A stretch of DNA of 64,000 nucleotides, taken from Promethearchaeati archaeon (GTDB taxonomy: Archaea > Asgardarchaeota > Heimdallarchaeia > Heimdallarchaeales > Heimdallarchaeaceae). Positions 1 through 64,000 of the stretch are shown in pieces. The translations under genes were made by a program, and so were the position numbers. Under the pieces are notes generated by a model. That model was not told the DNA's origin and did no database searches. It was given only the letters and a program-made list of their open reading frames with translations. The stretch is from NCBI GenBank assembly GCA_013166775.1, contig JABLTJ010000006.1:1-64000 (forward strand). Reading direction: 5' to 3'. Within the stretch, counting starts at the first letter, position 1. Each line of letters opens with the position of its first letter.

Positions 1-52
1 ATAAAGATTACTAATTATTCATATTCTTCAAAAAAAAGCTTAGTGAGAAAAA

Positions 53-60
53 TTTAATAA
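53..60 (+). promoter_or_regulatory. TATA-like box of the M42 aminopeptidase gene
   Basis: TTTAATAA lies with its centre 28 nt before the ATG at 85. That spacing would place transcription start at or next to the start codon, giving a leaderless mRNA. Position and base composition are seen; promoter function is inferred. Confidence 0.5.
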
Positions 61-84
61 AATTAATAAAATCTATAATTTGAA

Positions 85-1143
85 ATGAATATTGATAGAG
101 AGAGTGTTATAAGAACACAAATGGAATTAAGTAATCTAATGGGATGTCCTGGTCATGAAGAAGAAGTAACCGATTATATCATGATGAGGTTAGAGAAATT
201 AACTGTAGACAAAGCTTGGATAGATCCTCTAGGAAATGTTTTGGCGATCAAAGAAGGTACAGATCCAAATGGACTAAGGATACTCCTCGATGGCCATGTA
301 GATGAGGTAGGTTTTATGATTTCTCACATCAGCGATAACGGTTTCATTACAGTGACTACTTTAGGTGGAATAGATAAACGAATAATTCTAGGAACGCTTG
401 TTCAATTTCAATCTTCCAATGGGGAAAGAATAATTGGTGTTTTTGGAGCATCTCCTCCCCATATTACCAAGCAAGACGAAAGAGAAAAAGTACCAGATAT
501 TTCAGATATGTTTGTGGACATAGGGTGCGATTCATATGAAGAAGTAATTGAGACAGGACTTGATATTGGTTCAGTAGGAACCTTTTATGTTGAAAGTATC
601 CAACTAAATGATAAAACTATTTTAGGAAAGGCATTTGATGATAGAACTGCTTGCAATGTAATTCTTCATGTACTTGAAATTCTATCTGATCAAGAAATTC
701 CAAATACTATTTTAGTAAACTTTGCAGTTCAGGAAGAGGTCGGTTTAAGAGGAGCTACAGTAGGAGCTTTTACACTTGATCCAAGTATTGCACTTGCTGT
801 AGAAAATACTATGGCATGTGATGTACCAGGAGTAAGTCCCCAAAAAACTATAACTAAACTTGGTGGAGGACCTGCGGTTACAGCTGCTGATCGATCTTTA
901 ATAGTTCCAAAAAAAATACTTGAAAGAATAAAAGAAGCAGCGGGGAAGGATGAAATAAAATGGCAATACAAAAAACCTGCTTATGGGGGAACAGACGCAG
1001 GAAGAATCTCTCTAACAAAGTCAGGGGTGCCTTCAGGAGTGGTTTCAGTTCCATGTAGATATATACATTCCACTGCTGGAATTCTACTTGTAGATGATAT
1101 AATAAACACAATTAAATTAGTTTCGAATTTCTGCAAAATTTAA
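85..1143 (+). CDS. M42 family metallo-aminopeptidase
   Basis: Cytosolic co-catalytic metallopeptidase of the M42 family (glutamyl aminopeptidase / deblocking aminopeptidase / PepA type), which removes N-terminal residues from peptides, normally as a large dodecameric particle. Metal and catalytic motifs are in the expected order: GHVDEVGF near residue 70, FDDRTAC near 188, the EEVG pair near 215, AVENT where most relatives have a D instead of E, and a late YIHSTAG histidine motif. The length of 352 residues is normal. The ATG follows a TATA-like box at leaderless distance. It meets the MFS gene tail to tail with a 4-nt overlap. Substrate preference cannot be read from the sequence. Confidence 0.9.
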   Translation: MNIDRESVIRTQMELSNLMGCPGHEEEVTDYIMMRLEKLTVDKAWIDPLGNVLAIKEGTDPNGLRILLDGHVDEVGFMISHISDNGFITVTTLGGIDKRIILGTLVQFQSSNGERIIGVFGASPPHITKQDEREKVPDISDMFVDIGCDSYEEVIETGLDIGSVGTFYVESIQLNDKTILGKAFDDRTACNVILHVLEILSDQEIPNTILVNFAVQEEVGLRGATVGAFTLDPSIALAVENTMACDVPGVSPQKTITKLGGGPAVTAADRSLIVPKKILERIKEAAGKDEIKWQYKKPAYGGTDAGRISLTKSGVPSGVVSVPCRYIHSTAGILLVDDIINTIKLVSNFCKI

Positions 1144-2594
1144 CGCTTATTTTTCCTATCTTCAGATCCTCTGAAATAGGATAAAATTGCAGTAAGAAGC
1201 ATAATAAATGCAAATACTCCAAAGAGTACTCTCATAGCTGGAATGTAATTACTAGGATCTCCTAAATCTCCTCCATTAATTCTTTGAAAAAAATTCTGAT
1301 TAATTACAAAAACTGATGTTGCTAATGCTGTTCCTAAACTAAAACCAAAATTGGTTGATAAACTTAACATCCCGTTTGCAACCCCCAGTTTTTCTTTTGG
1401 AGCAGCTGACATCACTGAATTGTTATTAGGAGCAATGAATGCTCCTAAGGAAAAACCAATGATTACAGCGATTAGAACAATTAACCAAATTGGGACACTA
1501 AAAGTCACAAAAACTGCACCAACAATTAATGCAATCATCATACTAGCAACACCTATTGTAGCAATATATTTGGCATCTATTCTATCTGATAGAGAGCCTG
1601 CAACAACTGCTGATAGTGCCATAGCAACTGGCGTTCCAAGAATTATAAGACCTGTTTCAATTTGAGATAACTCCATTATTTCCTGCAAGAAGAAGGGGAG
1701 CTGGTAGATGATAACACATAATCCCATATATGCAAATATTGCAGTAAAAATACCAATAATAAATCTTCTATTTCTAAACATAGCTAGATCTACTATAGGA
1801 GCTTTTGATCTTCTCTCCCAAAAAATGAACATTACTAAAAGAATAAAACTACTCCCAAGACTTATTCCTGCCCAACGATTAGCATTACTAATAACATCAC
1901 TCTCAAAGATACTCAATCCAAAAACAATCAAAGTTAGAAGACTAGCTAACAGAAAAGAACCTATGGTATCTGCTTTTCTTCTTTCTTTCTGAATAGGTTT
2001 GGTTGCAGGAATAGCAAATTGTACCCAAATCAAACCTAAGAGACCAACAGGAACATTCACTAGAAAAATACTTGGCCACCCAAAATACTCAGTTAATACT
2101 CCTCCTAATATTGGACCAAGGGTAATAGCAAATGCTACAATTAGCGAATTCAGACCAATTGCTAATCCTCTATTTTCTTCTGTAGTAAACCTTGTAATAA
2201 TGGCAATTCCATTTGCAACTAAACCTGTTGCCCCGATACCCTGCAAAACACGAAAAATAATTAAAACAGTAAAAGAATTTGCAAAAAAGCAAAGTAATGA
2301 AGCTATTGAGAAAATAAACATTCCTATTTGGAAAATAATCTTGTTGGAAATTCTATCTCCTAAATCTCCAGCTATTGTAGTAAAAGCAATCATAGTTAAT
2401 AGATAACAAATGATTACCCATTGAATACTACTCTGTGAAACTCCGAGAGAATCTTTCATTGTTCTGAGACTGATATTAATTATAGTACCATCTAGGGATG
2501 CAAGAAAAACACCTATACCCGTAGCTGAAATCAGGATTCCTATTTTTACCTGAGATTCATTTTTTTCTTCTATAAGTACAGTGGATCTTTGCAT
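1140..2594 (-). CDS. MFS drug/proton antiporter, DHA2 (EmrB/QacA-like) family
   Basis: Integral membrane exporter of the 14-helix DHA2 branch of the major facilitator superfamily, which expels hydrophobic or cationic compounds using the proton gradient. The sequence has about 14 hydrophobic segments, the early LDGTIINISL motif typical of DHA2 proteins (about residues 33-42), and the motif A-like loop GDLGDRIS around residue 78. A second copy, GSLSDRID, lies mid-protein. The length of 484 residues is normal. It stands alone between unrelated genes, with no regulator beside it. The substrate is unknown. Confidence 0.85.
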   Translation of the reverse strand: MQRSTVLIEEKNESQVKIGILISATGIGVFLASLDGTIINISLRTMKDSLGVSQSSIQWVIICYLLTMIAFTTIAGDLGDRISNKIIFQIGMFIFSIASLLCFFANSFTVLIIFRVLQGIGATGLVANGIAIITRFTTEENRGLAIGLNSLIVAFAITLGPILGGVLTEYFGWPSIFLVNVPVGLLGLIWVQFAIPATKPIQKERRKADTIGSFLLASLLTLIVFGLSIFESDVISNANRWAGISLGSSFILLVMFIFWERRSKAPIVDLAMFRNRRFIIGIFTAIFAYMGLCVIIYQLPFFLQEIMELSQIETGLIILGTPVAMALSAVVAGSLSDRIDAKYIATIGVASMMIALIVGAVFVTFSVPIWLIVLIAVIIGFSLGAFIAPNNNSVMSAAPKEKLGVANGMLSLSTNFGFSLGTALATSVFVINQNFFQRINGGDLGDPSNYIPAMRVLFGVFAFIMLLTAILSYFRGSEDRKNKR

Positions 2595-2678
2595 TATATT
2601 GACTATTGCATTCCTTGATAATTATAAAATTGCCTAAATCAGCATATTTAATCCAATAAGCATAAGATTCCTTCTTAC

Positions 2679-3242
2679 TTACTTATTTTCGAATTCATTT
2701 CTTAGTATATCCATCTCTATAATGTCGTGATAAGAACCTTGAACAAAATGAGCTTGTCTCTTCTTTCCAACTTTCTTAAATCCTAGTTTTTCATAAACAT
2801 GAATGGCACGATCATTATATTCCATAACCCATAACTCTATTCTATTCAAGTTTAGTATATTAAAACCGAATTTCAGAAGGCAAATCATCGCATCTGTCCC
2901 ATATCCCTTGTTATGGTTTGCAGGATTATGAATTCCAATTCCTACAATTCCCGATTTTGCTATCCAATTCATATCTTCATATCCGCAGGTCCCAAGAAGC
3001 TCCTTTGTTTCCTTATTTTCTATTACAAAGGCAAATCCAGTTTGATTCTTAGCTTTTTCGTGAGTACTTTTAATCCAATCTTCCTCCATCATACTGGACA
3101 TAGGAATTACAGTTCCAAGACCTATTCTTGATTCAAATGTATTCCAGTGTTTCATTATGTCATCTAAATCAGATTTTTCAACTGCTCTTAGTTGTACTCT
3201 CTCACCAATGAAAGGAGAACCTTTAGATATGATTTTATCCAT
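2679..3242 (-). CDS. GNAT family N-acetyltransferase (RimJ/RimL-like)
   Basis: Acetyl-CoA-dependent N-acetyltransferase of the RimJ/RimL type, which modifies protein N termini or small amines. Visible are the N-terminal 'GERVQLRAVEKSDL' signature, the acetyl-CoA binding strand-loop around 'NHNKGYGTDA', and the C-terminal 'IHVYEKLGFKKVG' motif. The reading frame is open further upstream, to 3344, but that extension is low-complexity Phe/Ile/Asn sequence unlike the family. The ATG at 3242 gives a normal enzyme of 187 residues. The divergent neighbour is the ABC permease operon. The substrate is unknown. Confidence 0.8.
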   Translation of the reverse strand: MDKIISKGSPFIGERVQLRAVEKSDLDDIMKHWNTFESRIGLGTVIPMSSMMEEDWIKSTHEKAKNQTGFAFVIENKETKELLGTCGYEDMNWIAKSGIVGIGIHNPANHNKGYGTDAMICLLKFGFNILNLNRIELWVMEYNDRAIHVYEKLGFKKVGKKRQAHFVQGSYHDIIEMDILRNEFENK

Positions 3243-3382
3243 AAAGAAAAAGAAAAGATTATTCTTTTGAATGTTTGGTTTAAAGATGATTTTATTATTA
3301 AATATTTTACATAAAAGATAATTTATATATTCGAATTCCAACATAAGAAGTGTTGGTTGAAACTATTTAATCAGTGATTCTT

Positions 3383-6300
3383 ATGAATTATATTAATAAT
3401 CTTATACAAAAAACTTTCAAACGAAGAATTGGAAAGAACGTTGGGACTCTGATAGCAATAGGTTTAGCAGTTAGTCTAATGGTAGGTGTACAAATAACAA
3501 TAACAAGTTTTGCTACTGAAGCTTTAGATTTTTTCGTCGATGCAATCGGAGAAAATGATATCATAATCAGTGGTTTTACTTATCCAATAAATACAACTAC
3601 AACATTACCTAATATTACAAATTCGGGTATAGATTATGCTGCATTTAACATTCGAATCACCCAATCTGTAGCTTTATACAATTTAAAATATGGGAGTCTG
3701 GAAAAAGGAGTAAGTTTTGTCGGTTTTGAATTGGACGAGGATCCTGTTTTTGGTAATTTGTACGACCAAAATGGTACTATTTATCGAAGATCGAAATTAG
3801 TAGATCTTTTCAAAAATGAAACCCACGTTATAATGGGAGAAGATTTAGCAGAGAATCTTAATGTAACAGTGGGAACCATATTAAAATTGAGAGTAGGAGA
3901 ATTAAATCAAGCGCAATTCAGGTTTGATTTTAAAACGTTTGATATTAAAGTTGTAGGATTAGTAGCTGAAGAAGAAAAAGGAAAAGAATTAGGTGGTTGG
4001 TCAATTTGGACTAGTATAGATAACATGAGGAAAATAATAGGATTTGCTGATGATGAATGCAGTGAAATAAATATTTCTCTAAGTAGTGACCATGAGAATA
4101 ATCCTATTTCCAATGAAGAAGCCATAGAGGTTGAAGAGCAATTAAATATACTCCTAGATTCTGAAAACTCTGGCTTAATTATTGTTGCTTTTAGAGCCTT
4201 AATTCTGGAGACATCTGACGAAATTCTCAAAGATGTTTTATTAGCCTTTAATTTATTCGGTGCTTTAATCATATTTTCTGGTGTTCTCCTCTTAGTTAAT
4301 ATCCAATTGATTCAGGTAGAAGATAGAGTACAACAGCTCGGGATTTTAAGGGCAATTGGATCAAGAAGAAGAGAAATTGTTAGATTATTTTTAGTTGAAT
4401 CCTTCATCTTAGGTTTCTTAGGTTCTTTTATAGGAATAGGGGGAGGATATACAATGTCAGTCTTTCTAGTTGACAGGATAGGTAAAACCTTCTTTGATGG
4501 TGAAATCGCTCTCCAACCAAATGTTACAGCTGGGGCAGTTGGTTATTCCATAGCTTTAGGATTAATTTTAGCAATAGGAGCTGGTGTTTTTCCAGCGATA
4601 AGAGCTGCTGGTGTAGATGTTATAGAGGTAATAAGGGGCATCAAGAAAATAAAAAGGAAAAAAACTGGAAGTCTTTCACTAGCTATAGGTCTAAGTCTAA
4701 TACTAGCTGGTATTTCAGTACTTGTAGCTCAAAGTTTCATTTATGATTCTATACTTACAAAAGCAGGATGGAATACTGCTATAGAACAATGGGTGTTTAT
4801 GGCAGGAGCCGGCGGGATTCTCTTAGGTATAAGTGTACTCTCAGGTTATTTATTCTCAAGGAAAATTATGGGGAACGGAATAGGATTAACATTCATAATT
4901 CTGTCAATATTAATGCTTCTTTTGTCTCTCCCTCAAACAAAGGGCTTAGAGGACAATAATAAGATATTAATTACATTGGTTGTAATTTTAGCACTGGGTT
5001 CAATTATATGGGTAGGAGTGAATCTTAACGCAGTCACCAATTTCATCAGAGGTGTTCTTTATAGAACTAGAATTAAAAAAGGAGTTTCTCTAATGGCAAG
5101 TAAATATATGACTTCAAAAACAATTAGAAGTACTCTAACATTTGGAATTTTCACTTTAGTATTAACAATGAACATCTTTGCTAGCGTATATCAAGCAACA
5201 TTTGCATATAATACCTTAGAATCTGTGGAATTCTATAGTGGTGGAGCTCCTATTTATATTGAATTAGATTCTCCAATCGCAAATGAATCTTTGGTTAACG
5301 TTGAAAGTGAACTACAAGAAGTAGATGATTCGATAAAACATGTAAAAGGTATAAATTCAACTTTAATCCTTATTACAACGGATGAAGAAGTGGAAGAATT
5401 AGACATACCCACGGACTTCTTTCCAGGGTCTGTAGATCTGATTTACAATAATACATTCAAAAATGGTGATGAATATGTTTTTGATTTCCTATTTGAACAA
5501 TCTTTGGCTCAATTTAATGAAAAATATAGACAAGCAGGTTCGGAAAGATATCAGTTGGAATATAGTCATGAAATTTGGGATTTCTTTTATAATAGAACAA
5601 AATTCAACGAAGAAGGCTATATAGATAATGAAAATGGAATGCCTACTGTTATCTCAACAACTCCCATTCTAAAACCAGGCAATGTATTCAATTTGACAGG
5701 TATTGGTTTTAATACATTTCCAGTTATAGTGCTTGCCTCTTTACAACAATATCCTTTCAGTCTATCGACTATGTTTCCAACCTTATTAATCACGCCCACT
5801 ATTGATTTCTTTCCAAGATTAAATCTTCACTTTGGGCTTTATCCTTCTTATATGAAGTTCTTAGTAAAGACAAATGAGGATTTCAGAGAAGGGAGAAACA
5901 CCATAATAGCAGAAGAAATTGAGACATTCTTTAATGGTAATGAATCAAAACTAGTTCTTGCTGAAGACTTCGTAGCAGCTTCAGCAAACAATGTTTGGGA
6001 TGACATGCTGGAACTAGTAGACTTTCAAGTTAGAACCTTTGATTTCCTCCAATACTTTGTAGGATTTGGTTTAATTGTGGGAGCAATGGGGATGGTAATT
6101 ATAGCGATGAGAAATGTTGCTGAAAGAAGAAGAGAAATAGGTATGAAAAGAGCGCTAGGTTACAAGAAACGACAAATAATAGGAACCATCATGCTAGAAC
6201 TCTTCATCCTAGCTGGATTAGGATTGATTATAGGTTTAATTAATAGCATAATATTGGGATGGGCGTTTGCTAGACTGTACGATTGGTTGCTTCTAGTTCC

Positions 6301-6421
6301 TCCATTAAGGATTCTTCTATATACGGGAATAATGATTGGAATATCGCTTCTCGCTGCAATTTTACCAGGCATTAGAGCTAGTCAAATAACACCAGCAGAA
6401 GCAATAAGGTATGTAGGGTGA
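3383..6421 (+). CDS. MacB/FtsX-type ABC transporter permease
   Basis: Large membrane subunit of an ABC transporter of the MacB/LolCDE/FtsX mechanotransmission class, which moves substrates or drives events on the outer face rather than simple import. It has an N-terminal membrane helix (about residues 20-40), an extracellular domain, a first FtsX domain (about 285-415), central helices, a second long extracellular domain, and a second FtsX domain at the C terminus (about 895-1012). Both FtsX domains carry the cytoplasmic coupling loop, 'GILRAIGSRRREI' and 'GMKRALGYKKRQI'. At about 1,010 residues it is a two-cassette permease. The ATG at 3383 is preferred to an in-frame GTG at 3374. The TGA stop sits inside the ribosome-binding site of the next gene, so translation is probably coupled. 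Confidence 0.88.
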   Translation: MNYINNLIQKTFKRRIGKNVGTLIAIGLAVSLMVGVQITITSFATEALDFFVDAIGENDIIISGFTYPINTTTTLPNITNSGIDYAAFNIRITQSVALYNLKYGSLEKGVSFVGFELDEDPVFGNLYDQNGTIYRRSKLVDLFKNETHVIMGEDLAENLNVTVGTILKLRVGELNQAQFRFDFKTFDIKVVGLVAEEEKGKELGGWSIWTSIDNMRKIIGFADDECSEINISLSSDHENNPISNEEAIEVEEQLNILLDSENSGLIIVAFRALILETSDEILKDVLLAFNLFGALIIFSGVLLLVNIQLIQVEDRVQQLGILRAIGSRRREIVRLFLVESFILGFLGSFIGIGGGYTMSVFLVDRIGKTFFDGEIALQPNVTAGAVGYSIALGLILAIGAGVFPAIRAAGVDVIEVIRGIKKIKRKKTGSLSLAIGLSLILAGISVLVAQSFIYDSILTKAGWNTAIEQWVFMAGAGGILLGISVLSGYLFSRKIMGNGIGLTFIILSILMLLLSLPQTKGLEDNNKILITLVVILALGSIIWVGVNLNAVTNFIRGVLYRTRIKKGVSLMASKYMTSKTIRSTLTFGIFTLVLTMNIFASVYQATFAYNTLESVEFYSGGAPIYIELDSPIANESLVNVESELQEVDDSIKHVKGINSTLILITTDEEVEELDIPTDFFPGSVDLIYNNTFKNGDEYVFDFLFEQSLAQFNEKYRQAGSERYQLEYSHEIWDFFYNRTKFNEEGYIDNENGMPTVISTTPILKPGNVFNLTGIGFNTFPVIVLASLQQYPFSLSTMFPTLLITPTIDFFPRLNLHFGLYPSYMKFLVKTNEDFREGRNTIIAEEIETFFNGNESKLVLAEDFVAASANNVWDDMLELVDFQVRTFDFLQYFVGFGLIVGAMGMVIIAMRNVAERRREIGMKRALGYKKRQIIGTIMLELFILAGLGLIIGLINSIILGWAFARLYDWLLLVPPLRILLYTGIMIGISLLAAILPGIRASQITPAEAIRYVG

Positions 6422-6422
6422 T
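6416..6422 (+). promoter_or_regulatory. Ribosome binding site containing the upstream stop codon
   Basis: GGGTGAT matches the archaeal Shine-Dalgarno consensus (complement of the 16S 3' end) and ends 3 nt before the ATG at 6426. Its TGA is the stop codon of the permease gene, so ribosomes ending there sit on the start site of the ATPase gene. The arrangement is seen; coupling is inferred. Confidence 0.6.
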
Positions 6423-6425
6423 AAA

Positions 6426-7127
6426 ATGAGTGAAGAAATAATACTAAAAACTGAAAATTTACACAAAATCTATGCTCAGGACACACCTATGGAAGTTCAT
6501 GCACTGAGAGGAATAGATATAGAGGTTAAGAAAGGAGAAATGGTTGCTATTATGGGTCCAAGTGGATGTGGAAAAACAACTCTACTTAATCTTCTTGGAG
6601 GAATTGATGAACCTACAAAAGGGCAAATATTCATTAGTGGACAAGATATTAATGAATTAACAGACATTGAGGTAACTCAATTTCGGTTAAAAAATATCGG
6701 ATACATATTTCAACTGTTTAATCTTTTCGAATTTTTGAATGCTCTAGAGAATACTGTTTTGCCTTTATTTCTTACTGATGCATCTAGATTTGAAGCTGAA
6801 GAAGAAGCGAAAATGATGCTAAGACAGATGGGCTTAGGAGATAAAATCAATCACCTACCTAATGAGCTAAGTGGAGGAGAACAGCAAAGAGTTGCAGTTT
6901 CTAGAGCATTATTAATGAATCCTGCAATCATCCTTGGTGATGAACCTACTGGTGATTTAGATCAAGATACTTCCACTGAAATTATGAACTTGTTTGTATC
7001 AATAAACGAGAACTATAATCAAACATTCTTAGTTGTAACTCACTCTGAATATATTGCTAGTTTCTGTCACAGGATTATCAGAATAGTAGATGGAGAGATA
7101 ATCAATCTTGGAGGAAAAGGTGATTAA
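6426..7127 (+). CDS. ABC transporter ATPase (LolD/MacB family)
   Basis: Cytoplasmic nucleotide-binding subunit that powers the adjacent FtsX-type permease. Complete set of motifs: Walker A GPSGCGKTT (about residue 45), Q-loop in 'YIFQLFN', signature LSGGEQQR (about residue 145), Walker B with catalytic Glu in 'ILGDEPTGDLD', and the switch His in 'VVTHS'. The length of 233 residues is standard. It starts 4 nt after the permease stop and ends immediately before the ATG of a second ATPase gene, so the three form one operon. Confidence 0.93.
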   Translation: MSEEIILKTENLHKIYAQDTPMEVHALRGIDIEVKKGEMVAIMGPSGCGKTTLLNLLGGIDEPTKGQIFISGQDINELTDIEVTQFRLKNIGYIFQLFNLFEFLNALENTVLPLFLTDASRFEAEEEAKMMLRQMGLGDKINHLPNELSGGEQQRVAVSRALLMNPAIILGDEPTGDLDQDTSTEIMNLFVSINENYNQTFLVVTHSEYIASFCHRIIRIVDGEIINLGGKGD

Positions 7128-9008
7128 ATGTCAAGAATATCATATAAAATCCGAAAATTTCTCAAATCAGATAAAACTGAAGAAGGATCAACCGTTGATC
7201 TAACTATTGGTATTTTAATCAATAAACTCAATAGAGATTCTCTAAATACTCTTATTAATAAATTTCGAAATTATCTTTACAAACTGGATGCAATATACTT
7301 TGATATAATAGAGGTAAACACCTTTCTTTTCATTCATTGTGGATTTCCTTTAGAATTTGCAGAATTAACAGAACAGAGAGCTGAAGTTGTAAAAAGAATT
7401 GAACGAATTATGCATGACTATTGTTCAAAAGAATGCTCTCTTTATGCAAAGAAAATTAGACAAAATATAGAAATCAAAGATATTACAAAGATGTTAATTG
7501 AACTTGTGAAAAACTCAAAGACAGAAAATTCCAAAGAAATAATTCTAGAAATTGAGAATCAAGCAAATGACATTGATGATCGAGTAGTTAATCATGTAAG
7601 CGACGTGCTTTTGAACAGCTTTATTGCAGTCTGGGATTTTCCTGAAAATATTTCTGATATAATTATGTTTCCCGATATATTTCTCAAAAGAGATGTTTCA
7701 GATAAACAAAGTAATATCTCATTAAGAACTGTAGCTGAAAATCTTCTCATTATTCAATTTGGGAAAGCATGTGTAAATAACCTTTCACCAATATTTCTGT
7801 CATTGGAAAAAGCAATAGATTCTCTTGAAAATCTTTTTTCCGATAAGAAAAGAATGGATAAATTAATCACTACAATGAGTAATAAACTCTGGAGAACACT
7901 AAGGGTAGTTTTTGGCTTACTCTCTTCTACTCAACAAGCTATAACTATTCTAGAAAAACAAATCAGAAGGATTTCAGAGGTTCGGGGAGATTTAGTAGAA
8001 CAAGTTCAAGAATTGGAATATAATCCATTAATGGACTACCTCATGTTAATGGATAATACTTTAGCATGTGATGAATATATCACCAGATTGGATAAGCTTC
8101 AAACAAGAGTAAAAGCAACTTATCAATCATTGCTTGAGATAATAAACAAATTCCAAGATGTTCCTGACATACTGTCAGAAGATGTCAGCGATATAATTGA
8201 TGTATTTACAAAAGCTTTAACAGAAATCCAGTTAATGAAATTCTATTCAGACAAATTCAGAGATTTAGCTTATTTTCAGACGATTCCAACAGATATTATT
8301 TTAGAAAAACAAGAGAAATTAGATATTCCCCCTGAAATTATTTTAAAAGGTGTATCTCTCTTCAAAACCTATAGATTGTTAGGTTCTACTGTTTATGCTC
8401 TTCGTGGAATAGATGTTGAAATTAAAAGAGGAGAAATCGTAGCAATCATGGGACCAAGTGGAAGTGGTAAAACGACCCTGCTTAATCTACTCTCTGGATT
8501 AGATACACCTACAAGAGGTGCAGTTTTCCTCTCAGGGAAGAATATTGATGTTCTCTCTGACGCGGATTTATCAATTTTCCGACGAAAAAATATTGGTTTC
8601 ATCTTCCAATACTACAATCTTATACCACAACTCACAGTATTAGAGAATGTTATGTTGCCCGGATTAATGGTTGGGAGAGTAAATAGGGAAGTAAGAAGAG
8701 AAGCTCTCGAGTTAATAGAAGAAGTTGGACTATCAAGATTTCAGAATCAGTTTCCAATTAAACTATCTGGAGGACAATTGCAAAGAGTTACAATTGCAAG
8801 AGCAATGATTAATGAACCATCAGTACTTTTCGCTGATGAGCCTACAGGAGATTTGGATACTCAAACAGGAAAAACTGTTATCGACCTTATTCGAAGATTT
8901 GCAAAGGAAAAACAAACTGCAGTTATTCTTGTAACTCATGATAGATCAATCACAAAAATCTGTGATAGAACAATCGAAATAAGCGATGGAAGAATAGTTG
9001 ATAGCTAG
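7128..9008 (+). CDS. ABC ATPase with a 400-residue N-terminal domain of unknown function
   Basis: The C-terminal 225 residues (from about residue 400) form a full LolD/MacB-type ATPase: Walker A GPSGSGKTT, signature LSGGQLQR, Walker B 'LFADEPTGDLD', and switch His in 'LVTHD'. It presumably pairs with the 6426 ATPase on the two-cassette permease as a heterodimer. The first 400 residues match no family I recognise. They look soluble, mostly helical with possible coiled coil around residues 255-300, and have an alpha/beta-like start around residues 23-75. Cysteines lie near residues 72, 100 and 104. The ATG directly abuts the previous stop and is preceded by GGTGAT. The extension is far longer than in any normal LolD protein. 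Confidence 0.85.
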   Translation: MSRISYKIRKFLKSDKTEEGSTVDLTIGILINKLNRDSLNTLINKFRNYLYKLDAIYFDIIEVNTFLFIHCGFPLEFAELTEQRAEVVKRIERIMHDYCSKECSLYAKKIRQNIEIKDITKMLIELVKNSKTENSKEIILEIENQANDIDDRVVNHVSDVLLNSFIAVWDFPENISDIIMFPDIFLKRDVSDKQSNISLRTVAENLLIIQFGKACVNNLSPIFLSLEKAIDSLENLFSDKKRMDKLITTMSNKLWRTLRVVFGLLSSTQQAITILEKQIRRISEVRGDLVEQVQELEYNPLMDYLMLMDNTLACDEYITRLDKLQTRVKATYQSLLEIINKFQDVPDILSEDVSDIIDVFTKALTEIQLMKFYSDKFRDLAYFQTIPTDIILEKQEKLDIPPEIILKGVSLFKTYRLLGSTVYALRGIDVEIKRGEIVAIMGPSGSGKTTLLNLLSGLDTPTRGAVFLSGKNIDVLSDADLSIFRRKNIGFIFQYYNLIPQLTVLENVMLPGLMVGRVNREVRREALELIEEVGLSRFQNQFPIKLSGGQLQRVTIARAMINEPSVLFADEPTGDLDTQTGKTVIDLIRRFAKEKQTAVILVTHDRSITKICDRTIEISDGRIVDS

Positions 9009-10360
9009 AGTTTCTTCTTTTCAATCTTTTTTATTTTCTTTACCCATTTATCAAAACCATCAGGGTTTGACGGATAATTATTTGATATTTTCTTTATTTT
9101 CTCAGCTAATAAAATTCCTTTAGCTACTTTTATTAATAATCTTGGTTTTCTGATTCCTTGATATATTTTCTTAGCGATTGGTAACTTCACAGCATATGAT
9201 ATCATTATTGCATCTACATCCTCTTGTGAAATTATTCCTCTCTCAAATAAATACGAAAAATCACTGAAAGGTACGGCATTCAGTAACTTGTGAACAGCAA
9301 TCCCCAAACCTGCATCATAACCATAAAGGTTCCATATTTTCTTATTATACTCCCATAGAGTCTCTTCATCATATTTCTGATTTCGAACAGTTTTTTCGAT
9401 AATCTCTGAAGCATAGAAACCACTTAGAAGGGCTGGACCATGTCCTTCGCCGCTTATTGGATTAACTAGAGCACCAGCATCACCGCAGGCAATAAAACCA
9501 TCCGCAACTAACGAATATAATGGTAATCTACCAGTTAATAAATCTCCAGCCCCATCAACAACTTTTGCGTCAGGAAAGAACTTATTTCTCAATTGCTGAA
9601 GTACATTTTTCGCATTATAATGCTTGTTTTTTTCGTTGATTAACCATCCTACTCCAATATTAAGAGTGGTTTCCCCTTTGGAGAATATCCAAAAGTAACC
9701 AGGAGGAGGTAGTTCTTCATGATACTCAATTCTCATCTGATATTGATAATCATGAAGTTTGGGAGTTTCAATAATTTCTCTGTAAGAAATTATGATCTCA
9801 GTATTGGGAAGTTTCTTTGGAAACTTGGATGATATAGTCTCAGGAATATTTCTTCGAACAATTCCTGGAACACCAGAACAATCAGCGACAATTTTAGCGT
9901 AAATATTGATCTTTTTACCATCTTCTAAGCGAACCTTACAACCTACTACTTTGTTTTTCTTTACAATTGTATCCACTACTTTATGACTGTGTTTAATCTC
10001 AATCAAAGGAAAATCAACCAATGATTTCAGCAATCGTTGACCATATTCTAATCTATCAATTGTTTGTGATACAAAAGGTATCTCCAATTCAAATCCTAGG
10101 ACTGGACGAAAATGAGCACTTGCTAAATCTTCACTTATTTCTTCTCCCTTTGGTTGTAGAATTCCGCAAAGCTCAAATAAACGTCGGGTTGAATTTGGTG
10201 ATAGAGCATCACCACAAGGCTTATATCCAATTTTAGAACGAGGTTTCTGATCAACTAGTATGCAAGGGATATGTTTTTTTCCTAAATTTATTGCTAAGCT
10301 TAAACCTGCAGGTCCAGCTCCAACAATTAAAACATCAGTTTTTATATCCAAGTCCAACAT
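9005..10360 (-). CDS. Geranylgeranyl reductase family FAD-dependent oxidoreductase
   Basis: Flavoprotein of the geranylgeranyl/digeranylgeranylglycerophospholipid reductase family, which saturates isoprenoid double bonds, in archaea usually in membrane lipids. It has an N-terminal FAD dinucleotide-binding motif GAGPAGLS (about residues 15-22), the family 'KPCGDALS' motif (about residues 47-54), and the second FAD motif 'ACGDAGALVNPISGEG' near residue 290. The length of 451 residues is normal. It overlaps the end of the ABC operon by 4 nt on the opposite strand. Menaquinone or other isoprenoid substrates are possible alternatives to lipids. Confidence 0.85.
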   Translation of the reverse strand: MLDLDIKTDVLIVGAGPAGLSLAINLGKKHIPCILVDQKPRSKIGYKPCGDALSPNSTRRLFELCGILQPKGEEISEDLASAHFRPVLGFELEIPFVSQTIDRLEYGQRLLKSLVDFPLIEIKHSHKVVDTIVKKNKVVGCKVRLEDGKKINIYAKIVADCSGVPGIVRRNIPETISSKFPKKLPNTEIIISYREIIETPKLHDYQYQMRIEYHEELPPPGYFWIFSKGETTLNIGVGWLINEKNKHYNAKNVLQQLRNKFFPDAKVVDGAGDLLTGRLPLYSLVADGFIACGDAGALVNPISGEGHGPALLSGFYASEIIEKTVRNQKYDEETLWEYNKKIWNLYGYDAGLGIAVHKLLNAVPFSDFSYLFERGIISQEDVDAIMISYAVKLPIAKKIYQGIRKPRLLIKVAKGILLAEKIKKISNNYPSNPDGFDKWVKKIKKIEKKKL

Positions 10361-10427
10361 TCAATTTTTCAAAGAAGATATACAATAAAAATCTTTCAGT
10401 TGACAATTTCCTCCAAAACTGAGAGCT

Positions 10428-10435
10428 TAAATATT
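10428..10435 (+). promoter_or_regulatory. TATA-like box of the DinB-like gene
   Basis: TTAAATAT is centred about 28 nt before the ATG at 10459. This spacing supports that ATG as the start, and a leaderless transcript, over the upstream in-frame TTG at 10435. Confidence 0.5.
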
Positions 10436-10458
10436 TGTTGACATTTTTTCTCTTGCTC

Positions 10459-10920
10459 ATGAATCAAACAAAAATTAACTTTTATTTAGAAATAATCAGG
10501 AAATCTCATGATGCTTTTAAAGAATTCTTAGTACATTTACCTGAGGGTATTCTTAACTGGGAACTGCACGAATTTGCAAATACTGTAAACTGGATGGTTC
10601 AGCATATAATCCATGATCAAATGTGGATAGCAAATGTAATATTGAATAATCAAAATGAAGGAAAGCATTTCAAAAAAGAATCTAAAGATATTACCTTAGA
10701 AGATATGCTTGAAACATATGATAACCTTACATCTAAAACTGAATCGATGTTTCAAAGACTAAAAGATGAACATTTAACTGAAAGTAGAAGCTATAAAGAT
10801 TATCTAATGTCAGTTGAAGAATGGTTCTTTGAATACATTCACCATTTAAATCAGCATGCTGGGGAACTAGCTCTCTATCTTACTATCTGGAAAAGGGAGC
10901 AAAGAAGCTCCAAAAACTAA
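10459..10920 (+). CDS. DinB-like four-helix metal-binding protein
   Basis: Small four-helix-bundle protein of the DinB/YfiT superfamily. Members bind a divalent metal through three histidines, and some are thiol (bacillithiol or mycothiol) S-transferases. Histidines fit the pattern: one in 'WMVQHIIHDQMW' (about residue 45) and two in 'HHLNQHAGEL' near the C terminus. The ATG at 10459 is chosen because it sits at leaderless distance from a TATA-like box. It stands alone and ends 6 nt from the convergent CDF transporter gene. The specific substrate is unknown. Confidence 0.75.
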   Translation: MNQTKINFYLEIIRKSHDAFKEFLVHLPEGILNWELHEFANTVNWMVQHIIHDQMWIANVILNNQNEGKHFKKESKDITLEDMLETYDNLTSKTESMFQRLKDEHLTESRSYKDYLMSVEEWFFEYIHHLNQHAGELALYLTIWKREQRSSKN

Positions 10921-10926
10921 GCAATT

Positions 10927-11811
10927 TCACTCTCCTTCTAAACTCTCTTTGGGAGTAAACGGTTCAATGTGTATGATTATGTCTTTAAAGAGACCTGTAT
11001 TCTCAAGTTTCCCTTTTACTCCTTCTGAAATCTCATGTGCTTCCAATATAGATAATTTAGGATCAACTAAAATGTGAAAATCTCCTGTATAAGTTCCTAG
11101 AACTGATCTTAAACGTATTACATGAACCTCCATTACTTCTTCTGGTGTTAGAACTATTTTCTTCAGTTTATCAACAATCTCTTCTGTCGGTCCTTTATCC
11201 AATAGCTCAGGTAATGAGGTTTTTACAATATCAAAACCAGTGACTAAAATCAATGCTACAATAATAAAAGCGCATACTGGATCCAACCACCATACATTGA
11301 AATTTGCACCAAGAAATGCGATACAGACAAAAACAGAGGCAAAAGCATCAGTTCTGTAATTCTTTGCATTAGCAATGATAACAGGTGAGTTAATTTTCTT
11401 TCCTATTCTGACGAGAATTAAAGACATTATCATTTTACCAAAAAAAGATATTATTGCTGCTGCTAAAATTAGATAATTGAATGTTAATTGAGTGCTTGCT
11501 CTCAATCTATCTATGGATTCACTAGCAATAAAATAAGAAGATATGAACAGAGTAAGTGCAATTGCTAGACTAAAAACAAATTGAAACTTATGATGACCAA
11601 AGGGATGGGAAGAATCTGCAGGTTTTTTACTGATTCTCTCTCCAACTCCTGCAAATCCAGCAGTTACAAGATCTAAAATTGAATCAAATCCATCTGCGAT
11701 TAAACTTATTGAGTTAAATAGAAAACCAATTACAAGTTTTAGAATCACAAGTAAAGCGTTAACTCCTATTGAAAGGATAATAGAAATTGTTGTCAAACTG
11801 AAAGTTACCAT
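10927..11811 (-). CDS. Cation diffusion facilitator (CDF) family metal transporter
   Basis: Proton-coupled efflux transporter for divalent metals such as Zn, Mn or Fe. Six membrane helices are visible, with the transport-site aspartates in 'ADGFDSILD' (helix 2) and 'NYRTDAFAS' (helix 5), followed by a C-terminal cytoplasmic domain ending in metal-binding-type 'VHVIRLRS' and 'FHILVDP' strands. The ATG at 11811 places helix 1 close to the N terminus. The frame extends to a TTG at 11895, which would overlap tldE by 43 nt and add a basic leader. It lies just after tldD-tldE on the same strand, so probably the same transcript. The metal is not predictable. Confidence 0.85.
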   Translation of the reverse strand: MVTFSLTTISIILSIGVNALLVILKLVIGFLFNSISLIADGFDSILDLVTAGFAGVGERISKKPADSSHPFGHHKFQFVFSLAIALTLFISSYFIASESIDRLRASTQLTFNYLILAAAIISFFGKMIMSLILVRIGKKINSPVIIANAKNYRTDAFASVFVCIAFLGANFNVWWLDPVCAFIIVALILVTGFDIVKTSLPELLDKGPTEEIVDKLKKIVLTPEEVMEVHVIRLRSVLGTYTGDFHILVDPKLSILEAHEISEGVKGKLENTGLFKDIIIHIEPFTPKESLEGE

Positions 11812-11852
11812 TAAGAAGAAAGAAGGTAACCATGAAATAAATCTTATGGTAT

Positions 11853-13202
11853 TTATTTTCCTCCGCTTATTCGGATTGGAGATAGTAAAATCCAAGGAGC
11901 TATATGACCACTTCTATTTTCTGTTTCTTTGCTGACCTCTTCGATTTTATCAAAAATATCGTATACTGTGCATCCTACCACAGCTTCTTTAACTGGATAT
12001 TGGATTTCTCCATCTTTAACATAGAATCCTTGGTTGATTTGATCGGAAATTTGGGGACGATTACCACTAGATTCAAGGGATGAATCAATTAATAATATAC
12101 CCTCTTTCAAATCACTTAAAATTGCATCTTTAGAGATATCCCCGTTTTTAAAATTCAAAGAATATGGAGAAGGTCTTGGTTTCGATGCAAAAGAAAATCT
12201 TGATGCATGTCCTGTATTCTCTAATTCAACTAAAGGAGCAGTGTAAGAATCTGTGATATATGTTTGAAGAATACCTTCCTCTACTAATTGAATTTTCTTT
12301 GGAACTACACCTTCATCATCAAATGGAGCAGAATCTACTCCTCCTGGGTAAAGTGGATCGTCAAAAACACTTAGTTTGGGAGAACCTATTTGATCACCTA
12401 TTTTATCAACGAAGAAAGCTGTTCTGTTGAATACATTGAATGCATTTATACCATTAGCTAATATTGGAGCTAAGGTGCCATAAGTTGTTTCTGGATCCAT
12501 AAGTATAGGAAGATTTGTTGTATCTATCTTTTGAGCACCAAGCATTTTAAGGGCTCTCTCTCCAGATAATTTGCCGATTGAGAGATAATCAAATTTCTTG
12601 AGAGTAGTTTGTGCATCATAATGATAAGAACTACCGATATCGTCTCCTTCACTAATTTTTGTACTAAGAAAACCACTAACAGATGTTTGCATAGAAAATC
12701 TATCTACTCCTGCTGAATTTATAATATAGCGTTCTCCCTTACCTGCTGAAAAATTACCACCAATTATAGCATCCTCTCTAATTTTAGCTTCTTGAATGGT
12801 AGCTAAGATTAATTCTGTAAAGTCTTCAATGGACAGTTCTGAAATATTATCATCACAACGGTCCGGAATAATTGGAGTAGGAGTAGTATCTGATGGTAGA
12901 GATATGAAATTAGTGTCAGGAGGGCTAATTTTTGCTAAAGAAACTGCTTCACTAACAGTTTTTTCGATTGATTCTTGAGAGAAAATAGTTGTTGAAGCCA
13001 TTCCAGTTGCTTTATTTTTAAGAATCCTGATACCTATCCCTGAATTACTTGTATCTGTAAAGCGTCTGATTGAACCTCTCTCAATTTGAACACCTCTAAC
13101 GGCACCATAGAGCGTATAAGCTTCTACTTGATCTGCTCCTTTACTAAGACCGATCCTAATTACTTTCTCTGCTAAATCATGAAGACTAAAATCTGAATTC
13201 AT
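11853..13202 (-). CDS. tldE: TldE/PmbA homologue
   Basis: Partner subunit of the TldD/TldE heterodimeric metalloprotease, which degrades unfolded peptides and in bacteria matures microcin B17 and processes CcdA. The protein lacks the HExxxH zinc motif, as expected for TldE, and keeps family features such as 'GIGIRILKNKATG' near the N terminus and the C-terminal barrel region. Its ATG overlaps the tldD stop by one base (TAATG), so translation is coupled. The length of 449 residues is normal. Confidence 0.9.
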   Translation of the reverse strand: MNSDFSLHDLAEKVIRIGLSKGADQVEAYTLYGAVRGVQIERGSIRRFTDTSNSGIGIRILKNKATGMASTTIFSQESIEKTVSEAVSLAKISPPDTNFISLPSDTTPTPIIPDRCDDNISELSIEDFTELILATIQEAKIREDAIIGGNFSAGKGERYIINSAGVDRFSMQTSVSGFLSTKISEGDDIGSSYHYDAQTTLKKFDYLSIGKLSGERALKMLGAQKIDTTNLPILMDPETTYGTLAPILANGINAFNVFNRTAFFVDKIGDQIGSPKLSVFDDPLYPGGVDSAPFDDEGVVPKKIQLVEEGILQTYITDSYTAPLVELENTGHASRFSFASKPRPSPYSLNFKNGDISKDAILSDLKEGILLIDSSLESSGNRPQISDQINQGFYVKDGEIQYPVKEAVVGCTVYDIFDKIEEVSKETENRSGHIAPWILLSPIRISGGK

Positions 13203-14596
13203 TAACTATTCCCTCCTACTACCACATCAGTAACTGCTAGATTCGGACCCCCTCCAGATACAGGAACCCATTGTCCCCCCTTCCCACAATTTCCTTTAAA
13301 AGCTGGTTCCCATTTGTTGCCAATAGCATATGAATTATTTAGAACCTCTAAGATTAGACCAGTCATACCAACGTTACCCATCAAATCTGTAATCTCTCCA
13401 TTTTCAACAAAATAACCTGATTGACAATTAAAGGAAAATTGACCTTTATCTGTGAAAACATATCCACTGTATGATTTGCATAAATATACACCATCCTTTG
13501 TTATTTCTGCTATTTCTTCTAAAGACATATCACCAGGACCAACATATGTATTACTCATTCTTGATTGAGGAGTATAATTAAAATTCATTGTTCTTCCTGC
13601 ACCGTTTGGTTCTAAATCCATAGTTTCTGCAGTTTCAAGGGTATGAAGGTATTCATTTACTACACCTTCTTTTACAAGAATTCGTTTTTGTGCTTTAGTT
13701 CCCTCAGAATCATACTTAAAAGAACCTCTAAGGGTTGGTATAGTTGGATCATCATAAACATTGATTTGTTCAACACCAACTTTTTCACCAATTTTACCTT
13801 CAAGAATTGAACGTTTAGCAATAATGGAATCTGCTTCTGTAGCGTGACCAAATGCTTCATGAATGAATACTCCTGTGAGTGAGGGATCCATTATAACTCT
13901 CATTTTACCTGAAGGCGGACTCCTTGCGCTTATGAGTTTTTCTACTTCTTCAGCAGCTTTTAATCCTTCTTTTTCAGGATTCCATCCCTCTATCAGCTCC
14001 CATCCCCCTGTTCCCCCTAGAGAATCTGTCACATTTTGCATTTTGACTCCTTCTCTCCCAATAACATTTTTGCCTATTCTAATTATATGATTTTCAGTTT
14101 CCACTTTTGTTCCTTTGTTGTTAACAATAACCTCTTCTTTATGGGATTCTTGGTAATATGATGTTGATTCTGCTATAGTATCTGAAAAATGTCTTGCTGC
14201 TTTCTCAGTTTCAATAATTTTTTCGAATTTTGCTTCTTTGTCTATTTCTCTAGGATCTATTTCGATTTTTGTAATCTCCTTTCCTTCATAGACCCACTTG
14301 TCGCTGATATTCCTTTCCTGTTTAGTATATTTCGATCCTGTTTTAGCAATTCTTATTGCTTTTTTAGCTGCTTTAATTATTGATTCTTCATCAGTATTTA
14401 CAATAGTTGTAAAACCCCAAGTATTGTCAATCAATGCTCTTATTGCGATTCCTCCCATGGTTTGATTACTAATACTGTCGAATCTTCCATTTCTGACAGT
14501 AAAGGATTCTCCCATTGAATAAGAATGTCTTATATCTAAGAAATCTTTTGGTGACAAAGGTATTTTATTTAGCGCCTGTTCCAGTTTATCTAGCAT
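13202..14596 (-). CDS. tldD: TldD metalloprotease subunit
   Basis: Catalytic subunit of the TldD/TldE protease. The zinc-binding HExxxH motif is present as 'FIHEAFGHATEAD' (about residue 248), and the C-terminal family region has 'NCGKGGQWVPVSGGGPN'. The length of 464 residues is normal. It is the first gene of a tldD-tldE-CDF transcript on the minus strand. Homologous pairs in archaea are widespread, but the natural substrates are mostly unknown. No obvious modified-peptide precursor gene is visible nearby. Confidence 0.93.
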   Translation of the reverse strand: MLDKLEQALNKIPLSPKDFLDIRHSYSMGESFTVRNGRFDSISNQTMGGIAIRALIDNTWGFTTIVNTDEESIIKAAKKAIRIAKTGSKYTKQERNISDKWVYEGKEITKIEIDPREIDKEAKFEKIIETEKAARHFSDTIAESTSYYQESHKEEVIVNNKGTKVETENHIIRIGKNVIGREGVKMQNVTDSLGGTGGWELIEGWNPEKEGLKAAEEVEKLISARSPPSGKMRVIMDPSLTGVFIHEAFGHATEADSIIAKRSILEGKIGEKVGVEQINVYDDPTIPTLRGSFKYDSEGTKAQKRILVKEGVVNEYLHTLETAETMDLEPNGAGRTMNFNYTPQSRMSNTYVGPGDMSLEEIAEITKDGVYLCKSYSGYVFTDKGQFSFNCQSGYFVENGEITDLMGNVGMTGLILEVLNNSYAIGNKWEPAFKGNCGKGGQWVPVSGGGPNLAVTDVVVGGNS

Positions 14597-14668
14597 TATG
14601 CTCTGCTCTCAAATTTGAATATTATAAATCTAATTGTAAAACAATAACCTTGATAGAGGAAAATATAT

Positions 14669-15685
14669 TTATACTCTGAAGTCGGAGATTGTGTTGCATT
14701 TTCTACACTTACAATCTTTTCCAAGATGCTTAATTTTGACATTATAATGAACTCTTTCAACTAAGATAGCTTTACAATTCTGACAATAAGTTGTGTTTAT
14801 CTCTGAATAAGGCAGATTACCAGTAAAGACATACTTCAACCCAACTTCTTCAGCTATTTTTTTTGCATTGAGAACCGTTTCGACTGGTGTAGGAGGAACA
14901 TGTTGCATTTTATAGTGAGGATAAAATCTGCTGAAATGTATCGGAACTCTATCGCTCATTACCTCAATAACCCATCTTGAAAATTGCCTTATCTCATCAT
15001 CATCGTCATTATGATTAGGAATTAAAAGCATAGTAAGCTCAACATGGACTCCATTTTCATATAAAACTCTAGCATTCTTCTTTATCTGTTCTAAACCAGG
15101 AAAGTGTGCTATGTCTCTGTAAAAATCTTCACTAAATGATTTAATATCTATGTTTGCAGCATCGATAATTGTAATAAGCTCTTCTAAGGGTTTAGCATTA
15201 ATCAACCCATTAGATACTAGTATGTTTCCAAAACCGTTTTCATGAGCTAGTGTTCCTGTCTCTCTTATCCATTCGAAATTTATCAATGGTTCATTATATG
15301 TATAGGCTAGAGTATCACAATTGTGTTTGCGAACCAGATCCATAGCATGCTCTGAAGTTATGTTAATTAGATTCTTACTCTCTGCTGAAATTTGACTGAT
15401 AGACCAGTTTTGGCACATATCACAATGTAAATTACAGCCAGCGGTTCCAAAGCTCATTGTTCGAGAGCCTGGCTTGTAATGATAGATGGGTTTCTTTTCT
15501 ATTGGATCATCATCCACAGAAGTGAATCTGTTGAAATCTAGTGCATATAGAGTTCCATCTAGATTCTTCCTTGCCTGACAATTGCCAAGTTTGTCAGGTT
15601 CAATTATGCAGCTTCTAGGACATAAAAGACAGTGAACTTTCTTTCCCTCAAGTTTTTCATAAAAATCTGCTTCAAACAACGTCAC
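14669..15685 (-). CDS. amrS: AmrS-like radical SAM enzyme (AmmeMemoRadiSam family)
   Basis: Radical S-adenosylmethionine protein of the family found with Memo and AMMECR1 proteins. The [4Fe-4S] ligand motif CxxxCxxC is present as 'GCNLHCDMCQN'. It is preceded by an extra cysteine motif 'CLLCPRSC' and followed by a C-terminal zinc-ribbon-like set (YCQNCK ... CKCRKC). No Memo or AMMECR1 gene lies in the window. The frame is open to a TTG at 15730, but the first 15 residues are hydrophobic and unlike the family. GTG at 15685 or TTG at 15679 is more likely, and no in-frame ATG exists. The reaction is unknown. Confidence 0.8.
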   Translation of the reverse strand: MTLFEADFYEKLEGKKVHCLLCPRSCIIEPDKLGNCQARKNLDGTLYALDFNRFTSVDDDPIEKKPIYHYKPGSRTMSFGTAGCNLHCDMCQNWSISQISAESKNLINITSEHAMDLVRKHNCDTLAYTYNEPLINFEWIRETGTLAHENGFGNILVSNGLINAKPLEELITIIDAANIDIKSFSEDFYRDIAHFPGLEQIKKNARVLYENGVHVELTMLLIPNHNDDDDEIRQFSRWVIEVMSDRVPIHFSRFYPHYKMQHVPPTPVETVLNAKKIAEEVGLKYVFTGNLPYSEINTTYCQNCKAILVERVHYNVKIKHLGKDCKCRKCNTISDFRV

Positions 15686-15873
15686 ATAAATCACAAATAC
15701 AATTATCGTTTGAATAATTAAACAAGTCAAAGTTTGAGGGACTATAAATTTATCTATAATCTACAAAGCCATTGAAAAGATTGTATTTACACCTCTTTTG
15801 TTACCCATATTTGAGGAACAATTACCAAAAAATAAAAAAGTAAATTAAACAAATCTAAAATGGTATAAGGACT

Positions 15874-16560
15874 ATGAATTCTGAATCTAAAAAGGAAGAA
15901 GTAGAAAAAAAAGATTTGAATATAATAAAACTAAAGAAAGGTGAAACTGTCAATATCAGCAAAGCTTTAGGTTCGAGTAAGCGATTATCAATTTTAGAGT
16001 TCTTATCCAAAGAAGAACTCAATCTCTCTGAGATAGCTGAAAAGATTGAAAGCACTCCTCAAGCAGTATACCATCATCTCCAAATTCTCGAGAAATCTAA
16101 ACTAATTCAGATTGTAAGAGAAGAACAGATAAAGAACATGGCAAAGACGATCAAGTTCTACAGAGCTACATATGAACCAGATGCAATAAACCTTATTCTT
16201 TGGGCTCCACTAGACGTTATAGAACCAACAGAACTTGAAGCAAGAGTACCTGTTCAAGAACGACCTGTCGAGAGAATAGTAAAGAAGATGGCAGATAAAG
16301 TTTTCAAAGATATTACAGATGCGAAAATAGAGGTTCTCACAGGTGTTGTGAAAGGTTTTGTAGATTTGTCACATGAGTCAATGAATTCATTACGGAAAGA
16401 TTATGGACTTGAAATGGATGAAAAACTTTGGAATTTAATTTTGTTATTCTCAAATCTATCGGTTATGAATGCTGTGAAAAAATTCTCAGAAAATAATGAA
16501 TATAGAAGGAAAATGGAAGATTTAGTATCCCTACTTTATGAAGAGTATCAAGAACTATAA
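15874..16560 (+). CDS. ArsR-type winged-helix transcriptional regulator
   Basis: DNA-binding regulator with an ArsR-like winged helix-turn-helix at about residues 33-90, including 'LSEIAEKIESTPQAVYHHL' as the HTH. The C-terminal 130 residues are helical and match no ligand-binding domain I recognise. No ArsR metal-site cysteines are visible, so metal sensing is unlikely. It stands alone between the divergent amrS-like gene and the convergent polB gene, whose ends are 1 nt apart. The shared 190-bp upstream region could hold its operator. Confidence 0.75.
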   Translation: MNSESKKEEVEKKDLNIIKLKKGETVNISKALGSSKRLSILEFLSKEELNLSEIAEKIESTPQAVYHHLQILEKSKLIQIVREEQIKNMAKTIKFYRATYEPDAINLILWAPLDVIEPTELEARVPVQERPVERIVKKMADKVFKDITDAKIEVLTGVVKGFVDLSHESMNSLRKDYGLEMDEKLWNLILLFSNLSVMNAVKKFSENNEYRRKMEDLVSLLYEEYQEL

Positions 16561-16561
16561 T

Positions 16562-19174
16562 CTAATCTTCTGATTTTTTTGAATTTAGGATACTGAAGTC
16601 TAATGTTTTTTGGCTAGATGGATTAATGTCTTGTAATTCAACTCTCACACCAATTCTTTTAACATCTCTTAAAGCCTCTAGAATATAATGTTCTCTATCG
16701 ATTTTAGAAGGATCTGTTAATGTGGGATGTTTTGCTCTTTTGTAGAGAGGTGAATTGCCTTCCAAAATCACAAAAGGAAATCTCTCATAATCTTTCCAGA
16801 TTTCATCAACATCTAGTTCATAGCTAAAAGCAAAATCCTCTAATGCTCCTATTGCGGGAGTTTTACTCTTATAATCTTTAGGACTCCTTCTTATAGGACC
16901 TAAAATCATAGTTTTTTCAATTACTTTCTCTGGCTCCAAATCTTTGAATTCCAAGCACAATTCAATAACTTTTCGTCTTGCTTTCTGAATATCTCCATCT
17001 TCTAATACAAGTTTGAGTGCAGCAGTCTGAACTTCAACAGCAAAAGGTGAAGTATCACTTCTTATAGCCTCAAAACCAACAATTTTTAGATCACCAGTAA
17101 CAGCACTCACATAGCTGTACCTCTTTTTGGTTTCAGGAGCAAAAACTATCCTTAAGGCTAAATCAACAAATTGTAAATCCATTTGTTTAGGGAGTTTTGA
17201 GGCGAAATACTCAAGGAGATCATTAGCTTCAGGAACATTGCCCAATGAAAAAACCTTACCTCTGCTTGTGTTTTCAGCAGCTTTGAAAACAGAGGTTTTG
17301 TCAGAAAGCTTAACAAAAATGCTATCAGTATCTCCATAAACTACTTGACATCTATTTTCCGTAATGTCTTGTGTCCATTGATCCACTCTTTTGATGTATT
17401 CTTTTGAAATACTTGTAATGGCATTTGAAATTTCGGTATCGTAAAAACGACTACCAACATAATTATGACTACCATACATGGAATTTGCTACAATTTTGTA
17501 AGCGTTAGATTGAATTTTAAGTTTCTTTAGTTCCTTCTCTAAATTCTTATCTCGCTCTGATTTGGAGAAAGAACGGAGATAGGTCTCTAATTCATAAATT
17601 CTCTTCTTAACATTCTTTCTCTCTTCAAGAATCTGATTTTGCATTATTCGTAATCCCGTATCAGGTTTTGTCTTGAATTTATTCATCGGAGCTGCAACAG
17701 ATCCATCAAAACTTTCACCTCCTATATTGTGGCTTACCATAATTGATGGAAACATTGAAGTAAAGTCTGCTATAAGAACAGCTTCATGCAATGTTCCTTT
17801 TGGAACGAGAACAAAACCTCCTACAGCTAAAGATCTTGTACTCTTTCTAACCGATAATTCATCTCTTGTAGGTTCAGCTGGTATTATAGTGTCTTTTTGA
17901 TGCAAGACTCTAAAAAGCTGAAATTCTCCGAGATGTCTAGGTGTCGAATAAATACCTTCTGATGGTCTTATTCCAACTAATTTCATAACTTCTAGCCATT
18001 CTTCCATACCCATTGCGTAGAAAAGAGAATGAATGATAAAGGAATCATGATTACAAATATCTTCTAGTTCTTGTTTTTCTGTTTTCTTCTTGTTATCTAA
18101 CATCTGAAACCAGAGATCATTAATCTGCGAATAATCTCCTTTTCTTTTTGTATTCAGAAACTGCTGAGCAAGATCTTCTAAACCTTTTTTCCCAGTTTTT
18201 GTTCTAAGCCACCTTGTGCTTTTCACTAAATCATATGAGATGTATCCTGGAATTCTATACCCCAAATATCCGATCGAAGGTTTAATTTTAGCATTTTTTA
18301 GGGGACAGATAATGTTAGGATCAAGTCCTAAAGACTCCATTCTCGAGAAAAAGTAAGGTAAAGTAACTTGATTACCATTAAATGTGACAAATATCTCAGG
18401 AGATACTTCATGAATTGTTGCAATAATATTTTCAATCATTGTTTTCTCGCTTTCGTTCGAATCATCTTCTAGAAAAAAAGTTTTATTTTGTATTTTACCT
18501 TCTTCTCTTCCCCAACTCAAACAAATAGCAATTATTCTTTGACTTCTTTCAGCCATGATACTAGAGAAATTTCTAATTTTCTTACCATCCTCTGTTATCG
18601 AGTTAATAGCTATATTGAAACTCATGACAGTATATTGAAAATCTAGATTATCCACTTGTTCGATATCTTCGTAATTTACTTCAAAAATACGTGCGAATTG
18701 ATTTTCCTGCAATTCTTCATAATTCTTAATCTCAATCCAATTGAGACCCTTGAAGTTTGTATCAATTAAGAATCTCGAAGTATACGATATATCATTTTCA
18801 TAGCTCTTAATTCCTTTTTCTCTCAAAAGTTTACTAAATTTCATAATTCTCCAGGGATTGCGACCTAGGATTTTGTAGAGAAAAATTGGTTTGTTTTGAT
18901 AATATCTATATTTAGTAATAGGAAAATGATCTTGAATCCAATCTCCAAACTCTTTCTCTGTATATAAGAGACTCTGAATGGATTTTGTTGTCTCAGATAC
19001 ATCATCAATATAAAAATATGGGTAAAAACCAGTTACATGAATGATTATTACTTCATTATTTTCTGTTTTTCCCCTAATACGAATAATGGGTTCCTCAGTT
19101 TCTATTCCCTTTTCTTGAATAAAGAAATCTAAATCTACTATCAGACATTTTATTGGAGGAGGGTCTTCTGACAT
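16562..19174 (-). CDS. polB: Family B DNA polymerase with a degenerate 3'-5' exonuclease site
   Basis: Replicative or repair DNA polymerase of family B, 870 residues. Polymerase motifs are intact: motif A 'DFTSMFPSI' (residues 470-478), motif B 'KIVANSMYG' (560-568) and motif C 'YGDTDS' (613-618). The proofreading domain keeps its fold but not its chemistry. Exo I is S-F-N-I-A (N187 and A189 where D and E bind metal), Exo II is 'FNGNQVTLPY' (T271 for D), and only the Exo III aspartate (D377) remains, without its tyrosine. The C terminus ends in a PIP-box-like 'QKTLDFSIL', an imperfect PCNA-binding motif. Proofreading should be absent. Whether this is the main replicase or a paralogue cannot be told here. 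Confidence 0.92.
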   Translation of the reverse strand: MSEDPPPIKCLIVDLDFFIQEKGIETEEPIIRIRGKTENNEVIIIHVTGFYPYFYIDDVSETTKSIQSLLYTEKEFGDWIQDHFPITKYRYYQNKPIFLYKILGRNPWRIMKFSKLLREKGIKSYENDISYTSRFLIDTNFKGLNWIEIKNYEELQENQFARIFEVNYEDIEQVDNLDFQYTVMSFNIAINSITEDGKKIRNFSSIMAERSQRIIAICLSWGREEGKIQNKTFFLEDDSNESEKTMIENIIATIHEVSPEIFVTFNGNQVTLPYFFSRMESLGLDPNIICPLKNAKIKPSIGYLGYRIPGYISYDLVKSTRWLRTKTGKKGLEDLAQQFLNTKRKGDYSQINDLWFQMLDNKKKTEKQELEDICNHDSFIIHSLFYAMGMEEWLEVMKLVGIRPSEGIYSTPRHLGEFQLFRVLHQKDTIIPAEPTRDELSVRKSTRSLAVGGFVLVPKGTLHEAVLIADFTSMFPSIMVSHNIGGESFDGSVAAPMNKFKTKPDTGLRIMQNQILEERKNVKKRIYELETYLRSFSKSERDKNLEKELKKLKIQSNAYKIVANSMYGSHNYVGSRFYDTEISNAITSISKEYIKRVDQWTQDITENRCQVVYGDTDSIFVKLSDKTSVFKAAENTSRGKVFSLGNVPEANDLLEYFASKLPKQMDLQFVDLALRIVFAPETKKRYSYVSAVTGDLKIVGFEAIRSDTSPFAVEVQTAALKLVLEDGDIQKARRKVIELCLEFKDLEPEKVIEKTMILGPIRRSPKDYKSKTPAIGALEDFAFSYELDVDEIWKDYERFPFVILEGNSPLYKRAKHPTLTDPSKIDREHYILEALRDVKRIGVRVELQDINPSSQKTLDFSILNSKKSED

Positions 19175-19343
19175 CCCTAAATCACTTTAGCCCATAGATT
19201 CTATAATCAAGTAATATTATCTGAAATATTTAAAACCTTTTTATTTAAATCATATATAAATGAGTAAAGATTTTGATATAAAAAGCATCAAGTGAAGGGT
19301 TAAATTTTTAATAGATAAAATTCTTTTCAATAATGTTGCTTAT

Positions 19344-19718
19344 ATGTCATCTAAAAGATTACCTGCGGATATTCACAAAAATCTGAAAAAATTAGAGCTT
19401 TCCGCAAGCACAAAAAGTGGAACAATAGAGGAGACTATCACTTTAGAGAAACTATCAGAAGATGAAGATCCAAGACCTCAATACTGGTTTATCGTGATGC
19501 TATCATTTGGGCAAAGAAGCGGATATGTTTATGATAGGTCAGGATTACATATTCCCGAGCCTGAAGCATATGTCTATAGTGTAGAGTTATGGAAATTCAG
19601 AGGATCACAGCTCAAAGGAGTTGAAACAAAAGTGAATAAAGTTAACTTTGATACGGCTGTTAAAACATTCCAAAATATCCAAAAACAAATCACAGATGAA
19701 AATTTTAGAATTCTGTAG
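19344..19718 (+). CDS. Hypothetical protein, 124 residues
   Basis: I do not recognise this protein. It is soluble, with a charged helical N terminus and a beta-rich middle ('QYWFIVMLSF ... AYVYSVELWKF') ending in a helix, which suggests a small alpha/beta domain. It has no cysteines or membrane segments. It sits between the divergent polB gene and a convergent membrane protein gene. Codon use and composition match its neighbours. Confidence 0.6.
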   Translation: MSSKRLPADIHKNLKKLELSASTKSGTIEETITLEKLSEDEDPRPQYWFIVMLSFGQRSGYVYDRSGLHIPEPEAYVYSVELWKFRGSQLKGVETKVNKVNFDTAVKTFQNIQKQITDENFRIL

Positions 19719-19725
19719 TTTATTT

Positions 19726-20289
19726 CTAAAGTATGAATAAAATCAACGTAGAAATAACAGAGGGAAGAAAGCTCAAAGAGATTAATAGTATTTTATTTGG
19801 TTGAAACAGAGGTTTCTGTAAATTACTGATGCTTGGTTTTTCTTTCATCAAAAATCTAAAATTGATTAGAAACAATACTGCTATTAAAATGACCTGAATT
19901 GCTCCCAGAACCAAAAGTTTCCATAATTCGAAACCACGGGTTGTATAAACAACCGCAAATCCATAAATTGGTAGAAATCCTACATAGAAAATAAGTATTT
20001 GGAAAATTATTTGTGCAATTATATTCTTCGATTTTTCAGCAATCGTATTGAATAAAGCAAATTTTGGGGAAAGTGATATAGCTGCCAATCCAGGTGCTAC
20101 TGAAAGGATAATTAAAAGAATTCCAAGAATACCAATCCCAATCCCTTCATTGTTTTTAATGAAACTTTTATCCAGTAATGCATGACCTAGTCCAAGGAAC
20201 AAACCTGTAAAAACACCTCCTAGGGGATTAAAGGTACGAGGTTTTTTTATAATTGGTTTAGTTGCTATATCTTTGTCAGTTAGAACCAA
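19726..20289 (-). CDS. Small integral membrane protein
   Basis: Hypothetical membrane protein of 187 residues with about four or five hydrophobic segments after a basic, soluble N terminus of some 20 residues. No family motif is recognised. The start is a TTG preceded 8 nt upstream by GGTGAG, a good ribosome-binding site, which decides the start. It lies 11 nt after the Nudix gene and is probably co-transcribed with it. Confidence 0.65.
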   Translation of the reverse strand: MVLTDKDIATKPIIKKPRTFNPLGGVFTGLFLGLGHALLDKSFIKNNEGIGIGILGILLIILSVAPGLAAISLSPKFALFNTIAEKSKNIIAQIIFQILIFYVGFLPIYGFAVVYTTRGFELWKLLVLGAIQVILIAVLFLINFRFLMKEKPSISNLQKPLFQPNKILLISLSFLPSVISTLILFIL

Positions 20290-20300
20290 ATAATCTCACC

Positions 20301-20738
20301 TTAAGGTTTCTTAACTAATTCATTTTCTCTTAAGTATCTTTCAGCTGCTCGAATAACTTTTCGAGTATTCTCAAAAGTTAGCATCTCTAGAGATTTCTCA
20401 TATGTAGCCCATTGATACCCTATATGTTCTTCTGAGATTCTTACGTCATCTGTTGATGAAATACCGATTAAATAAATAACTGTTTTTTTGATTCTATTTT
20501 GCCCTCGAGTAAAGTAGTAAGTGATTTTGTGTTTAAACTCTTCTAGGATTGAAATATCTTTGATTCCCGTCTCTTCAGAAGCTTCTCTTAGCGCTGCTTC
20601 GATTACAGTTTCGTTTCGCTCAATTCGTCCTTTCGTTAATCCCCATCTGTTCGCTGTAATTCGGCTTTTTCCATAGTTAAGAAGGAGATACTTACCGGAG
20701 TTATAGATAACTATACCTGCCGATTGCTCAAGTTCCAT
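20301..20738 (-). CDS. Nudix hydrolase (Ap4A-hydrolase-like)
   Basis: Cytosolic pyrophosphohydrolase of the Nudix superfamily, which cleaves nucleoside diphosphates linked to another moiety. The Nudix box GxxxxxExxxxxxxREAxEExG is complete at about residues 36-58 ('GRIERNETVIEAALREASEE'). Size (145 residues) and the early 'SAGIVIYN' strand fit the bis(5'-nucleosyl)-tetraphosphatase-like subgroup, but the substrate is not certain. It is the upstream gene of a two-gene unit with a membrane protein. Confidence 0.88.
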   Translation of the reverse strand: MELEQSAGIVIYNSGKYLLLNYGKSRITANRWGLTKGRIERNETVIEAALREASEETGIKDISILEEFKHKITYYFTRGQNRIKKTVIYLIGISSTDDVRISEEHIGYQWATYEKSLEMLTFENTRKVIRAAERYLRENELVKKP

Positions 20739-20847
20739 AGAATCATCATTTTTTTATTAAAATAATGCCAACTATTAATAAGATTATTGTATAAGTCAAA
20801 TAAACTCATAGATATTTTTATCAATAAAATAAGTTATATATTAGAAT

Positions 20848-21693
20848 ATGATACATCTCATTGCCTTCATGGATGTAGAGAGTGGACTCGGAAGAAGAAT
20901 CTATTCAGATGAGACATTGATGATGAGTGAGGAACTTGTTTGGCCCATGATTTGTGCTCTAAATAATTTCGTTATAGAATGCACTAAAAGTGAGAGGGGG
21001 CTAATCAACGCAGCTCTTGAGGATATCAAAATCTATCTCTATTCACCACTAGGGGAGGCCAATCCACTTAGGTTTGTATTCTTTACTGATCTATTTGATA
21101 ATAATGAGTATCTAGAAATGAGAGGACAAAGAATATTCGAAATTTTATCACAGTATATTTCATTTGAGGTTTTCGAACCTCCTGCTGAAATTCAGGAAAA
21201 GGTTTTGAAAATTGCTCAATATACTCAACAATTTCCTTCAGATACTTTGGAACCAATTTTGATTGATAGATTGAAATTAAAATTAAAACGATTAGAAGAT
21301 GAAGGTAAAATACTTGTAGCAGATTTATTTGTTGGTGATATTGATCAAGGTAAAGTTCTTTCACTAGCTTCTAATGAAGCTTTACATGAAAAAAATAGTG
21401 TAGTACTTTTCTCTGAGTTGTTAACTGCTTTCTCAATTGATAGTGAAATATTCGTAAAATCCTCCTTAACAAGGAAAGAAAGAGAGAAACTTGATAAAAT
21501 GGATATCAATTCTCTTGGAATGAATGAAGGATGGTTTCTCAAGCAATTAGTAGGAAAAGAAAGCGATTTTTGGCTAATTGGTTATTTCTTTTTCAGAGAA
21601 AATTTGGAAATGGAGATATCTGATACTTTGAATCTGATAACAACTGAACTATCTGCAGAAATTAAGGACGCAATTACTGTAAGACCATTTTAG
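20848..21693 (+). CDS. Hypothetical protein with two longin-like halves
   Basis: No assigned function. The protein seems to have two alpha/beta halves (about residues 1-115 and 150-281). Each begins with hydrophobic strands carrying a turn ('LIAFMDVESGLGRRIY'; 'VADLFVGDIDQGKVL'), and each ends with strands then a long amphipathic helix. This strand-strand-helix-strands-helix order resembles longin/roadblock folds, which are unusually common in Asgard archaea as partners of small GTPases. The fold assignment is inference from pattern only. No membrane segment or cysteine cluster is seen. It stands alone, with the convergent MFS gene 5 nt away. Confidence 0.6.
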   Translation: MIHLIAFMDVESGLGRRIYSDETLMMSEELVWPMICALNNFVIECTKSERGLINAALEDIKIYLYSPLGEANPLRFVFFTDLFDNNEYLEMRGQRIFEILSQYISFEVFEPPAEIQEKVLKIAQYTQQFPSDTLEPILIDRLKLKLKRLEDEGKILVADLFVGDIDQGKVLSLASNEALHEKNSVVLFSELLTAFSIDSEIFVKSSLTRKEREKLDKMDINSLGMNEGWFLKQLVGKESDFWLIGYFFFRENLEMEISDTLNLITTELSAEIKDAITVRPF

Positions 21694-21698
21694 TTGAC

Positions 21699-23102
21699 TT
21701 AATCTTCATTATTTTCATTATGTTGATTGGTTGGAAATTTCCATGCTAGAACAAGTTCGATAGGAAATAAGCATATACTTATGAGAAATGGTACAAGCAA
21801 TCCCCACTGGTCTTTTGTCTTTTCTATGATGAACCCAGCAATAATCCCGGTAGGTAACCATCCTAAGGATTTAATTCCAGTAACCATTCCGTAAATTTCT
21901 GCTCTACGATTAGGATTAAAATCAGTAACAATAGAAAGTATTCCTGGAACCCAAAAAGCGATACTCGCTCCTAATCCTGCCCATCCTACTAAAATTACAT
22001 AAAACAGATATTTTGGAGCTATGAAATGACCTAATATATTCATAATGAAGAACAATGAACCAGTAAGTAGACTATAAGCAAGCAATTGATTTTTCTTTAA
22101 TTTATCAGATATAATTGTTAATGGGATGAAGAAAACAATTGTGCTAATATTAAGAACAATTTGCATAATTGCAATATGACTTTCATTATACCCATAAACA
22201 TATTTCACAGCTCCATTGTAAATGTTTAAACTTAAACCCCAGACAAAAGCATCAAAAATAAAAAAACCAATTGCATATTTTACACCAGGATTTTTGAAAA
22301 TATCTCTGAATAGATTATAATCTTGTTCTACACTTTCAGTATACTTATTCTGATTCATGTCTCTTTTAGTTTTACTATATATCAAGACGAAAGGCATCAT
22401 AAGAAATTGCAATAAAGATTTAACAAATTCATAGTATAGAACTCCTATTGCTTTTATTGATTGGGTAAATTGTTTTAATTTATTGGAGGAATAACCTTCA
22501 ATAACCAGAGGTTCTTTTAATGAAAAGAGTTGAAAGATAAAAAGTAATAAATTTCCACCAATTAAACCATAAAAATAGTAACTTAAAGGCACTTTATCTG
22601 AAAAAATGCGTATAATAATTGGACCTATCATGGCAGTTACATAAAATGCTAAGTTCACAATTGAGAAAGATGAAGCTCGTTTTTCTTTTTCACTGCTCTC
22701 TGCAACAAGAGAACTTCTAGCAGGATCGCTGAATCCAAATGACATGGATACAACCATTAATCCAGTTACAACTAGAAAAATAGGTGCATCAATTTTATTA
22801 TAGCTTGCTAGAGCAAATAATATTACCGATGGAATAATGAGAAAAGTTCCGGCAAGATATACTCTTTTTCTTCCAATACGATCACTTACTTTTGCAGCTA
22901 GGAGCATGGGTAGGATTTGAGCTAACGATGCCATAGTCATTACTAATCCAAAGACAGATTCTGATTCTATAAAATCTACAAGATAAGGCTGTAAAATTAC
23001 GTTATAGAAGCCACTACAAAGACCATTAATTAAGAAAACAAAGAACATTCTTCGAATATTAATTGTTCTCGATGGATGCAGTTGAGCTTCTCTAAATACC
23101 AT
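21699..23102 (-). CDS. MFS transporter, 12 helices
   Basis: Major facilitator superfamily transporter of 467 residues with about 12 membrane helices. The motif A loop is clear ('KVSDRIGRKRVYLAG', about residues 72-86), and a long basic cytoplasmic linker of about 60 residues separates the two six-helix halves. A weaker motif A-like 'TIISDKLKKNQ' lies in the second half. The substrate is unknown. The gene stands alone and is divergent from the LarA-like gene. Confidence 0.85.
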   Translation of the reverse strand: MVFREAQLHPSRTINIRRMFFVFLINGLCSGFYNVILQPYLVDFIESESVFGLVMTMASLAQILPMLLAAKVSDRIGRKRVYLAGTFLIIPSVILFALASYNKIDAPIFLVVTGLMVVSMSFGFSDPARSSLVAESSEKEKRASSFSIVNLAFYVTAMIGPIIIRIFSDKVPLSYYFYGLIGGNLLLFIFQLFSLKEPLVIEGYSSNKLKQFTQSIKAIGVLYYEFVKSLLQFLMMPFVLIYSKTKRDMNQNKYTESVEQDYNLFRDIFKNPGVKYAIGFFIFDAFVWGLSLNIYNGAVKYVYGYNESHIAIMQIVLNISTIVFFIPLTIISDKLKKNQLLAYSLLTGSLFFIMNILGHFIAPKYLFYVILVGWAGLGASIAFWVPGILSIVTDFNPNRRAEIYGMVTGIKSLGWLPTGIIAGFIIEKTKDQWGLLVPFLISICLFPIELVLAWKFPTNQHNENNED

Positions 23103-23210
23103 AAATTTTTTGGAGAGTAAAACAGTTAAAAATTAATTGGTCAGAGCTTGAATAAGGCAAAAAAGTTGCAAAACGATACATTTTATAAATCATAGTGAGG
23201 GGAAAAAGGC

Positions 23211-24593
23211 ATGAATGACGATTATTTAGATACACCTATTTCGTGGGGAAACGAAATAATTAACTTTTACATTCAAAAGGAGTATAAGAATCAAACAAAG
23301 CTTCTTCATCCTCCTGAGTTTTCGAAAGAAAAAATGTATAAAGGAACAATTGAAGAAGGATTAGACAAAGTATTGAATAATCCCATCGGTTATGATGTTA
23401 CTTTTGATGAACTTGTAAAAGAAAAATATACTGAAGGAAAACCAATAACCTTTGTCGTAGATGATCACACAAGACCAAATCTACACACAAAGATAATCTT
23501 ACCAATCATGATTGAACGAATTAAATCACTTGGAATTCCTGAAAAGGATTTTCGAGTTCTAATCGCAACTGGAACACATAGATTACCTAGAGAAGATGAA
23601 TATCCTAAGATTGTAGGAGAACCTATTTACTCAAGGTATAGAGAAAACATAGTTGCACATGATTGTGACAAAAATGTCAAAATGATTGGAGAAAGTGATG
23701 CTGGAACACCAATGGGTTTCGATAACTTGGTTTTTGAATCATCGATTCTAGTACCAATAACTGACAGTGAATTACACTATTTCGCAGGTGTAGCAGGAAC
23801 AATCAAAGAAATGTGCCCTGGGATTGCAGCAAGACAAACAGTAAGAATAAATCATCCAAAGATGTTTCACAGAGAATTTGGTTTTGTACCTGGCTGCGGT
23901 TTAGGTTGTACAGAAGAAAATCCAGTTATTACTGATATTAAAAATATGGTGAGTATTGTTAAAAAGCAAGTAACTATTTTTGGTATTGATACCATTGTTA
24001 CAGAAGGAGAAATTGTCTATATCAACGCTGGTGATCTTGTTGATTTACATGATGAAGCTTCAGATATAATAGTAGATATGAGAACTGTCAAACTTTCAAA
24101 ACCAGGAAACATAGTTATCTCTGGAATGCAAAGTTGGGGAATTAATCTCTATCAAGCTGGAAAAGGAATTCATGCAGCATGGAATGCAGTAGGTAAGGAT
24201 GGAAATAGTGAAATTATTGCTGTTGCACCTTTACCTGATAGAATTGGGAATGCCAATTACGAGAAGGTTATGATTGAAGCTAAAGATATGTCTTTACAAG
24301 AAGCTTTGGAATACATTTTAGACAACTACTGTACAGAAGATACATTCAAAATTGGTAACCAAAAACCTATAGATTCACTTCGTATTCTTAAAACAATTGG
24401 GGAAGGTAATTTGAAATTTGTTTCAAATATGGATAGCGAAGAACTAAAGATCTATAGAACAACTCCAATAAAGAAACCTGACGAAGGACCTGTTGAAGCA
24501 ATAAGAAGAGAAGTAAAAGATTATATGAGTAAAAATCCAGAAGGAATAATATACATTATGGATGATCCAGGATTGTATATTATTATTGAATAA
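23211..24593 (+). CDS. LarA-like nickel-dependent racemase (DUF2088 family)
   Basis: Member of the lactate racemase LarA family, which racemises or epimerises 2-hydroxyacids using the nickel-pincer nucleotide (NPN) cofactor. Conserved positions are visible: 'ATGTHRLP' with the catalytic His, 'HYFAGVAGTIKEMCPG' holding a His and the Lys that binds the cofactor covalently, and a following 'NHPKMF' His. The length of 460 residues is slightly above LarA. The cofactor-making genes larB, larC and larE are not in the window, so they must lie elsewhere if the protein is active. The substrate may be another hydroxyacid or sugar acid. Confidence 0.8.
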   Translation: MNDDYLDTPISWGNEIINFYIQKEYKNQTKLLHPPEFSKEKMYKGTIEEGLDKVLNNPIGYDVTFDELVKEKYTEGKPITFVVDDHTRPNLHTKIILPIMIERIKSLGIPEKDFRVLIATGTHRLPREDEYPKIVGEPIYSRYRENIVAHDCDKNVKMIGESDAGTPMGFDNLVFESSILVPITDSELHYFAGVAGTIKEMCPGIAARQTVRINHPKMFHREFGFVPGCGLGCTEENPVITDIKNMVSIVKKQVTIFGIDTIVTEGEIVYINAGDLVDLHDEASDIIVDMRTVKLSKPGNIVISGMQSWGINLYQAGKGIHAAWNAVGKDGNSEIIAVAPLPDRIGNANYEKVMIEAKDMSLQEALEYILDNYCTEDTFKIGNQKPIDSLRILKTIGEGNLKFVSNMDSEELKIYRTTPIKKPDEGPVEAIRREVKDYMSKNPEGIIYIMDDPGLYIIIE

Positions 24594-24607
24594 CCCTTCT
24601 TTTTTTT

Positions 24608-24865
24608 CTATAATTCGATTGTATCTTCAGGCCACATTTTTTCAACAACTTCTGCATTACATTTCATGCAGAGATTCTTCTTTTGGATAATACCATCTCT
24701 ATCTGTAGAGAAGTTTTGTATTAATCCTCTGTCACACAAAATGTCTGATCTACAATCTGAACAATAAAAATATCTGCCCTTTTGTTTGGGAGACCAAAGA
24801 TATTTGCTACAAGAAGCACATCGATCTCGTAAATCACATTTTAGGTGTTGTGCAATAATAGTCAT
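24608..24865 (-). CDS. Small zinc-ribbon protein
   Basis: Hypothetical protein of 85 residues with four CxxC-type pairs (C-x5-C-x2-C, CSDC, CMKC) that could bind two zinc ions. Function unknown. It begins 4 nt after the stop of the next small zinc-ribbon gene, so the two are co-transcribed. Confidence 0.65.
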   Translation of the reverse strand: MTIIAQHLKCDLRDRCASCSKYLWSPKQKGRYFYCSDCRSDILCDRGLIQNFSTDRDGIIQKKNLCMKCNAEVVEKMWPEDTIEL

Positions 24866-24869
24866 AAGG

Positions 24870-25097
24870 CTAATCCTCTTCTTTCTTCATTAACCAGTCA
24901 TGATAATCTCTTTTGCGTTGTCTATCTTTTCTATCAATTTCTTCATCACTCTCACCCATTTCCTCTTTGAATTCTTCTTTAATTGTCTTCTTCACTTTCT
25001 CAAACTCTCCCCTTCGAAAAGATAATCCACAGTCTAGGCAGACATAAAAGGGGGGTCTCCATTTAACAATACCACCACAATCCTGACACTTTGCCAC
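24870..25097 (-). CDS. Small zinc-ribbon protein with charged helical tail
   Basis: Hypothetical protein of 75 residues. Residues 1-30 form a zinc ribbon with two CxxC knuckles ('KCQDCGG' and 'VCLDCGL'), like those of transcription factors and ribosomal proteins. The rest is a highly charged helix rich in Lys and Glu. Its partner is the next zinc-ribbon gene downstream. A role in transcription or RNA binding is plausible but not shown. Confidence 0.65.
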   Translation of the reverse strand: MAKCQDCGGIVKWRPPFYVCLDCGLSFRRGEFEKVKKTIKEEFKEEMGESDEEIDRKDRQRKRDYHDWLMKKEED

Positions 25098-25193
25098 TTT
25101 TACTCACCTTTTCTTCAATCAAACATAATCGAATGTTATTTAAAAACTAACTTATTCTGTCAATAATCGCATATTTTCTATTTACAAAAAAAA

Positions 25194-25267
25194 TGGTGCA
25201 CGCACCGGGACTCGAACCCGGGTCAGCAGCGTGGGAGGCTGCAGTCCTACCACTAGACTATACGTGC
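25194..25267 (-). tRNA. tRNA-Gly(CCC) with encoded CCA
   Basis: The minus strand folds into a full cloverleaf. The acceptor stem GCACGTA pairs with TGCGTGC (one G-U pair), the anticodon stem GCAGC/GCTGC encloses loop CTCCCAC with anticodon CCC at 25233-25235, and the T arm has the GGTTCGAGTCC core. The discriminator A at 25197 is followed by genomically encoded CCA (25194-25196). No intron is seen. Confidence 0.95.
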
Positions 25268-25320
25268 TAAATTTCTGTTCGCTATATATCTTCTTCTTTT
25301 ATAATATTTTCTTTGCTTCT

Positions 25321-26514
25321 TTATGTCTCTATCTTAGATAGTATCTCTTCAAGAAATTCGATTAAAGTCTTTATTTCCTCTTCTGTGTTATAAAGATGTG
25401 TTGAGATTCTTGCTAAATCATTATATGGTAGTTCATACATGAATAAATGTGCACACAAAGCTCCACTCCTGATAATTATGTTTTTCATATCATCAAGTAT
25501 AATTGCTGTGTCATTTGCATCAAGAATATCACTTGCAAAAGTTGTAATAGGTCCATACTCAACTCCTTCGATTTCGATTAGTTCAATACTAGGTAAATTA
25601 CTAATACCCTTTCTAATCAGTGTACTAAGTTTAAGTTCATGTTCTTGAATTTTTGATAAACCGACATTTGATAAAAGCTCCAAGCTGTTTGTTAAACCCA
25701 AGATGTTTGCTAAATTCAGGATTCCACATTCAAATTTCGAACCAGAGGAAGTTAGATGAAACATTGTCTCTTCAAGAGCTATAATTGAACCACCTCCTAC
25801 TATTAGAGGATTCATTGCTTTTTCAATATCGTTGGATAGAATTTGGAGTGCTAGTCCTTGAGGTCCTAGAGCACCAACACAACTAGCTGTTAAAATGATA
25901 TCTGGTGAAATTCCATTCAATTCAATAGGCTCATGTCCTACTGAATTGCTAATATCTAAAATAAAAGTTGCTTCTATCTCATGACATAATTTTGCAATTT
26001 TCTTCCAATCTCTTTTTATCCCATTGGTAGGAGTCAATGAAGAAAGAATCAGAATATCAGCTTTGGATGTAATCTGCTCGTGTATTTTATCTGTTAGTTC
26101 TTGTTCGTCTTCAAAGTTGAGGTATTGTAGTTCATTCCCAAAAGATTGGTGGGTTTTTATTACTGGAGCAAGAATTGAATGATCTTCAAGGATACTTGTA
26201 ATAATTCTCCTCTTATCAATGGCTTCCAATGAGAACAAAGCATTTGTTAATGCTGTTTCTTTGGATGGTAAAAACGAAACCTGTGTTGTTTCTACTTTGA
26301 AGAAATCTGCTATATTCTTTCTATTATTTTCCAACTTCTTCATGCTCTCCATTGCTTCGTGATGCACACCTCTAATAGCTGCTGAACCTTCTTTCTGATA
26401 GAAGTCAACAATCGTGTCTAAAGAAGAAACGGGCATTTTACCTATGGTTGCTGAGTCAAGGTAGATCTTGTCTTCTTGTAGATTAAAATCATTTCCGAAT
26501 CTTGTAATTGTCAT
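25321..26514 (-). CDS. SufS-like class V aminotransferase fold protein lacking the PLP lysine
   Basis: Fold of group II cysteine desulfurases (SufS/CsdA). It has the 'YLDSATIG' start, 'AIRGVHHEA' motif, the PLP-stacking His in 'EDHSILAP', the pyridine-binding Asp in 'FILDISNSVGHEP', and the C-terminal mobile-loop cysteine in 'IRSGALCAHLF' (C354). The Schiff-base lysine, expected in 'SGHKxxGPxG', is replaced: the sequence reads 'SCVGALGPQG', with G214 at the lysine site. Normal PLP chemistry is therefore unlikely. The length of 397 residues is normal. A paralogue with the same loss lies just upstream on the same strand. Confidence 0.85.
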   Translation of the reverse strand: MTITRFGNDFNLQEDKIYLDSATIGKMPVSSLDTIVDFYQKEGSAAIRGVHHEAMESMKKLENNRKNIADFFKVETTQVSFLPSKETALTNALFSLEAIDKRRIITSILEDHSILAPVIKTHQSFGNELQYLNFEDEQELTDKIHEQITSKADILILSSLTPTNGIKRDWKKIAKLCHEIEATFILDISNSVGHEPIELNGISPDIILTASCVGALGPQGLALQILSNDIEKAMNPLIVGGGSIIALEETMFHLTSSGSKFECGILNLANILGLTNSLELLSNVGLSKIQEHELKLSTLIRKGISNLPSIELIEIEGVEYGPITTFASDILDANDTAIILDDMKNIIIRSGALCAHLFMYELPYNDLARISTHLYNTEEEIKTLIEFLEEILSKIET

Positions 26515-26736
26515 ATTACTAACGATGAGTTATTTGTACTCCTTTAAAACATTACTAGGGAAAGATAGGTAAAAACGACATACTAAATTATTTCTTTAGT
26601 AAGAATGAAGTAGTTTGAACAGAAAAATTTGTTAATATGAATGTTCACTTTCTATACTAGGGAATGATCGAAAGGCATTTAGTAAAGCAAAAGAGCTATG
26701 CCAGAAAGAAGCTTATGTGACCCTCAATAACTGTTT

Positions 26737-27930
26737 CTAAATCTCTTCCATTATCGATCTAAGGAGTTCGTTGAATTTTCTTATATCCTCTTCAGTATTA
26801 TAGACATGAGTAGAAACTTGTATGAGAGAATCCATCCCAATTTCATCCATAAACAAGTGGGAGCACAAAGCTCCGCTCCTGACTGAGATTTTTCCTAAAT
26901 CTTCTAAAATAATCGCTATATCATGAGCATCTATTTCTTCACTCATAAAAGAGAGGATGGGTCCGTATTCTACTCCATCACTTTCCATTAAACTGATTTT
27001 AGAAGCATCGTTTAATCCATCAATTATATGATCTCTCAATTTTGTTTCATAGGATTGTATTTTTTCAAATCCAATATTTTTGAGTTCTGTTAAACTATTT
27101 TCCAATCCTACAATAGCAGCTAAATTCAATTGACCAGGCTCATATTTGTTACTTCCTGAAAGTAATTTGAATGAATTGGTGTTTAGAGATACTATTGAAC
27201 CACCCCCTACTAAAAATGGTTCAAATGTCTTATCTATATCCTCAGCTAGTATCTGGAATGCTATTCCAGGTGGCCCCAATGCTCCTGAAGAACCAGAAGA
27301 AAGCACTATATCTGGAGAATGCTGAGTAAAATCATATGGTTCATGTCCAACAGAATTACTGATATCTAGAATGAAAGGAACTTCCTTTTCCTCACAAATT
27401 TTTGATATACTTCTCCAATTTCTTTTGACCCCCATACCAAGAGTCAATGATGATAAAACAACTGCTTTTGTTTCAGAGGAAATTCTTTCGTTCAATTTAT
27501 CTACAAGATTTTCTTCATCTTTAAGAGATAGAAAATCAATCTCCAAATTATATAACTCACTGATTTTTATTATTGGTGCAAGAATAGAATGATCTTCCAG
27601 TACACTGGTCAGTATTTTGCTTTTTCCAGATTTATCAAGATAAAATAGGGAATTAAGAATTGCAACTTCTCTTGAGGGTAGGAAGGATAGCTGATTAGGA
27701 GCAATACTGAATACTCTGGATATGGCATTTCTCTTTTCTTCAAGGATTTTCGAAGCTTCAATGGCCAACCTATGAGTACCTCTAATTGTCCCACCGATGT
27801 TGGTTTCATAGAAATCTTGAATCTTTTTTATCGAAGAAGTTGGAAGCCTTCCGAGAGTTGCAGAATCTAAATAGATGTCTTCATCAGGAAGTGAGAACTC
27901 TAAATCGAAATTTTGTCTATTGTTAGACAT
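26737..27930 (-). CDS. Second SufS-like paralogue lacking the PLP lysine
   Basis: Paralogue of the 25321 gene and, from the ATG at 27930, also 397 residues. The frame is open to 27984, but that extension is hydrophobic, unlike the paralogue, and overlaps a TATA-like box. Motifs are kept in order ('YLDSATLGRLP', 'EDHSILAP', 'FILDISNSVGHEP', cysteine in 'VRSGALCSHLFM'). The lysine region reads 'SGSSGALGPPG', again with Gly at the lysine site. The two genes are separated by 222 bp in which I see no gene. Tandem duplication came after, or together with, loss of the lysine. Confidence 0.85.
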   Translation of the reverse strand: MSNNRQNFDLEFSLPDEDIYLDSATLGRLPTSSIKKIQDFYETNIGGTIRGTHRLAIEASKILEEKRNAISRVFSIAPNQLSFLPSREVAILNSLFYLDKSGKSKILTSVLEDHSILAPIIKISELYNLEIDFLSLKDEENLVDKLNERISSETKAVVLSSLTLGMGVKRNWRSISKICEEKEVPFILDISNSVGHEPYDFTQHSPDIVLSSGSSGALGPPGIAFQILAEDIDKTFEPFLVGGGSIVSLNTNSFKLLSGSNKYEPGQLNLAAIVGLENSLTELKNIGFEKIQSYETKLRDHIIDGLNDASKISLMESDGVEYGPILSFMSEEIDAHDIAIILEDLGKISVRSGALCSHLFMDEIGMDSLIQVSTHVYNTEEDIRKFNELLRSIMEEI

Positions 27931-28016
27931 GTATAATGAGAACAAAACATGTACTATTATAAAATATTTGTTTGAAAACATCATTTTTTTATATTAGGCT
28001 ACTTTTTCGCTGATTA

Positions 28017-28466
28017 ATGTCTTCCTCTGATGAGTATTCTATCATAAAACAAGATATTCAAAAAATCATGAAATCATATACTGAGCTTCTTGAAGTGATA
28101 TCAGAAAAAAATTCAAATGAAGTTAACCAAATCTTATGGAAAATACGAGCAGATTTGGAAACAATTGTCATTGAATTCAAGAGTTTGATTACTGATAGCT
28201 TACTGATAGAGAATTGGCAAGAACAATTCCATTCAGACTTTAAGGGAACAAAATCAAAAGAGAAAGCTATTTTTAAACTACAAGAATTTAATATGAGTGT
28301 AGGTGAAATTATGGACTTATTCTCCAAAAAAAAGAAGGAATGTTACCAATATCTTTGGAAACTTAAAGAAGTAATATCTTCTGTGATTTCAGCTTTTCCC
28401 AAAACTAGATTGAAATGGGAAGACAATCAATTTCAGGAAGAGAAAGAGAAGATTTTTGAGATTTAG
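28017..28466 (+). CDS. Hypothetical helical protein, 149 residues
   Basis: I do not recognise this protein. It is highly charged and predicted helical throughout, with heptad-like hydrophobic spacing that suggests a helical bundle or coiled coil. It has no membrane segment, and its only cysteine is in 'KKKECYQYL'. It is divergent from the second SufS-like gene and is followed 45 bp later by another small orphan gene. Confidence 0.6.
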   Translation: MSSSDEYSIIKQDIQKIMKSYTELLEVISEKNSNEVNQILWKIRADLETIVIEFKSLITDSLLIENWQEQFHSDFKGTKSKEKAIFKLQEFNMSVGEIMDLFSKKKKECYQYLWKLKEVISSVISAFPKTRLKWEDNQFQEEKEKIFEI

Positions 28467-28490
28467 AATCCCTTTACATCTAACAGTAAA

Positions 28491-28500
28491 TATAAATTAT
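28491..28500 (+). promoter_or_regulatory. TATA-like box before the cysteine-motif orphan gene
   Basis: TATAAATTAT is centred about 27 nt before the ATG at 28521, supporting that ATG (fourth codon of the open frame) as the start of a leaderless transcript rather than the ATG at 28512. Confidence 0.5.
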
Positions 28501-28520
28501 AAGATGTACTTATGTGGTTG

Positions 28521-29015
28521 ATGAGTGTTAGTCCAATCAAGAAAGAATTCCCTGATGATATGGATAATATCAGGGACGCAATGAAATTGGAAAAATACAT
28601 TTGTCCGCATAGAGGAATAAACTATCCCTGTGTAATCTGCAAAGATTGCAGAGATATGGATCTAAGACAATTTCCTCTAAAAAATGGTTTTATTGAGAAA
28701 ACCAAGAATTCAAGTTTAATTTCACTTATTTTAGAACTCAGAGATCCATTCGATGACATGCTGTTAAGAAGGTTAAGTTTTGCACTTTCAGAAGCAACTG
28801 GAATTGTTCAAAAAGAACCAGAACCAGGTTTTTCGATCACATTCTATATCTCTGAAGCACTAATGGAAAAAGTACAAGAACCTGAAAAATTAGTGAAATT
28901 CATCTCAAATTTTCAACACACTTTCCTCTCAGAGACAATAGCTGCACGAAGTGCAATAAACAAATGGGAACGGACCACAACAAAAAGATTACTCTGGGAT
29001 ATGAGCATAGTTTAG
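28521..29015 (+). CDS. Hypothetical protein with a Cys/His cluster
   Basis: Unrecognised protein of about 164 residues. Near the N terminus is a compact cluster, 'CPHRGINYPCVICKDC', with four cysteines and a histidine that could bind zinc or an Fe-S cluster. The rest looks like a soluble alpha/beta domain ending in helices. There are no close gene partners. The next gene, a radical SAM enzyme, is convergent. Confidence 0.6.
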   Translation: MSVSPIKKEFPDDMDNIRDAMKLEKYICPHRGINYPCVICKDCRDMDLRQFPLKNGFIEKTKNSSLISLILELRDPFDDMLLRRLSFALSEATGIVQKEPEPGFSITFYISEALMEKVQEPEKLVKFISNFQHTFLSETIAARSAINKWERTTTKRLLWDMSIV

Positions 29016-29040
29016 CTAGAAAAAAATCTTGATATTTTCA

Positions 29041-30186
29041 TCAGGAAACGCTCTTCCAATATACTCCTAAATCATCAGCATGCTTCCTAACATTATACAT
29101 TTCTGAAGTAGTTGGCTTTTTTTTGATTTCAGGATACATCTCTGTTCTAAGAACCTTATACTCAGGTCTGTATTGACCCATAATATTAACTAAAGGAGTC
29201 TTTAGATTTTCGTTCACCCAATTTAGAATTGGAATTGAACAACAGTTTGTGTGGTTGGGCATTACAAGATGTCGAATGATGTATTCTCCACTTCCCCGTT
29301 CCTCTATCATTTTCATATTTCGTTGAAGAGCTTCCCAGTATTTAGATGCTTTAGAATATTTAGTTGCGCAATCGTTGTTACTATACTTCATATCTGGCAA
29401 CCAAATATCGAAAACGTCTACTAGAATCTTCATGCTAGTTTCAGTAAGATACATATTACTATTCCAGAGCATAGGTAAATCTACCTGAGCTTCCAAGAAG
29501 GACTCTAAAATTAAATGAAGGTTGGGTGTAGGTTCTCCACCAACAAAGTTAATATTTCTAACGCCTTGACTCTTTAGACTATAATACATTTGAGCTAAAT
29601 CTAATGGAGTATGACCTTTACCTTTGAATCTTTCAAATGCAAATTCTTGACTTATATCGTGGTTCTGACAAAAGACACATTGGAATGTACAACCATAAAA
29701 GAAAATTGTTCCACTAGGCACAATAGGACTCTCTTCTCCCATATGAACAAAAGCTGAAGAGATGTAAGCTTGTCCATCAACACCGCAATTACCTATTTTA
29801 CCTCCAGCTCTGTCAGCTTTACATCTATTCTCACAGAATTCACAAGCAGAGAGTATATCCTTTGTTATCATAACCTTGAGCTTTAGATAGTTATTCTTCC
29901 GTATTTCTTCTTCCTTATGTTTAGCAAAAACTTCTTTTTCTATATCCTCAAGAGGTACAGTTTGTTTTTCTTCTAACCACGTTTTGAATTTTGTATGATA
30001 ATGTTCATGAATGTCCAAAAGATCTTTCTGTGATTTCTTCTCATCAATAGGTACATAAAACAAGCGTGCAAGTTTATATCTAGGGATTCTTTTTCCTTGG
30101 AAGATTTCTCTGTACTCAACTAATCTATCTTTAAGTTCAAATTGTTGCCAGACAGACATAGCATCTCTTCTTTGTAAAGCCCACAT
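29041..30186 (-). CDS. PflX-like radical SAM protein
   Basis: Radical SAM enzyme of the COG1313 (PflX / putative pyruvate formate-lyase activating enzyme-like) group. The [4Fe-4S] motif is 'YGCTFQCVFCQN'. An upstream cysteine motif 'CEFCENRCKADR' (about residues 117-128) and 'GNCG' match the family. The N-terminal 100 residues form an extra helical region not usual in short members. The glycine-rich 'FVGGEPTPN' SAM-binding strand is present. The substrate is unknown. Two AmrS-like relatives lie at 14669 and 31067. Confidence 0.78.
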   Translation of the reverse strand: MWALQRRDAMSVWQQFELKDRLVEYREIFQGKRIPRYKLARLFYVPIDEKKSQKDLLDIHEHYHTKFKTWLEEKQTVPLEDIEKEVFAKHKEEEIRKNNYLKLKVMITKDILSACEFCENRCKADRAGGKIGNCGVDGQAYISSAFVHMGEESPIVPSGTIFFYGCTFQCVFCQNHDISQEFAFERFKGKGHTPLDLAQMYYSLKSQGVRNINFVGGEPTPNLHLILESFLEAQVDLPMLWNSNMYLTETSMKILVDVFDIWLPDMKYSNNDCATKYSKASKYWEALQRNMKMIEERGSGEYIIRHLVMPNHTNCCSIPILNWVNENLKTPLVNIMGQYRPEYKVLRTEMYPEIKKKPTTSEMYNVRKHADDLGVYWKSVS

Positions 30187-30204
30187 TAAGAAAATTTACT
30201 CATA

Positions 30205-30927
30205 TTAAATGAAATACTTTTTGTTTTTACTTTTTCTCTTCAATTGAATTAAAAAGGATATAACCAATAAGGAAATAATTACGAAACTAGAACTGAATTT
30301 GACTTCTCTGGAGTAATAATCTGTTTTATCTCCCCATTCAATTCCTATCTCTACACCCTCCTCTGTTATATTCATAAAAGCATGAGAAACTATAGTTGGA
30401 TAATATACATCAGAATAATTGATGTCTATCCAGATTGTGTAGAAACCAATTGGAAGTTCTTCTTCTTTATACGAATCTATACTAAAATAGACCTTAATTT
30501 TTTGGTTTGTTTTTATACCAGGTTCAAATGATTGAGAGCACACCATTGCAACAAACTAATGATCATATAAGATTCGTAATCCTTCATCTTCAAATGATGC
30601 ATTGATATGGTAAAAAGGTAGATTATAACAATTTGCCATCAAAATAGAAATAGTTTCATCATTTGGATTTTCAAGCTCATATTTCACATCCAAACTATAT
30701 CTAATATAAAAATTAATAGTATCATCCTCATCATGTACTGACACTATTGGAGGATAAGATAGCGCTAATATTCTTATCTCAAGAGGAAGAAGTGATTGAC
30801 CATTTAAGCAGTAAATAGGATTCAAGCAGATAAAGAATACTGTAATAAATAGAAGAATCTTCCACTTATTCGAAGCCAAGACAATCAGTAGATTTATGGT
30901 AAAAACATTAATTAAAGTTCTTCTCAC
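30205..30927 (-). pseudogene. Exported C-terminally anchored protein gene interrupted by an in-frame TAG
   Basis: A 241-codon frame runs from a GTG at 30927 to a stop at 30205 but contains one TAG at codon 124 (30556-30558). The first part has a basic N terminus and hydrophobic signal-like helix (about residues 24-40), then a beta-rich outer domain. The part after TAG continues in the same frame with more beta strands, then a membrane helix and basic tail 'LKRKSKNKK'. The two halves together make one sensible secreted, membrane-anchored protein, so this is most likely a recent nonsense mutation. Readthrough or a sequencing error cannot be excluded. TAG ends many other genes here, so general recoding is unlikely. 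Confidence 0.6.
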
Positions 30928-31066
30928 TTATCGATGATTTTCTGGTGTCTATTTTCCTCATTTTGAAACAATCCGACTATAAAGACCTATATATCTTAAT
31001 TGAAAATTTCATTTCAAGAGTAATGCAAGTTTAAATAAATTTTTAAAAGAAAGATTTACATCTCTC

Positions 31067-32107
31067 ATGAATCTAATGACTGAATCTACGTTACATGAAG
31101 CTGAATTCTATGAATTAATAGATTATGATGAGCAAATAGTATGTTGCCACTTATGTCCTCATGAATGTAAATTAGAATCAGGGGAAAGGGGAATCTGTAA
31201 AGCTCGAAAGAACATTTTTGGAAAGCTATACAACCTAAATTATGGTTTTACAGAAATGAGAATAGATTTGATAGAAAAACAGCATGTTTATCATTTTTTC
31301 CCAAATTCAAGAGCGCAAACATTCGTAACATTCAATTGTAATCTTGACTGCGATTTCTGTACTGATCCTCTAAAATCCTTCATAGATCCAGAGAAGAATC
31401 CTGCAAAAAAACTTTCACCAGATCAAGCAATTATGTTTGGAATGGCTTCAGGTTCAAAGGTAATATGTTTCGGAGAATCTGAACCTCTTATCTCGTATGA
31501 ATGGGTAAGAGATACTGCAAAATTAGCAAAGGAAAGAGGTTTGAAAGTACTATTAAGAACAAATGGTTATTTCAAAGAAGCTCCTTTGAGAGAAATTTTA
31601 AGATTTGTTGATGCTGTTAAAATCGATATTAAAGCTACTAATAATGAAGGTTATATCAGATTATGTGGTGGTGGAAATTTCGAACATGTCAAAAACTCAA
31701 TTAAGATTATTCATGAAATGGAGAAACTGATTGAATTATCAATAGTAATCCACGATACTTTTAATAATGCTGAGGAGTCAGTAAGAAAATTATCTGACTG
31801 GATAAAGACTGAACTCTCACCAGGTGTTCCATTACACTTATCAAGATTAAAACCTGCTCATAGAACAAAACATCTACTTCCTACTTCACTTGAATTATTG
31901 GAAAAAACTTACAATATAGCAAAAGAAATGGGATTACAGTTTGTTTATCTAGATGATGTTCCTGATCATGATTCAGGAAATACATACTGTCCTCAATGTG
32001 GAGAATTATTAATCAAAAGAACTTCAATCGGAACTGAAGCAAGAAGAATATCTTTACAAGGCCACTGCAATAAATGTCAATCTCCTTTGAAGATAATAAT
32101 GTCATAG
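31067..32107 (+). CDS. AmrS-like radical SAM protein, second copy
   Basis: Paralogue of the 14669 enzyme. It has the N-terminal 'CHLCPHECKL' and 'GICKARKN' motifs, the [4Fe-4S] motif 'NCNLDCDFC' (about residue 97), and a C-terminal zinc-ribbon-like pair, 'YCPQCG' and 'HCNKCQ'. The cluster motif is followed by 'TDPLKSF' rather than the usual Q-N, suggesting a different substrate. The start is the ATG at 31067 or 31076, after an A/T-rich TATA-like region at 31030-31049. Reaction unknown. Confidence 0.8.
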   Translation: MNLMTESTLHEAEFYELIDYDEQIVCCHLCPHECKLESGERGICKARKNIFGKLYNLNYGFTEMRIDLIEKQHVYHFFPNSRAQTFVTFNCNLDCDFCTDPLKSFIDPEKNPAKKLSPDQAIMFGMASGSKVICFGESEPLISYEWVRDTAKLAKERGLKVLLRTNGYFKEAPLREILRFVDAVKIDIKATNNEGYIRLCGGGNFEHVKNSIKIIHEMEKLIELSIVIHDTFNNAEESVRKLSDWIKTELSPGVPLHLSRLKPAHRTKHLLPTSLELLEKTYNIAKEMGLQFVYLDDVPDHDSGNTYCPQCGELLIKRTSIGTEARRISLQGHCNKCQSPLKIIMS

Positions 32108-32112
32108 GAGTA

Positions 32113-32433
32113 CTAAATTATATTCTCAATGTCAAAATCTACAATTGTTATGTTAAGATGACTTTCTAGTGATTCTGTTACAAGATCAATAAATCTATTA
32201 ATATCCTCAGAGCCATCTCTGAATGATACTCTAAATCGTAAAACTATTTCTAACCAATCCTCGTGAAAGTAATTAGTCTCTAAATGAGGTTGTCTTTTTG
32301 GTTCTTTTTCATTAAGTTCTCTTTGAACAAGATTTAGGTGAATATCAAAATCTCCGAAATCTTCATACTGATCCTCATCATTTGGCTGAGCAGTGATTCC
32401 ACAGTAATAATGGTAAAAACCAGCAGAAGTCAT
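32113..32433 (-). CDS. Hypothetical protein, 106 residues
   Basis: Unrecognised acidic soluble protein with a long central charged region and two beta-rich parts; a small alpha/beta domain is likely. It lies 19 bp downstream of lonB on the same strand and may share its transcript. No cysteine or membrane motif suggests a function. Confidence 0.55.
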   Translation of the reverse strand: MTSAGFYHYYCGITAQPNDEDQYEDFGDFDIHLNLVQRELNEKEPKRQPHLETNYFHEDWLEIVLRFRVSFRDGSEDINRFIDLVTESLESHLNITIVDFDIENII

Positions 32434-32452
32434 GATAACATCACTTTTAGTA

Positions 32453-34411
32453 TCACTTAGCTTTAGCTTTCTTAATCTTCTCTTTATTCCCTTTTGAAAT
32501 AGAAGATTCTAAAGCAAGTGCCTCATATTTATCAGCAACATAACTATAATCAGGAGAAAGAGCCTCACGCAGAACTTCATGGAAATTTCGAACAGGAATA
32601 ATCTCTACTTTACCTTTATACTTCTCTTCAATCTTTACATCTTCAATATTCTGAAAAGGAATTATAATGCGTTTGATTCCTGCTTCAGCAGCAGCTTCTA
32701 TTTTGGCTGTAGCACCTCCAATAGGTATAACCACTCCTCTAACTGTTAAGCTTCCAGTCATTGCTGTATCTTGTCTTATTGGTGCATTTTCCATTGCTGA
32801 AATTATTGCTGCAGCTATTGAAACAGATGCAGAATCACCTTCGACTCCTGCATAAGCACCTACAAATTGGATATGGTAATCGTAATCAGAAATATCTTTG
32901 CCCACATACTTTTTGACTATAGCAGAAACATTTTGCACAGCTTCTCTAGCAACTATTCGCAGTTGACCAGTTGCAACAATTTTTCCTTCTCTTCTACTAA
33001 ATGCTGGTACAACTTCAGCTTCAATAGGCATGACTATACCAGATCGCTGATTTATGACTGCTAATCCATTTACTCTTCCTGCTAAAACATTTTCAGTTTC
33101 AAATATTTTGTAGAGTTTTCTATCATCTGCATAAGAATCACTTATTTGATTTTCAAGTGTTCTTGCGAGAGTTTTTGCTAATCTAACTGTTTCAACAGTA
33201 ACTAGAGGTTCATTCTTTTCTTTTGAAAGATCACCTGCTGCACGAATTAAACCTCCAAGTTCTCTTAACCTTAGAGTAAGCTGGTATTTTCTATCTGCTC
33301 TTCTTTGTGCTTCATAAATGATTTCCTCAACAGCTTCATATGTGAAATGAGGTATTCTTCTATCCTTGACAATCTCCTGTGCACAAAATCTTGCTAGCTT
33401 TCTTCTGTTTTCAAGAGTATCTGGCATTGTATCTTTCATATAAACTTCATAACCAGAGCCTTGGATTCTCGATCGCAAAGCTGGATGCATATTCCTGGTT
33501 GTTTCAATATTTCCAGCTGCGATTAAAACAAATTTGCATGGTACTGGTTCTGTTCTAACCATTGCCCCACTACTAAGTTCTGATTGACCTGTAATTTGTA
33601 ATTTTCCTTCTTGCATCGCAGTTAGAAGTTTTTGTTGAGTACGCATTTCAAGTGTTCCGATTTCATCAGAGTATAAGACTCCTAAATTTGATTTATGAAT
33701 TAATCCAGCTTCGACTCTTTCATGTGGAGGAGTACCTAGTCCCCCGCTTTGAAAGGGATCATGTCGAACATCACCTAACAATGCTCCCGCATGACTCCCT
33801 GTTGCATCATTAAATGGAGCTGTATCTTTCTTACTACTATCCACTAATAATTTAGGAATTAACATCTCAGTTCTCCCTCTTGATTGATTGAGCATGAAGA
33901 AGATAAAGAAACCTACAAACATCGCCATCAATAGGGTTTGAGGTTGCACAGCAGGATTTCCGGCTGTAGCGATTAATGCATATCCAATAATTGCCAGTAG
34001 TATTGCCAATGAAATAATAAATCGTTTATTTCCACTTTTTCTTGCAACCTCTGCATCCATTTCTACTTTTCTAGCTCCATGTCCTGCAGGTAATGTTGCA
34101 ACTCTAGGTTGATTAGGATATTTTGGATTAGGGATACATAAAACATCAACTAATTCTTCCTTAGGAAGAAGCTCAGCCATAGCTTGTCCAAGCATACTCT
34201 TTCCTGTTCCAGGCTCACCGATTAACAGAACATGACGGCGTTGTAGAGCAGCTTTCTTTATTATTTCCACAGAATTATCTTGACCAATAACTTGATCAAT
34301 TAAACGAGGAGGTACTGAGATTTCACTAGTATCATTAAACTCAATGTCTAATAATGAATCTCTTTTGGCTTTTTTTTTAGTAGCCTCTTTTGCTTCACCC
34401 ATGCCTACCAC
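32453..34411 (-). CDS. lonB: Archaeal LonB membrane-bound ATP-dependent protease
   Basis: AAA+ protease of the archaeal LonB type, anchored in the cytoplasmic membrane and degrading unfolded or regulatory proteins. Walker A 'GEPGTGKS' lies near residue 60. A hydrophobic insertion with two membrane helices follows (about residues 130-175), then Walker B 'YSDEIG'. The Ser-Lys catalytic dyad is in 'GVEGDSASVS' and 'GGATAKIEAA' near residues 550 and 592. The length of 652 residues is normal. It is divergent from prs. Confidence 0.95.
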   Translation of the reverse strand: MVGMGEAKEATKKKAKRDSLLDIEFNDTSEISVPPRLIDQVIGQDNSVEIIKKAALQRRHVLLIGEPGTGKSMLGQAMAELLPKEELVDVLCIPNPKYPNQPRVATLPAGHGARKVEMDAEVARKSGNKRFIISLAILLAIIGYALIATAGNPAVQPQTLLMAMFVGFFIFFMLNQSRGRTEMLIPKLLVDSSKKDTAPFNDATGSHAGALLGDVRHDPFQSGGLGTPPHERVEAGLIHKSNLGVLYSDEIGTLEMRTQQKLLTAMQEGKLQITGQSELSSGAMVRTEPVPCKFVLIAAGNIETTRNMHPALRSRIQGSGYEVYMKDTMPDTLENRRKLARFCAQEIVKDRRIPHFTYEAVEEIIYEAQRRADRKYQLTLRLRELGGLIRAAGDLSKEKNEPLVTVETVRLAKTLARTLENQISDSYADDRKLYKIFETENVLAGRVNGLAVINQRSGIVMPIEAEVVPAFSRREGKIVATGQLRIVAREAVQNVSAIVKKYVGKDISDYDYHIQFVGAYAGVEGDSASVSIAAAIISAMENAPIRQDTAMTGSLTVRGVVIPIGGATAKIEAAAEAGIKRIIIPFQNIEDVKIEEKYKGKVEIIPVRNFHEVLREALSPDYSYVADKYEALALESSISKGNKEKIKKAKAK

Positions 34412-34526
34412 AAATAGAAATACTATATTTTCAATAGTTATGACATTTCTGCGTTAATAAAGATATGTTTTTGGTCAAATTTTTATCTGTTTTGATTATA
34501 AATTTTATATATTTGACATATAAAAA

Positions 34527-34536
34527 GTTTAAATTC
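34527..34536 (+). promoter_or_regulatory. TATA-like element upstream of prs
   Basis: GTTTAAATTC lies about 32 nt before the prs ATG at 34564, inside the 152-bp divergent region shared with lonB. It is the best TATA-like candidate and would give a leader of only a few nucleotides. Confidence 0.4.
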
Positions 34537-34563
34537 TGAAAGATTTTATATGTATATGTAGAA

Positions 34564-35454
34564 ATGAAAATTCTTCCAGGACCAGCTTCAAAAGAACTAG
34601 GTGAAAGAATAGCTAAATTACTAAAATTACCTCTTCTAGATCTCAATTCTAAGTATTTCAGTGATGGGGAAACATACTTGCAGATTGTTGGTGATGTACT
34701 AAATGAAGAGATAGCTATAGTTCAAACTACAGCTCCACCTCAAGAGAAAAGGTTGATGGAAATTCTTCTACTAGCATCTACGCTAAAGGAGATGGGAGCT
34801 AGTAAAGTAATCGCAATTGTTCCATACTTGTGTTATGCAAGATCAGATAGAAGAAGAAAAGATGGTGAAGTTGTTTCTCATGAAATAACAATGAATCTTT
34901 TTTATAATTCTGGAATAGATACTCTAATAACTATAAATGCACATAATTCAGAAATATTTCTTGAAACTGCTCCTAATATGGAGAAATTTGATTTGAATAT
35001 AATTCCATTTTTAGCAAAGGAAATTAAGAAATATAAAGACAAAGAATGGCTAATAATAGGTCCTGATTCAGGAAGTATAAAAGATATAGAACTAACCTCA
35101 AGGATCCTAAATCTCCCCTATATAACATTAGAAAAATATCGCGATCCAGATACTCATAAAATTTCGATTAAAGATGCAGAGATTGATTGTAAAGACAAGG
35201 ATGTTCTTCTCCTAGACGATATAATCTCTTCAGGAGGTACTGCAATAGACGCTATTAAACTAATATTAAAAAATAAGCCTTCAAGCTTGATTTTCTTCTG
35301 CATTCACAATCTAGCATCAGAAGAAGTGATCAACGAAATTAAAGGATTAGGAGTAAATGAAATCATATCATCAAATACAGTTGAAAGGGATGATATTGAA
35401 ACTATAGATATTGCTAATTCTATTACAGATTTACTTGAGGAAAAATATCTATGA
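34564..35454 (+). CDS. prs: Ribose-phosphate pyrophosphokinase
   Basis: Makes PRPP from ribose 5-phosphate and ATP for purine, pyrimidine, histidine and tryptophan synthesis. Recognised by 'SDGETYLQI' near residue 35, the catalytic flexible loop 'YARSDRRRKDGE' (about residue 94), and the PRPP-binding loop 'LLLDDIISSGGT' (about residue 217). The 296-residue length is the short archaeal form. Its last codons overlap the start of the methyltransferase gene by 4 nt (ATGA), so they are coupled. Confidence 0.95.
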   Translation: MKILPGPASKELGERIAKLLKLPLLDLNSKYFSDGETYLQIVGDVLNEEIAIVQTTAPPQEKRLMEILLLASTLKEMGASKVIAIVPYLCYARSDRRRKDGEVVSHEITMNLFYNSGIDTLITINAHNSEIFLETAPNMEKFDLNIIPFLAKEIKKYKDKEWLIIGPDSGSIKDIELTSRILNLPYITLEKYRDPDTHKISIKDAEIDCKDKDVLLLDDIISSGGTAIDAIKLILKNKPSSLIFFCIHNLASEEVINEIKGLGVNEIISSNTVERDDIETIDIANSITDLLEEKYL

Positions 35455-36476
35455 ATAAATATCTAGCATACATTCGAGGTCAGTTTTTACCTTTAGGATA
35501 TGAAGAGTTTTTTGCTTGTATGGAAGCTGAGAATATAAAATATCGAACAGAATTCTCTGAAAATCAAATTATATTGTTAGAAAGTGCTGGTAATCCTTCA
35601 AAAGCTGCATCTAGGTGTGCATTTTTACACTCGTTATTGAAAGTTGTAGCTATAGGAAATGTAGATGAATCAATCTCTATCACAAATGATTATAGACTCG
35701 ATGAAATTGAAAAAAATAAATCCTTTTGTGTAAGAGCAAATCGAATAGGAAAAAAACAAACTCGGATTTCAAGAGTGGAAATTGAAAGAGATTTGGGTAG
35801 TCATATCTATAAGAAATTTGAAAACAAATATTTGAATGTAAATCTCACCAATCCTGATTATCAATTTTATGCGATTATTCATAACAAAAAATTCTATCTG
35901 GGTTTAAAGCTATGGAGTGTGGATAGAGAGACCTACCGAAAGAGAGAACCAAGTCAACGTCCATCATTTAGACCTGGTTCAATGAAAACAGATTTCGCTA
36001 GAGCTTTGGTGAACTTGTCGAGAGTAAGAGAAGGAGATATCTTCTACGATCCCTTTTGTGGTGGAGGAGGATTCCTTATTGAATCATCAATTCTAGGAGC
36101 TTATTCTCTGGGATCTGATATATCAGCAGAAGCAGTTTTGAGTGCTGCAAAAAACCTAAAAAAATTCTCTGAAGGGGATTTTGCTATTATCAGAAGTGAT
36201 TCAAGAAAATCCATAATTAGAAAAGCTGATGCAATAGCAACAGATCCACCTTATGCTATTCAATCCTCCACTCATGGAAAGCAAGTAAAAGATCTACTAC
36301 ATGATTTTCTACTCGAATCAAAAACAATATTAGAACCAGGAAGATACTTAGTATTTGGTTCTCCTAAGAGGATAGAACCTGAAAAAATAGTTAAAAAGGT
36401 AGGGTATGAGATAGTTTCTATGATTGATGCGAGGATTCATAAATCCCTAACTAGAAGAATTATGGTTGTAAAGTGA
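35451..36476 (+). CDS. TrmG10-type tRNA (guanine-N2)-methyltransferase
   Basis: SAM-dependent methyltransferase of the archaeal TrmG10/Trm11 family, which makes N2-methyl- and N2,N2-dimethylguanosine at tRNA position 10. It has an N-terminal THUMP-type region (about residues 1-150), then a Rossmann domain with 'YDPFCGGGGFLIE' (SAM binding, about residue 199) and the catalytic 'ATDPPYAI' (D-PPY, about residue 262). The length of 341 residues is normal. It sits between prs and RNase Z, and its TGA stop lies in the ribosome-binding site of the RNase Z gene. Confidence 0.88.
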   Translation: MNKYLAYIRGQFLPLGYEEFFACMEAENIKYRTEFSENQIILLESAGNPSKAASRCAFLHSLLKVVAIGNVDESISITNDYRLDEIEKNKSFCVRANRIGKKQTRISRVEIERDLGSHIYKKFENKYLNVNLTNPDYQFYAIIHNKKFYLGLKLWSVDRETYRKREPSQRPSFRPGSMKTDFARALVNLSRVREGDIFYDPFCGGGGFLIESSILGAYSLGSDISAEAVLSAAKNLKKFSEGDFAIIRSDSRKSIIRKADAIATDPPYAIQSSTHGKQVKDLLHDFLLESKTILEPGRYLVFGSPKRIEPEKIVKKVGYEIVSMIDARIHKSLTRRIMVVK

Positions 36477-36480
36477 TGCA

Positions 36481-37404
36481 ATGTCAGATAAAATGATTAT
36501 TACCTTTTTAGGAACTTCATCTGCTCCACCCCAAGCAGATAGAAGTCAGAGCTCAATGTCCTTAAAATATAGAAGGCACAATCTTTTATTTGATGTTGGT
36601 GAAGGGACACAATTTCAAATGGTGAAGAATAAAATTAGTATGAAGAATCTGACAATATTACTCACACATTTGCACTCAGATCATACTTTAGGATTGATTG
36701 GATTACTAACAACAAGAGATTTCTATAGCATTTCTTCTCCTGTTACTATAATTGGACCTCCATGGACTAGCTCGTTTGTTTTCTTACAGCTTTTAGCTTA
36801 TAGGTTAGAACCAGATTATGAAATTAAAATAATAGAAACTGAGGGAGGAATAGTAACATCAAATGATGACTTTTACATAGAATCCTTTAAAGTATCTCAC
36901 TCAGAAAATAGTTTCGGCTATAAAATTGAAACCCATAAACCCTTAGGAGTATTCAATGTAGAAAAAGCTGAAGAGAAAGAAATTCAGAAAGGAAAGCTAT
37001 GGAACAGAATTCAAAACGGTTTTCCCATAGAGATAGATGGAAAAATAATCTACCCTTCGGAAATTATGGATGATTCTCAAGCTAAGCAATTTAAAGTTGT
37101 AATTACTGGAGATACTAATATCTGTCAAAGTGTAATTAATAAGGCTTCTGAGGCAGATTTGTTAATACATGATGCAACTTATCCTCATACTGAAGAAAGA
37201 AGAGCAAAAAAATATCTGCACTCTACCTGTGTTGATGCTGCAAGAGTTGCTAAATTTTCTAATGTAAAGAAATTGGTGATGACCCATATTTCTACTCTGC
37301 ACGAGAATTTGAATGAATCTTTAGAATCAACTCAAAAAATTTTTCCTAATTCAGTTTTCGCGGAAGATGGTTTAAGGATTATTTTAGATCCTAAAGATTA
37401 TTGA
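36481..37404 (+). CDS. rnz: Ribonuclease Z
   Basis: Zinc-dependent endonuclease of the metallo-beta-lactamase fold that removes the tRNA 3' trailer before CCA addition. Key motifs are an early 'FLGTSSAPP', the metal site HxHxDH as 'THLHSDHTLG' (about residue 61), 'ITGDTN' (about residue 209), and the late 'MTHIS' His motif. The length of 307 residues is typical of the short form. It follows the tRNA methyltransferase with 4 nt between, in a tRNA-maturation operon. Confidence 0.93.
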   Translation: MSDKMIITFLGTSSAPPQADRSQSSMSLKYRRHNLLFDVGEGTQFQMVKNKISMKNLTILLTHLHSDHTLGLIGLLTTRDFYSISSPVTIIGPPWTSSFVFLQLLAYRLEPDYEIKIIETEGGIVTSNDDFYIESFKVSHSENSFGYKIETHKPLGVFNVEKAEEKEIQKGKLWNRIQNGFPIEIDGKIIYPSEIMDDSQAKQFKVVITGDTNICQSVINKASEADLLIHDATYPHTEERRAKKYLHSTCVDAARVAKFSNVKKLVMTHISTLHENLNESLESTQKIFPNSVFAEDGLRIILDPKDY

Positions 37405-37840
37405 TTTCATTAAATTCTATTCTTCTTGTTTCTCTACCCTCTACTGTTTGGGGTGCAAGCCAATCTAGGATCTTTTCTGGATTTTTCCCCTTAATTGATA
37501 GTTCAACGTTTCCTAACGGAGATGATGTATCAGCTGTAATGACAGCAAATTTTTTTGCAAAAAGTGCTTGTTTATGAAAATTTAAAACAACGCTATTTCT
37601 TTTGAAATCTAATATTGCACAGTATCTAACAGCATCCAAGATTTCCACTTTCCTGATGTAGTTAAAGAACTTCTCAAGTCCAGATATAGGTAGATTTTGA
37701 GCTTCTAGTAAGGTGTTATTCAAGATTTTTCTTTCTTCGAATTCAGGAATTACACCAAGAAGATTGCTAATGCAAATCTTAATCTTCTCTTTATTTTCTG
37801 TTGAAAAAAGAGGAACTGAAATTGCTAAAGAAGCACACAT
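37391..37840 (-). CDS. UPF0201 family RNA-binding-like protein
   Basis: Archaeal UPF0201 protein (149 residues), a conserved family of unknown role with an RNA-binding-like alpha/beta fold. Recognised by the 'GLEKFFNYIRKVEILDAVR' region, the 'FHKQALFAKKFAVIT' strand, and the 'LGNVELSI' and 'DWLAPQTVEG' C terminus. Its start overlaps the UPF0200 stop by one base. The two families are fused in one protein in Archaeoglobus (AF_1395), supporting a joint function. It overlaps the end of rnz by 14 bp on the other strand. Confidence 0.85.
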   Translation of the reverse strand: MCASLAISVPLFSTENKEKIKICISNLLGVIPEFEERKILNNTLLEAQNLPISGLEKFFNYIRKVEILDAVRYCAILDFKRNSVVLNFHKQALFAKKFAVITADTSSPLGNVELSIKGKNPEKILDWLAPQTVEGRETRRIEFNEINNL

Positions 37841-38418
37841 TATTCTTCACCTTTTTCTAATTCATTCAAAAGATCTAATGAAGAATCTCTAAATTCATCT
37901 AGAGTTCTATTATTAAGGATAATATAGTTTGAGAAGGCAATAGTCTCTCCTAATCCTAGTTTCAGTTCAGATTCATCTCTTTTCTTAAAATCCTCCTCTG
38001 TTTGTGGAGCGTCCTTTCTCCCCCTTAATCTCAATCTTTCATATCTCAAAGTGGGATCCACATGTATTGCTACTATAACAAATTCGTCATTAAGATGATT
38101 CTTAAAATGATCAACTTCAGCTTGACTTCTGATTCCATCAATAATTATTCGATGATTTTCCTCTTCTATCAATTTATCAGTTGCTTTGCAGGTTAGATGT
38201 GCGACTGCATCTTCACCCATTTTTTCTCTGACTTGAACCATTACTCTTTGAGTATTATTGGGAGTAGGTTCAAATCCTTCTTCAATAACCTTCGCTCGAA
38301 TTACATCTCCCATAATGACAGTTTTGTAGCCTTTTTGAGCAGCATACTGTGCAAATAAGCTTTTCCCAGAACCAGGCATACCTGTTACTCCAATCACTCT
38401 AGTAATTCGATTTGTCAT
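37840..38418 (-). CDS. UPF0200 family P-loop kinase-like protein
   Basis: Archaeal P-loop protein related to dephospho-CoA kinase and adenylate kinases. It has Walker A 'GVTGMPGSGKS' at about residues 9-19, plus 'IIDGIRSQAEV' and the lid-like 'RLRGRKDAPQ'. The substrate is unproven; UPF0200 proteins are proposed nucleotide or CoA-precursor kinases. The ATG at 38418 is chosen because the longer open frame, to 38649, would run through the divergent thpR gene and has no family resemblance. Gene order with UPF0201 is conserved in archaea. Confidence 0.85.
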   Translation of the reverse strand: MTNRITRVIGVTGMPGSGKSLFAQYAAQKGYKTVIMGDVIRAKVIEEGFEPTPNNTQRVMVQVREKMGEDAVAHLTCKATDKLIEEENHRIIIDGIRSQAEVDHFKNHLNDEFVIVAIHVDPTLRYERLRLRGRKDAPQTEEDFKKRDESELKLGLGETIAFSNYIILNNRTLDEFRDSSLDLLNELEKGEE

Positions 38419-38490
38419 CAAGTTCAAAGAGGAAATGAAGATTACAGTTAAAAGTTTTGTTAATTGATTAATTTTCTTACATGAATAAAA

Positions 38491-38500
38491 ATTTATAAAA
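38491..38500 (+). promoter_or_regulatory. TATA-like box of thpR
   Basis: ATTTATAAAA is centred 27 nt before the thpR ATG at 38522, within the 103-bp region shared with the divergent UPF0200 gene. The spacing fits a leaderless transcript. Confidence 0.55.
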
Positions 38501-38521
38501 TATGAAAAAAACCAATAAATA

Positions 38522-39082
38522 ATGGTTCGTGCATTTATCTCCGTGGATTTCACTGATAAGAGTATTAAAGAGAAAATAAAAGATTTACAGGATGAAATCA
38601 GTTCTTCTGGAGCACATTTGAGAATAGTTAATCCAAGTAATTTACACATTACTTTAGAATTTCTAGGAGATATTACTGAGGATCAAGTTGCAGTATTAAA
38701 AGAAATTCTTGAAGAGCTGGAATTTGATTTAATTAAACTGAATGTAAAAAATCCTAATGTACTACCTAATGAGAACCATATCAGAGTAATCTATTGTGAA
38801 CTAGACGGAGATATCGAACCACTCAAAGAAATACAGAAAATTCTTAGAGAGAAACTTCGAACAAACGGTTTCAGAGTTGATAATCGCTCCTTTAAACCAC
38901 ATTTAACAATAGCAAGGGTGAAATCTGCTAAGAATAGAAAAGAATTAATTAGAGTTATTAAACAACAATCTAAAGTATCTTGTGGAATTCAAGAAATAAA
39001 TACAATAAATTTAAAAAAATCTATATTAAAACCAGAAGGACCTCAATATACGAAATTGCATGAAATTCAGGCAAGAAAATAG
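38522..39082 (+). CDS. thpR: RNA 2',3'-cyclic phosphodiesterase
   Basis: 2H phosphoesterase that opens 2',3'-cyclic phosphates at RNA ends, formerly called 2'-5' RNA ligase. Both HxTx catalytic motifs are present: 'LHITLEFLG' (about residue 42) and 'PHLTIARVK' (about residue 127). The length of 186 residues is normal. It is followed 18 nt later by a CCA-adding enzyme homologue, an arrangement seen in other archaea, suggesting a joint role in tRNA 3'-end repair. Confidence 0.93.
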   Translation: MVRAFISVDFTDKSIKEKIKDLQDEISSSGAHLRIVNPSNLHITLEFLGDITEDQVAVLKEILEELEFDLIKLNVKNPNVLPNENHIRVIYCELDGDIEPLKEIQKILREKLRTNGFRVDNRSFKPHLTIARVKSAKNRKELIRVIKQQSKVSCGIQEINTINLKKSILKPEGPQYTKLHEIQARK

Positions 39083-39100
39083 AATAAGAAAAGTGATAAA

Positions 39101-40612
39101 ATGAGCAAATCTAATACTTCAGATCTAACTAGAAAGAAAGAGGTTCTTAATCATGAAGAAGTAGAAAAAAAAGTACTTGAAGTAATTCAAGTTCAATGGG
39201 AACAGCATGAAATACAAAGAGAACTTTTGTCAATCCTAAGTGAAAAAATTCAGATGGATTTGAATTCTCTTGGTTATATCGGAAGAGTAGAAACTCAGGG
39301 CTCATTTATTCGTAAAACCTATCTAAGTGAAGACGAAACTTTTGATTTGCTTCTGATTCTATCAAGATCAGAGAAAGCAAAAGTCCATCAAATTTTAGAT
39401 GCTTTGGTTCAAAGACTGAGAAAAGATAGAGTTAAGAAGCAGTTAATCAGTGTTGAAAAACATACTGGTAAGATGCCATACTTACGGATTATAATTGATG
39501 ACGAATTCATTAATCTGTTTGTAGGATTTGAAGTATTGCCCGGAGAAGAAACCATTTCCATTTTCGATTTAATCCCAATGCACACACAATATATTCTAAC
39601 CCATATGAAAGAAGAAACAAGACAAGAAGTCCTCCTATTCAAGAAATTCGTAAAAGCGATAGGTGTATACAGGAGTGAAATTGGAGCCATTGGATTCAAC
39701 GGATATCTTTGTGAGTTATTGATAATCTTCTACGGTACTTTTATAAAAGCAATTGAAGCAATAAGAAATTGGAAACCTAGAACCATTATTGATCCTAAGA
39801 AAAATCAAGAAAAAACTGAGGACGTTGATTTTCTTACAAGTGAACTTCTAGTAGGATATTATCCATTGTATGTTTTAGATCCACTTAATCCAAAAGATAA
39901 TGTAGCTGCAAGTGTTTCAGTAGATCAATATAATTCAATTATTGCAGCTGCAAATATTTACTTCTACAATCCTTTAATCAGCTTTTTTGAGGATCAATTG
40001 TGCGAAGCTCCACCCTTTGATGAATTAGTACGAAAGATAATTAATTCAGGAAGAGAAATAGTAGTTTTAGTAATAAACAGAGATTTTAAAGAGTCTGAAG
40101 TGTGCTGGCAAAAAGCAATAAGTATAAGATCGTCATTTGAAACTGAATTAAGGAACAACAATTACTTGCTTGAGAGAATAAAGCCTTTTGTCTCCGATGA
40201 ATACTTTGGGGTCTTTGTAAGTTTAATGGCTGCTAATCCACAAATTTCTTTAAGAAGAGAAGGACCTGAAATTACATCAAGAGAATCACTAAGATTCCTT
40301 AGACGATATTCTAAACATGCAGATGTAGTAGCTGGACCTTTTATTGATAATGATAAGTGGGTTATTCACTTTACTAAAAAAGGTCAAATAATACGTGATT
40401 TCCTTCAAAATCTTGTAAAGAAGAATACATTTGTTCTAAATGTAGATTCCTTTCTTAAAATAGAAATTAAAGAAAAAATGTCTGTTTTAAGCTTAGATGA
40501 AAAGCTAAGAGAAATGTATGAAATAGATGAAACTTTCTCTGAAAATCTCTTCTTATTTATCGAACGGAAACCTCTGTGGATATGTAGTTTAAAGGATGCT
40601 GATATATTTTAA
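39101..40612 (+). CDS. cca: Archaeal CCA-adding enzyme homologue with altered active site
   Basis: Archaeal class I tRNA nucleotidyltransferase fold, 503 residues. The family regions are clear: 'TQGSFIRKTYL' (about residue 65), 'GFNGYLCELLIIFYG' (about 204), 'DPLNPKDNVAA' (about 262) and the C-terminal 'FIDNDKWVIHF'. From memory of the A. fulgidus enzyme, its catalytic Glu59, Asp61 and Asp110 align with Thr80, Asp82 and Asn138 here, so two of three metal-binding carboxylates are gone. A nearby E79 is shifted by one position. The enzyme may be inactive, changed in activity, or serve as an RNA-binding paralogue. It is preceded by GTGAT as ribosome-binding site and follows thpR. Confidence 0.85.
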   Translation: MSKSNTSDLTRKKEVLNHEEVEKKVLEVIQVQWEQHEIQRELLSILSEKIQMDLNSLGYIGRVETQGSFIRKTYLSEDETFDLLLILSRSEKAKVHQILDALVQRLRKDRVKKQLISVEKHTGKMPYLRIIIDDEFINLFVGFEVLPGEETISIFDLIPMHTQYILTHMKEETRQEVLLFKKFVKAIGVYRSEIGAIGFNGYLCELLIIFYGTFIKAIEAIRNWKPRTIIDPKKNQEKTEDVDFLTSELLVGYYPLYVLDPLNPKDNVAASVSVDQYNSIIAAANIYFYNPLISFFEDQLCEAPPFDELVRKIINSGREIVVLVINRDFKESEVCWQKAISIRSSFETELRNNNYLLERIKPFVSDEYFGVFVSLMAANPQISLRREGPEITSRESLRFLRRYSKHADVVAGPFIDNDKWVIHFTKKGQIIRDFLQNLVKKNTFVLNVDSFLKIEIKEKMSVLSLDEKLREMYEIDETFSENLFLFIERKPLWICSLKDADIF

Positions 40613-40638
40613 AAATAAAAAAAGAAAAAAGAATGAAA

Positions 40639-42153
40639 TTATTTCTTTCTGCGTAGATATACTATTGCAATAATTGGTGTTATTGAAGCTGTGATTATTA
40701 ATAAATCTGTAGCACTGAAACCTATTGTGAAAGTATTACCATTTCCTTCATCTGTTGGATTTTCACCTTCTTTCAGCAACTTAACTGGATGAATGACGAA
40801 ATATGGTTTTCCATCAATATCTTTCAAATCAAAATAATTAGGCCCATCTTCAGAGTTTTGAGCTAAAACCACAGTTATATACATATAGTCTCCTGCAGTG
40901 AAAACCCAATCTTTTCCAACTGAATCACCAGAATTTAGTGGTTTAGAAAATTCCACTTGTCTGTGAGTACTTGTATAGGTAACATTTGCTTGACCATCGT
41001 TCATACCGCCAACTGATTCATCAGCTGTTGGTTCACCAAGACCTCTAGGAATATAACCGTCAAGATAACCGTAGCTTCCCATCATCACGAAATCAGTTCC
41101 TTCTGAATAATTAAGCATATCAACTCCTTTACCTAGCACTAAACCTATCCAGTCTCCAGGTGACTCAAGTTCATCATATAAATCAAAGTAGAAATACATG
41201 TTAACTCCATCATGGCAAACTAACATTGTGATATTCCAAACTAGATTTGTGTCAATTATCCCAGTACTCCAATTTAGATAAGATAGTGTCAATTGATATT
41301 CCATCGCATCATTCCATGCTGCTTCATTAGCTTCACCATCTATTTCAATAGGTTTTACTATGTATGGAGCTTGATATTCAGAACCTTCAACAGATCCTGG
41401 ATACATGGGTCCTCCATATATGTCCAATTGATCTCCTAGATTATCTCCTATATCTAATCGAATGTAGCGGAATTCCTCAGGAATCATTGTACCAAAGTTT
41501 GGTCCATTATCTTCAGGTAAGATATTAATCCATGCTGCAATTTCAACTGCAATTGCTTGTCCATAGTCCAAGAATATATCTTTCCCTGCTGAGTCACCTG
41601 ATCTAAGAGGTTTACTTCCTTCAAAGAAAGAACCATACAAACTTGTGTAGTTTAAGTAGCAAAAGGCATCATTTGTACCACCATAATACTCATCTCCCAT
41701 TGGTGGTGATGGGTCTTCATCCCCATCCGGAAAAGCTAAGTCCATATAAGTATTATAATAAGCATACATGTGTACTCCATCATTCTGTCCTGGTTTACCA
41801 AAGAAATGAATATCTGCTGCTTTAACATGACCCAAATCAACTGGAATGTATAGAAACCAGAAAAGATGAGAATTGTTGTGAGCGAAATTTATGACTGTGG
41901 TTAGTGTGTCATATTCGCTTTGAAAAGTGGTAGTTGTTCCATCATCATAACCAAAGATATCAAAATATCCTTCGTTAGCCATATTCCAATCACCGTAATC
42001 TCCATCAACTAAGATACCAGGATTATATTCAGCAACTAAGGATAGAGTGGGTGCAATTGTATCTTGGGCAGCTGTGTCAATTACGCCTGTGCTCAGGATA
42101 CTTATTCCAAAAATTGTAATAACTACTATTGTTAGTGTTCTATAGACCTTCAT
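40639..42153 (-). CDS. Secreted, C-terminally anchored surface protein with two related beta domains
   Basis: Exported protein of 504 residues. It has a signal peptide at about residues 1-30 and a C-terminal membrane helix ending in 'YLRRKK', so it is held on the cell surface. Between them are two related domains (about residues 48-245 and 268-460). Both show an 'I/VDG...W' start typical of CBM9/DOMON-like folds and share a 'KPLRSGDSAGKD' / 'KPLNSGDSVGKD' signature near the end. Such domains bind sugars or haem-type ligands; which one applies here is unknown. A short inverted repeat precedes the ATG. Confidence 0.75.
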   Translation of the reverse strand: MKVYRTLTIVVITIFGISILSTGVIDTAAQDTIAPTLSLVAEYNPGILVDGDYGDWNMANEGYFDIFGYDDGTTTTFQSEYDTLTTVINFAHNNSHLFWFLYIPVDLGHVKAADIHFFGKPGQNDGVHMYAYYNTYMDLAFPDGDEDPSPPMGDEYYGGTNDAFCYLNYTSLYGSFFEGSKPLRSGDSAGKDIFLDYGQAIAVEIAAWINILPEDNGPNFGTMIPEEFRYIRLDIGDNLGDQLDIYGGPMYPGSVEGSEYQAPYIVKPIEIDGEANEAAWNDAMEYQLTLSYLNWSTGIIDTNLVWNITMLVCHDGVNMYFYFDLYDELESPGDWIGLVLGKGVDMLNYSEGTDFVMMGSYGYLDGYIPRGLGEPTADESVGGMNDGQANVTYTSTHRQVEFSKPLNSGDSVGKDWVFTAGDYMYITVVLAQNSEDGPNYFDLKDIDGKPYFVIHPVKLLKEGENPTDEGNGNTFTIGFSATDLLIITASITPIIAIVYLRRKK

Positions 42154-42171
42154 TTTGAACCCCCGTTCAAA
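42154..42171 (-). promoter_or_regulatory. Perfect inverted repeat directly before the surface protein start codon
   Basis: TTTGAAC and GTTCAAA (7 bp each) flank four C residues immediately upstream of the ATG. On the mRNA strand this puts a G-rich stretch, the likely ribosome-binding site, in the loop of a small hairpin. It could be an operator or a translational control element. Structure is seen; role is inferred. Confidence 0.45.
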
Positions 42172-42351
42172 TGTTCTAATTATATTTATCCTTTTTTTAT
42201 ATATATACGATATGTTTGAGGAAAATGGAATTATGGGAGTTCGAGAAAAGTGGAGTTGTCTTCTTAAGAATTTTTGTCAGTATTTTAAATACATTTCAGT
42301 TTTTATAATGAAATCTATAACTGAAAATAACCTCATGGAGTAGAGATTATA

Positions 42352-43350
42352 TTGAAAATCTTAGCTACAGCAGATAGCCATTTTGGCTATGAATTTGGAA
42401 GAACTTCACAAGCTAAGAATCAATCTATTCAAAAGATGTTCGATGTTTATCAAGAAGTAATGAAACAAGCAAAATCAGAAAGAGTTGACCTAGTACTCCA
42501 TGGTGGAGATATGTTTAATCGATCTCAACCAAAGGAGAAAATAATCTCTGAAGCTTACAATATAATCAGGAACTTGGCAGAAGATGGAATCCCATTCATT
42601 GGAATACCTGGAAATCATGATAGATCAAAACTCCCTGAATCACTTCTAAATTTCATAAGCAAAGATATATATTTACTTAGTAAATTCTCTGCTATTGAAA
42701 TAGAAGATTTAGTAATACTTGGATTTCCGTTTATTGGTAAGGATCCAAGAGTAATTCTATCAAAAACATATAATCTAGCTAAGAGTTCTCCACAAAAATC
42801 TTTTCTTATTCTATGTCATCAACTCTTTGATGGTGCCATGTTTGGTCCCCACCAACATGTTTTCAAAAATAAATCTGATACGCTAGTGACTACAGATTTG
42901 CCAGAAAATGTTAGATTGATTTTATCAGGTCACATTCATAGAGCTCAATCTTTGCAAAACAGACGAGTATTTTATACAGGATCTTTAGAGAGAACTAGTT
43001 TTATGGAAATTGTTGAACCGAAGGGATATCTGTTGATCAATTTGGAAGATGATTACCTTGATGTAAAATTCCAGAAAATAGAGACATCGCCTATGGAAGT
43101 CAAAGAGCTGGATATAACTAATGTTAACCAAATCTCAAAGCTAATTGAACAACATTATCCAGATAATAGCATTAGAACGCAACTTCGATTTTTTGGAAGA
43201 AAACTAACAGAAGATGAAATTAAATTCCTTTGGAGTTACTTACCAGCAAAAGAATTTCCTCTCATTTCTTTCTCTCCAAAGAAACCTTCACACATTCTGA
43301 GGAAACTATATAACAACAAAAAAAAGAATTTTCAGTTTGAAGCGAGTTAA
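42352..43350 (+). CDS. Mre11/SbcD-like metallophosphoesterase (DNA exonuclease family)
   Basis: Calcineurin-like metallophosphoesterase with the SbcD/Mre11 motif set: 'ADSHFG' (D-x-H, about residue 7), 'HGGDMFNRS' (about 50), 'GNHDRS' (about 82), 'LCHQLFDG' and 'SGHIHRAQ' (about 192). This predicts a Mn-dependent nuclease or phosphodiesterase for DNA-end processing. The start is a TTG at 42352, which gives the exact family N terminus 'MKILATADSH'. No rad50/sbcC ATPase gene lies beside it, unlike the usual archaeal mre11-rad50 operon. It may be a stand-alone paralogue. Confidence 0.8.
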   Translation: MKILATADSHFGYEFGRTSQAKNQSIQKMFDVYQEVMKQAKSERVDLVLHGGDMFNRSQPKEKIISEAYNIIRNLAEDGIPFIGIPGNHDRSKLPESLLNFISKDIYLLSKFSAIEIEDLVILGFPFIGKDPRVILSKTYNLAKSSPQKSFLILCHQLFDGAMFGPHQHVFKNKSDTLVTTDLPENVRLILSGHIHRAQSLQNRRVFYTGSLERTSFMEIVEPKGYLLINLEDDYLDVKFQKIETSPMEVKELDITNVNQISKLIEQHYPDNSIRTQLRFFGRKLTEDEIKFLWSYLPAKEFPLISFSPKKPSHILRKLYNNKKKNFQFEAS

Positions 43351-43397
43351 TTTTGTAAATTTCTAAGGATTAAAAGAATAAAACCAGATATTATTTT

Positions 43398-43535
43398 ATG
43401 GAATTAAACGAAGTTATGGATGAGCTTGAGAGACAAGGAATTGCTCAGAATGTAAAAATTTACAAACATCATGGTTCTGGAGATAATGACTTTGAGGTAA
43501 GTTTTGCTAACCTAAAGGAGAAATTTCTAGTTTAA
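43398..43535 (+). pseudogene. Truncated N-terminal fragment of an AlkD-like DNA alkylation repair protein
   Basis: A 45-codon frame whose product closely resembles the first residues of AlkD/HEAT-type DNA alkylation repair enzymes: 'EVMDELERQGIAQN', 'KIYKHHG' and 'FEVSFANLK' follow the family order. Intact members are above 200 residues, and no continuation is found downstream in any frame I checked. It is a gene remnant. Confidence 0.55.
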
Positions 43536-44114
43536 ATAGGGATTTTTTATTGAAAGGTAAATGTGACTTCAGTGTGCTATATTAAGAAAAAGAAAGAATT
43601 AGTAAACCTAAGCCGAGAAATCACAGAATTGTATTGTTTTAATAGTCGAAATCAAAGTTGGACTGCAATGTAACTCTAAGGAATAAAAAAACAGATATTC
43701 TATTTGAGAACATAAAATTTGGCTCTTTTTCTATTGTCGTCTATCAGTAACGATCAGCAATTAACTAGTCGCATACTAGAAACGACAAAAAATATGCCAG
43801 TCGATTTCTAAATGCAAGGTAGTGCTTGAAATCAAAAATAAGAAGTTGTTAATAAGTTTTTTAATATAATTGAAAATTGGAGAGCAATAATGGAGATTTT
43901 AATTCTAATTTATCTATAACTTTGAAATTCATTCCTTTGCTTAATGATCAAATCATAATTGCTTTCGATTCAATGTCTACAACATAAAAAGAATATACTA
44001 ATATTTTGTGAATTGTTTGTGAAAATAATAAATGATTTTTATAAAATATTGATTCTGCTTATTATTTCTGAATTGTTATACAAAAAATATATAAATATGA
44101 AAATTGGTAACTTA
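43536..44114. other. Gene-poor, apparently decayed segment
   Basis: About 580 bp between two gene remnants with no convincing gene, tRNA or repeat array. TTGTCGT and ACGACAA (43734-43740 and 43782-43788) form a short inverted repeat 41 bp apart. A TATA-like AATATATAAATA lies at 44086-44097. The segment looks like the scar of a deletion or recombination. Confidence 0.4.
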
Positions 44115-44537
44115 ATGATTAACAAAATCATGAAGAGAGTAAGAAAAATGAAGGTGAGAGACAATATACTAATAAGTTCTATTATTACTATACTAATTCT
44201 TGGAGGTCCTCTGATTGTTAGTGCTATAGAGTTAGATTCTGGAGGAGGAGAAGATTCTCCAACTCATGTTAACGTAGCTCTTGATATCACAAAAATCCAT
44301 CTTTGGGACGATGGTGATGCAATAGCAGTAGCACTTGCAAATAAACCACCAATAATACTTGCAGATGAACCAACAGGGAATATAGATGTGGAAAACTCTA
44401 GAGTTGTTTATGAACTATTATCTGAGATGTGCTATATCCACAATACAACCTTACTTTTAGCATCTCATGATCCTGATGCAGCAAATTTTGTTGATAGAGA
44501 AATTTTGTTATCAAAATTAAAATCAAAAGAATTATGA
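44115..44537 (+). pseudogene. Chimeric frame: signal-peptide start joined to the C-terminal part of an ABC ATPase
   Basis: The first 55 or so residues look like a secreted protein: basic start, hydrophobic helix 'NILISSIITILILGGPLIVSA', then a short acidic stretch. From about 'VALANKPPIILADEPTGNID' the frame becomes the C-terminal end of a MacB/LolD-type ABC ATPase, with Walker B, D-loop and the switch-His motif 'LLASHDPD'. Walker A, Q-loop and signature are missing, so it cannot be an ATPase. The frame is open to 43959; the ATG at 44115 or a later one (44130, 44148) fits the TATA-like box. Most likely a recombination product. Confidence 0.6.
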
Positions 44538-44548
44538 CGCAAATTCAG

Positions 44549-45307
44549 CTAAAGCTCTTTGATTAAATAGCGATAACGATATTTCTCCTTGAACCCTACT
44601 TTTTTGTATAAATTTATTGCTGATGTATTTTCTGATTCTACTTGTAAGAAAACTCTGTCTACTAAATTAACATCCCCCCATTCTATCATATTAGCTAATA
44701 TCGTCTGTGCAATTCCTTTGCGTCTATAGTCTGGATGAGTAAACATACTGTAAATAACCATGTAATTCTCTTGGAGAACGGCAAGACCCACAGCTACAGT
44801 TTTTTTATTATCTCTAGCTACGAAATACCCTACATTGGATTGAGCAATTCTACTAATAATTTCTCTTCTTCCATCAATCTGTAGTTTATCTGTTTGATTG
44901 ATTAATTGCAGATCATTCAACCATTTATCTAATTGATTCTCCAGAAGGTGAAACTCATATTTTTCATTTTGATAAGGAAGGTTAATTTCATCAATATTAG
45001 CCATCATGACAATTGTTTCATCTACTATTTTGTAATCGAGTGATAGAAGTTTATCTTGTAGAGATACAGGTTCAAAGGTGTCGTGTAATTGAAATATTGA
45101 AGGAAGTCTATTGACTCGATAATAATTCTCAACTACTGAAATATCTTCAATTAAATTATTACCAGAATATTCCAATGGAGATACACTATTTGCTCTCTTA
45201 GTAATCCCCTCGGAAATCCGAATCTTCCAGCCATTTAGATTTAAAATCATCTTAGGTGGCCAAGTAAGAATCGATATCTCCTGCAATATTCTTATTTCAT
45301 TGCTCAT
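44549..45307 (-). CDS. GNAT family N-acetyltransferase
   Basis: Acetyl-CoA-dependent acetyltransferase of 252 residues. The GNAT core is C-terminal (about residues 115-250), with acetyl-CoA loop 'YRRKGIAQTILANM' and final 'AINLYKKVGFKEKYRY'. The N-terminal half is a degenerate GNAT-like or substrate domain. The ATG at 45307 is used; an upstream extension to 45358 is hydrophobic and runs into the divergent promoter region. It is divergent from a second GNAT gene of the same two-part architecture. Confidence 0.82.
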   Translation of the reverse strand: MSNEIRILQEISILTWPPKMILNLNGWKIRISEGITKRANSVSPLEYSGNNLIEDISVVENYYRVNRLPSIFQLHDTFEPVSLQDKLLSLDYKIVDETIVMMANIDEINLPYQNEKYEFHLLENQLDKWLNDLQLINQTDKLQIDGRREIISRIAQSNVGYFVARDNKKTVAVGLAVLQENYMVIYSMFTHPDYRRKGIAQTILANMIEWGDVNLVDRVFLQVESENTSAINLYKKVGFKEKYRYRYLIKEL

Positions 45308-45373
45308 ATCTCTATCTTCAGTCAGAAAGTTATAAAAATACTGCAACAGCAATAACACCTTGCAAAGGTGTGC

Positions 45374-45385
45374 ATAAATTTAAAA
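45374..45385 (+). promoter_or_regulatory. TATA-like box of the second GNAT gene
   Basis: ATAAATTTAAAA is centred about 30 nt before the ATG at 45410 in the short region between two divergent GNAT genes. It supports that ATG rather than the in-frame ATG at 45368. Confidence 0.5.
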
Positions 45386-45409
45386 CAGTTTTTAATAATA
45401 AATATTCAA

Positions 45410-46219
45410 ATGAGGGTGATTCTTCGCAATCCTACTAAACAGGAGATAATTCGTGCGATTGAGGAAAATATATTTGAGTACAGAAAATGGTATTCAAAAA
45501 GAATCAAGGGGATTGAAATAATCGAAAATGATGAATATTATCTATTTAATTCTGGTTTGGAGTTTGGTTTTGCTAATTTTGTACTAAACGTTAGGATATC
45601 TGAAGAAATCGAACCAAAAATCAAACAACTATGTTCATATTTTCAAGAAAGAAATTTACCTTTTCATGTTTTAATTTCCCCAAATAGTAAGCCTGCTAAT
45701 ATTGAAGATAAGCTAACGAATTATGGATTAATCCTCCGTTTTCAAGAACCTGGAATGGCTTGTAATCTCAAGAATTTTGAAGAAAAACCTATTCAACCAG
45801 AAGGAATAGAAGCATCTCTCGTTTCAGATTTGAAAGGAATGAATGATTGGAACAAAATAAGAAAAATAGTTTATAATTTTCCTAAAGAGTTAGATGAAGA
45901 TTCTTTTCTATTTCATGTACATGAATTAGAAGGAAGAGCATATGTAGCTTATTCAAATAAAACACCTGTAGCTGTTTCTCTTTCATATTATGGATCTGGA
46001 GTAGCAGGAATATATTCGGTTGCTACCTTGCCAGATCATAGACAAAGAGGAATTGGAAAGTACTTGACTCTTCTTCTTCTTGAAGATGCTAAAAGAGCAG
46101 GATATGAATTAGTAATCCTACAATCTAGTACCATGGGTATCAATATCTATAGAAAACTTGGGTTCAAAAAATACTGCGATATGAGATTTTTTACTTGGAA
46201 GTTAGATGATATAAGCTAA
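45410..46219 (+). CDS. GNAT family N-acetyltransferase, two-part
   Basis: Acetyltransferase of 269 residues with an N-terminal variable domain and a C-terminal GNAT core. The acetyl-CoA loop is 'HRQRGIGKYLTLLLL' and the final motif is 'INIYRKLGFKKY'. Its start at 45410 is supported by a TATA-like box. Together with the divergent gene at 44549 it may be an old duplicate pair. The substrate is unknown. Confidence 0.82.
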   Translation: MRVILRNPTKQEIIRAIEENIFEYRKWYSKRIKGIEIIENDEYYLFNSGLEFGFANFVLNVRISEEIEPKIKQLCSYFQERNLPFHVLISPNSKPANIEDKLTNYGLILRFQEPGMACNLKNFEEKPIQPEGIEASLVSDLKGMNDWNKIRKIVYNFPKELDEDSFLFHVHELEGRAYVAYSNKTPVAVSLSYYGSGVAGIYSVATLPDHRQRGIGKYLTLLLLEDAKRAGYELVILQSSTMGINIYRKLGFKKYCDMRFFTWKLDDIS

Positions 46220-46244
46220 TTCTTCTGGAATGTTTCAAGATTAA

Positions 46245-46254
46245 TTTTATATAA
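46245..46254 (+). promoter_or_regulatory. TATA-like box of the lipid-kinase-like gene
   Basis: TTTTATATAA is centred 25 nt before the ATG at 46275, a spacing that fits a leaderless transcript. Confidence 0.5.
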
Positions 46255-46274
46255 TTCTCAATTCATCTAGATTT

Positions 46275-47237
46275 ATGGTTTATGATCCTTTCCTAATTAT
46301 TAATCCTAATGCTGATTCAGGCAAAACAGGCAAAAAACTAAATAAACTTCTTCCTCAAATCAAAGAGCATTTTGGTGATATCAATTATGAAGTAACAACA
46401 AAACCAAGAGATGAGGTTTCAATTACAAAAAAAGCAGTTGAGAAAGGATACAAAACTATTCTGTCAATGGGAGGAGATGGAACCGCTTCAAACATTGGTG
46501 ATGTGTTAATAGATTACCCAGAAGTAAAACTAGGAATGTTATTAGCTGGGTCAATGAATGATTGGGCAAGAACTCATTCTTTACCTTTGAAATTTAAGGA
46601 AAACATGGAAGTTATATCTGAAGGTTACCATGAATCCTTTCCAGCTTTGAAATGCGTTGGGGACAGAACTCGTTACGCATTTGATCATGTCGATGGAGGT
46701 TTTGTAGCAGAAGCTGGAGCTGCAGCACAACATGAAGCGAAATGGATAAAGAATGGTTTCTTAAAATATACTTACCTTGCTCTAAAATATGTCATTAAGT
46801 TCAAGAATGTCCAAGTTGATATTCAGATTGATGATGGAGAGGTTCTTCGAGTAGATGATCTTTCTGCAAGTGTATTTGGTTTTAGTGATGAAATAGCGGG
46901 ATTCAAGATACTTCCAGGAAATTCATTTTTCTCAAGGAAGAATAATGATATTGGATTTGTTTTTGCTAGGGGATTAAAGGGAATAAGTAGATTGCAATTG
47001 TTACTCAAAACATCTTCAGGAAAACATGTAGATATGAAAGGTGTTTGGCTAGCTCGAGGAAAGAAAATCACAATAGAGTCTGAGAGAACTTTAGCATGGG
47101 AAGCAGAAGGGGAATTGTTCAACGAAATGGAAAAGAAAGTTTCTATTGAATACATAGAAAATGCACTAAATCTAATTGTTCCTAAACAAAGAGAATATTT
47201 AGAAAATTTTGATGAATCTAGATACTATAAAAGCTAA
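46275..47237 (+). CDS. Diacylglycerol/sphingosine kinase-like lipid kinase
   Basis: Protein of the DAGK catalytic superfamily (YegS/LCB5-like), which phosphorylates lipid hydroxyls with ATP. The nucleotide-binding GGDGT motif is in 'SMGGDGTASN' (about residue 62), preceded by the phosphate loop 'INPNADSGKTGKK'. A C-terminal beta-sandwich carries acidic residues ('AWEAEGEL'). The length of 320 residues is normal. In archaea it may act on isoprenoid lipids. It is convergent with the gtrA-like gene. Confidence 0.82.
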   Translation: MVYDPFLIINPNADSGKTGKKLNKLLPQIKEHFGDINYEVTTKPRDEVSITKKAVEKGYKTILSMGGDGTASNIGDVLIDYPEVKLGMLLAGSMNDWARTHSLPLKFKENMEVISEGYHESFPALKCVGDRTRYAFDHVDGGFVAEAGAAAQHEAKWIKNGFLKYTYLALKYVIKFKNVQVDIQIDDGEVLRVDDLSASVFGFSDEIAGFKILPGNSFFSRKNNDIGFVFARGLKGISRLQLLLKTSSGKHVDMKGVWLARGKKITIESERTLAWEAEGELFNEMEKKVSIEYIENALNLIVPKQREYLENFDESRYYKS

Positions 47238-47310
47238 ACTATCCCAAGAGTTTATCCAAAAAATCCAATTTTAAACACTGGATGTATAAAAAGGAAGAAA
47301 CGACGTAAAT

Positions 47311-47844
47311 TTAGTCTTCTTCATAAGCGACCGAAACAATTTTCTTTTTTTCTTTCTCTTTTTCTTTTTTAAGCTTAGGATTGAAAGTCCATAAATCATT
47401 CCAAATAAAATTATTAATCATACCTACAAAAAAAGCGATGCTTGATGCAAGGTACTCATTAGCATGCAATAGCGTAAATAGGACATACATAACTCCTGTA
47501 TAGAAAGCAAGACCTGTCAATCCTATCAAAGTAAATTGAATAAATTGTTTGATTGTATTGGTTTGAACATCTTTTTCCAATTCTTTAAACGTCCAACTCT
47601 TATTCAATATGAAATTAAAAACCATTACAATAGCTATTGATATTAGAGATGCAACTAGAGCTTTTTCTATATCAAACCTCCAAATTTCAAAGAGAAGGTC
47701 ATTTTCAAAAAATCTATCTAACAAAAGGAGAAAGAGATATATTAAGAGTTCATTTAATCCCCACCCTATCAAACCAATCACAGCAAATTTAGCAAATCTT
47801 TTCCCTCTTTGTGTTGAAAAGAATTTATCTTTCTCCGTTTTCAT
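47311..47844 (-). CDS. GtrA-like membrane protein
   Basis: Small four-helix membrane protein of the GtrA/DPMS3 family, which takes part in moving lipid-linked sugars across the membrane or supports dolichol-phosphate-sugar synthases. Recognised by 'FAVIGLIGWGLNELLIYLFL', the 'FNFILNKSWTFK' motif, and the matching 'NNFIWNDLWTF' in the second half. The length of 177 residues includes a basic C-terminal tail. No glycosyltransferase partner is adjacent. Confidence 0.83.
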   Translation of the reverse strand: MKTEKDKFFSTQRGKRFAKFAVIGLIGWGLNELLIYLFLLLLDRFFENDLLFEIWRFDIEKALVASLISIAIVMVFNFILNKSWTFKELEKDVQTNTIKQFIQFTLIGLTGLAFYTGVMYVLFTLLHANEYLASSIAFFVGMINNFIWNDLWTFNPKLKKEKEKEKKKIVSVAYEED

Positions 47845-47937
47845 GAAAATACCTGATAGATGAAATATCTTTTGTAGTTTTTAAAATTTGTATTGCTTTT
47901 TGATTCAGAAATAATGAAAAAAATAAAAAGGAAGAGA

Positions 47938-49173
47938 TTAGAAAATCTTTAGTTCTTTTCCTAGTTTCTCAAAAGTTCCCAAAGCTAAATTGAGATCGTC
48001 TTTGGTTAAACCAGCATTCATCATAACTCTGATTCTTGCTGTTCCTCTTGGTACCATTGGGAACATTATTGGTAAAGCAAATATGCCTTCTTCCATTAAT
48101 CTACTACTCATTTTAGTAGCTACTTCGTTCTCACCACAAATGATAGGCACAATAGCGGTAGGACATTCAGCAGAAGCTGAAGTAATTGGATGGTTGAAGC
48201 CTATATTTACAATCTCGTTCTTGAAGTAATTACAATTATCTAGAAGTTTCTCAACTACAGGAATGAAAAGCTCAGATTTTGGATCAAGAAGTTCTAATGA
48301 ACCAATTGCTGCACCAGCAACACCAGGTGGTTGAGAACCACTAAGTAAGTAAGAACGTCCAGTGTTTCTTAGAAAATTAACTAAATCTTGTGAACCAACA
48401 ATCGCTCCACCTACGACACCCATTGCTTTAGAGTATGTGTTCATTTCAACCTGAACTTTACCTTGAAGACCAAAATGATCAACGATACCTTTACCTTTCT
48501 TATCACGACCAAGAACACCGTCTCCATGAGCATCATCAACAAAGATCATTGCACCGTATTCTTCACTGAGTTTTTGAATCTCATCTAATGGAGACATATC
48601 TCCATCCATTGAGAAAACACCATCAGTGATAACAAGTATTCGCTTTTCTCCATTAGGATCAGCAGCATCTGCTTCTCTTAGTCTGTCTTCTAAGCTTCCC
48701 ATATCAACATGATCATAGATTGTTCTAACTGTTTTTGTTAATCTTACACCATCAATGATAGAACCATGATTTAACTGATCTGAGATTATGAAATCGTCTC
48801 TCCTTACTAAGGGAGGGATAGCACCTTCATTTGCAATAAATCCTGACATCCAAACAATTGAAGCTTCTTGTTCTTTGAAATCAGCATGCTTTCTTTCCCA
48901 CTCTTCATGTATAGCCATATTTCCTGCTATTGCTCTTACTGAACCTGAACCAGCACCATATTTCTCCACAGCTTCTATTGCTCTTTTCCTGAGATGGGGG
49001 TGGTTGCTAAGATTTAGGTAATTATTAGAACATAGCATCAAAAGTTCTTGACCATCAACAACAACTTGTGTTTCCGAAGGAGTTTCAAGTTTTCGATGTA
49101 CCCACTCTCTACCTTCAGCTTGAATTTTTTGATATTCTTCTTTTAAAAATGCGGTTGGATTTCTTTTTACCAT
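47938..49173 (-). CDS. kbl: Alpha-oxoamine synthase, 2-amino-3-ketobutyrate CoA ligase type
   Basis: PLP enzyme of the glycine C-acetyltransferase / KAPA synthase / serine palmitoyltransferase family. The PLP lysine is intact in 'TYSKAMGVVGG', and the Asp-His motif 'FVDDAHGDGVLG' is present. Closest in feel to archaeal Kbl proteins, which cleave 2-amino-3-ketobutyrate to glycine and acetyl-CoA in threonine breakdown. No threonine dehydrogenase gene is adjacent. The ATG at 49173 is chosen because GGTG lies 5 nt upstream; the longer frame starts at 49200. A sphingoid-type or biotin-precursor role is a less likely alternative. Confidence 0.82.
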   Translation of the reverse strand: MVKRNPTAFLKEEYQKIQAEGREWVHRKLETPSETQVVVDGQELLMLCSNNYLNLSNHPHLRKRAIEAVEKYGAGSGSVRAIAGNMAIHEEWERKHADFKEQEASIVWMSGFIANEGAIPPLVRRDDFIISDQLNHGSIIDGVRLTKTVRTIYDHVDMGSLEDRLREADAADPNGEKRILVITDGVFSMDGDMSPLDEIQKLSEEYGAMIFVDDAHGDGVLGRDKKGKGIVDHFGLQGKVQVEMNTYSKAMGVVGGAIVGSQDLVNFLRNTGRSYLLSGSQPPGVAGAAIGSLELLDPKSELFIPVVEKLLDNCNYFKNEIVNIGFNHPITSASAECPTAIVPIICGENEVATKMSSRLMEEGIFALPIMFPMVPRGTARIRVMMNAGLTKDDLNLALGTFEKLGKELKIF

Positions 49174-49341
49174 ATTAGCACCTTTACAGTCTAGCTTCAT
49201 AACTTTTTGTCCCTTTTTATCTTTTATCGTCTGGATTATGCTTTATCCTTTCCAAAAAAAGCTGTTTTTCCCATTTTATCAGCAAAAAGATTTTTATGTG
49301 ATTTTTTTTAACAATTATCAAGCTATAAAGTGTTGAGAATA

Positions 49342-50547
49342 ATGGTCTCTGTTAAGTATGAAAAAATTGGATGCGCTTATGATGATTTTATAGTAGTACA
49401 AGATTTCGATTTAGAGATACCAGATGGAACTATTACTACCCTCTTAGGTCCTAGTGGTTGTGGAAAAACAACTGTTCTGAGAGCTCTTGCAGGTTTTGTT
49501 GAACCTTTTGAAGGTAAGGTTTTTCTAGGTGATAAGGATATAACCATCCTTCCTCCACAGAAACGAAATACTGCTATGATATTTCAAAACTATGCTCTCT
49601 GGCCACATTTAACCATTTTCAAAAATGTTGAATACGGGCTGAAAATGAGAGAACCTGAGGAATTAGCAAATCTAGAATCTCCATGGTACAGTAAGATATA
49701 CTTCTTCACAAAACCCTATTTCTGGATTAGAAATTTAATCAAAAGAAAAGATAAAATCAGCTATGATGATAAAAGAGCAGAATTTGATAAAAAGTTTGAA
49801 TACAGAAGAGAAAAGGTACTTGATGTATTATCATTGGTTCATTTAGAAGATCAAGCTTCGAAACTACCAACACAACTTTCAGGGGGGCAACAACAAAGAA
49901 TTGCTCTTTGTCGTGCAATTGTAACGCAACCTGATGTTCTATTATGTGATGAACCTTTGTCAAATCTTGATGCAAAATTGAGGAAAGAAATTAGGACAGA
50001 GATAAGATCTATTATAAAGAAAATTGGTATGACAGCAGTTTACGTAACACATGATCAAGAAGAAGCACTTGCTATCAGTGATAGGATTGCAATTCTACAT
50101 GAAGGTATAATTCAACAATATGGCACTCCATTAGAAGTTTTTACTGACCCTGCAACACTTTTCGTAGCACAATTTATAGGTACTTCAAGCACTCTAGTAG
50201 GAAAAGTAGTAAAACCAAATGTTGTGGAACTAAAAGGAGGAGAACAAATAAATACACAGATCAAGGAAAATATTCCTAATGATACTGAAGTTAATCTTGT
50301 TGTTCGTCCAGAACACGTAAGTCTTACAAGTGAAACTGAATGTCAAGTAGAATTTGTAATTAATACTATAGAATACCTAGGTACTGAAGTCAAGATGACT
50401 GGAACACTAAAAGATGAAACTATTTTACTTTTAGATGTAACTGAGCAACCTCATGAATTCGCAAAAATGAAAGTAGGCGACAACGTAACAGCATATGTTG
50501 ATCCAAAAGAAGTTTTTGTTTTCATTGGACAAGAAAGAAAATACTAA
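49342..50547 (+). CDS. MalK/PotA-type ABC importer ATPase, orphan, with helical insertion
   Basis: ABC ATPase of the CUT1/Opp-like importer group with C-terminal TOBE-type domain. Motifs are complete: Walker A 'GPSGCGKTT' (about residue 37), Q-loop 'MIFQNYALWPH', signature LSGGQQQR (about residue 180), Walker B 'LLCDEPLSNLD', switch His 'VTHDQEEA'. Between Q-loop and signature is an insertion of about 50 residues rich in aromatic and basic residues, absent from MalK. No permease or binding-protein gene is nearby, so it may energise a transporter encoded elsewhere. The ATG at 49342 is preferred to GTG at 49330. Confidence 0.85.
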   Translation: MVSVKYEKIGCAYDDFIVVQDFDLEIPDGTITTLLGPSGCGKTTVLRALAGFVEPFEGKVFLGDKDITILPPQKRNTAMIFQNYALWPHLTIFKNVEYGLKMREPEELANLESPWYSKIYFFTKPYFWIRNLIKRKDKISYDDKRAEFDKKFEYRREKVLDVLSLVHLEDQASKLPTQLSGGQQQRIALCRAIVTQPDVLLCDEPLSNLDAKLRKEIRTEIRSIIKKIGMTAVYVTHDQEEALAISDRIAILHEGIIQQYGTPLEVFTDPATLFVAQFIGTSSTLVGKVVKPNVVELKGGEQINTQIKENIPNDTEVNLVVRPEHVSLTSETECQVEFVINTIEYLGTEVKMTGTLKDETILLLDVTEQPHEFAKMKVGDNVTAYVDPKEVFVFIGQERKY

Positions 50548-50603
50548 ATCTTCTTTTCTTTTTATTTTCTAAAATCTTTATATATGATTAATCTTTGATT
50601 TTA

Positions 50604-51293
50604 ATGATTAACATGTTTGAATATGAAGGTATAAAGATACATTGGTTAGGACATGATGCATTCTGGATAGAAGCTAAAGATAAAAATATCTACTTGGATC
50701 CATTCAAGTTAGGAAAAACTGATTTACCCTCAGCTGATATTATAATAACTTCCCATGAGCATTTTGATCATTGCAATGCAGATGCAATCAATATGATAAG
50801 TGGTGAAAATTCTGTATTAATAGGACCAAAAATAACACAAGAGATTCTCAATAATCAAATTACAGTCAAAAAGGAAGTAAAAGAGTTAAATCCAGGAGAA
50901 ATGGTAGAGATTGAAGGAATCAAGATAAAAGCTATACCAGCTTATAATATACATAGATTCAGAGATCCTGAAACAAAGACACCTTTTCATCCAAAGGAAT
51001 CGGGTCATATTGGTCCGATTATTGATATTGATGGAATAACAATCTATCATGCTGGTGATGCTGATCTGATAAATGAGATGGTTGATTTGCAACCCACAAT
51101 TGCGTTAATACCAGTATCTGGAACATATGTCATGGATGTACCAGAAGCAGTTGAAGCTGCTAAATCTATCAAAGCTAAGATTACTATCCCTATGCATGTT
51201 GGAAGAGGAATCGGAGATCTTTCTTTCTTAGAAGATTTCAAAAACAGTCTTCCAGAATTCGAAATTGTTCTCCTAGAATTGGAAGAAGATTAA
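50604..51293 (+). CDS. Metallo-beta-lactamase fold hydrolase (UlaG-like)
   Basis: MBL-fold metal-dependent hydrolase related to the UlaG/L-ascorbate-6-phosphate lactonase group. It has 'IHWLGHDAFWIE' at the start, the metal motif 'TSHEHFDHCN' (HxHxDH), 'YHAGDADLI' and a final 'IPMHVGRG' His. The length is about 230 residues. The ATG at 50604 or 50613 fits a TATA-like CTTTATATAT about 27-30 nt upstream. The substrate is unknown for most archaeal members. Confidence 0.85.
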   Translation: MINMFEYEGIKIHWLGHDAFWIEAKDKNIYLDPFKLGKTDLPSADIIITSHEHFDHCNADAINMISGENSVLIGPKITQEILNNQITVKKEVKELNPGEMVEIEGIKIKAIPAYNIHRFRDPETKTPFHPKESGHIGPIIDIDGITIYHAGDADLINEMVDLQPTIALIPVSGTYVMDVPEAVEAAKSIKAKITIPMHVGRGIGDLSFLEDFKNSLPEFEIVLLELEED

Positions 51294-51300
51294 AAGAGAA

Positions 51301-52431
51301 TTATTCTTCTTTATCCTCTTTTTTCTCATATTCCCAAGGCATGATAATGTCTACTGTATTCTTTGTTAGAAATGAAGCAATAGATCTGTTAGTATAACAC
51401 CGTATATCATCATAGAAAGCTAAGATAGTTCCATATTCAGGAGCAACTATTGTTTCTTTAACTTCCCCAAATATGTCGTGAACAACCGCTATAGGTTCAT
51501 TTTGTTTCACAATCTCGCCTGCTTTTACCAGAGGAATATAGAGTCCTGTTTCTTGGACTCTTATTGCTATCTCTCTCCAAATTTCTTTATTTATTTCTGG
51601 ATTTGTCTTTATAGATATTGGTTCTCCATCCAAATTATTTGCCCATTTTAGAACATTGAGAACGGCATTCTTTGCTGATTTAATTATATCCATTACAACT
51701 ATATCTGAAGCTCCAAGTTCCACAGTGAAACCAGGTTTTCTTTGCTTGTTTGTGAAACTACCAGTTGTGGATCGATGAAGATTTTGTCTAAAATAATGTC
51801 TTGGAGGATCTTCAAGAACAATTGGAAATCCAAAAGCCTTAGCCATATCTAGAGTTTTATCAAACAGTTTTTGCGATTCTTCTTTCTCTCCCTCTTTTTT
51901 CTCATCATAATAGACTCTATCAACATATGAGAATGGAAAAGAACGGACTGAATGACAATGAAGATCAATAAAATAATCTACATCAGAAAATATTTCCGCT
52001 AATTTTGTATAGAAAACCTCTTGGACACTAGGATATTCCAATGGATCAAGATTTTTATCATAAGGATCTTCATACTTCAATTTAGGTTCTTTCTTTGGTT
52101 TAGGATCTGGCCATAGTCTATTGGGATCAGAACGATCATAGAATGGTGATCTAGTTAGCGTGAGTAAACCAGCAGGATTTAAAGTTGGAATGATTATTAC
52201 TGTTCCTTTTACATCCTCAGGTTCAATTGCCTTGATTACCTCTTGAAGTGTGACGAGTCCATGTACTTCATTTCCATGTATGTTACCAGTTAGTAGAAAG
52301 ACAGGTTTTTCTTCTGTTCCTTGAACAATAACAATAGGCATCTTTTCCACTGTTCCATGAGGATATTCGAACATATCTACGAATTCGAAAATCTTTTTCC
52401 CAGGTACGCTTTCTATATCAAATATTTTCAT
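51301..52431 (-). CDS. Succinylglutamate desuccinylase/aspartoacylase-like zinc hydrolase
   Basis: Zinc hydrolase of the AstE/AspA family within the M14 carboxypeptidase clan, which cleaves N-acyl amino acids or related amides. The zinc ligands are in 'TGNIHGNEVHG' (H-x2-E) and 'YFIDLHCHSVRS'. The substrate-binding 'RSDPNRLWP' is present, and the catalytic Glu is in 'FTVELGASD'. A C-terminal extension resembles the barrel-like domain seen in family members. The ATG at 52431 is preferred to the frame start at 52440. Natural substrate unknown. Confidence 0.82.
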   Translation of the reverse strand: MKIFDIESVPGKKIFEFVDMFEYPHGTVEKMPIVIVQGTEEKPVFLLTGNIHGNEVHGLVTLQEVIKAIEPEDVKGTVIIIPTLNPAGLLTLTRSPFYDRSDPNRLWPDPKPKKEPKLKYEDPYDKNLDPLEYPSVQEVFYTKLAEIFSDVDYFIDLHCHSVRSFPFSYVDRVYYDEKKEGEKEESQKLFDKTLDMAKAFGFPIVLEDPPRHYFRQNLHRSTTGSFTNKQRKPGFTVELGASDIVVMDIIKSAKNAVLNVLKWANNLDGEPISIKTNPEINKEIWREIAIRVQETGLYIPLVKAGEIVKQNEPIAVVHDIFGEVKETIVAPEYGTILAFYDDIRCYTNRSIASFLTKNTVDIIMPWEYEKKEDKEE

Positions 52432-52550
52432 TATAATCAAAAGAAAAATAATTAGTGAGTATAAAGATTTTTCTCATTTTCCTGTATTTCCTTCTACGAG
52501 TTTCAAACGAGTATTTATATATAACATGATGATTTGAAGGATAGATATAT

Positions 52551-54002
52551 ATGGATGAAAACGTTGGTACTATAGAGTTAGAAGCACAAAAAACAAGTTA
52601 TAGAAACGTATTTTTATGGTCAAGTTATGATGCAGCTGATACTCTTTTTAGTCAAGCAATCATAAGTATTGCTTTCCAACCCTTTATACTACTTCTTGCC
52701 TTGGAAAACGGAATCACTGATTATTGGACTGCATTTGCATTAATGTCCGTTTTTATGGCAGTTTCAAACTTACTAGTTGCTTTGTTAGGGCCTTTTATAG
52801 GGGCACTAAGCGATACTATAGGTAAAAGAAAACCTGCTGTTCTGATATCTGCATCAGTGATGTGTATTGCAACGTTTGGTTTCATGTTCTGGAAGAATGT
52901 TTGGTGGGCCTGTATCATGTTTGTCATAGCAAATTTCGGTTATCAAGTAGGTAGGATGTTTTATGACTCGATGATACCATTCATCTCTAAAACTGAAGAA
53001 AGAGGAAAAACATCTGGTATTTCAGGAGCCCTAAGCTTCCTTGGAACTTTCGCTGCAATAGGATTATCAATGTTAGCATATGAAATCTGGGATAAATATA
53101 GTGAACCCGGTATGGTATTTGCTGATCCTGTAACAAATCCTCCTGAATATAGAAGTATATACTATCTTTTCGGAATTGCAGTTGCTGCGATTATTTTATT
53201 CGCAATCCCATTCTTGTTTAGTAAGGAGAAAGAAAACCCAAATCTAAATGGATTCCGTCAAAATCTTAGCATAGCAAAAAAATCATTTAGAGAAACTTTG
53301 AGAGAAATTTTCGTTCATCGATATAAGAATGCTATTCTCTTTATATTAGCTTGGTTTTTCGTTACAGATGCAGCAAACACAACAATTCTATATATGCAAT
53401 TAGTCATGGTAGATGGAGCAGGTGCTAATCCAAGTCAAGCTCTGTATGTTATAGGAATTGGAGGAATCCTAGCAATGATTGGAGCAATTGGTGTCGGATT
53501 ATTACTAGATAGATGGGGACCAAAAAAGAATTTTATCATTAATGTTTTCGCTTGGTTTTTTGCAGTAATTATCTGTATTTTAGCTTGCATAAAAATCGAT
53601 GGAGTTCATATTCTCCCCTGGCAGATAATGTATGCAGTTGCTTTCTTTATAGGTCTTGGATTTGGTGGTCTTTGGTTAATAGGCAGACAATTTATTTTTG
53701 AAATTGCCCCACCTGATAAAGTAACTCAATATCAAGGATTCAAACAAATTGCTGGTAGAGTTAGTGCGATTGTCAGCCCCCTAATTTTCATGGGTTTTCT
53801 AGGACTAGGAAATGCTCTTGGTTATAATATCTCAAATCAATATGCACTTGCACTTGCACCTTTACTTGTTTTCTTTCTTATAGGATTTTTTATTTTGCTC
53901 AGATACAAGGATGTTCACAAAGCCTATTTAGTAGGGGAACGAGCTCCATACAAAAGATTAGAAAAGAAGATGCTTAAAGAAGATCGAGAACTAGAAGTAT
54001 AA
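52551..54002 (+). CDS. MFS transporter, UMF1/Atg22-like
   Basis: Twelve-helix major facilitator transporter of the UMF1 family, whose eukaryotic members (Atg22) export amino acids from the vacuole. It has 'WSSYDAADTLFSQAI' in helix 1, the motif A-like 'GALSDTIGKRKP' near residue 86, and a second copy 'GLLLDRWGPKK'. The length is 483 residues. A TATA-like TATTTATATATA (52512-52523) and GAAGG lie upstream. It is convergent with the EamA-RAM gene. Substrate uncertain; amino acids are plausible. Confidence 0.8.
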   Translation: MDENVGTIELEAQKTSYRNVFLWSSYDAADTLFSQAIISIAFQPFILLLALENGITDYWTAFALMSVFMAVSNLLVALLGPFIGALSDTIGKRKPAVLISASVMCIATFGFMFWKNVWWACIMFVIANFGYQVGRMFYDSMIPFISKTEERGKTSGISGALSFLGTFAAIGLSMLAYEIWDKYSEPGMVFADPVTNPPEYRSIYYLFGIAVAAIILFAIPFLFSKEKENPNLNGFRQNLSIAKKSFRETLREIFVHRYKNAILFILAWFFVTDAANTTILYMQLVMVDGAGANPSQALYVIGIGGILAMIGAIGVGLLLDRWGPKKNFIINVFAWFFAVIICILACIKIDGVHILPWQIMYAVAFFIGLGFGGLWLIGRQFIFEIAPPDKVTQYQGFKQIAGRVSAIVSPLIFMGFLGLGNALGYNISNQYALALAPLLVFFLIGFFILLRYKDVHKAYLVGERAPYKRLEKKMLKEDRELEV

Positions 54003-54029
54003 TCATGCTTCTTCTTTTTCTCTTATACT

Positions 54030-55328
54030 TTACTCATATTCTTTCATTACAAGTAATGTAGTAACATCTTCTATCCATGATAGTTTAGCAATCGATTTTT
54101 CAATAAGTCTGAAAGTTTTACCTATGCTTCTAATTTTAATATTGATTAATATATCATAGATCCCCGTAATAAAAGAGAAATCTTCAACTCCTTTTAACTT
54201 GGATAACTCCTCCGGAGAAATTTTCACTCCTTGTTTAACTTTAGCAAGCAAAATACTCCTTGTTTCGGATAAAGCTAGAGCAATTACTCCAATCAGTATC
54301 AGAATTGATCCTGAAATTTTCAGAACGATGTTTGTATTGCTCCAGAAATCTACACTTACTAAACCTGGTATACCTATTCCTGCGATAGCTAACATGGGAA
54401 GTGTTGATACTACACTTACACTTTTGAGAGCTCTCACAATAGACATCTTCCCCATTGTTAAAGCTCTTGTATAGAAAACTACTGCAATAAATACAAGCAG
54501 CATTGACAGAATAACTGGAAAAAGAGTAGGTTGCCAATATTCTCGTACAACAGCTAATCCACCATTTCGATAGGAGGGAATTGCAGCTAAACAGTGACCG
54601 ATAGTTATTATCATCATAGTCCAGATTCTTAAGTTAATAGAATCATATACCTTCCCTTCCTTATCCTTTGTAGTGAGAGCTTTTTTCTGAAAGAAAATGT
54701 AAAACGCAGAGCATAAAGAAAGTGGTCCTATAATTAAAAAAATATCAACTAGGAAGGAAGAAGAGCTTGAACTTGTTATATTATTAGAAACAGTAGCAAT
54801 AATTACACCAACAGCTATCATTGCCATTGATTGTAATTCAACTAATACAGGTTTTTGCTTTTCTGAAATAGAATCCCCTAATAATAAATAAATTAACACA
54901 AACTGACTGAAGGGCATGATGACAGAAGCATCATTTCTTTCTAGAAGAACATAATAAAGAATTGAAGAACCTGATGCAAAAAAACCTGCTAGTAAAGTAT
55001 AAATACCAATTCTTCCTTGAGGAAATCTTATTCTTCGAAAATTTCGATCAAAGAAATAACCTATATTGTAGAACCACTTTCCATCTAATTTTTTTCTGAT
55101 AGGAATGTGTAAAAGAGCTACTAAAACTAAAGATACTATTACACCAACAACCATCTCGTAAGCTCCAAGAATATATGGATCAGAAATATATATCTTGTTC
55201 ACATAATCATCTAGAATAACATACACACTTACTATAATTCCACTAATTAATGAAAGAGAATAAAATGTACTCTTCCTTCTAAATTTGCTAACTGGCCGGG
55301 ATTCTGGTGCTATCATTTTTTCACTCAA
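54030..55328 (-). CDS. EamA-type transporter fused to a RAM (Lrp/AsnC ligand-binding) domain
   Basis: The first 355 residues contain about ten membrane helices in two repeats, like EamA/DMT metabolite exporters. The last 60 residues are soluble and read like a RAM amino-acid-sensing domain, with 'FITGIYDILINIKI' followed by 'WIEDVTTLLVM'. The free RAM protein just upstream has the matching 'VVTGEYDVIAKVIV' and 'GIEDTQTAVV'. A transporter carrying its own small-molecule sensor is inferred. The start overlaps the upstream gene by 8 nt, so the two are translated together. Confidence 0.75.
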   Translation of the reverse strand: MSEKMIAPESRPVSKFRRKSTFYSLSLISGIIVSVYVILDDYVNKIYISDPYILGAYEMVVGVIVSLVLVALLHIPIRKKLDGKWFYNIGYFFDRNFRRIRFPQGRIGIYTLLAGFFASGSSILYYVLLERNDASVIMPFSQFVLIYLLLGDSISEKQKPVLVELQSMAMIAVGVIIATVSNNITSSSSSSFLVDIFLIIGPLSLCSAFYIFFQKKALTTKDKEGKVYDSINLRIWTMMIITIGHCLAAIPSYRNGGLAVVREYWQPTLFPVILSMLLVFIAVVFYTRALTMGKMSIVRALKSVSVVSTLPMLAIAGIGIPGLVSVDFWSNTNIVLKISGSILILIGVIALALSETRSILLAKVKQGVKISPEELSKLKGVEDFSFITGIYDILINIKIRSIGKTFRLIEKSIAKLSWIEDVTTLLVMKEYE

Positions 55329-55569
55329 TCAGAACTTCTTTTTCAACAACTGCTGTCTGAGTATCTTCAATTCCTTCTATCATGTGAATTCTCTGTGTAG
55401 CAATTTCATAGAGTTCTTCTAAATTTTCGACGATTACTTTAGCAATAACATCATATTCTCCAGTTACAACGGCAACACTAACAATCTCAGGAATCTTACG
55501 TAGTTGATCTATCACTTCTTGTGTCTTCCCTAATTTTATTATGAAGAAAATATACGCTGATACAGTCAT
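55321..55569 (-). CDS. Stand-alone RAM (Lrp/AsnC ligand-binding) domain protein
   Basis: 82-residue protein consisting only of the Lrp/AsnC C-terminal RAM domain, without a DNA-binding helix-turn-helix. Family features are 'VVTGEYDVIAKVIV' and the final 'GIEDTQTAVV'. Such proteins bind amino acids and can form oligomers with other RAM domains. Here the downstream overlapping gene carries a RAM domain on a transporter, making direct interaction likely. Confidence 0.85.
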   Translation of the reverse strand: MTVSAYIFFIIKLGKTQEVIDQLRKIPEIVSVAVVTGEYDVIAKVIVENLEELYEIATQRIHMIEGIEDTQTAVVEKEVLIE

Positions 55570-55779
55570 AAAAATAGGTTTTAAAAGCTGTAAAAAAAGA
55601 TTTTCTACTGTGGTTAATATTGATGGAATCTTTTTTGTTTTTCTAAATGATTACATAAATAAATTATCTATTTAAATGACAAAATGAAAAAGCAAATTTT
55701 TTTTAAGTGCAATGTTCTAACCAATTTATATTATCTGAAATAATACACTAACAATCGACTAAATCCAGAGGAATTACTC

Positions 55780-56667
55780 ATGAATAAAGCTAAAGAATCT
55801 TTAGATAAAGAGGTTTTGGATTTAGAGGATTTTTTAAATCAGGCTACAGTTTCAAACATTGATGTTAAGGAACTTCAAGAAAGAAATAGGATTCTGTTAG
55901 AAGCACTTAGAAAAGTCAAATTACTTGTTGAACGATTATTAACTCAAAATAGGCAATTCAGAAGAAAAGTAGAGCAAATGGAGACAGAAACTAGTGAGCA
56001 GAATAAGCAAGGAGTAAAAATAGTTTCTGCAGCACGGTATAAGGAAATGCAAAACAATGCTGATGAACTTGGGAGAAGTCTTCCAAAATTAATTAAGTTG
56101 ATTAAACTCCTAAATCAAGAAAATAAACTGTTCAAAGATAAATATAACGCTCTCGAGAATGAATTTGAGGACATAATCAATGAGAGAGATGATCTAAAAG
56201 ATAAAATTGTTCATCTTAACGATCAAACACAGCAAGATAAAATCGCTGAACTGACAGAACTCTTTCCTATTGAAGAGTTAGCTGATAAAGTTGCAAAATC
56301 TATCAAAGCAACAACCGATTTATCAAAGCTAGTCGGGAATGATCTTGAACAAGATTCCAAAACAATTGCTCAAGCAACAAGTGATGCAGTTCCAAGCTTT
56401 GAAGAACGTGCAAGAACTGACTTACATCAAGTAAATGGTTTTAGCAATGAACAGATTTCCAAACTTGTTGATCTTGTTGTGGAAATTAACGATAAGATTG
56501 AAAATTTAAGTAGTACAATGGTAGTTGCATCCCCAGCTAGACGAAGAGGAAAAACAGTTTTAGATTTATCACAAGCTATCACAGATGGAGATTTAGAAGA
56601 ATTAGATGAACCTCCAGAAAGACCGGATTTAGAAGAGGTTTTAGATGATATTCTTATTTCAGGTTAA
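55780..56667 (+). CDS. Coiled-coil protein of unknown function
   Basis: Unrecognised protein of 295 residues, mostly charged heptad-like helix (about residues 1-75 and 80-155), then a less regular part and an acidic C terminus ('DGDLEELDEPPERPDLEEV'). No cysteine, membrane segment or enzyme motif is seen. GAGG lies before the ATG. It stands upstream of osmC in the same direction, 29 bp apart. A structural or scaffold role is possible. Confidence 0.65.
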   Translation: MNKAKESLDKEVLDLEDFLNQATVSNIDVKELQERNRILLEALRKVKLLVERLLTQNRQFRRKVEQMETETSEQNKQGVKIVSAARYKEMQNNADELGRSLPKLIKLIKLLNQENKLFKDKYNALENEFEDIINERDDLKDKIVHLNDQTQQDKIAELTELFPIEELADKVAKSIKATTDLSKLVGNDLEQDSKTIAQATSDAVPSFEERARTDLHQVNGFSNEQISKLVDLVVEINDKIENLSSTMVVASPARRRGKTVLDLSQAITDGDLEELDEPPERPDLEEVLDDILISG

Positions 56668-56696
56668 TTTTTAGTTAATTTTAGGGTGTAATCGTA

Positions 56697-57134
56697 GTGT
56701 CAGAAACTAGTAATTTTGAATACGAAATTAAATTGGTTAAAAAGGACAATTATAAATTCGAAGTTGATTTTGGTGATGCAATACCTAAACTCTTGATGGA
56801 TGAATCAACTGATGTTCCTGGAGGAGAAGGAAAAGGGCCCACAGCTTCCTTTCTACTAGCGACAGCAGTTGGAAATTGCTTATCAGCTTCATTCACATTT
56901 TGCTTGTCGAAAAAAAAGGTTGCTTTGGTTAGTCTGAAAACAAAAGTTCGATTTAAGCGAGAAAGAAATGAACAAGGTTTTTGGAGAATATCAAAGATAG
57001 ATGTTGATTTATTCCCAGAAGTGGAAAATGAAAATGATAAGAACTTTGAAAGGTGCGTAGAGATTTTCAAGAATTACTGTATTGTCTCAATGAGCGTCGA
57101 ACAAGGAATAGATATAGAAGTTACTGTAAAATGA
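56697..57134 (+). CDS. OsmC-like protein
   Basis: Member of the OsmC/Ohr family of thiol peroxidases that reduce organic hydroperoxides. Two cysteines sit in the expected places: one in 'AVGNCLSAS' (about residue 59) and one in 'NYCIVSMSVEQG' near the C terminus. The start is a GTG with GGGTG upstream. The length of 145 residues is normal. Some archaeal OsmC proteins have other roles. Confidence 0.82.
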   Translation: MSETSNFEYEIKLVKKDNYKFEVDFGDAIPKLLMDESTDVPGGEGKGPTASFLLATAVGNCLSASFTFCLSKKKVALVSLKTKVRFKRERNEQGFWRISKIDVDLFPEVENENDKNFERCVEIFKNYCIVSMSVEQGIDIEVTVK

Positions 57135-57241
57135 GCTATACTAGATTGTGAGAGTCTCAGACTGCATTCTTTCGCAATATTTAGCGACGTAGTGCATGGT
57201 CATCATCAACTCTCATATGAAGAATAAAGAAATAACTAATA

Positions 57242-57267
57242 TGCGTTTTGATTAAACATCAAACGCA
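57242..57267. promoter_or_regulatory. Inverted repeat upstream of the RHH/zinc-finger gene
   Basis: TGCGTTTTGAT and ATCAAACGCA pair over ten bases with one bulged T around a 5-base loop, inside the 227-bp region between osmC and the next gene. It lies about 100 bp before the GTG start at 57362 and could be an operator for that DNA-binding-type protein. Nothing further in the intergenic region is recognised. Confidence 0.4.
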
Positions 57268-57361
57268 GTCTAGAAAGATTTTCTTCAGATTCTCGAAGAT
57301 ATTTTATTTACAATGCAAAAGACATATATAATAATACAGAAGTAATACGCCTAGTGTATAG

Positions 57362-58219
57362 GTGATTAAAATTCCACCAAAGAAAAATGAAACGAGATCA
57401 TCAAATGTTTATACTATTAACATTCCATCGAATTTCAAGGATGGCGTTTTAGAGCATTCAAGGAAGTTTGGTGGTGCAAGTCAATTAATTACTATGTCTC
57501 TAGGAGATTTGGCATCTAGAATACACGGGATTCAAAATAAATTAGATATAATGCAGGAATTAAGGGATTATATCAAGTTGGAAATTCTTTTAATGCAAAG
57601 GTATGAAGAAGAATCAAAAGTAAAAAAGGATACAAAATTATCTTTTCGAATAAAAGATCAAATAAGCCATGAATGCTTAACTGCGATAAGGAAGAAAACT
57701 GGTTGGTCTACATCAAAATCTGTGAGAATTTCTCTCCTTTGGTACTTATATGCAAATTTTGATGAACTGGTATCATCAGACAGTTATGTTCCTTTATTAA
57801 CCTGTCCTAATTGTGATTTTAGAACTCATGATCAAAGAGCTTTAGGAGTTCATGCTCAAACTATTCATGCATCTACACAAACTTATGAGACTACCGTAAC
57901 ACCTTCTCAGACAACAATAGATCAATTTACTACTGAAGCAATTTCAGATATAGAACTAGATGAATCAAAATTGCTTCAAGAGCTCGGTCTAAAAGACCTA
58001 GGGACTCTACAACCAACCGAATTGGAACCTGAAACTATTTCTCTAGTTCCTGATACAATAGTAGATGTTACTGATAAAAGTGATTTGAAGGAAATAATCG
58101 AAGAAAGAATAAAAGAAAGAAGATCGAAAAAAGATAAAGATGAGAAGATAGATGAGTTGCAATCTGAGATTTCTGATATTCTTGAATCTTTGAGAGAAGA
58201 TGGGTTAATAGATGATTGA
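57362..58219 (+). CDS. Putative DNA-binding protein with RHH-like segment and one C2H2 zinc finger
   Basis: No named family. Residues about 95-135 ('LSFRIKDQISHECLTAIRK ... SVRISLLWYL') look like a ribbon-helix-helix DNA-binding segment. Then 'CPNCDFRTHDQRALGVHA' plus 'QTIH' forms one classical C2H2 zinc finger (C-x2-C, then H-x4-H) at about residues 156-177. The remaining C-terminal part is long, acidic and probably disordered or coiled. The start is a GTG with an upstream AT-rich TATATAATAA. A response regulator gene follows 55 bp later in the same direction. Confidence 0.6.
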   Translation: MIKIPPKKNETRSSNVYTINIPSNFKDGVLEHSRKFGGASQLITMSLGDLASRIHGIQNKLDIMQELRDYIKLEILLMQRYEEESKVKKDTKLSFRIKDQISHECLTAIRKKTGWSTSKSVRISLLWYLYANFDELVSSDSYVPLLTCPNCDFRTHDQRALGVHAQTIHASTQTYETTVTPSQTTIDQFTTEAISDIELDESKLLQELGLKDLGTLQPTELEPETISLVPDTIVDVTDKSDLKEIIEERIKERRSKKDKDEKIDELQSEISDILESLREDGLIDD

Positions 58220-58274
58220 CATTATGGTAAAGATAATATAAAGAAAGACAATATAATAGCTTGGAGTAATCTGG

Positions 58275-59129
58275 ATGGCCAATCCATTAAAAATTCTATT
58301 GTGTGAAGATGATACTGATATCGCCTTTTTAATCAAGATTAATATTATAAAGTCATATCCTGAAGCTGAGGTATTCATTACAAGAACAAAAGAAGAAACA
58401 CTCCAAACTCTTTTTGATGTAAAATACGACATCGATGTTATATTACTTGATTATCTTTTAGTAAATACTACTGGTCTGGAAATTTTGGAAGAAATAAGAC
58501 AGATTACTGAAATCCCTGTTATCATTATAACTGGGCAAGGTTCTGAGGAGGTAGCTGTCAACGCAATGAAACTTGGAGCTTCAGATTATATAGTAAAAAG
58601 AGGGAGATTTTTCAATCAAATTCCTGGTGTAATTGACAAAGTGACCAAAATTGAATCTAAATACGATTTAGATAAAATCTTTGTATCGTTTTATCGGTTT
58701 GGTGAATCCGGAACAGATCCGATCTATATCAACAAAATCCCAGCGGAATATGAAAAAGTCAAAGAAACTGTTATTCTAGCCTTGGGTGTTCTGTTGTTTA
58801 CCATTTATGGTATGGGAGAATTAGATATGCTTGAATCAGGTTCAATGATAACGGGTCCTGTGAAAATTCCAAAAATGAAACAATATAATGCAACAAGCTT
58901 TCTCTATGTAGTAAGTGATGAAAGTCAAAAAGATCCACGATTCAGAGGTAAAGATTACTGTATAGTTGCACTTGGATATCCAGCAGAATACTCTGATCTA
59001 GTTTATGGTATAGACAAAATAAGAAACATCCTCAACCTTTTCTTTGAAGAAGTCAATGATATTTCTGAAGTTGAAGATAAAGCTGAAGATGTTGAAGAAC
59101 AGGTTTACAACGTTATTCGTCGTTTCTAA
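58275..59129 (+). CDS. Response regulator with a C-terminal longin-like domain
   Basis: Residues 1-120 form a receiver domain: acidic pocket 'CEDDTD', phosphoacceptor Asp in 'VILLDYLL' (about residue 56), 'ITGQGSEE' Thr and 'YIVKRG' Lys. It lacks a DNA-binding output. The C-terminal 150 residues have strands with a turn ('KIFVSFYRFGESGTDPIY'), a long helix, more strands including 'TSFLYVVSD' and 'YCIVALGYP', and a final helix. This pattern resembles longin/roadblock domains; the fold call is inference. No histidine kinase gene is in the window. GGAG precedes the ATG. Confidence 0.75.
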   Translation: MANPLKILLCEDDTDIAFLIKINIIKSYPEAEVFITRTKEETLQTLFDVKYDIDVILLDYLLVNTTGLEILEEIRQITEIPVIIITGQGSEEVAVNAMKLGASDYIVKRGRFFNQIPGVIDKVTKIESKYDLDKIFVSFYRFGESGTDPIYINKIPAEYEKVKETVILALGVLLFTIYGMGELDMLESGSMITGPVKIPKMKQYNATSFLYVVSDESQKDPRFRGKDYCIVALGYPAEYSDLVYGIDKIRNILNLFFEEVNDISEVEDKAEDVEEQVYNVIRRF

Positions 59130-60286
59130 CCCTTATTACTGAAAGCTTCATTGTATATCTCTATTAATTTTTCCGCTTCAATTTCCCAGTTGAATTGTTT
59201 TTCATAATTTTCCTGAGCTTCAGTTTTCAATTTATCAAGCAATTCTTTGTCATTGTAAAGTTTGAAAATTTGATCTGCTATTTCTTGAGGAGCGGTTGGA
59301 TCAATAAGAAAACCTATTTTACTTGCATTCTTAATTGCTTTCTGAAGTCCTTCAAAGTTGGAACCAATAAATGGAACTCCTGCTGAACAATATTCAAACA
59401 GTCTATTTGGCATTCTAAGAAAATTGTTTTTTCCTGGTTGAAATAACACTAAACCCACATCACATGACCTGAGAATAGATAAGGCATCATAGTAGTTCAT
59501 CCATCCTGTTAGATTGAAATAGTCAGACAGTCCTTTAATCTTAATTAACTCCTTCATTGGTTCAAGAGCTGCCCCTGATCCCATAACAAGGAATTCAATT
59601 TCTGAAGATTTAATATTCTCCTTTAAAATTTCTGCAGTTTCCACTGTTTTATCGTATCCTAAATTACTATACATAACACCAAAATGAACCACTCTAAATT
59701 TATCAGTGGAATATTCATTTGGTATTTTCATCTTATGGGCTTGCTCTACATCCAATTTCGAAGGATAATTTGATACCCATGAGCTTTTTACTTTATACTT
59801 TCGATGAAGATTATCAGAATAAGTTTCCCCTGGAGTTAGTATTCCATCTACTAGTTTGATATACTTTCTTTCCATCCATGTATATACCCAGAGAGCTGGA
59901 AAACCAAATGTTTCAGACATTTGTTCAGGAAAATTTTCGTGACTATCATAAATCAGAATCTTACTATTTTTCTTTAATTTCGATGAAAGAGGAAGTACAT
60001 TAAGATCATGGAAATGTATTATATCGAATTTCTCATCCCCTACTAATTTCCTCACCTTTTTCCAGAATTCAAAGTATTTAAAAAATAGTTTCTTCTTTAT
60101 TGGAACTCTTTTAATTGTATATCCATCTCTTTTTTCTTCCTCAGCTAGACCACCAATCGGATTTGTTGCAATCACTGTAACTTGATTTCCCTTACTCGCT
60201 AGAAACCTAGCTTCCTTTTCCACTCTAACATCAGGAGCAACTGTACTTAAAACAACCATCAAGATTTTCCAAGATTTACTACTCAT
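59126..60286 (-). CDS. Glycosyltransferase family 4 protein
   Basis: GT-B fold glycosyltransferase using a nucleotide sugar to extend a glycan or glycolipid. Seen are the N-terminal Rossmann part ('VVLSTVAPDVRVEKEARFLA'), 'IIHFHDLNVLP', and the C-terminal donor-binding region 'NRLFEYCSAGVPFIGS', in which the Glu contacts the nucleotide sugar. The length of 386 residues is normal. Surface N-glycan or lipid glycosylation is likely, but the acceptor is unknown. It ends 4 nt inside the response regulator gene, convergent. Confidence 0.87.
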   Translation of the reverse strand: MSSKSWKILMVVLSTVAPDVRVEKEARFLASKGNQVTVIATNPIGGLAEEEKRDGYTIKRVPIKKKLFFKYFEFWKKVRKLVGDEKFDIIHFHDLNVLPLSSKLKKNSKILIYDSHENFPEQMSETFGFPALWVYTWMERKYIKLVDGILTPGETYSDNLHRKYKVKSSWVSNYPSKLDVEQAHKMKIPNEYSTDKFRVVHFGVMYSNLGYDKTVETAEILKENIKSSEIEFLVMGSGAALEPMKELIKIKGLSDYFNLTGWMNYYDALSILRSCDVGLVLFQPGKNNFLRMPNRLFEYCSAGVPFIGSNFEGLQKAIKNASKIGFLIDPTAPQEIADQIFKLYNDKELLDKLKTEAQENYEKQFNWEIEAEKLIEIYNEAFSNKG

Positions 60287-60360
60287 TGATTTGAATAAAG
60301 TTAGTTAGTATATCAAATTTTTGAATGTAAGGTTATAAGGGTGAAAAGCATAATTCTACA

Positions 60361-60370
60361 TATTTAAATA
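60361..60370 (+). promoter_or_regulatory. TATA-like box of the GH1 gene
   Basis: TATTTAAATA is centred 28 nt before the ATG at 60393, a strong match to archaeal TATA elements and to a leaderless start. Confidence 0.6.
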
Positions 60371-60392
60371 AGAAATAAGTAAGTCTCCAATA

Positions 60393-61682
60393 ATGAATAA
60401 GGATTTAGAATTTCCTGAAAATTTCCTCTGGGGAGCAGCTCAATCTGCATATCAAACAGAAGGTCATAATTATAATAATGATTGGTATAAATTTGAACAA
60501 ATAAAAGGAAAAATCAAAAACAATGATACTTGTGGTGCAGCTTGTGATCATTATAATCGCTTTGATTCTGATTTTGAACTTTTGAGCAATCTAAATCAGA
60601 ATGCTCATAGGACAGGCATTGAATGGAGTAGAATTGTTCCTGAAGAAAATGAAGTGAATCATGATGAAATAGAACATTATCATAAAGTATTTGAATCACT
60701 AAAGAAACACAATTTAACAAGTTTTGTAACAGTTCATCATTTTACGATCCCCCTCTGGTTTGAGAAGAAAGGAGGGTTTCTCAAAAGAAAGAATCTCAAG
60801 CACTTTGAGTACTATTGTGATATTTTAGCTAAGAATTTCCCAGAAGTAGAGTACTGGAACACAATAAATGAACCTGGAGTTTTGCCATTAATGGGTTATA
60901 TGTCAAAAGATTATCCTCCTGGAAGAAGCTCGTTTCTAGCATTTCTTAAGGTATACAATAATATTCTAAGAGCGCATGGAATCGCTTATCATAAAATAAA
61001 GGAAAAAAATCCTAAGAGTCAAGTTGGTATTGTTAAAAATGTTCCCTATTTTTATCAGAAATTTTATGGCAAATTTTGGAAAAAGAGAGTGGTATCTTTT
61101 TTTGATAATGTCTACAATCAGATTTTTTTTGATTTACTAAATAATGGCAGAGTCTCATTAAATCCACTAATAAGAGAAAAATGCTTGAAAGGAACATCTG
61201 ATTTCTTTGGAATAAATTATTATGATGCTCTATACTTTAAATTTAAACTTGGTATTCCTTATGGAATGGATTTTATGCTTCCTGAAGATACTAGATTTAC
61301 TCAAATGGGTTGGGGAATTTATCCAAGAGGATTATATGAAAATATTATGAGAGTTAAGAAAGAATTTAATGGACCAATATATATAACTGAAAATGGCATC
61401 GCAACTCTCGAAGATAAAGAGAGACAATCATTCATTTTGGAGCACCTTTTAGCAGTTCACAGAGCGATTAAGGAGGGTGCAGATGTTCGAGGATTTTTCT
61501 ACTGGTCTTCAATGGATAATTGGGAATGGGCAGAAGGATTCGAACCTCGTTTTGGATTAATAGGAATTGACTATGAGACACAAGAAAGACAAATCAGAGA
61601 GTCAGCTAAAATGTATGGAGAAATAGCTAAACAAAACAAAATCTCAGCAAACCTGTTAGAGAAGTTTAAATTAAATGCTTAA
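60393..61682 (+). CDS. Glycoside hydrolase family 1 (beta-glycosidase)
   Basis: Cytosolic TIM-barrel beta-glycosidase cleaving beta-glucosides or beta-galactosides. N-terminal 'FLWGAAQSAYQTEG' is the GH1 signature. The acid/base Glu is in 'NTINEPG' (about residue 161) and the nucleophile Glu in 'YITENGIA' (about residue 335), with 'YWSSMDNWEWAEGF' at the substrate site. The length of 429 residues is normal and no signal peptide is seen, so oligosaccharides must be imported first. Confidence 0.93.
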   Translation: MNKDLEFPENFLWGAAQSAYQTEGHNYNNDWYKFEQIKGKIKNNDTCGAACDHYNRFDSDFELLSNLNQNAHRTGIEWSRIVPEENEVNHDEIEHYHKVFESLKKHNLTSFVTVHHFTIPLWFEKKGGFLKRKNLKHFEYYCDILAKNFPEVEYWNTINEPGVLPLMGYMSKDYPPGRSSFLAFLKVYNNILRAHGIAYHKIKEKNPKSQVGIVKNVPYFYQKFYGKFWKKRVVSFFDNVYNQIFFDLLNNGRVSLNPLIREKCLKGTSDFFGINYYDALYFKFKLGIPYGMDFMLPEDTRFTQMGWGIYPRGLYENIMRVKKEFNGPIYITENGIATLEDKERQSFILEHLLAVHRAIKEGADVRGFFYWSSMDNWEWAEGFEPRFGLIGIDYETQERQIRESAKMYGEIAKQNKISANLLEKFKLNA

Positions 61683-61697
61683 GATATATATTATTAA

Positions 61698-62207
61698 ATG
61701 ATAAATTCTATCAAGATTCTCTATGATCCTAAAGTTGATGAAAAAGAAGTTCAAGCTATTAGTACAGTTATCGAAGAGATTTATCAGATAGAAGTTGCAA
61801 GTAGTACCATTTTCAAAATAAAAAAGGCAGCTTATAATAAAAAAAGAAAGCAATACAATGGTCAAAAGCTGTTAAATGAGTTAATAGATGAAGAAAATCT
61901 CGAGTTTTTTTTCTGGATTATAAAAGATGATATTTATGTACCTGTTATGAATTTTGTTTTTGGATTAGCAACACAGTTTTGTGGTGCAATAGTTTCATTC
62001 TACAGATTAGAATCTCTAGAGATGAAAATCAAAGAAAGTGTACATGAATGTGGACATATCCTTGGTTTAGGGCATTGTACCAATCTCTGTGTGATGCAAT
62101 ATTCACATAATCTCCAAGAAGCAATTGAAAAACCTTCTAGTTTATGTTCAGAATGTGAAAATAAAATAAAGGAAAACAAGAGAAATTTTGAACCAAACAA
62201 AGATTAA
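61698..62207 (+). CDS. amzA: Archaemetzincin-like zinc metalloprotease
   Basis: Small zinc protease of the archaemetzincin family (M54). The signature is clear at about residues 114-131: HExGHxLGLxHC followed by 'NLCVMQYS', and a second cysteine pair 'CSECE' that binds the structural zinc. The length of 169 residues is normal. It follows the GH1 gene by 15 bp and precedes an orphan gene and the iscS-like/iscU pair. Natural substrates of the family are unknown. Confidence 0.9.
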   Translation: MINSIKILYDPKVDEKEVQAISTVIEEIYQIEVASSTIFKIKKAAYNKKRKQYNGQKLLNELIDEENLEFFFWIIKDDIYVPVMNFVFGLATQFCGAIVSFYRLESLEMKIKESVHECGHILGLGHCTNLCVMQYSHNLQEAIEKPSSLCSECENKIKENKRNFEPNKD

Positions 62208-62213
62208 ATAAAT
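62203..62213 (+). promoter_or_regulatory. TATA-like box of the 91-residue orphan and iscS-like/iscU unit
   Basis: ATTAAATAAAT overlaps the amzA stop and is centred about 26 nt before the ATG at 62233. It suggests the orphan, iscS-like and iscU genes form a unit with their own leaderless promoter. Confidence 0.5.
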
Positions 62214-62232
62214 ACCTTGCCTTCAGTACTAA

Positions 62233-62508
62233 ATGAAGTCAGGTGTCAATTGGTTGCATCAACGATTTGTTAGCTCCATAGTAGAAAGTTGTACAAAAGA
62301 CCAAAGCTATGTAATCATGTTAAAATGGGATGCAATAAATGAAGTTCATACGAAACTAAAACAGAAGTGTGAACTAGTACAACAAATAGGTGGTATTATA
62401 GAGAAATACCAATATAAGGATTTAAAAATATCCTTCTATAAAACAGGAAAACTGTTGCTAACAAATGTGAATCATATAGATGTTTTGCTGAAAGAACTAT
62501 TCAAGTGA
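62233..62508 (+). CDS. Hypothetical protein, 91 residues, at the head of the iscS-like/iscU unit
   Basis: Unrecognised small alpha/beta protein with two cysteines ('VESCTKD' and 'KQKCELV') and an amphipathic C terminus. It is translated just before the IscS-like gene: its TGA stop lies inside GTGAT, the ribosome-binding site for the next ATG. Its place suggests an accessory role in iron-sulfur assembly, but no domain is recognised. Confidence 0.6.
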   Translation: MKSGVNWLHQRFVSSIVESCTKDQSYVIMLKWDAINEVHTKLKQKCELVQQIGGIIEKYQYKDLKISFYKTGKLLLTNVNHIDVLLKELFK

Positions 62509-62513
62509 TAACA

Positions 62514-63725
62514 ATGTCTAACGTTGAAGATTTATTAAAACAACACGGAAAGGCAATCAAAGAAGTATATCTAGATTGGGAGAATGGTACAAGAATAGAA
62601 GAAGAAGTGCTTGAAGCAATGAAACCATTTTATTTAGAAAAACAATTTGGCAATCCTGCAATTACGCATAGAGTTGGTTGGGAGACGTATGATTTTTATG
62701 TAAAAGCAAAAACAACTCTAGCAAAACCTCTGAATGTTCAACCACAATCCATCGCGTTAACTCATAGCTTCACTGAATCCAATAATCTAGCTATCAAAGG
62801 TTTAGCGAAGATGAATAAAAAAAGAAAGAAAATTATTGTCTCTGAAGTAGAACATCTTAGTGTTATTCATACTGCCAAATCTATGTTCAGTGATGACTAC
62901 AAAGTAGTGATTTTACCTGTTTCAAATGATGGAACTGTGAATGTCGACATGCTTCAAGAGGAACTAGATAGTGAAACTTTGCTAGTTAGTTTACAATCTA
63001 TCAATCATGAAATTGGGACAATACAACCGGTAAGAGAAGCTTTGGAAATTGTAAAAGACTTCGATGAGAAAATATTCTTTCATACTGATGCTACTTCGGC
63101 TTTTGGAAGAATTCCTCTAGATCTGAGTAATTTAGATGTTGATTTAGCTTCCTTCAGTAGTAATAGAATACTTGGTCCAAAAGGGATTGCTGGGTTGTAT
63201 ATCAAGGAAGGGATAAAACTAAAATCAATTTATGAAGGGCAACTCAGTGTTGAAACTCTCTCACCAGATGTGGAAAATCCTGCATTACTTGCTGGTTTTG
63301 CGAAAGCAGTGGAATTGCAATTTAAGCAGTTTGAAGAAATAAGAGAACATACAATTAAACTTAGGGATAAATTGATGTATGGGTTGCATACAAGTATTGA
63401 GCGAACTGATATTAATGGTCCTGCAGGAAATAGAAGAGCACCTGACAATGTTAACATAAGTTTCCTTGGATGCGAAGGTGAAGCGTTAACAGTCGATTCT
63501 TCAATGAACGGCATTTATGCTTCAAGTGGAAGTGCTTGCACTAGTAGAGTATTAATGCCAAGTCATATACTTACAGCAATTGGTCGGAAACCTGAGGAAG
63601 CTCATGGAAGTTTATTGATGAAAGTCAATAGATTAAACACTGAAGAAGAAATAGATTACGTATTAGAAAAAATGCCTAAAATTATTGAGAGAATAAGATC
63701 AATAACGGGTGGAATACAAATTTAG
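62514..63725 (+). CDS. IscS-like protein lacking the PLP-binding lysine
   Basis: Fold of NifS/IscS group I cysteine desulfurases: 'VYLDWENGT', 'FTESNNLAIKG', the PLP-stacking His in 'VEHLSV', PLP-ring Asp in 'FHTDATSAFG', and the mobile-loop cysteine in 'SSGSACTSRVLMP' (codon at 63537-63539). The lysine that forms the Schiff base (normally S-x-H-K-x-x-G-P-K-G) is replaced: 'SSNRILGPKG' has Asn-Arg for His-Lys (Arg codon 63165-63167). Desulfurase activity is therefore unlikely. The gene is next to iscU, as in A. fulgidus, whose IscS also lacks this lysine. The ATG at 62514 is chosen because GTGAT lies 4 nt upstream; the frame opens at a GTG at 62505. Confidence 0.9.
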   Translation: MSNVEDLLKQHGKAIKEVYLDWENGTRIEEEVLEAMKPFYLEKQFGNPAITHRVGWETYDFYVKAKTTLAKPLNVQPQSIALTHSFTESNNLAIKGLAKMNKKRKKIIVSEVEHLSVIHTAKSMFSDDYKVVILPVSNDGTVNVDMLQEELDSETLLVSLQSINHEIGTIQPVREALEIVKDFDEKIFFHTDATSAFGRIPLDLSNLDVDLASFSSNRILGPKGIAGLYIKEGIKLKSIYEGQLSVETLSPDVENPALLAGFAKAVELQFKQFEEIREHTIKLRDKLMYGLHTSIERTDINGPAGNRRAPDNVNISFLGCEGEALTVDSSMNGIYASSGSACTSRVLMPSHILTAIGRKPEEAHGSLLMKVNRLNTEEEIDYVLEKMPKIIERIRSITGGIQI

Positions 63726-63737
63726 AAGGAAAAGAAA

Positions 63738-64000
63738 ATGTCAAGTAGAATACCATTACCATATGCTCCAAGAGTCCTTGAGTTATTTCAAAATCCACAA
63801 AATTTAGGAAGAATGGAAAATGCTACTATTACTTCATCAGCTGGAAGTCCAGCTTGTGGTGATATGATCGCATTTTATCTTTTAATTGATGAAAAAAGTG
63901 AAGTAATAACTAAATCAAGCTTTGAAAGCTATGGTTGCGCAAGCAATATCGCAGCTGCAAGTCAACTAACAATTATGATAGAAAATAAAACTCTAGAGGA
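63738..64000 (+). CDS. iscU: IscU-like iron-sulfur scaffold protein (partial, runs off the end)
   Basis: N-terminal part (87 codons visible) of an IscU/NifU-type scaffold on which Fe-S clusters are built. The first cluster ligands are present: Cys and Asp in 'GSPACGDMIAF', and the second Cys in 'ESYGCASNIAAASQL'. The third ligand cysteine lies beyond the window. It starts 12 nt after the IscS-like gene with GAAGGA upstream. The Asp in 'CGD' is the residue known to control cluster release. Confidence 0.9.
   Translation, partial: MSSRIPLPYAPRVLELFQNPQNLGRMENATITSSAGSPACGDMIAFYLLIDEKSEVITKSSFESYGCASNIAAASQLTIMIENKTLE

What the first reader, a model, noticed from the sequence alone, without database searches (positions are those of the whole stretch)
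62514..64000. IscS-like protein without PLP lysine coupled to IscU
The protein is a clear IscS homologue, but the Schiff-base lysine region reads S-S-N-R-I-L-G-P-K-G, with Arg for Lys (codon 63165-63167) and Asn for the preceding His. The PLP-ring Asp and the mobile-loop cysteine stay. Archaeoglobus fulgidus IscS is a published case where the lysine is lost, desulfurase activity is absent, and IscS may supply a cysteine ligand to the IscU-bound cluster. The same arrangement here, with a 91-residue orphan in front, suggests Fe-S assembly from free sulfide in this lineage.
Basis: partly seen in the sequence, partly recalled or inferred. Interest (0 to 1): 0.8.

Follow-up and report, generated by a model that had tools for sequence, protein, structure and literature searches.

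The report
Lysine-less MisS partner of IscU scaffold
A Heimdall archaeon, from the group closest to eukaryotes, makes iron-sulfur clusters with a cysteine desulfurase homologue that has lost its catalytic lysine and most of its cofactor pocket but keeps its mobile cysteine and its IscU partner; relatives suggest the sulfur comes from a separate working desulfurase (SufS), with a small conserved cysteine protein alongside.

Summary
The IscS-type protein at 62505-63725 reads SSNRILGPKG, with Arg221 (AGA, 63165-63167) for the Schiff-base Lys and Asn for the preceding His. PLP-ring Asp195 and mobile-loop Cys345 remain, and a complete iscU follows. Orthologues in about 20 Heimdallarchaeal genomes show the same, under strong purifying selection (dN/dS about 0.06). 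The damage goes beyond the lysine: equivalents of N155, Q183, H205, R354 and the RSGT motif are also gone. The closest solved structure is A. fulgidus IscS (Lys to Asp), but the tree rejects a shared loss; lysine was lost at least three times in archaeal MisS (to Asp, Arg, Thr).

The free-sulfide inference is not supported as stated. A complete Lys-bearing SufS-type desulfurase is kept in 21 of 23 genomes of this family. In related lineages it sits beside misSU (misS-misU-sufS-orphan). The '91-residue orphan' is a real family that tracks this MisS clade, with one invariant Cys. SufB/D is undetected in the window genome and most of its genus.

Best reading: MisS is a PLP-dead platform and Cys-ligand partner for MisU, and sulfur is supplied in trans, most likely by SufS. 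New variant of a known kind; no biochemistry was done.

The parts
62505..63725 (+). misS: IscS/NifS-type (type I) desulfurase homologue without PLP lysine, 406 aa (ATG at 62514)
   Evidence: AF2 model pLDDT 92.2, Foldseek top hit 4eb7
63162..63167 (+). Asn220-Arg221 codons (AAT AGA) in place of His-Lys of the Schiff-base motif
   Evidence: residue table
63087..63089 (+). Asp195, equivalent of E. coli IscS Asp180 (PLP ring nitrogen), retained
63537..63539 (+). Cys345, equivalent of E. coli IscS Cys328 (mobile loop), retained in every relative examined
   Evidence: loop has low pLDDT (344-349), i.e. modelled as flexible
63738..64000 (+). misU/iscU scaffold (165 aa; runs past the window edge to contig position 64235); three Cys, Asp, LPxVK and HC motifs kept; only IscU in the genome
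62233..62508 (+). 91-aa partner protein ('orphan'); conserved family with invariant Cys20; predicted beta-beta-alpha-beta4-alpha fold, TBP-like half domain (weak)

Best explanation
This is the misSU locus of a Heimdall archaeon whose MisS has become a PLP-dead pseudo-desulfurase. It still folds as an IscS, is expected to dock MisU, and presents its mobile-loop cysteine (Cys345) to the three MisU cysteines, as a ligand or persulfide relay during [2Fe-2S] assembly, as proposed for A. fulgidus IscS. Sulfur is made elsewhere, most likely by the complete SufS-type desulfurase kept in the genome, possibly with the 91-aa single-Cys partner as adaptor or carrier. Shown here: sequence, loss of the PLP and substrate residues, conservation, adjacency, independent losses. 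Inferred: no activity, the docking and ligand role, and the sulfur route.
For: Lys plus four further PLP/substrate positions and the RSGT motif lost while Cys loop and fold are kept. dN/dS 0.05-0.07 across pairs, so functional and not decaying. Lys/Arg exchange inside the family, with Arg in three codons, suggests the site needs a positive charge, not an aldimine. MisU fully conserved and adjacent. Published precedent: A. fulgidus IscS lacks desulfurase activity and supplies a Cys ligand to IscU's cluster (PMC7585200; PDB 4eb5/4eb7). SufS with all ten catalytic positions in 21/23 family genomes (residues read in 11 sequences). SufS next to misSU in Asgard families f10, f12, f23 and in Culexmicrobium. 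Partner protein present exactly where misS is found in family f1 (20/20) and at or near the misSU locus in f9, f12 and Culexmicrobium; Cys20 and Gly72 the only invariant residues.
Against: No biochemistry. Three family members still have Lys at the site (L028, L035, L068), so some may keep weak PLP chemistry. In family f1 and in G002 SufS is not near misSU (1.6 Mb away in the one-contig genome G008), and the f1 SufS falls in a different SufS subclade from the misSU-linked ones, so its link to MisU is inference. A second Lys cannot be excluded: invariant Lys exist elsewhere (69, 105, 108, 109, 184, 226, 267, 289). The partner's fold matches are weak (best E 0.12).
Confidence: 0.6

Rival explanations
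1. MisS is PLP-dead and MisSU builds clusters from free sulfide, SufS serving other thiolation pathways.
For: Lys loss; SmsCB systems use sulfide (PMC12192291) and M. maripaludis uses sulfide (PMC7585200); f1 SufS is not linked to misSU; TusA-type carriers present, so SufS has other possible clients.
Against: Complete SufS conserved in 21/23 genomes; SufS adjacent to misSU in sister lineages with the same degraded MisS pocket; SufB/D, the documented sulfide-using scaffold, undetected in the window genome.
Confidence: 0.25
2. MisS still binds PLP non-covalently or through another lysine and has residual or different chemistry.
For: Asp195, His117, Thr90 and Ser218 of the pocket remain; Lys persists in three family members.
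Against: Equivalents of N155, Q183, H205, K206, R354 and the RSGT phosphate motif all lost together; no Lys near the motif except Lys226 of GPKG, which occurs in most IscS proteins and so is not a new one.
Confidence: 0.12
3. The substitution is an assembly or binning artefact or a decaying gene.
For: Window genome is a MAG (88.7% complete, 4.5% contamination).
Against: Same change in many independent assemblies from different projects; dN/dS about 0.06; ORF and MisU intact.
Confidence: 0.01

Closest known systems
Archaeoglobus fulgidus IscS-IscU (IscS2, PDB 4eb5/4eb7/4hvk/4r5f)
   Same: IscS fold, adjacent IscU, Schiff-base Lys lost, preceding His to Asn, Q183 and R354 equivalents changed, Cys loop kept
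   Different: Lys to Asp there, Arg here; N155 and RSGT also lost here; independent origin, one-clade hypothesis rejected (p 1.5e-47); the partner protein is not found with the Asp type
Methanosarcina acetivorans IscS1/IscU1
   Same: archaeal iscSU pair whose IscS lacks the lysine (PMC7585200)
   Different: not compared by sequence here; IscU1 is 24 kDa against 165 aa here; that organism also has Lys-bearing IscS2 and IscS3
MIS (minimal iron-sulfur) system, MisS-MisU
   Same: two-gene IscS/IscU module without the ISC chaperones and carriers (PMC12442378, PMC12192291)
   Different: MIS is described with an active desulfurase; here MisS is degraded and a third conserved gene is present
SufS (type II desulfurase)
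   Same: sulfur source for scaffold assembly; gene beside misSU in related lineages
   Different: normally pairs with SufE/SufU and SufBCD; SufB/D undetected in the window genome

Membership tests
IscS/NifS type I cysteine desulfurase (homology) | whole-length sequence and fold similarity to IscS/NifS | tested here: met
   NifS model 353.5 bits (below the 530.75 equivalog cut-off); A. fulgidus IscS E 1e-82; AF2 and Foldseek
IscS/NifS type I cysteine desulfurase (enzyme) | Schiff-base lysine | tested here: not met
   Arg221
IscS/NifS type I cysteine desulfurase (enzyme) | PLP and substrate residues N155, Q183, H205, R354, RSGT | tested here: not met
   His, Ser, Asn, Leu, SPDV
IscS/NifS type I cysteine desulfurase (enzyme) | mobile-loop cysteine and PLP Asp | tested here: met
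   Cys345, Asp195
A. fulgidus-type non-desulfurase IscS | Lys lost, Cys loop and adjacent IscU kept | tested here: met
A. fulgidus-type non-desulfurase IscS | common descent with the Asp (SSND) clade | tested here: not met
   tree; AU test p 1.5e-47
A. fulgidus-type non-desulfurase IscS | IscS Cys is a ligand to the IscU cluster | not testable with these tools
   Cys present in all relatives; needs structure or spectroscopy
MIS system (MisSU) | adjacent misS and misU without hscAB, iscA or fdx in the cluster | tested here: met
   neighbourhood; relatives
MIS system (MisSU) | active cysteine desulfurase | not testable with these tools
   predicted inactive from residues

The most novel reading that the evidence does not exclude
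A hybrid Fe-S assembly machine: a type II SufS mobilises sulfur, a new single-Cys small protein (TBP-like fold) carries or gates it, and a type I pseudo-desulfurase serves only as platform and cysteine ligand for MisU. Desulfurase catalysis and scaffold docking, normally one protein, would be split between two homologues, with the platform role reached repeatedly by independent lysine losses in archaea, including relatives of eukaryotes.
Probability: 0.3. Interest if true: 0.8.

Novelty: new variant of a known kind. Interest (0 to 1): 0.62.

Why it matters
If true, IscS has an IscU-assembly role separable from desulfuration, strong enough to be kept for long periods after the enzyme died, and evolution reached that state several times. 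That makes a disputed point testable: what the IscS-IscU complex does beyond handing over sulfur. It also gives a concrete sulfur route (SufS in trans) and a new candidate component, the Cys20 partner protein, in close archaeal relatives of eukaryotes.

Tried and rejected
Shared descent with the A. fulgidus Lys-less clade: rejected. Union with the Thr-type MisS of L096/L097: rejected, p 2e-4. Orphan as a chance ORF: rejected. SufBC/SMS as the genome's main route: no SufB/D match in the window genome and only 4 of 21 genomes of its genus. Misassembly or pseudogene: rejected. Partner fold by structure search: only weak hits (RNase H3 N-domain, TBP), not used as proof. The f1 SufS as orthologue of the misSU-linked SufS: the quick tree puts it in another subclade.

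Full report
1. Observation. The ORF 62505-63725 (+) encodes a 406-residue IscS/NifS-type protein. The Schiff-base motif reads SSNRILGPKG; Arg221 is codon AGA at 63165-63167 and Asn220 replaces the usual His. Asp195 and Cys345 are kept. The next gene (63738, running beyond the window to contig position 64235) is a complete IscU with all cluster residues.

2. More than the lysine. Aligned to E. coli IscS, the protein has also changed N155 to His, Q183 to Ser, H205 to Asn, R354 to Leu and the phosphate motif RSGT to SPDV, while T76, H104, D180, S203 and C328 stay. The roles of these E. coli residues are established knowledge. The predicted fold is a confident IscS fold (pLDDT 92.2) whose nearest solved structures are the A. 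fulgidus IscS-IscU complex and its IscS.

3. Not an artefact. Orthologues at 62-91% identity occur in about 20 Heimdallarchaeal genomes. Of 20 distinct family sequences 17 have Arg (AGA, AGG or CGG) and 3 have Lys (L028, L035, L068); all 20 lack the other residues. dN/dS between pairs is 0.05-0.07. The Lys/Arg exchange, with Arg held through different codons, suggests the site is kept for its charge and no longer for an aldimine (inference).

4. Evolution. A maximum-likelihood tree of 84 proteins, built without the catalytic columns, places the window family (20 rows, support 100/100) inside a 32-row clade (100/99) whose other members keep Lys but already lack Q183 and R354 and show Pro-Gly-Val or Pro-Gly-Thr in place of Ser-Gly-Thr of the RSGT motif. 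The A. fulgidus type (SSND), widespread in other Asgard families, is a separate clade (100/98). A third type with Thr occurs in L096/L097. Joining the Asp type with the window family is rejected (p 1.5e-47), as is joining the Thr type with it (p 2e-4). So lysine was lost at least three times.

5. The '91-residue orphan' is not an orphan. A profile search of 228 Asgard genomes finds it in 25: all 20 family-f1 genomes in which misS was found, and none of the three without (one of these, G018, has misU at a contig end), plus G002 and the four f12 genomes; a homologue lies at the Culexmicrobium locus L023. It precedes misS in f1, follows misU in G002 and follows sufS in f12. Across these lineages only Cys20 and Gly72 are invariant. 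The model (pLDDT 87) is beta-beta-alpha-beta4-alpha, with Cys20 in the first loop; the best fold matches, RNase H3 N-domain and TBP, are weak.

6. Sulfur source. The window genome has a Lys-bearing SufS-type protein at G000:C51:13478-14740 with all ten positions compared to E. coli SufS intact (THNDQSHKCR), present in 21 of 23 family genomes at 71-100% identity. In f12 the order is misS-misU-sufS-partner. In f23 (G165, G167, G168, G169), f10 (G003, G004) and Culexmicrobium, sufS lies within about 3 kb of misSU, and in G001 it lies next to an SSND-type MisS. My rough estimate: a random gene falls within 3 kb of another in a 2-Mb genome about 0.3% of the time, so four separate lineages are not chance. 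In f1 the two genes are apart (1.6 Mb in G008), and the f1 SufS belongs to another SufS subclade, so for the window organism the link is inference.

7. Other machinery. No SufB/D domain was found in the window genome, and only in 4 of 21 genomes of its genus, so MisSU is the only recognised scaffold pair found here. An Mrp/NBP35-type ATPase and three TusA-domain loci are present. The MAG is 88.7% complete, so absences in it alone are provisional.

8. Mechanism. Most likely MisS works like A. fulgidus IscS: no desulfuration, but MisU docking and a cysteine ligand (PMC7585200). Sulfur would come in trans from SufS, perhaps through the Cys20 protein, or from sulfide.

9. Novelty. Lys-less archaeal IscS is published. 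I found no paper in the held library that reports the Arg type, the independent losses, the partner family or the SufS linkage, but that library is partial.

Noticed in passing
window 25321-26514 (-) and 26737-27984 (-): Tandem pair of SufS-like proteins that also lack the Schiff-base Lys (TASCVGALGPQG and SSGSSGALGPPG) and the PLP-stacking His, but keep the RSGALC cysteine; found in nearly all family-f1 genomes, with Lys absent in every orthologue read. In four genomes the pair lies about 30 kb from misSU. Function unknown; possibly a heteromeric pseudo-desulfurase.
   Followed up: partly
L087, L090, L092-L094, L099, L101-L105, L107-L109, L111, L112, L115, L122, L123: A. fulgidus-type SSND MisS is widespread in other Asgard families, often with a long (about 260 aa) IscU; several of these genomes also hold a separate Lys-bearing IscS.
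   Followed up: partly
L096:2758-3930 (-) and L097:2538-3716 (+): A third lysine-less MisS type (SHT: Lys to Thr, with H104D, N155Q, Q183H), next to misU in L096.
   Followed up: partly
L072-L074, L077: MisS with Lys kept but the PLP-stacking His changed to Pro and H205 to Tyr, in the misS-misU-sufS-partner clusters.
   Followed up: no
L091, L110: IscU homologues with the first cluster Cys changed to Asp (NPADGDLV, NPEDGDLV).
   Followed up: no
window 28512-29015 (+): Weak but above-cut-off match to ARPC4, an Arp2/3 complex subunit (31.4 bits), a possible eukaryotic signature protein.
   Followed up: no
window 23211-24593 (+): LarA-like (lactate racemase N-terminal domain) protein near the SufS-like pair, with radical SAM genes at 29041-30186 and 31067-32107.
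   Followed up: no
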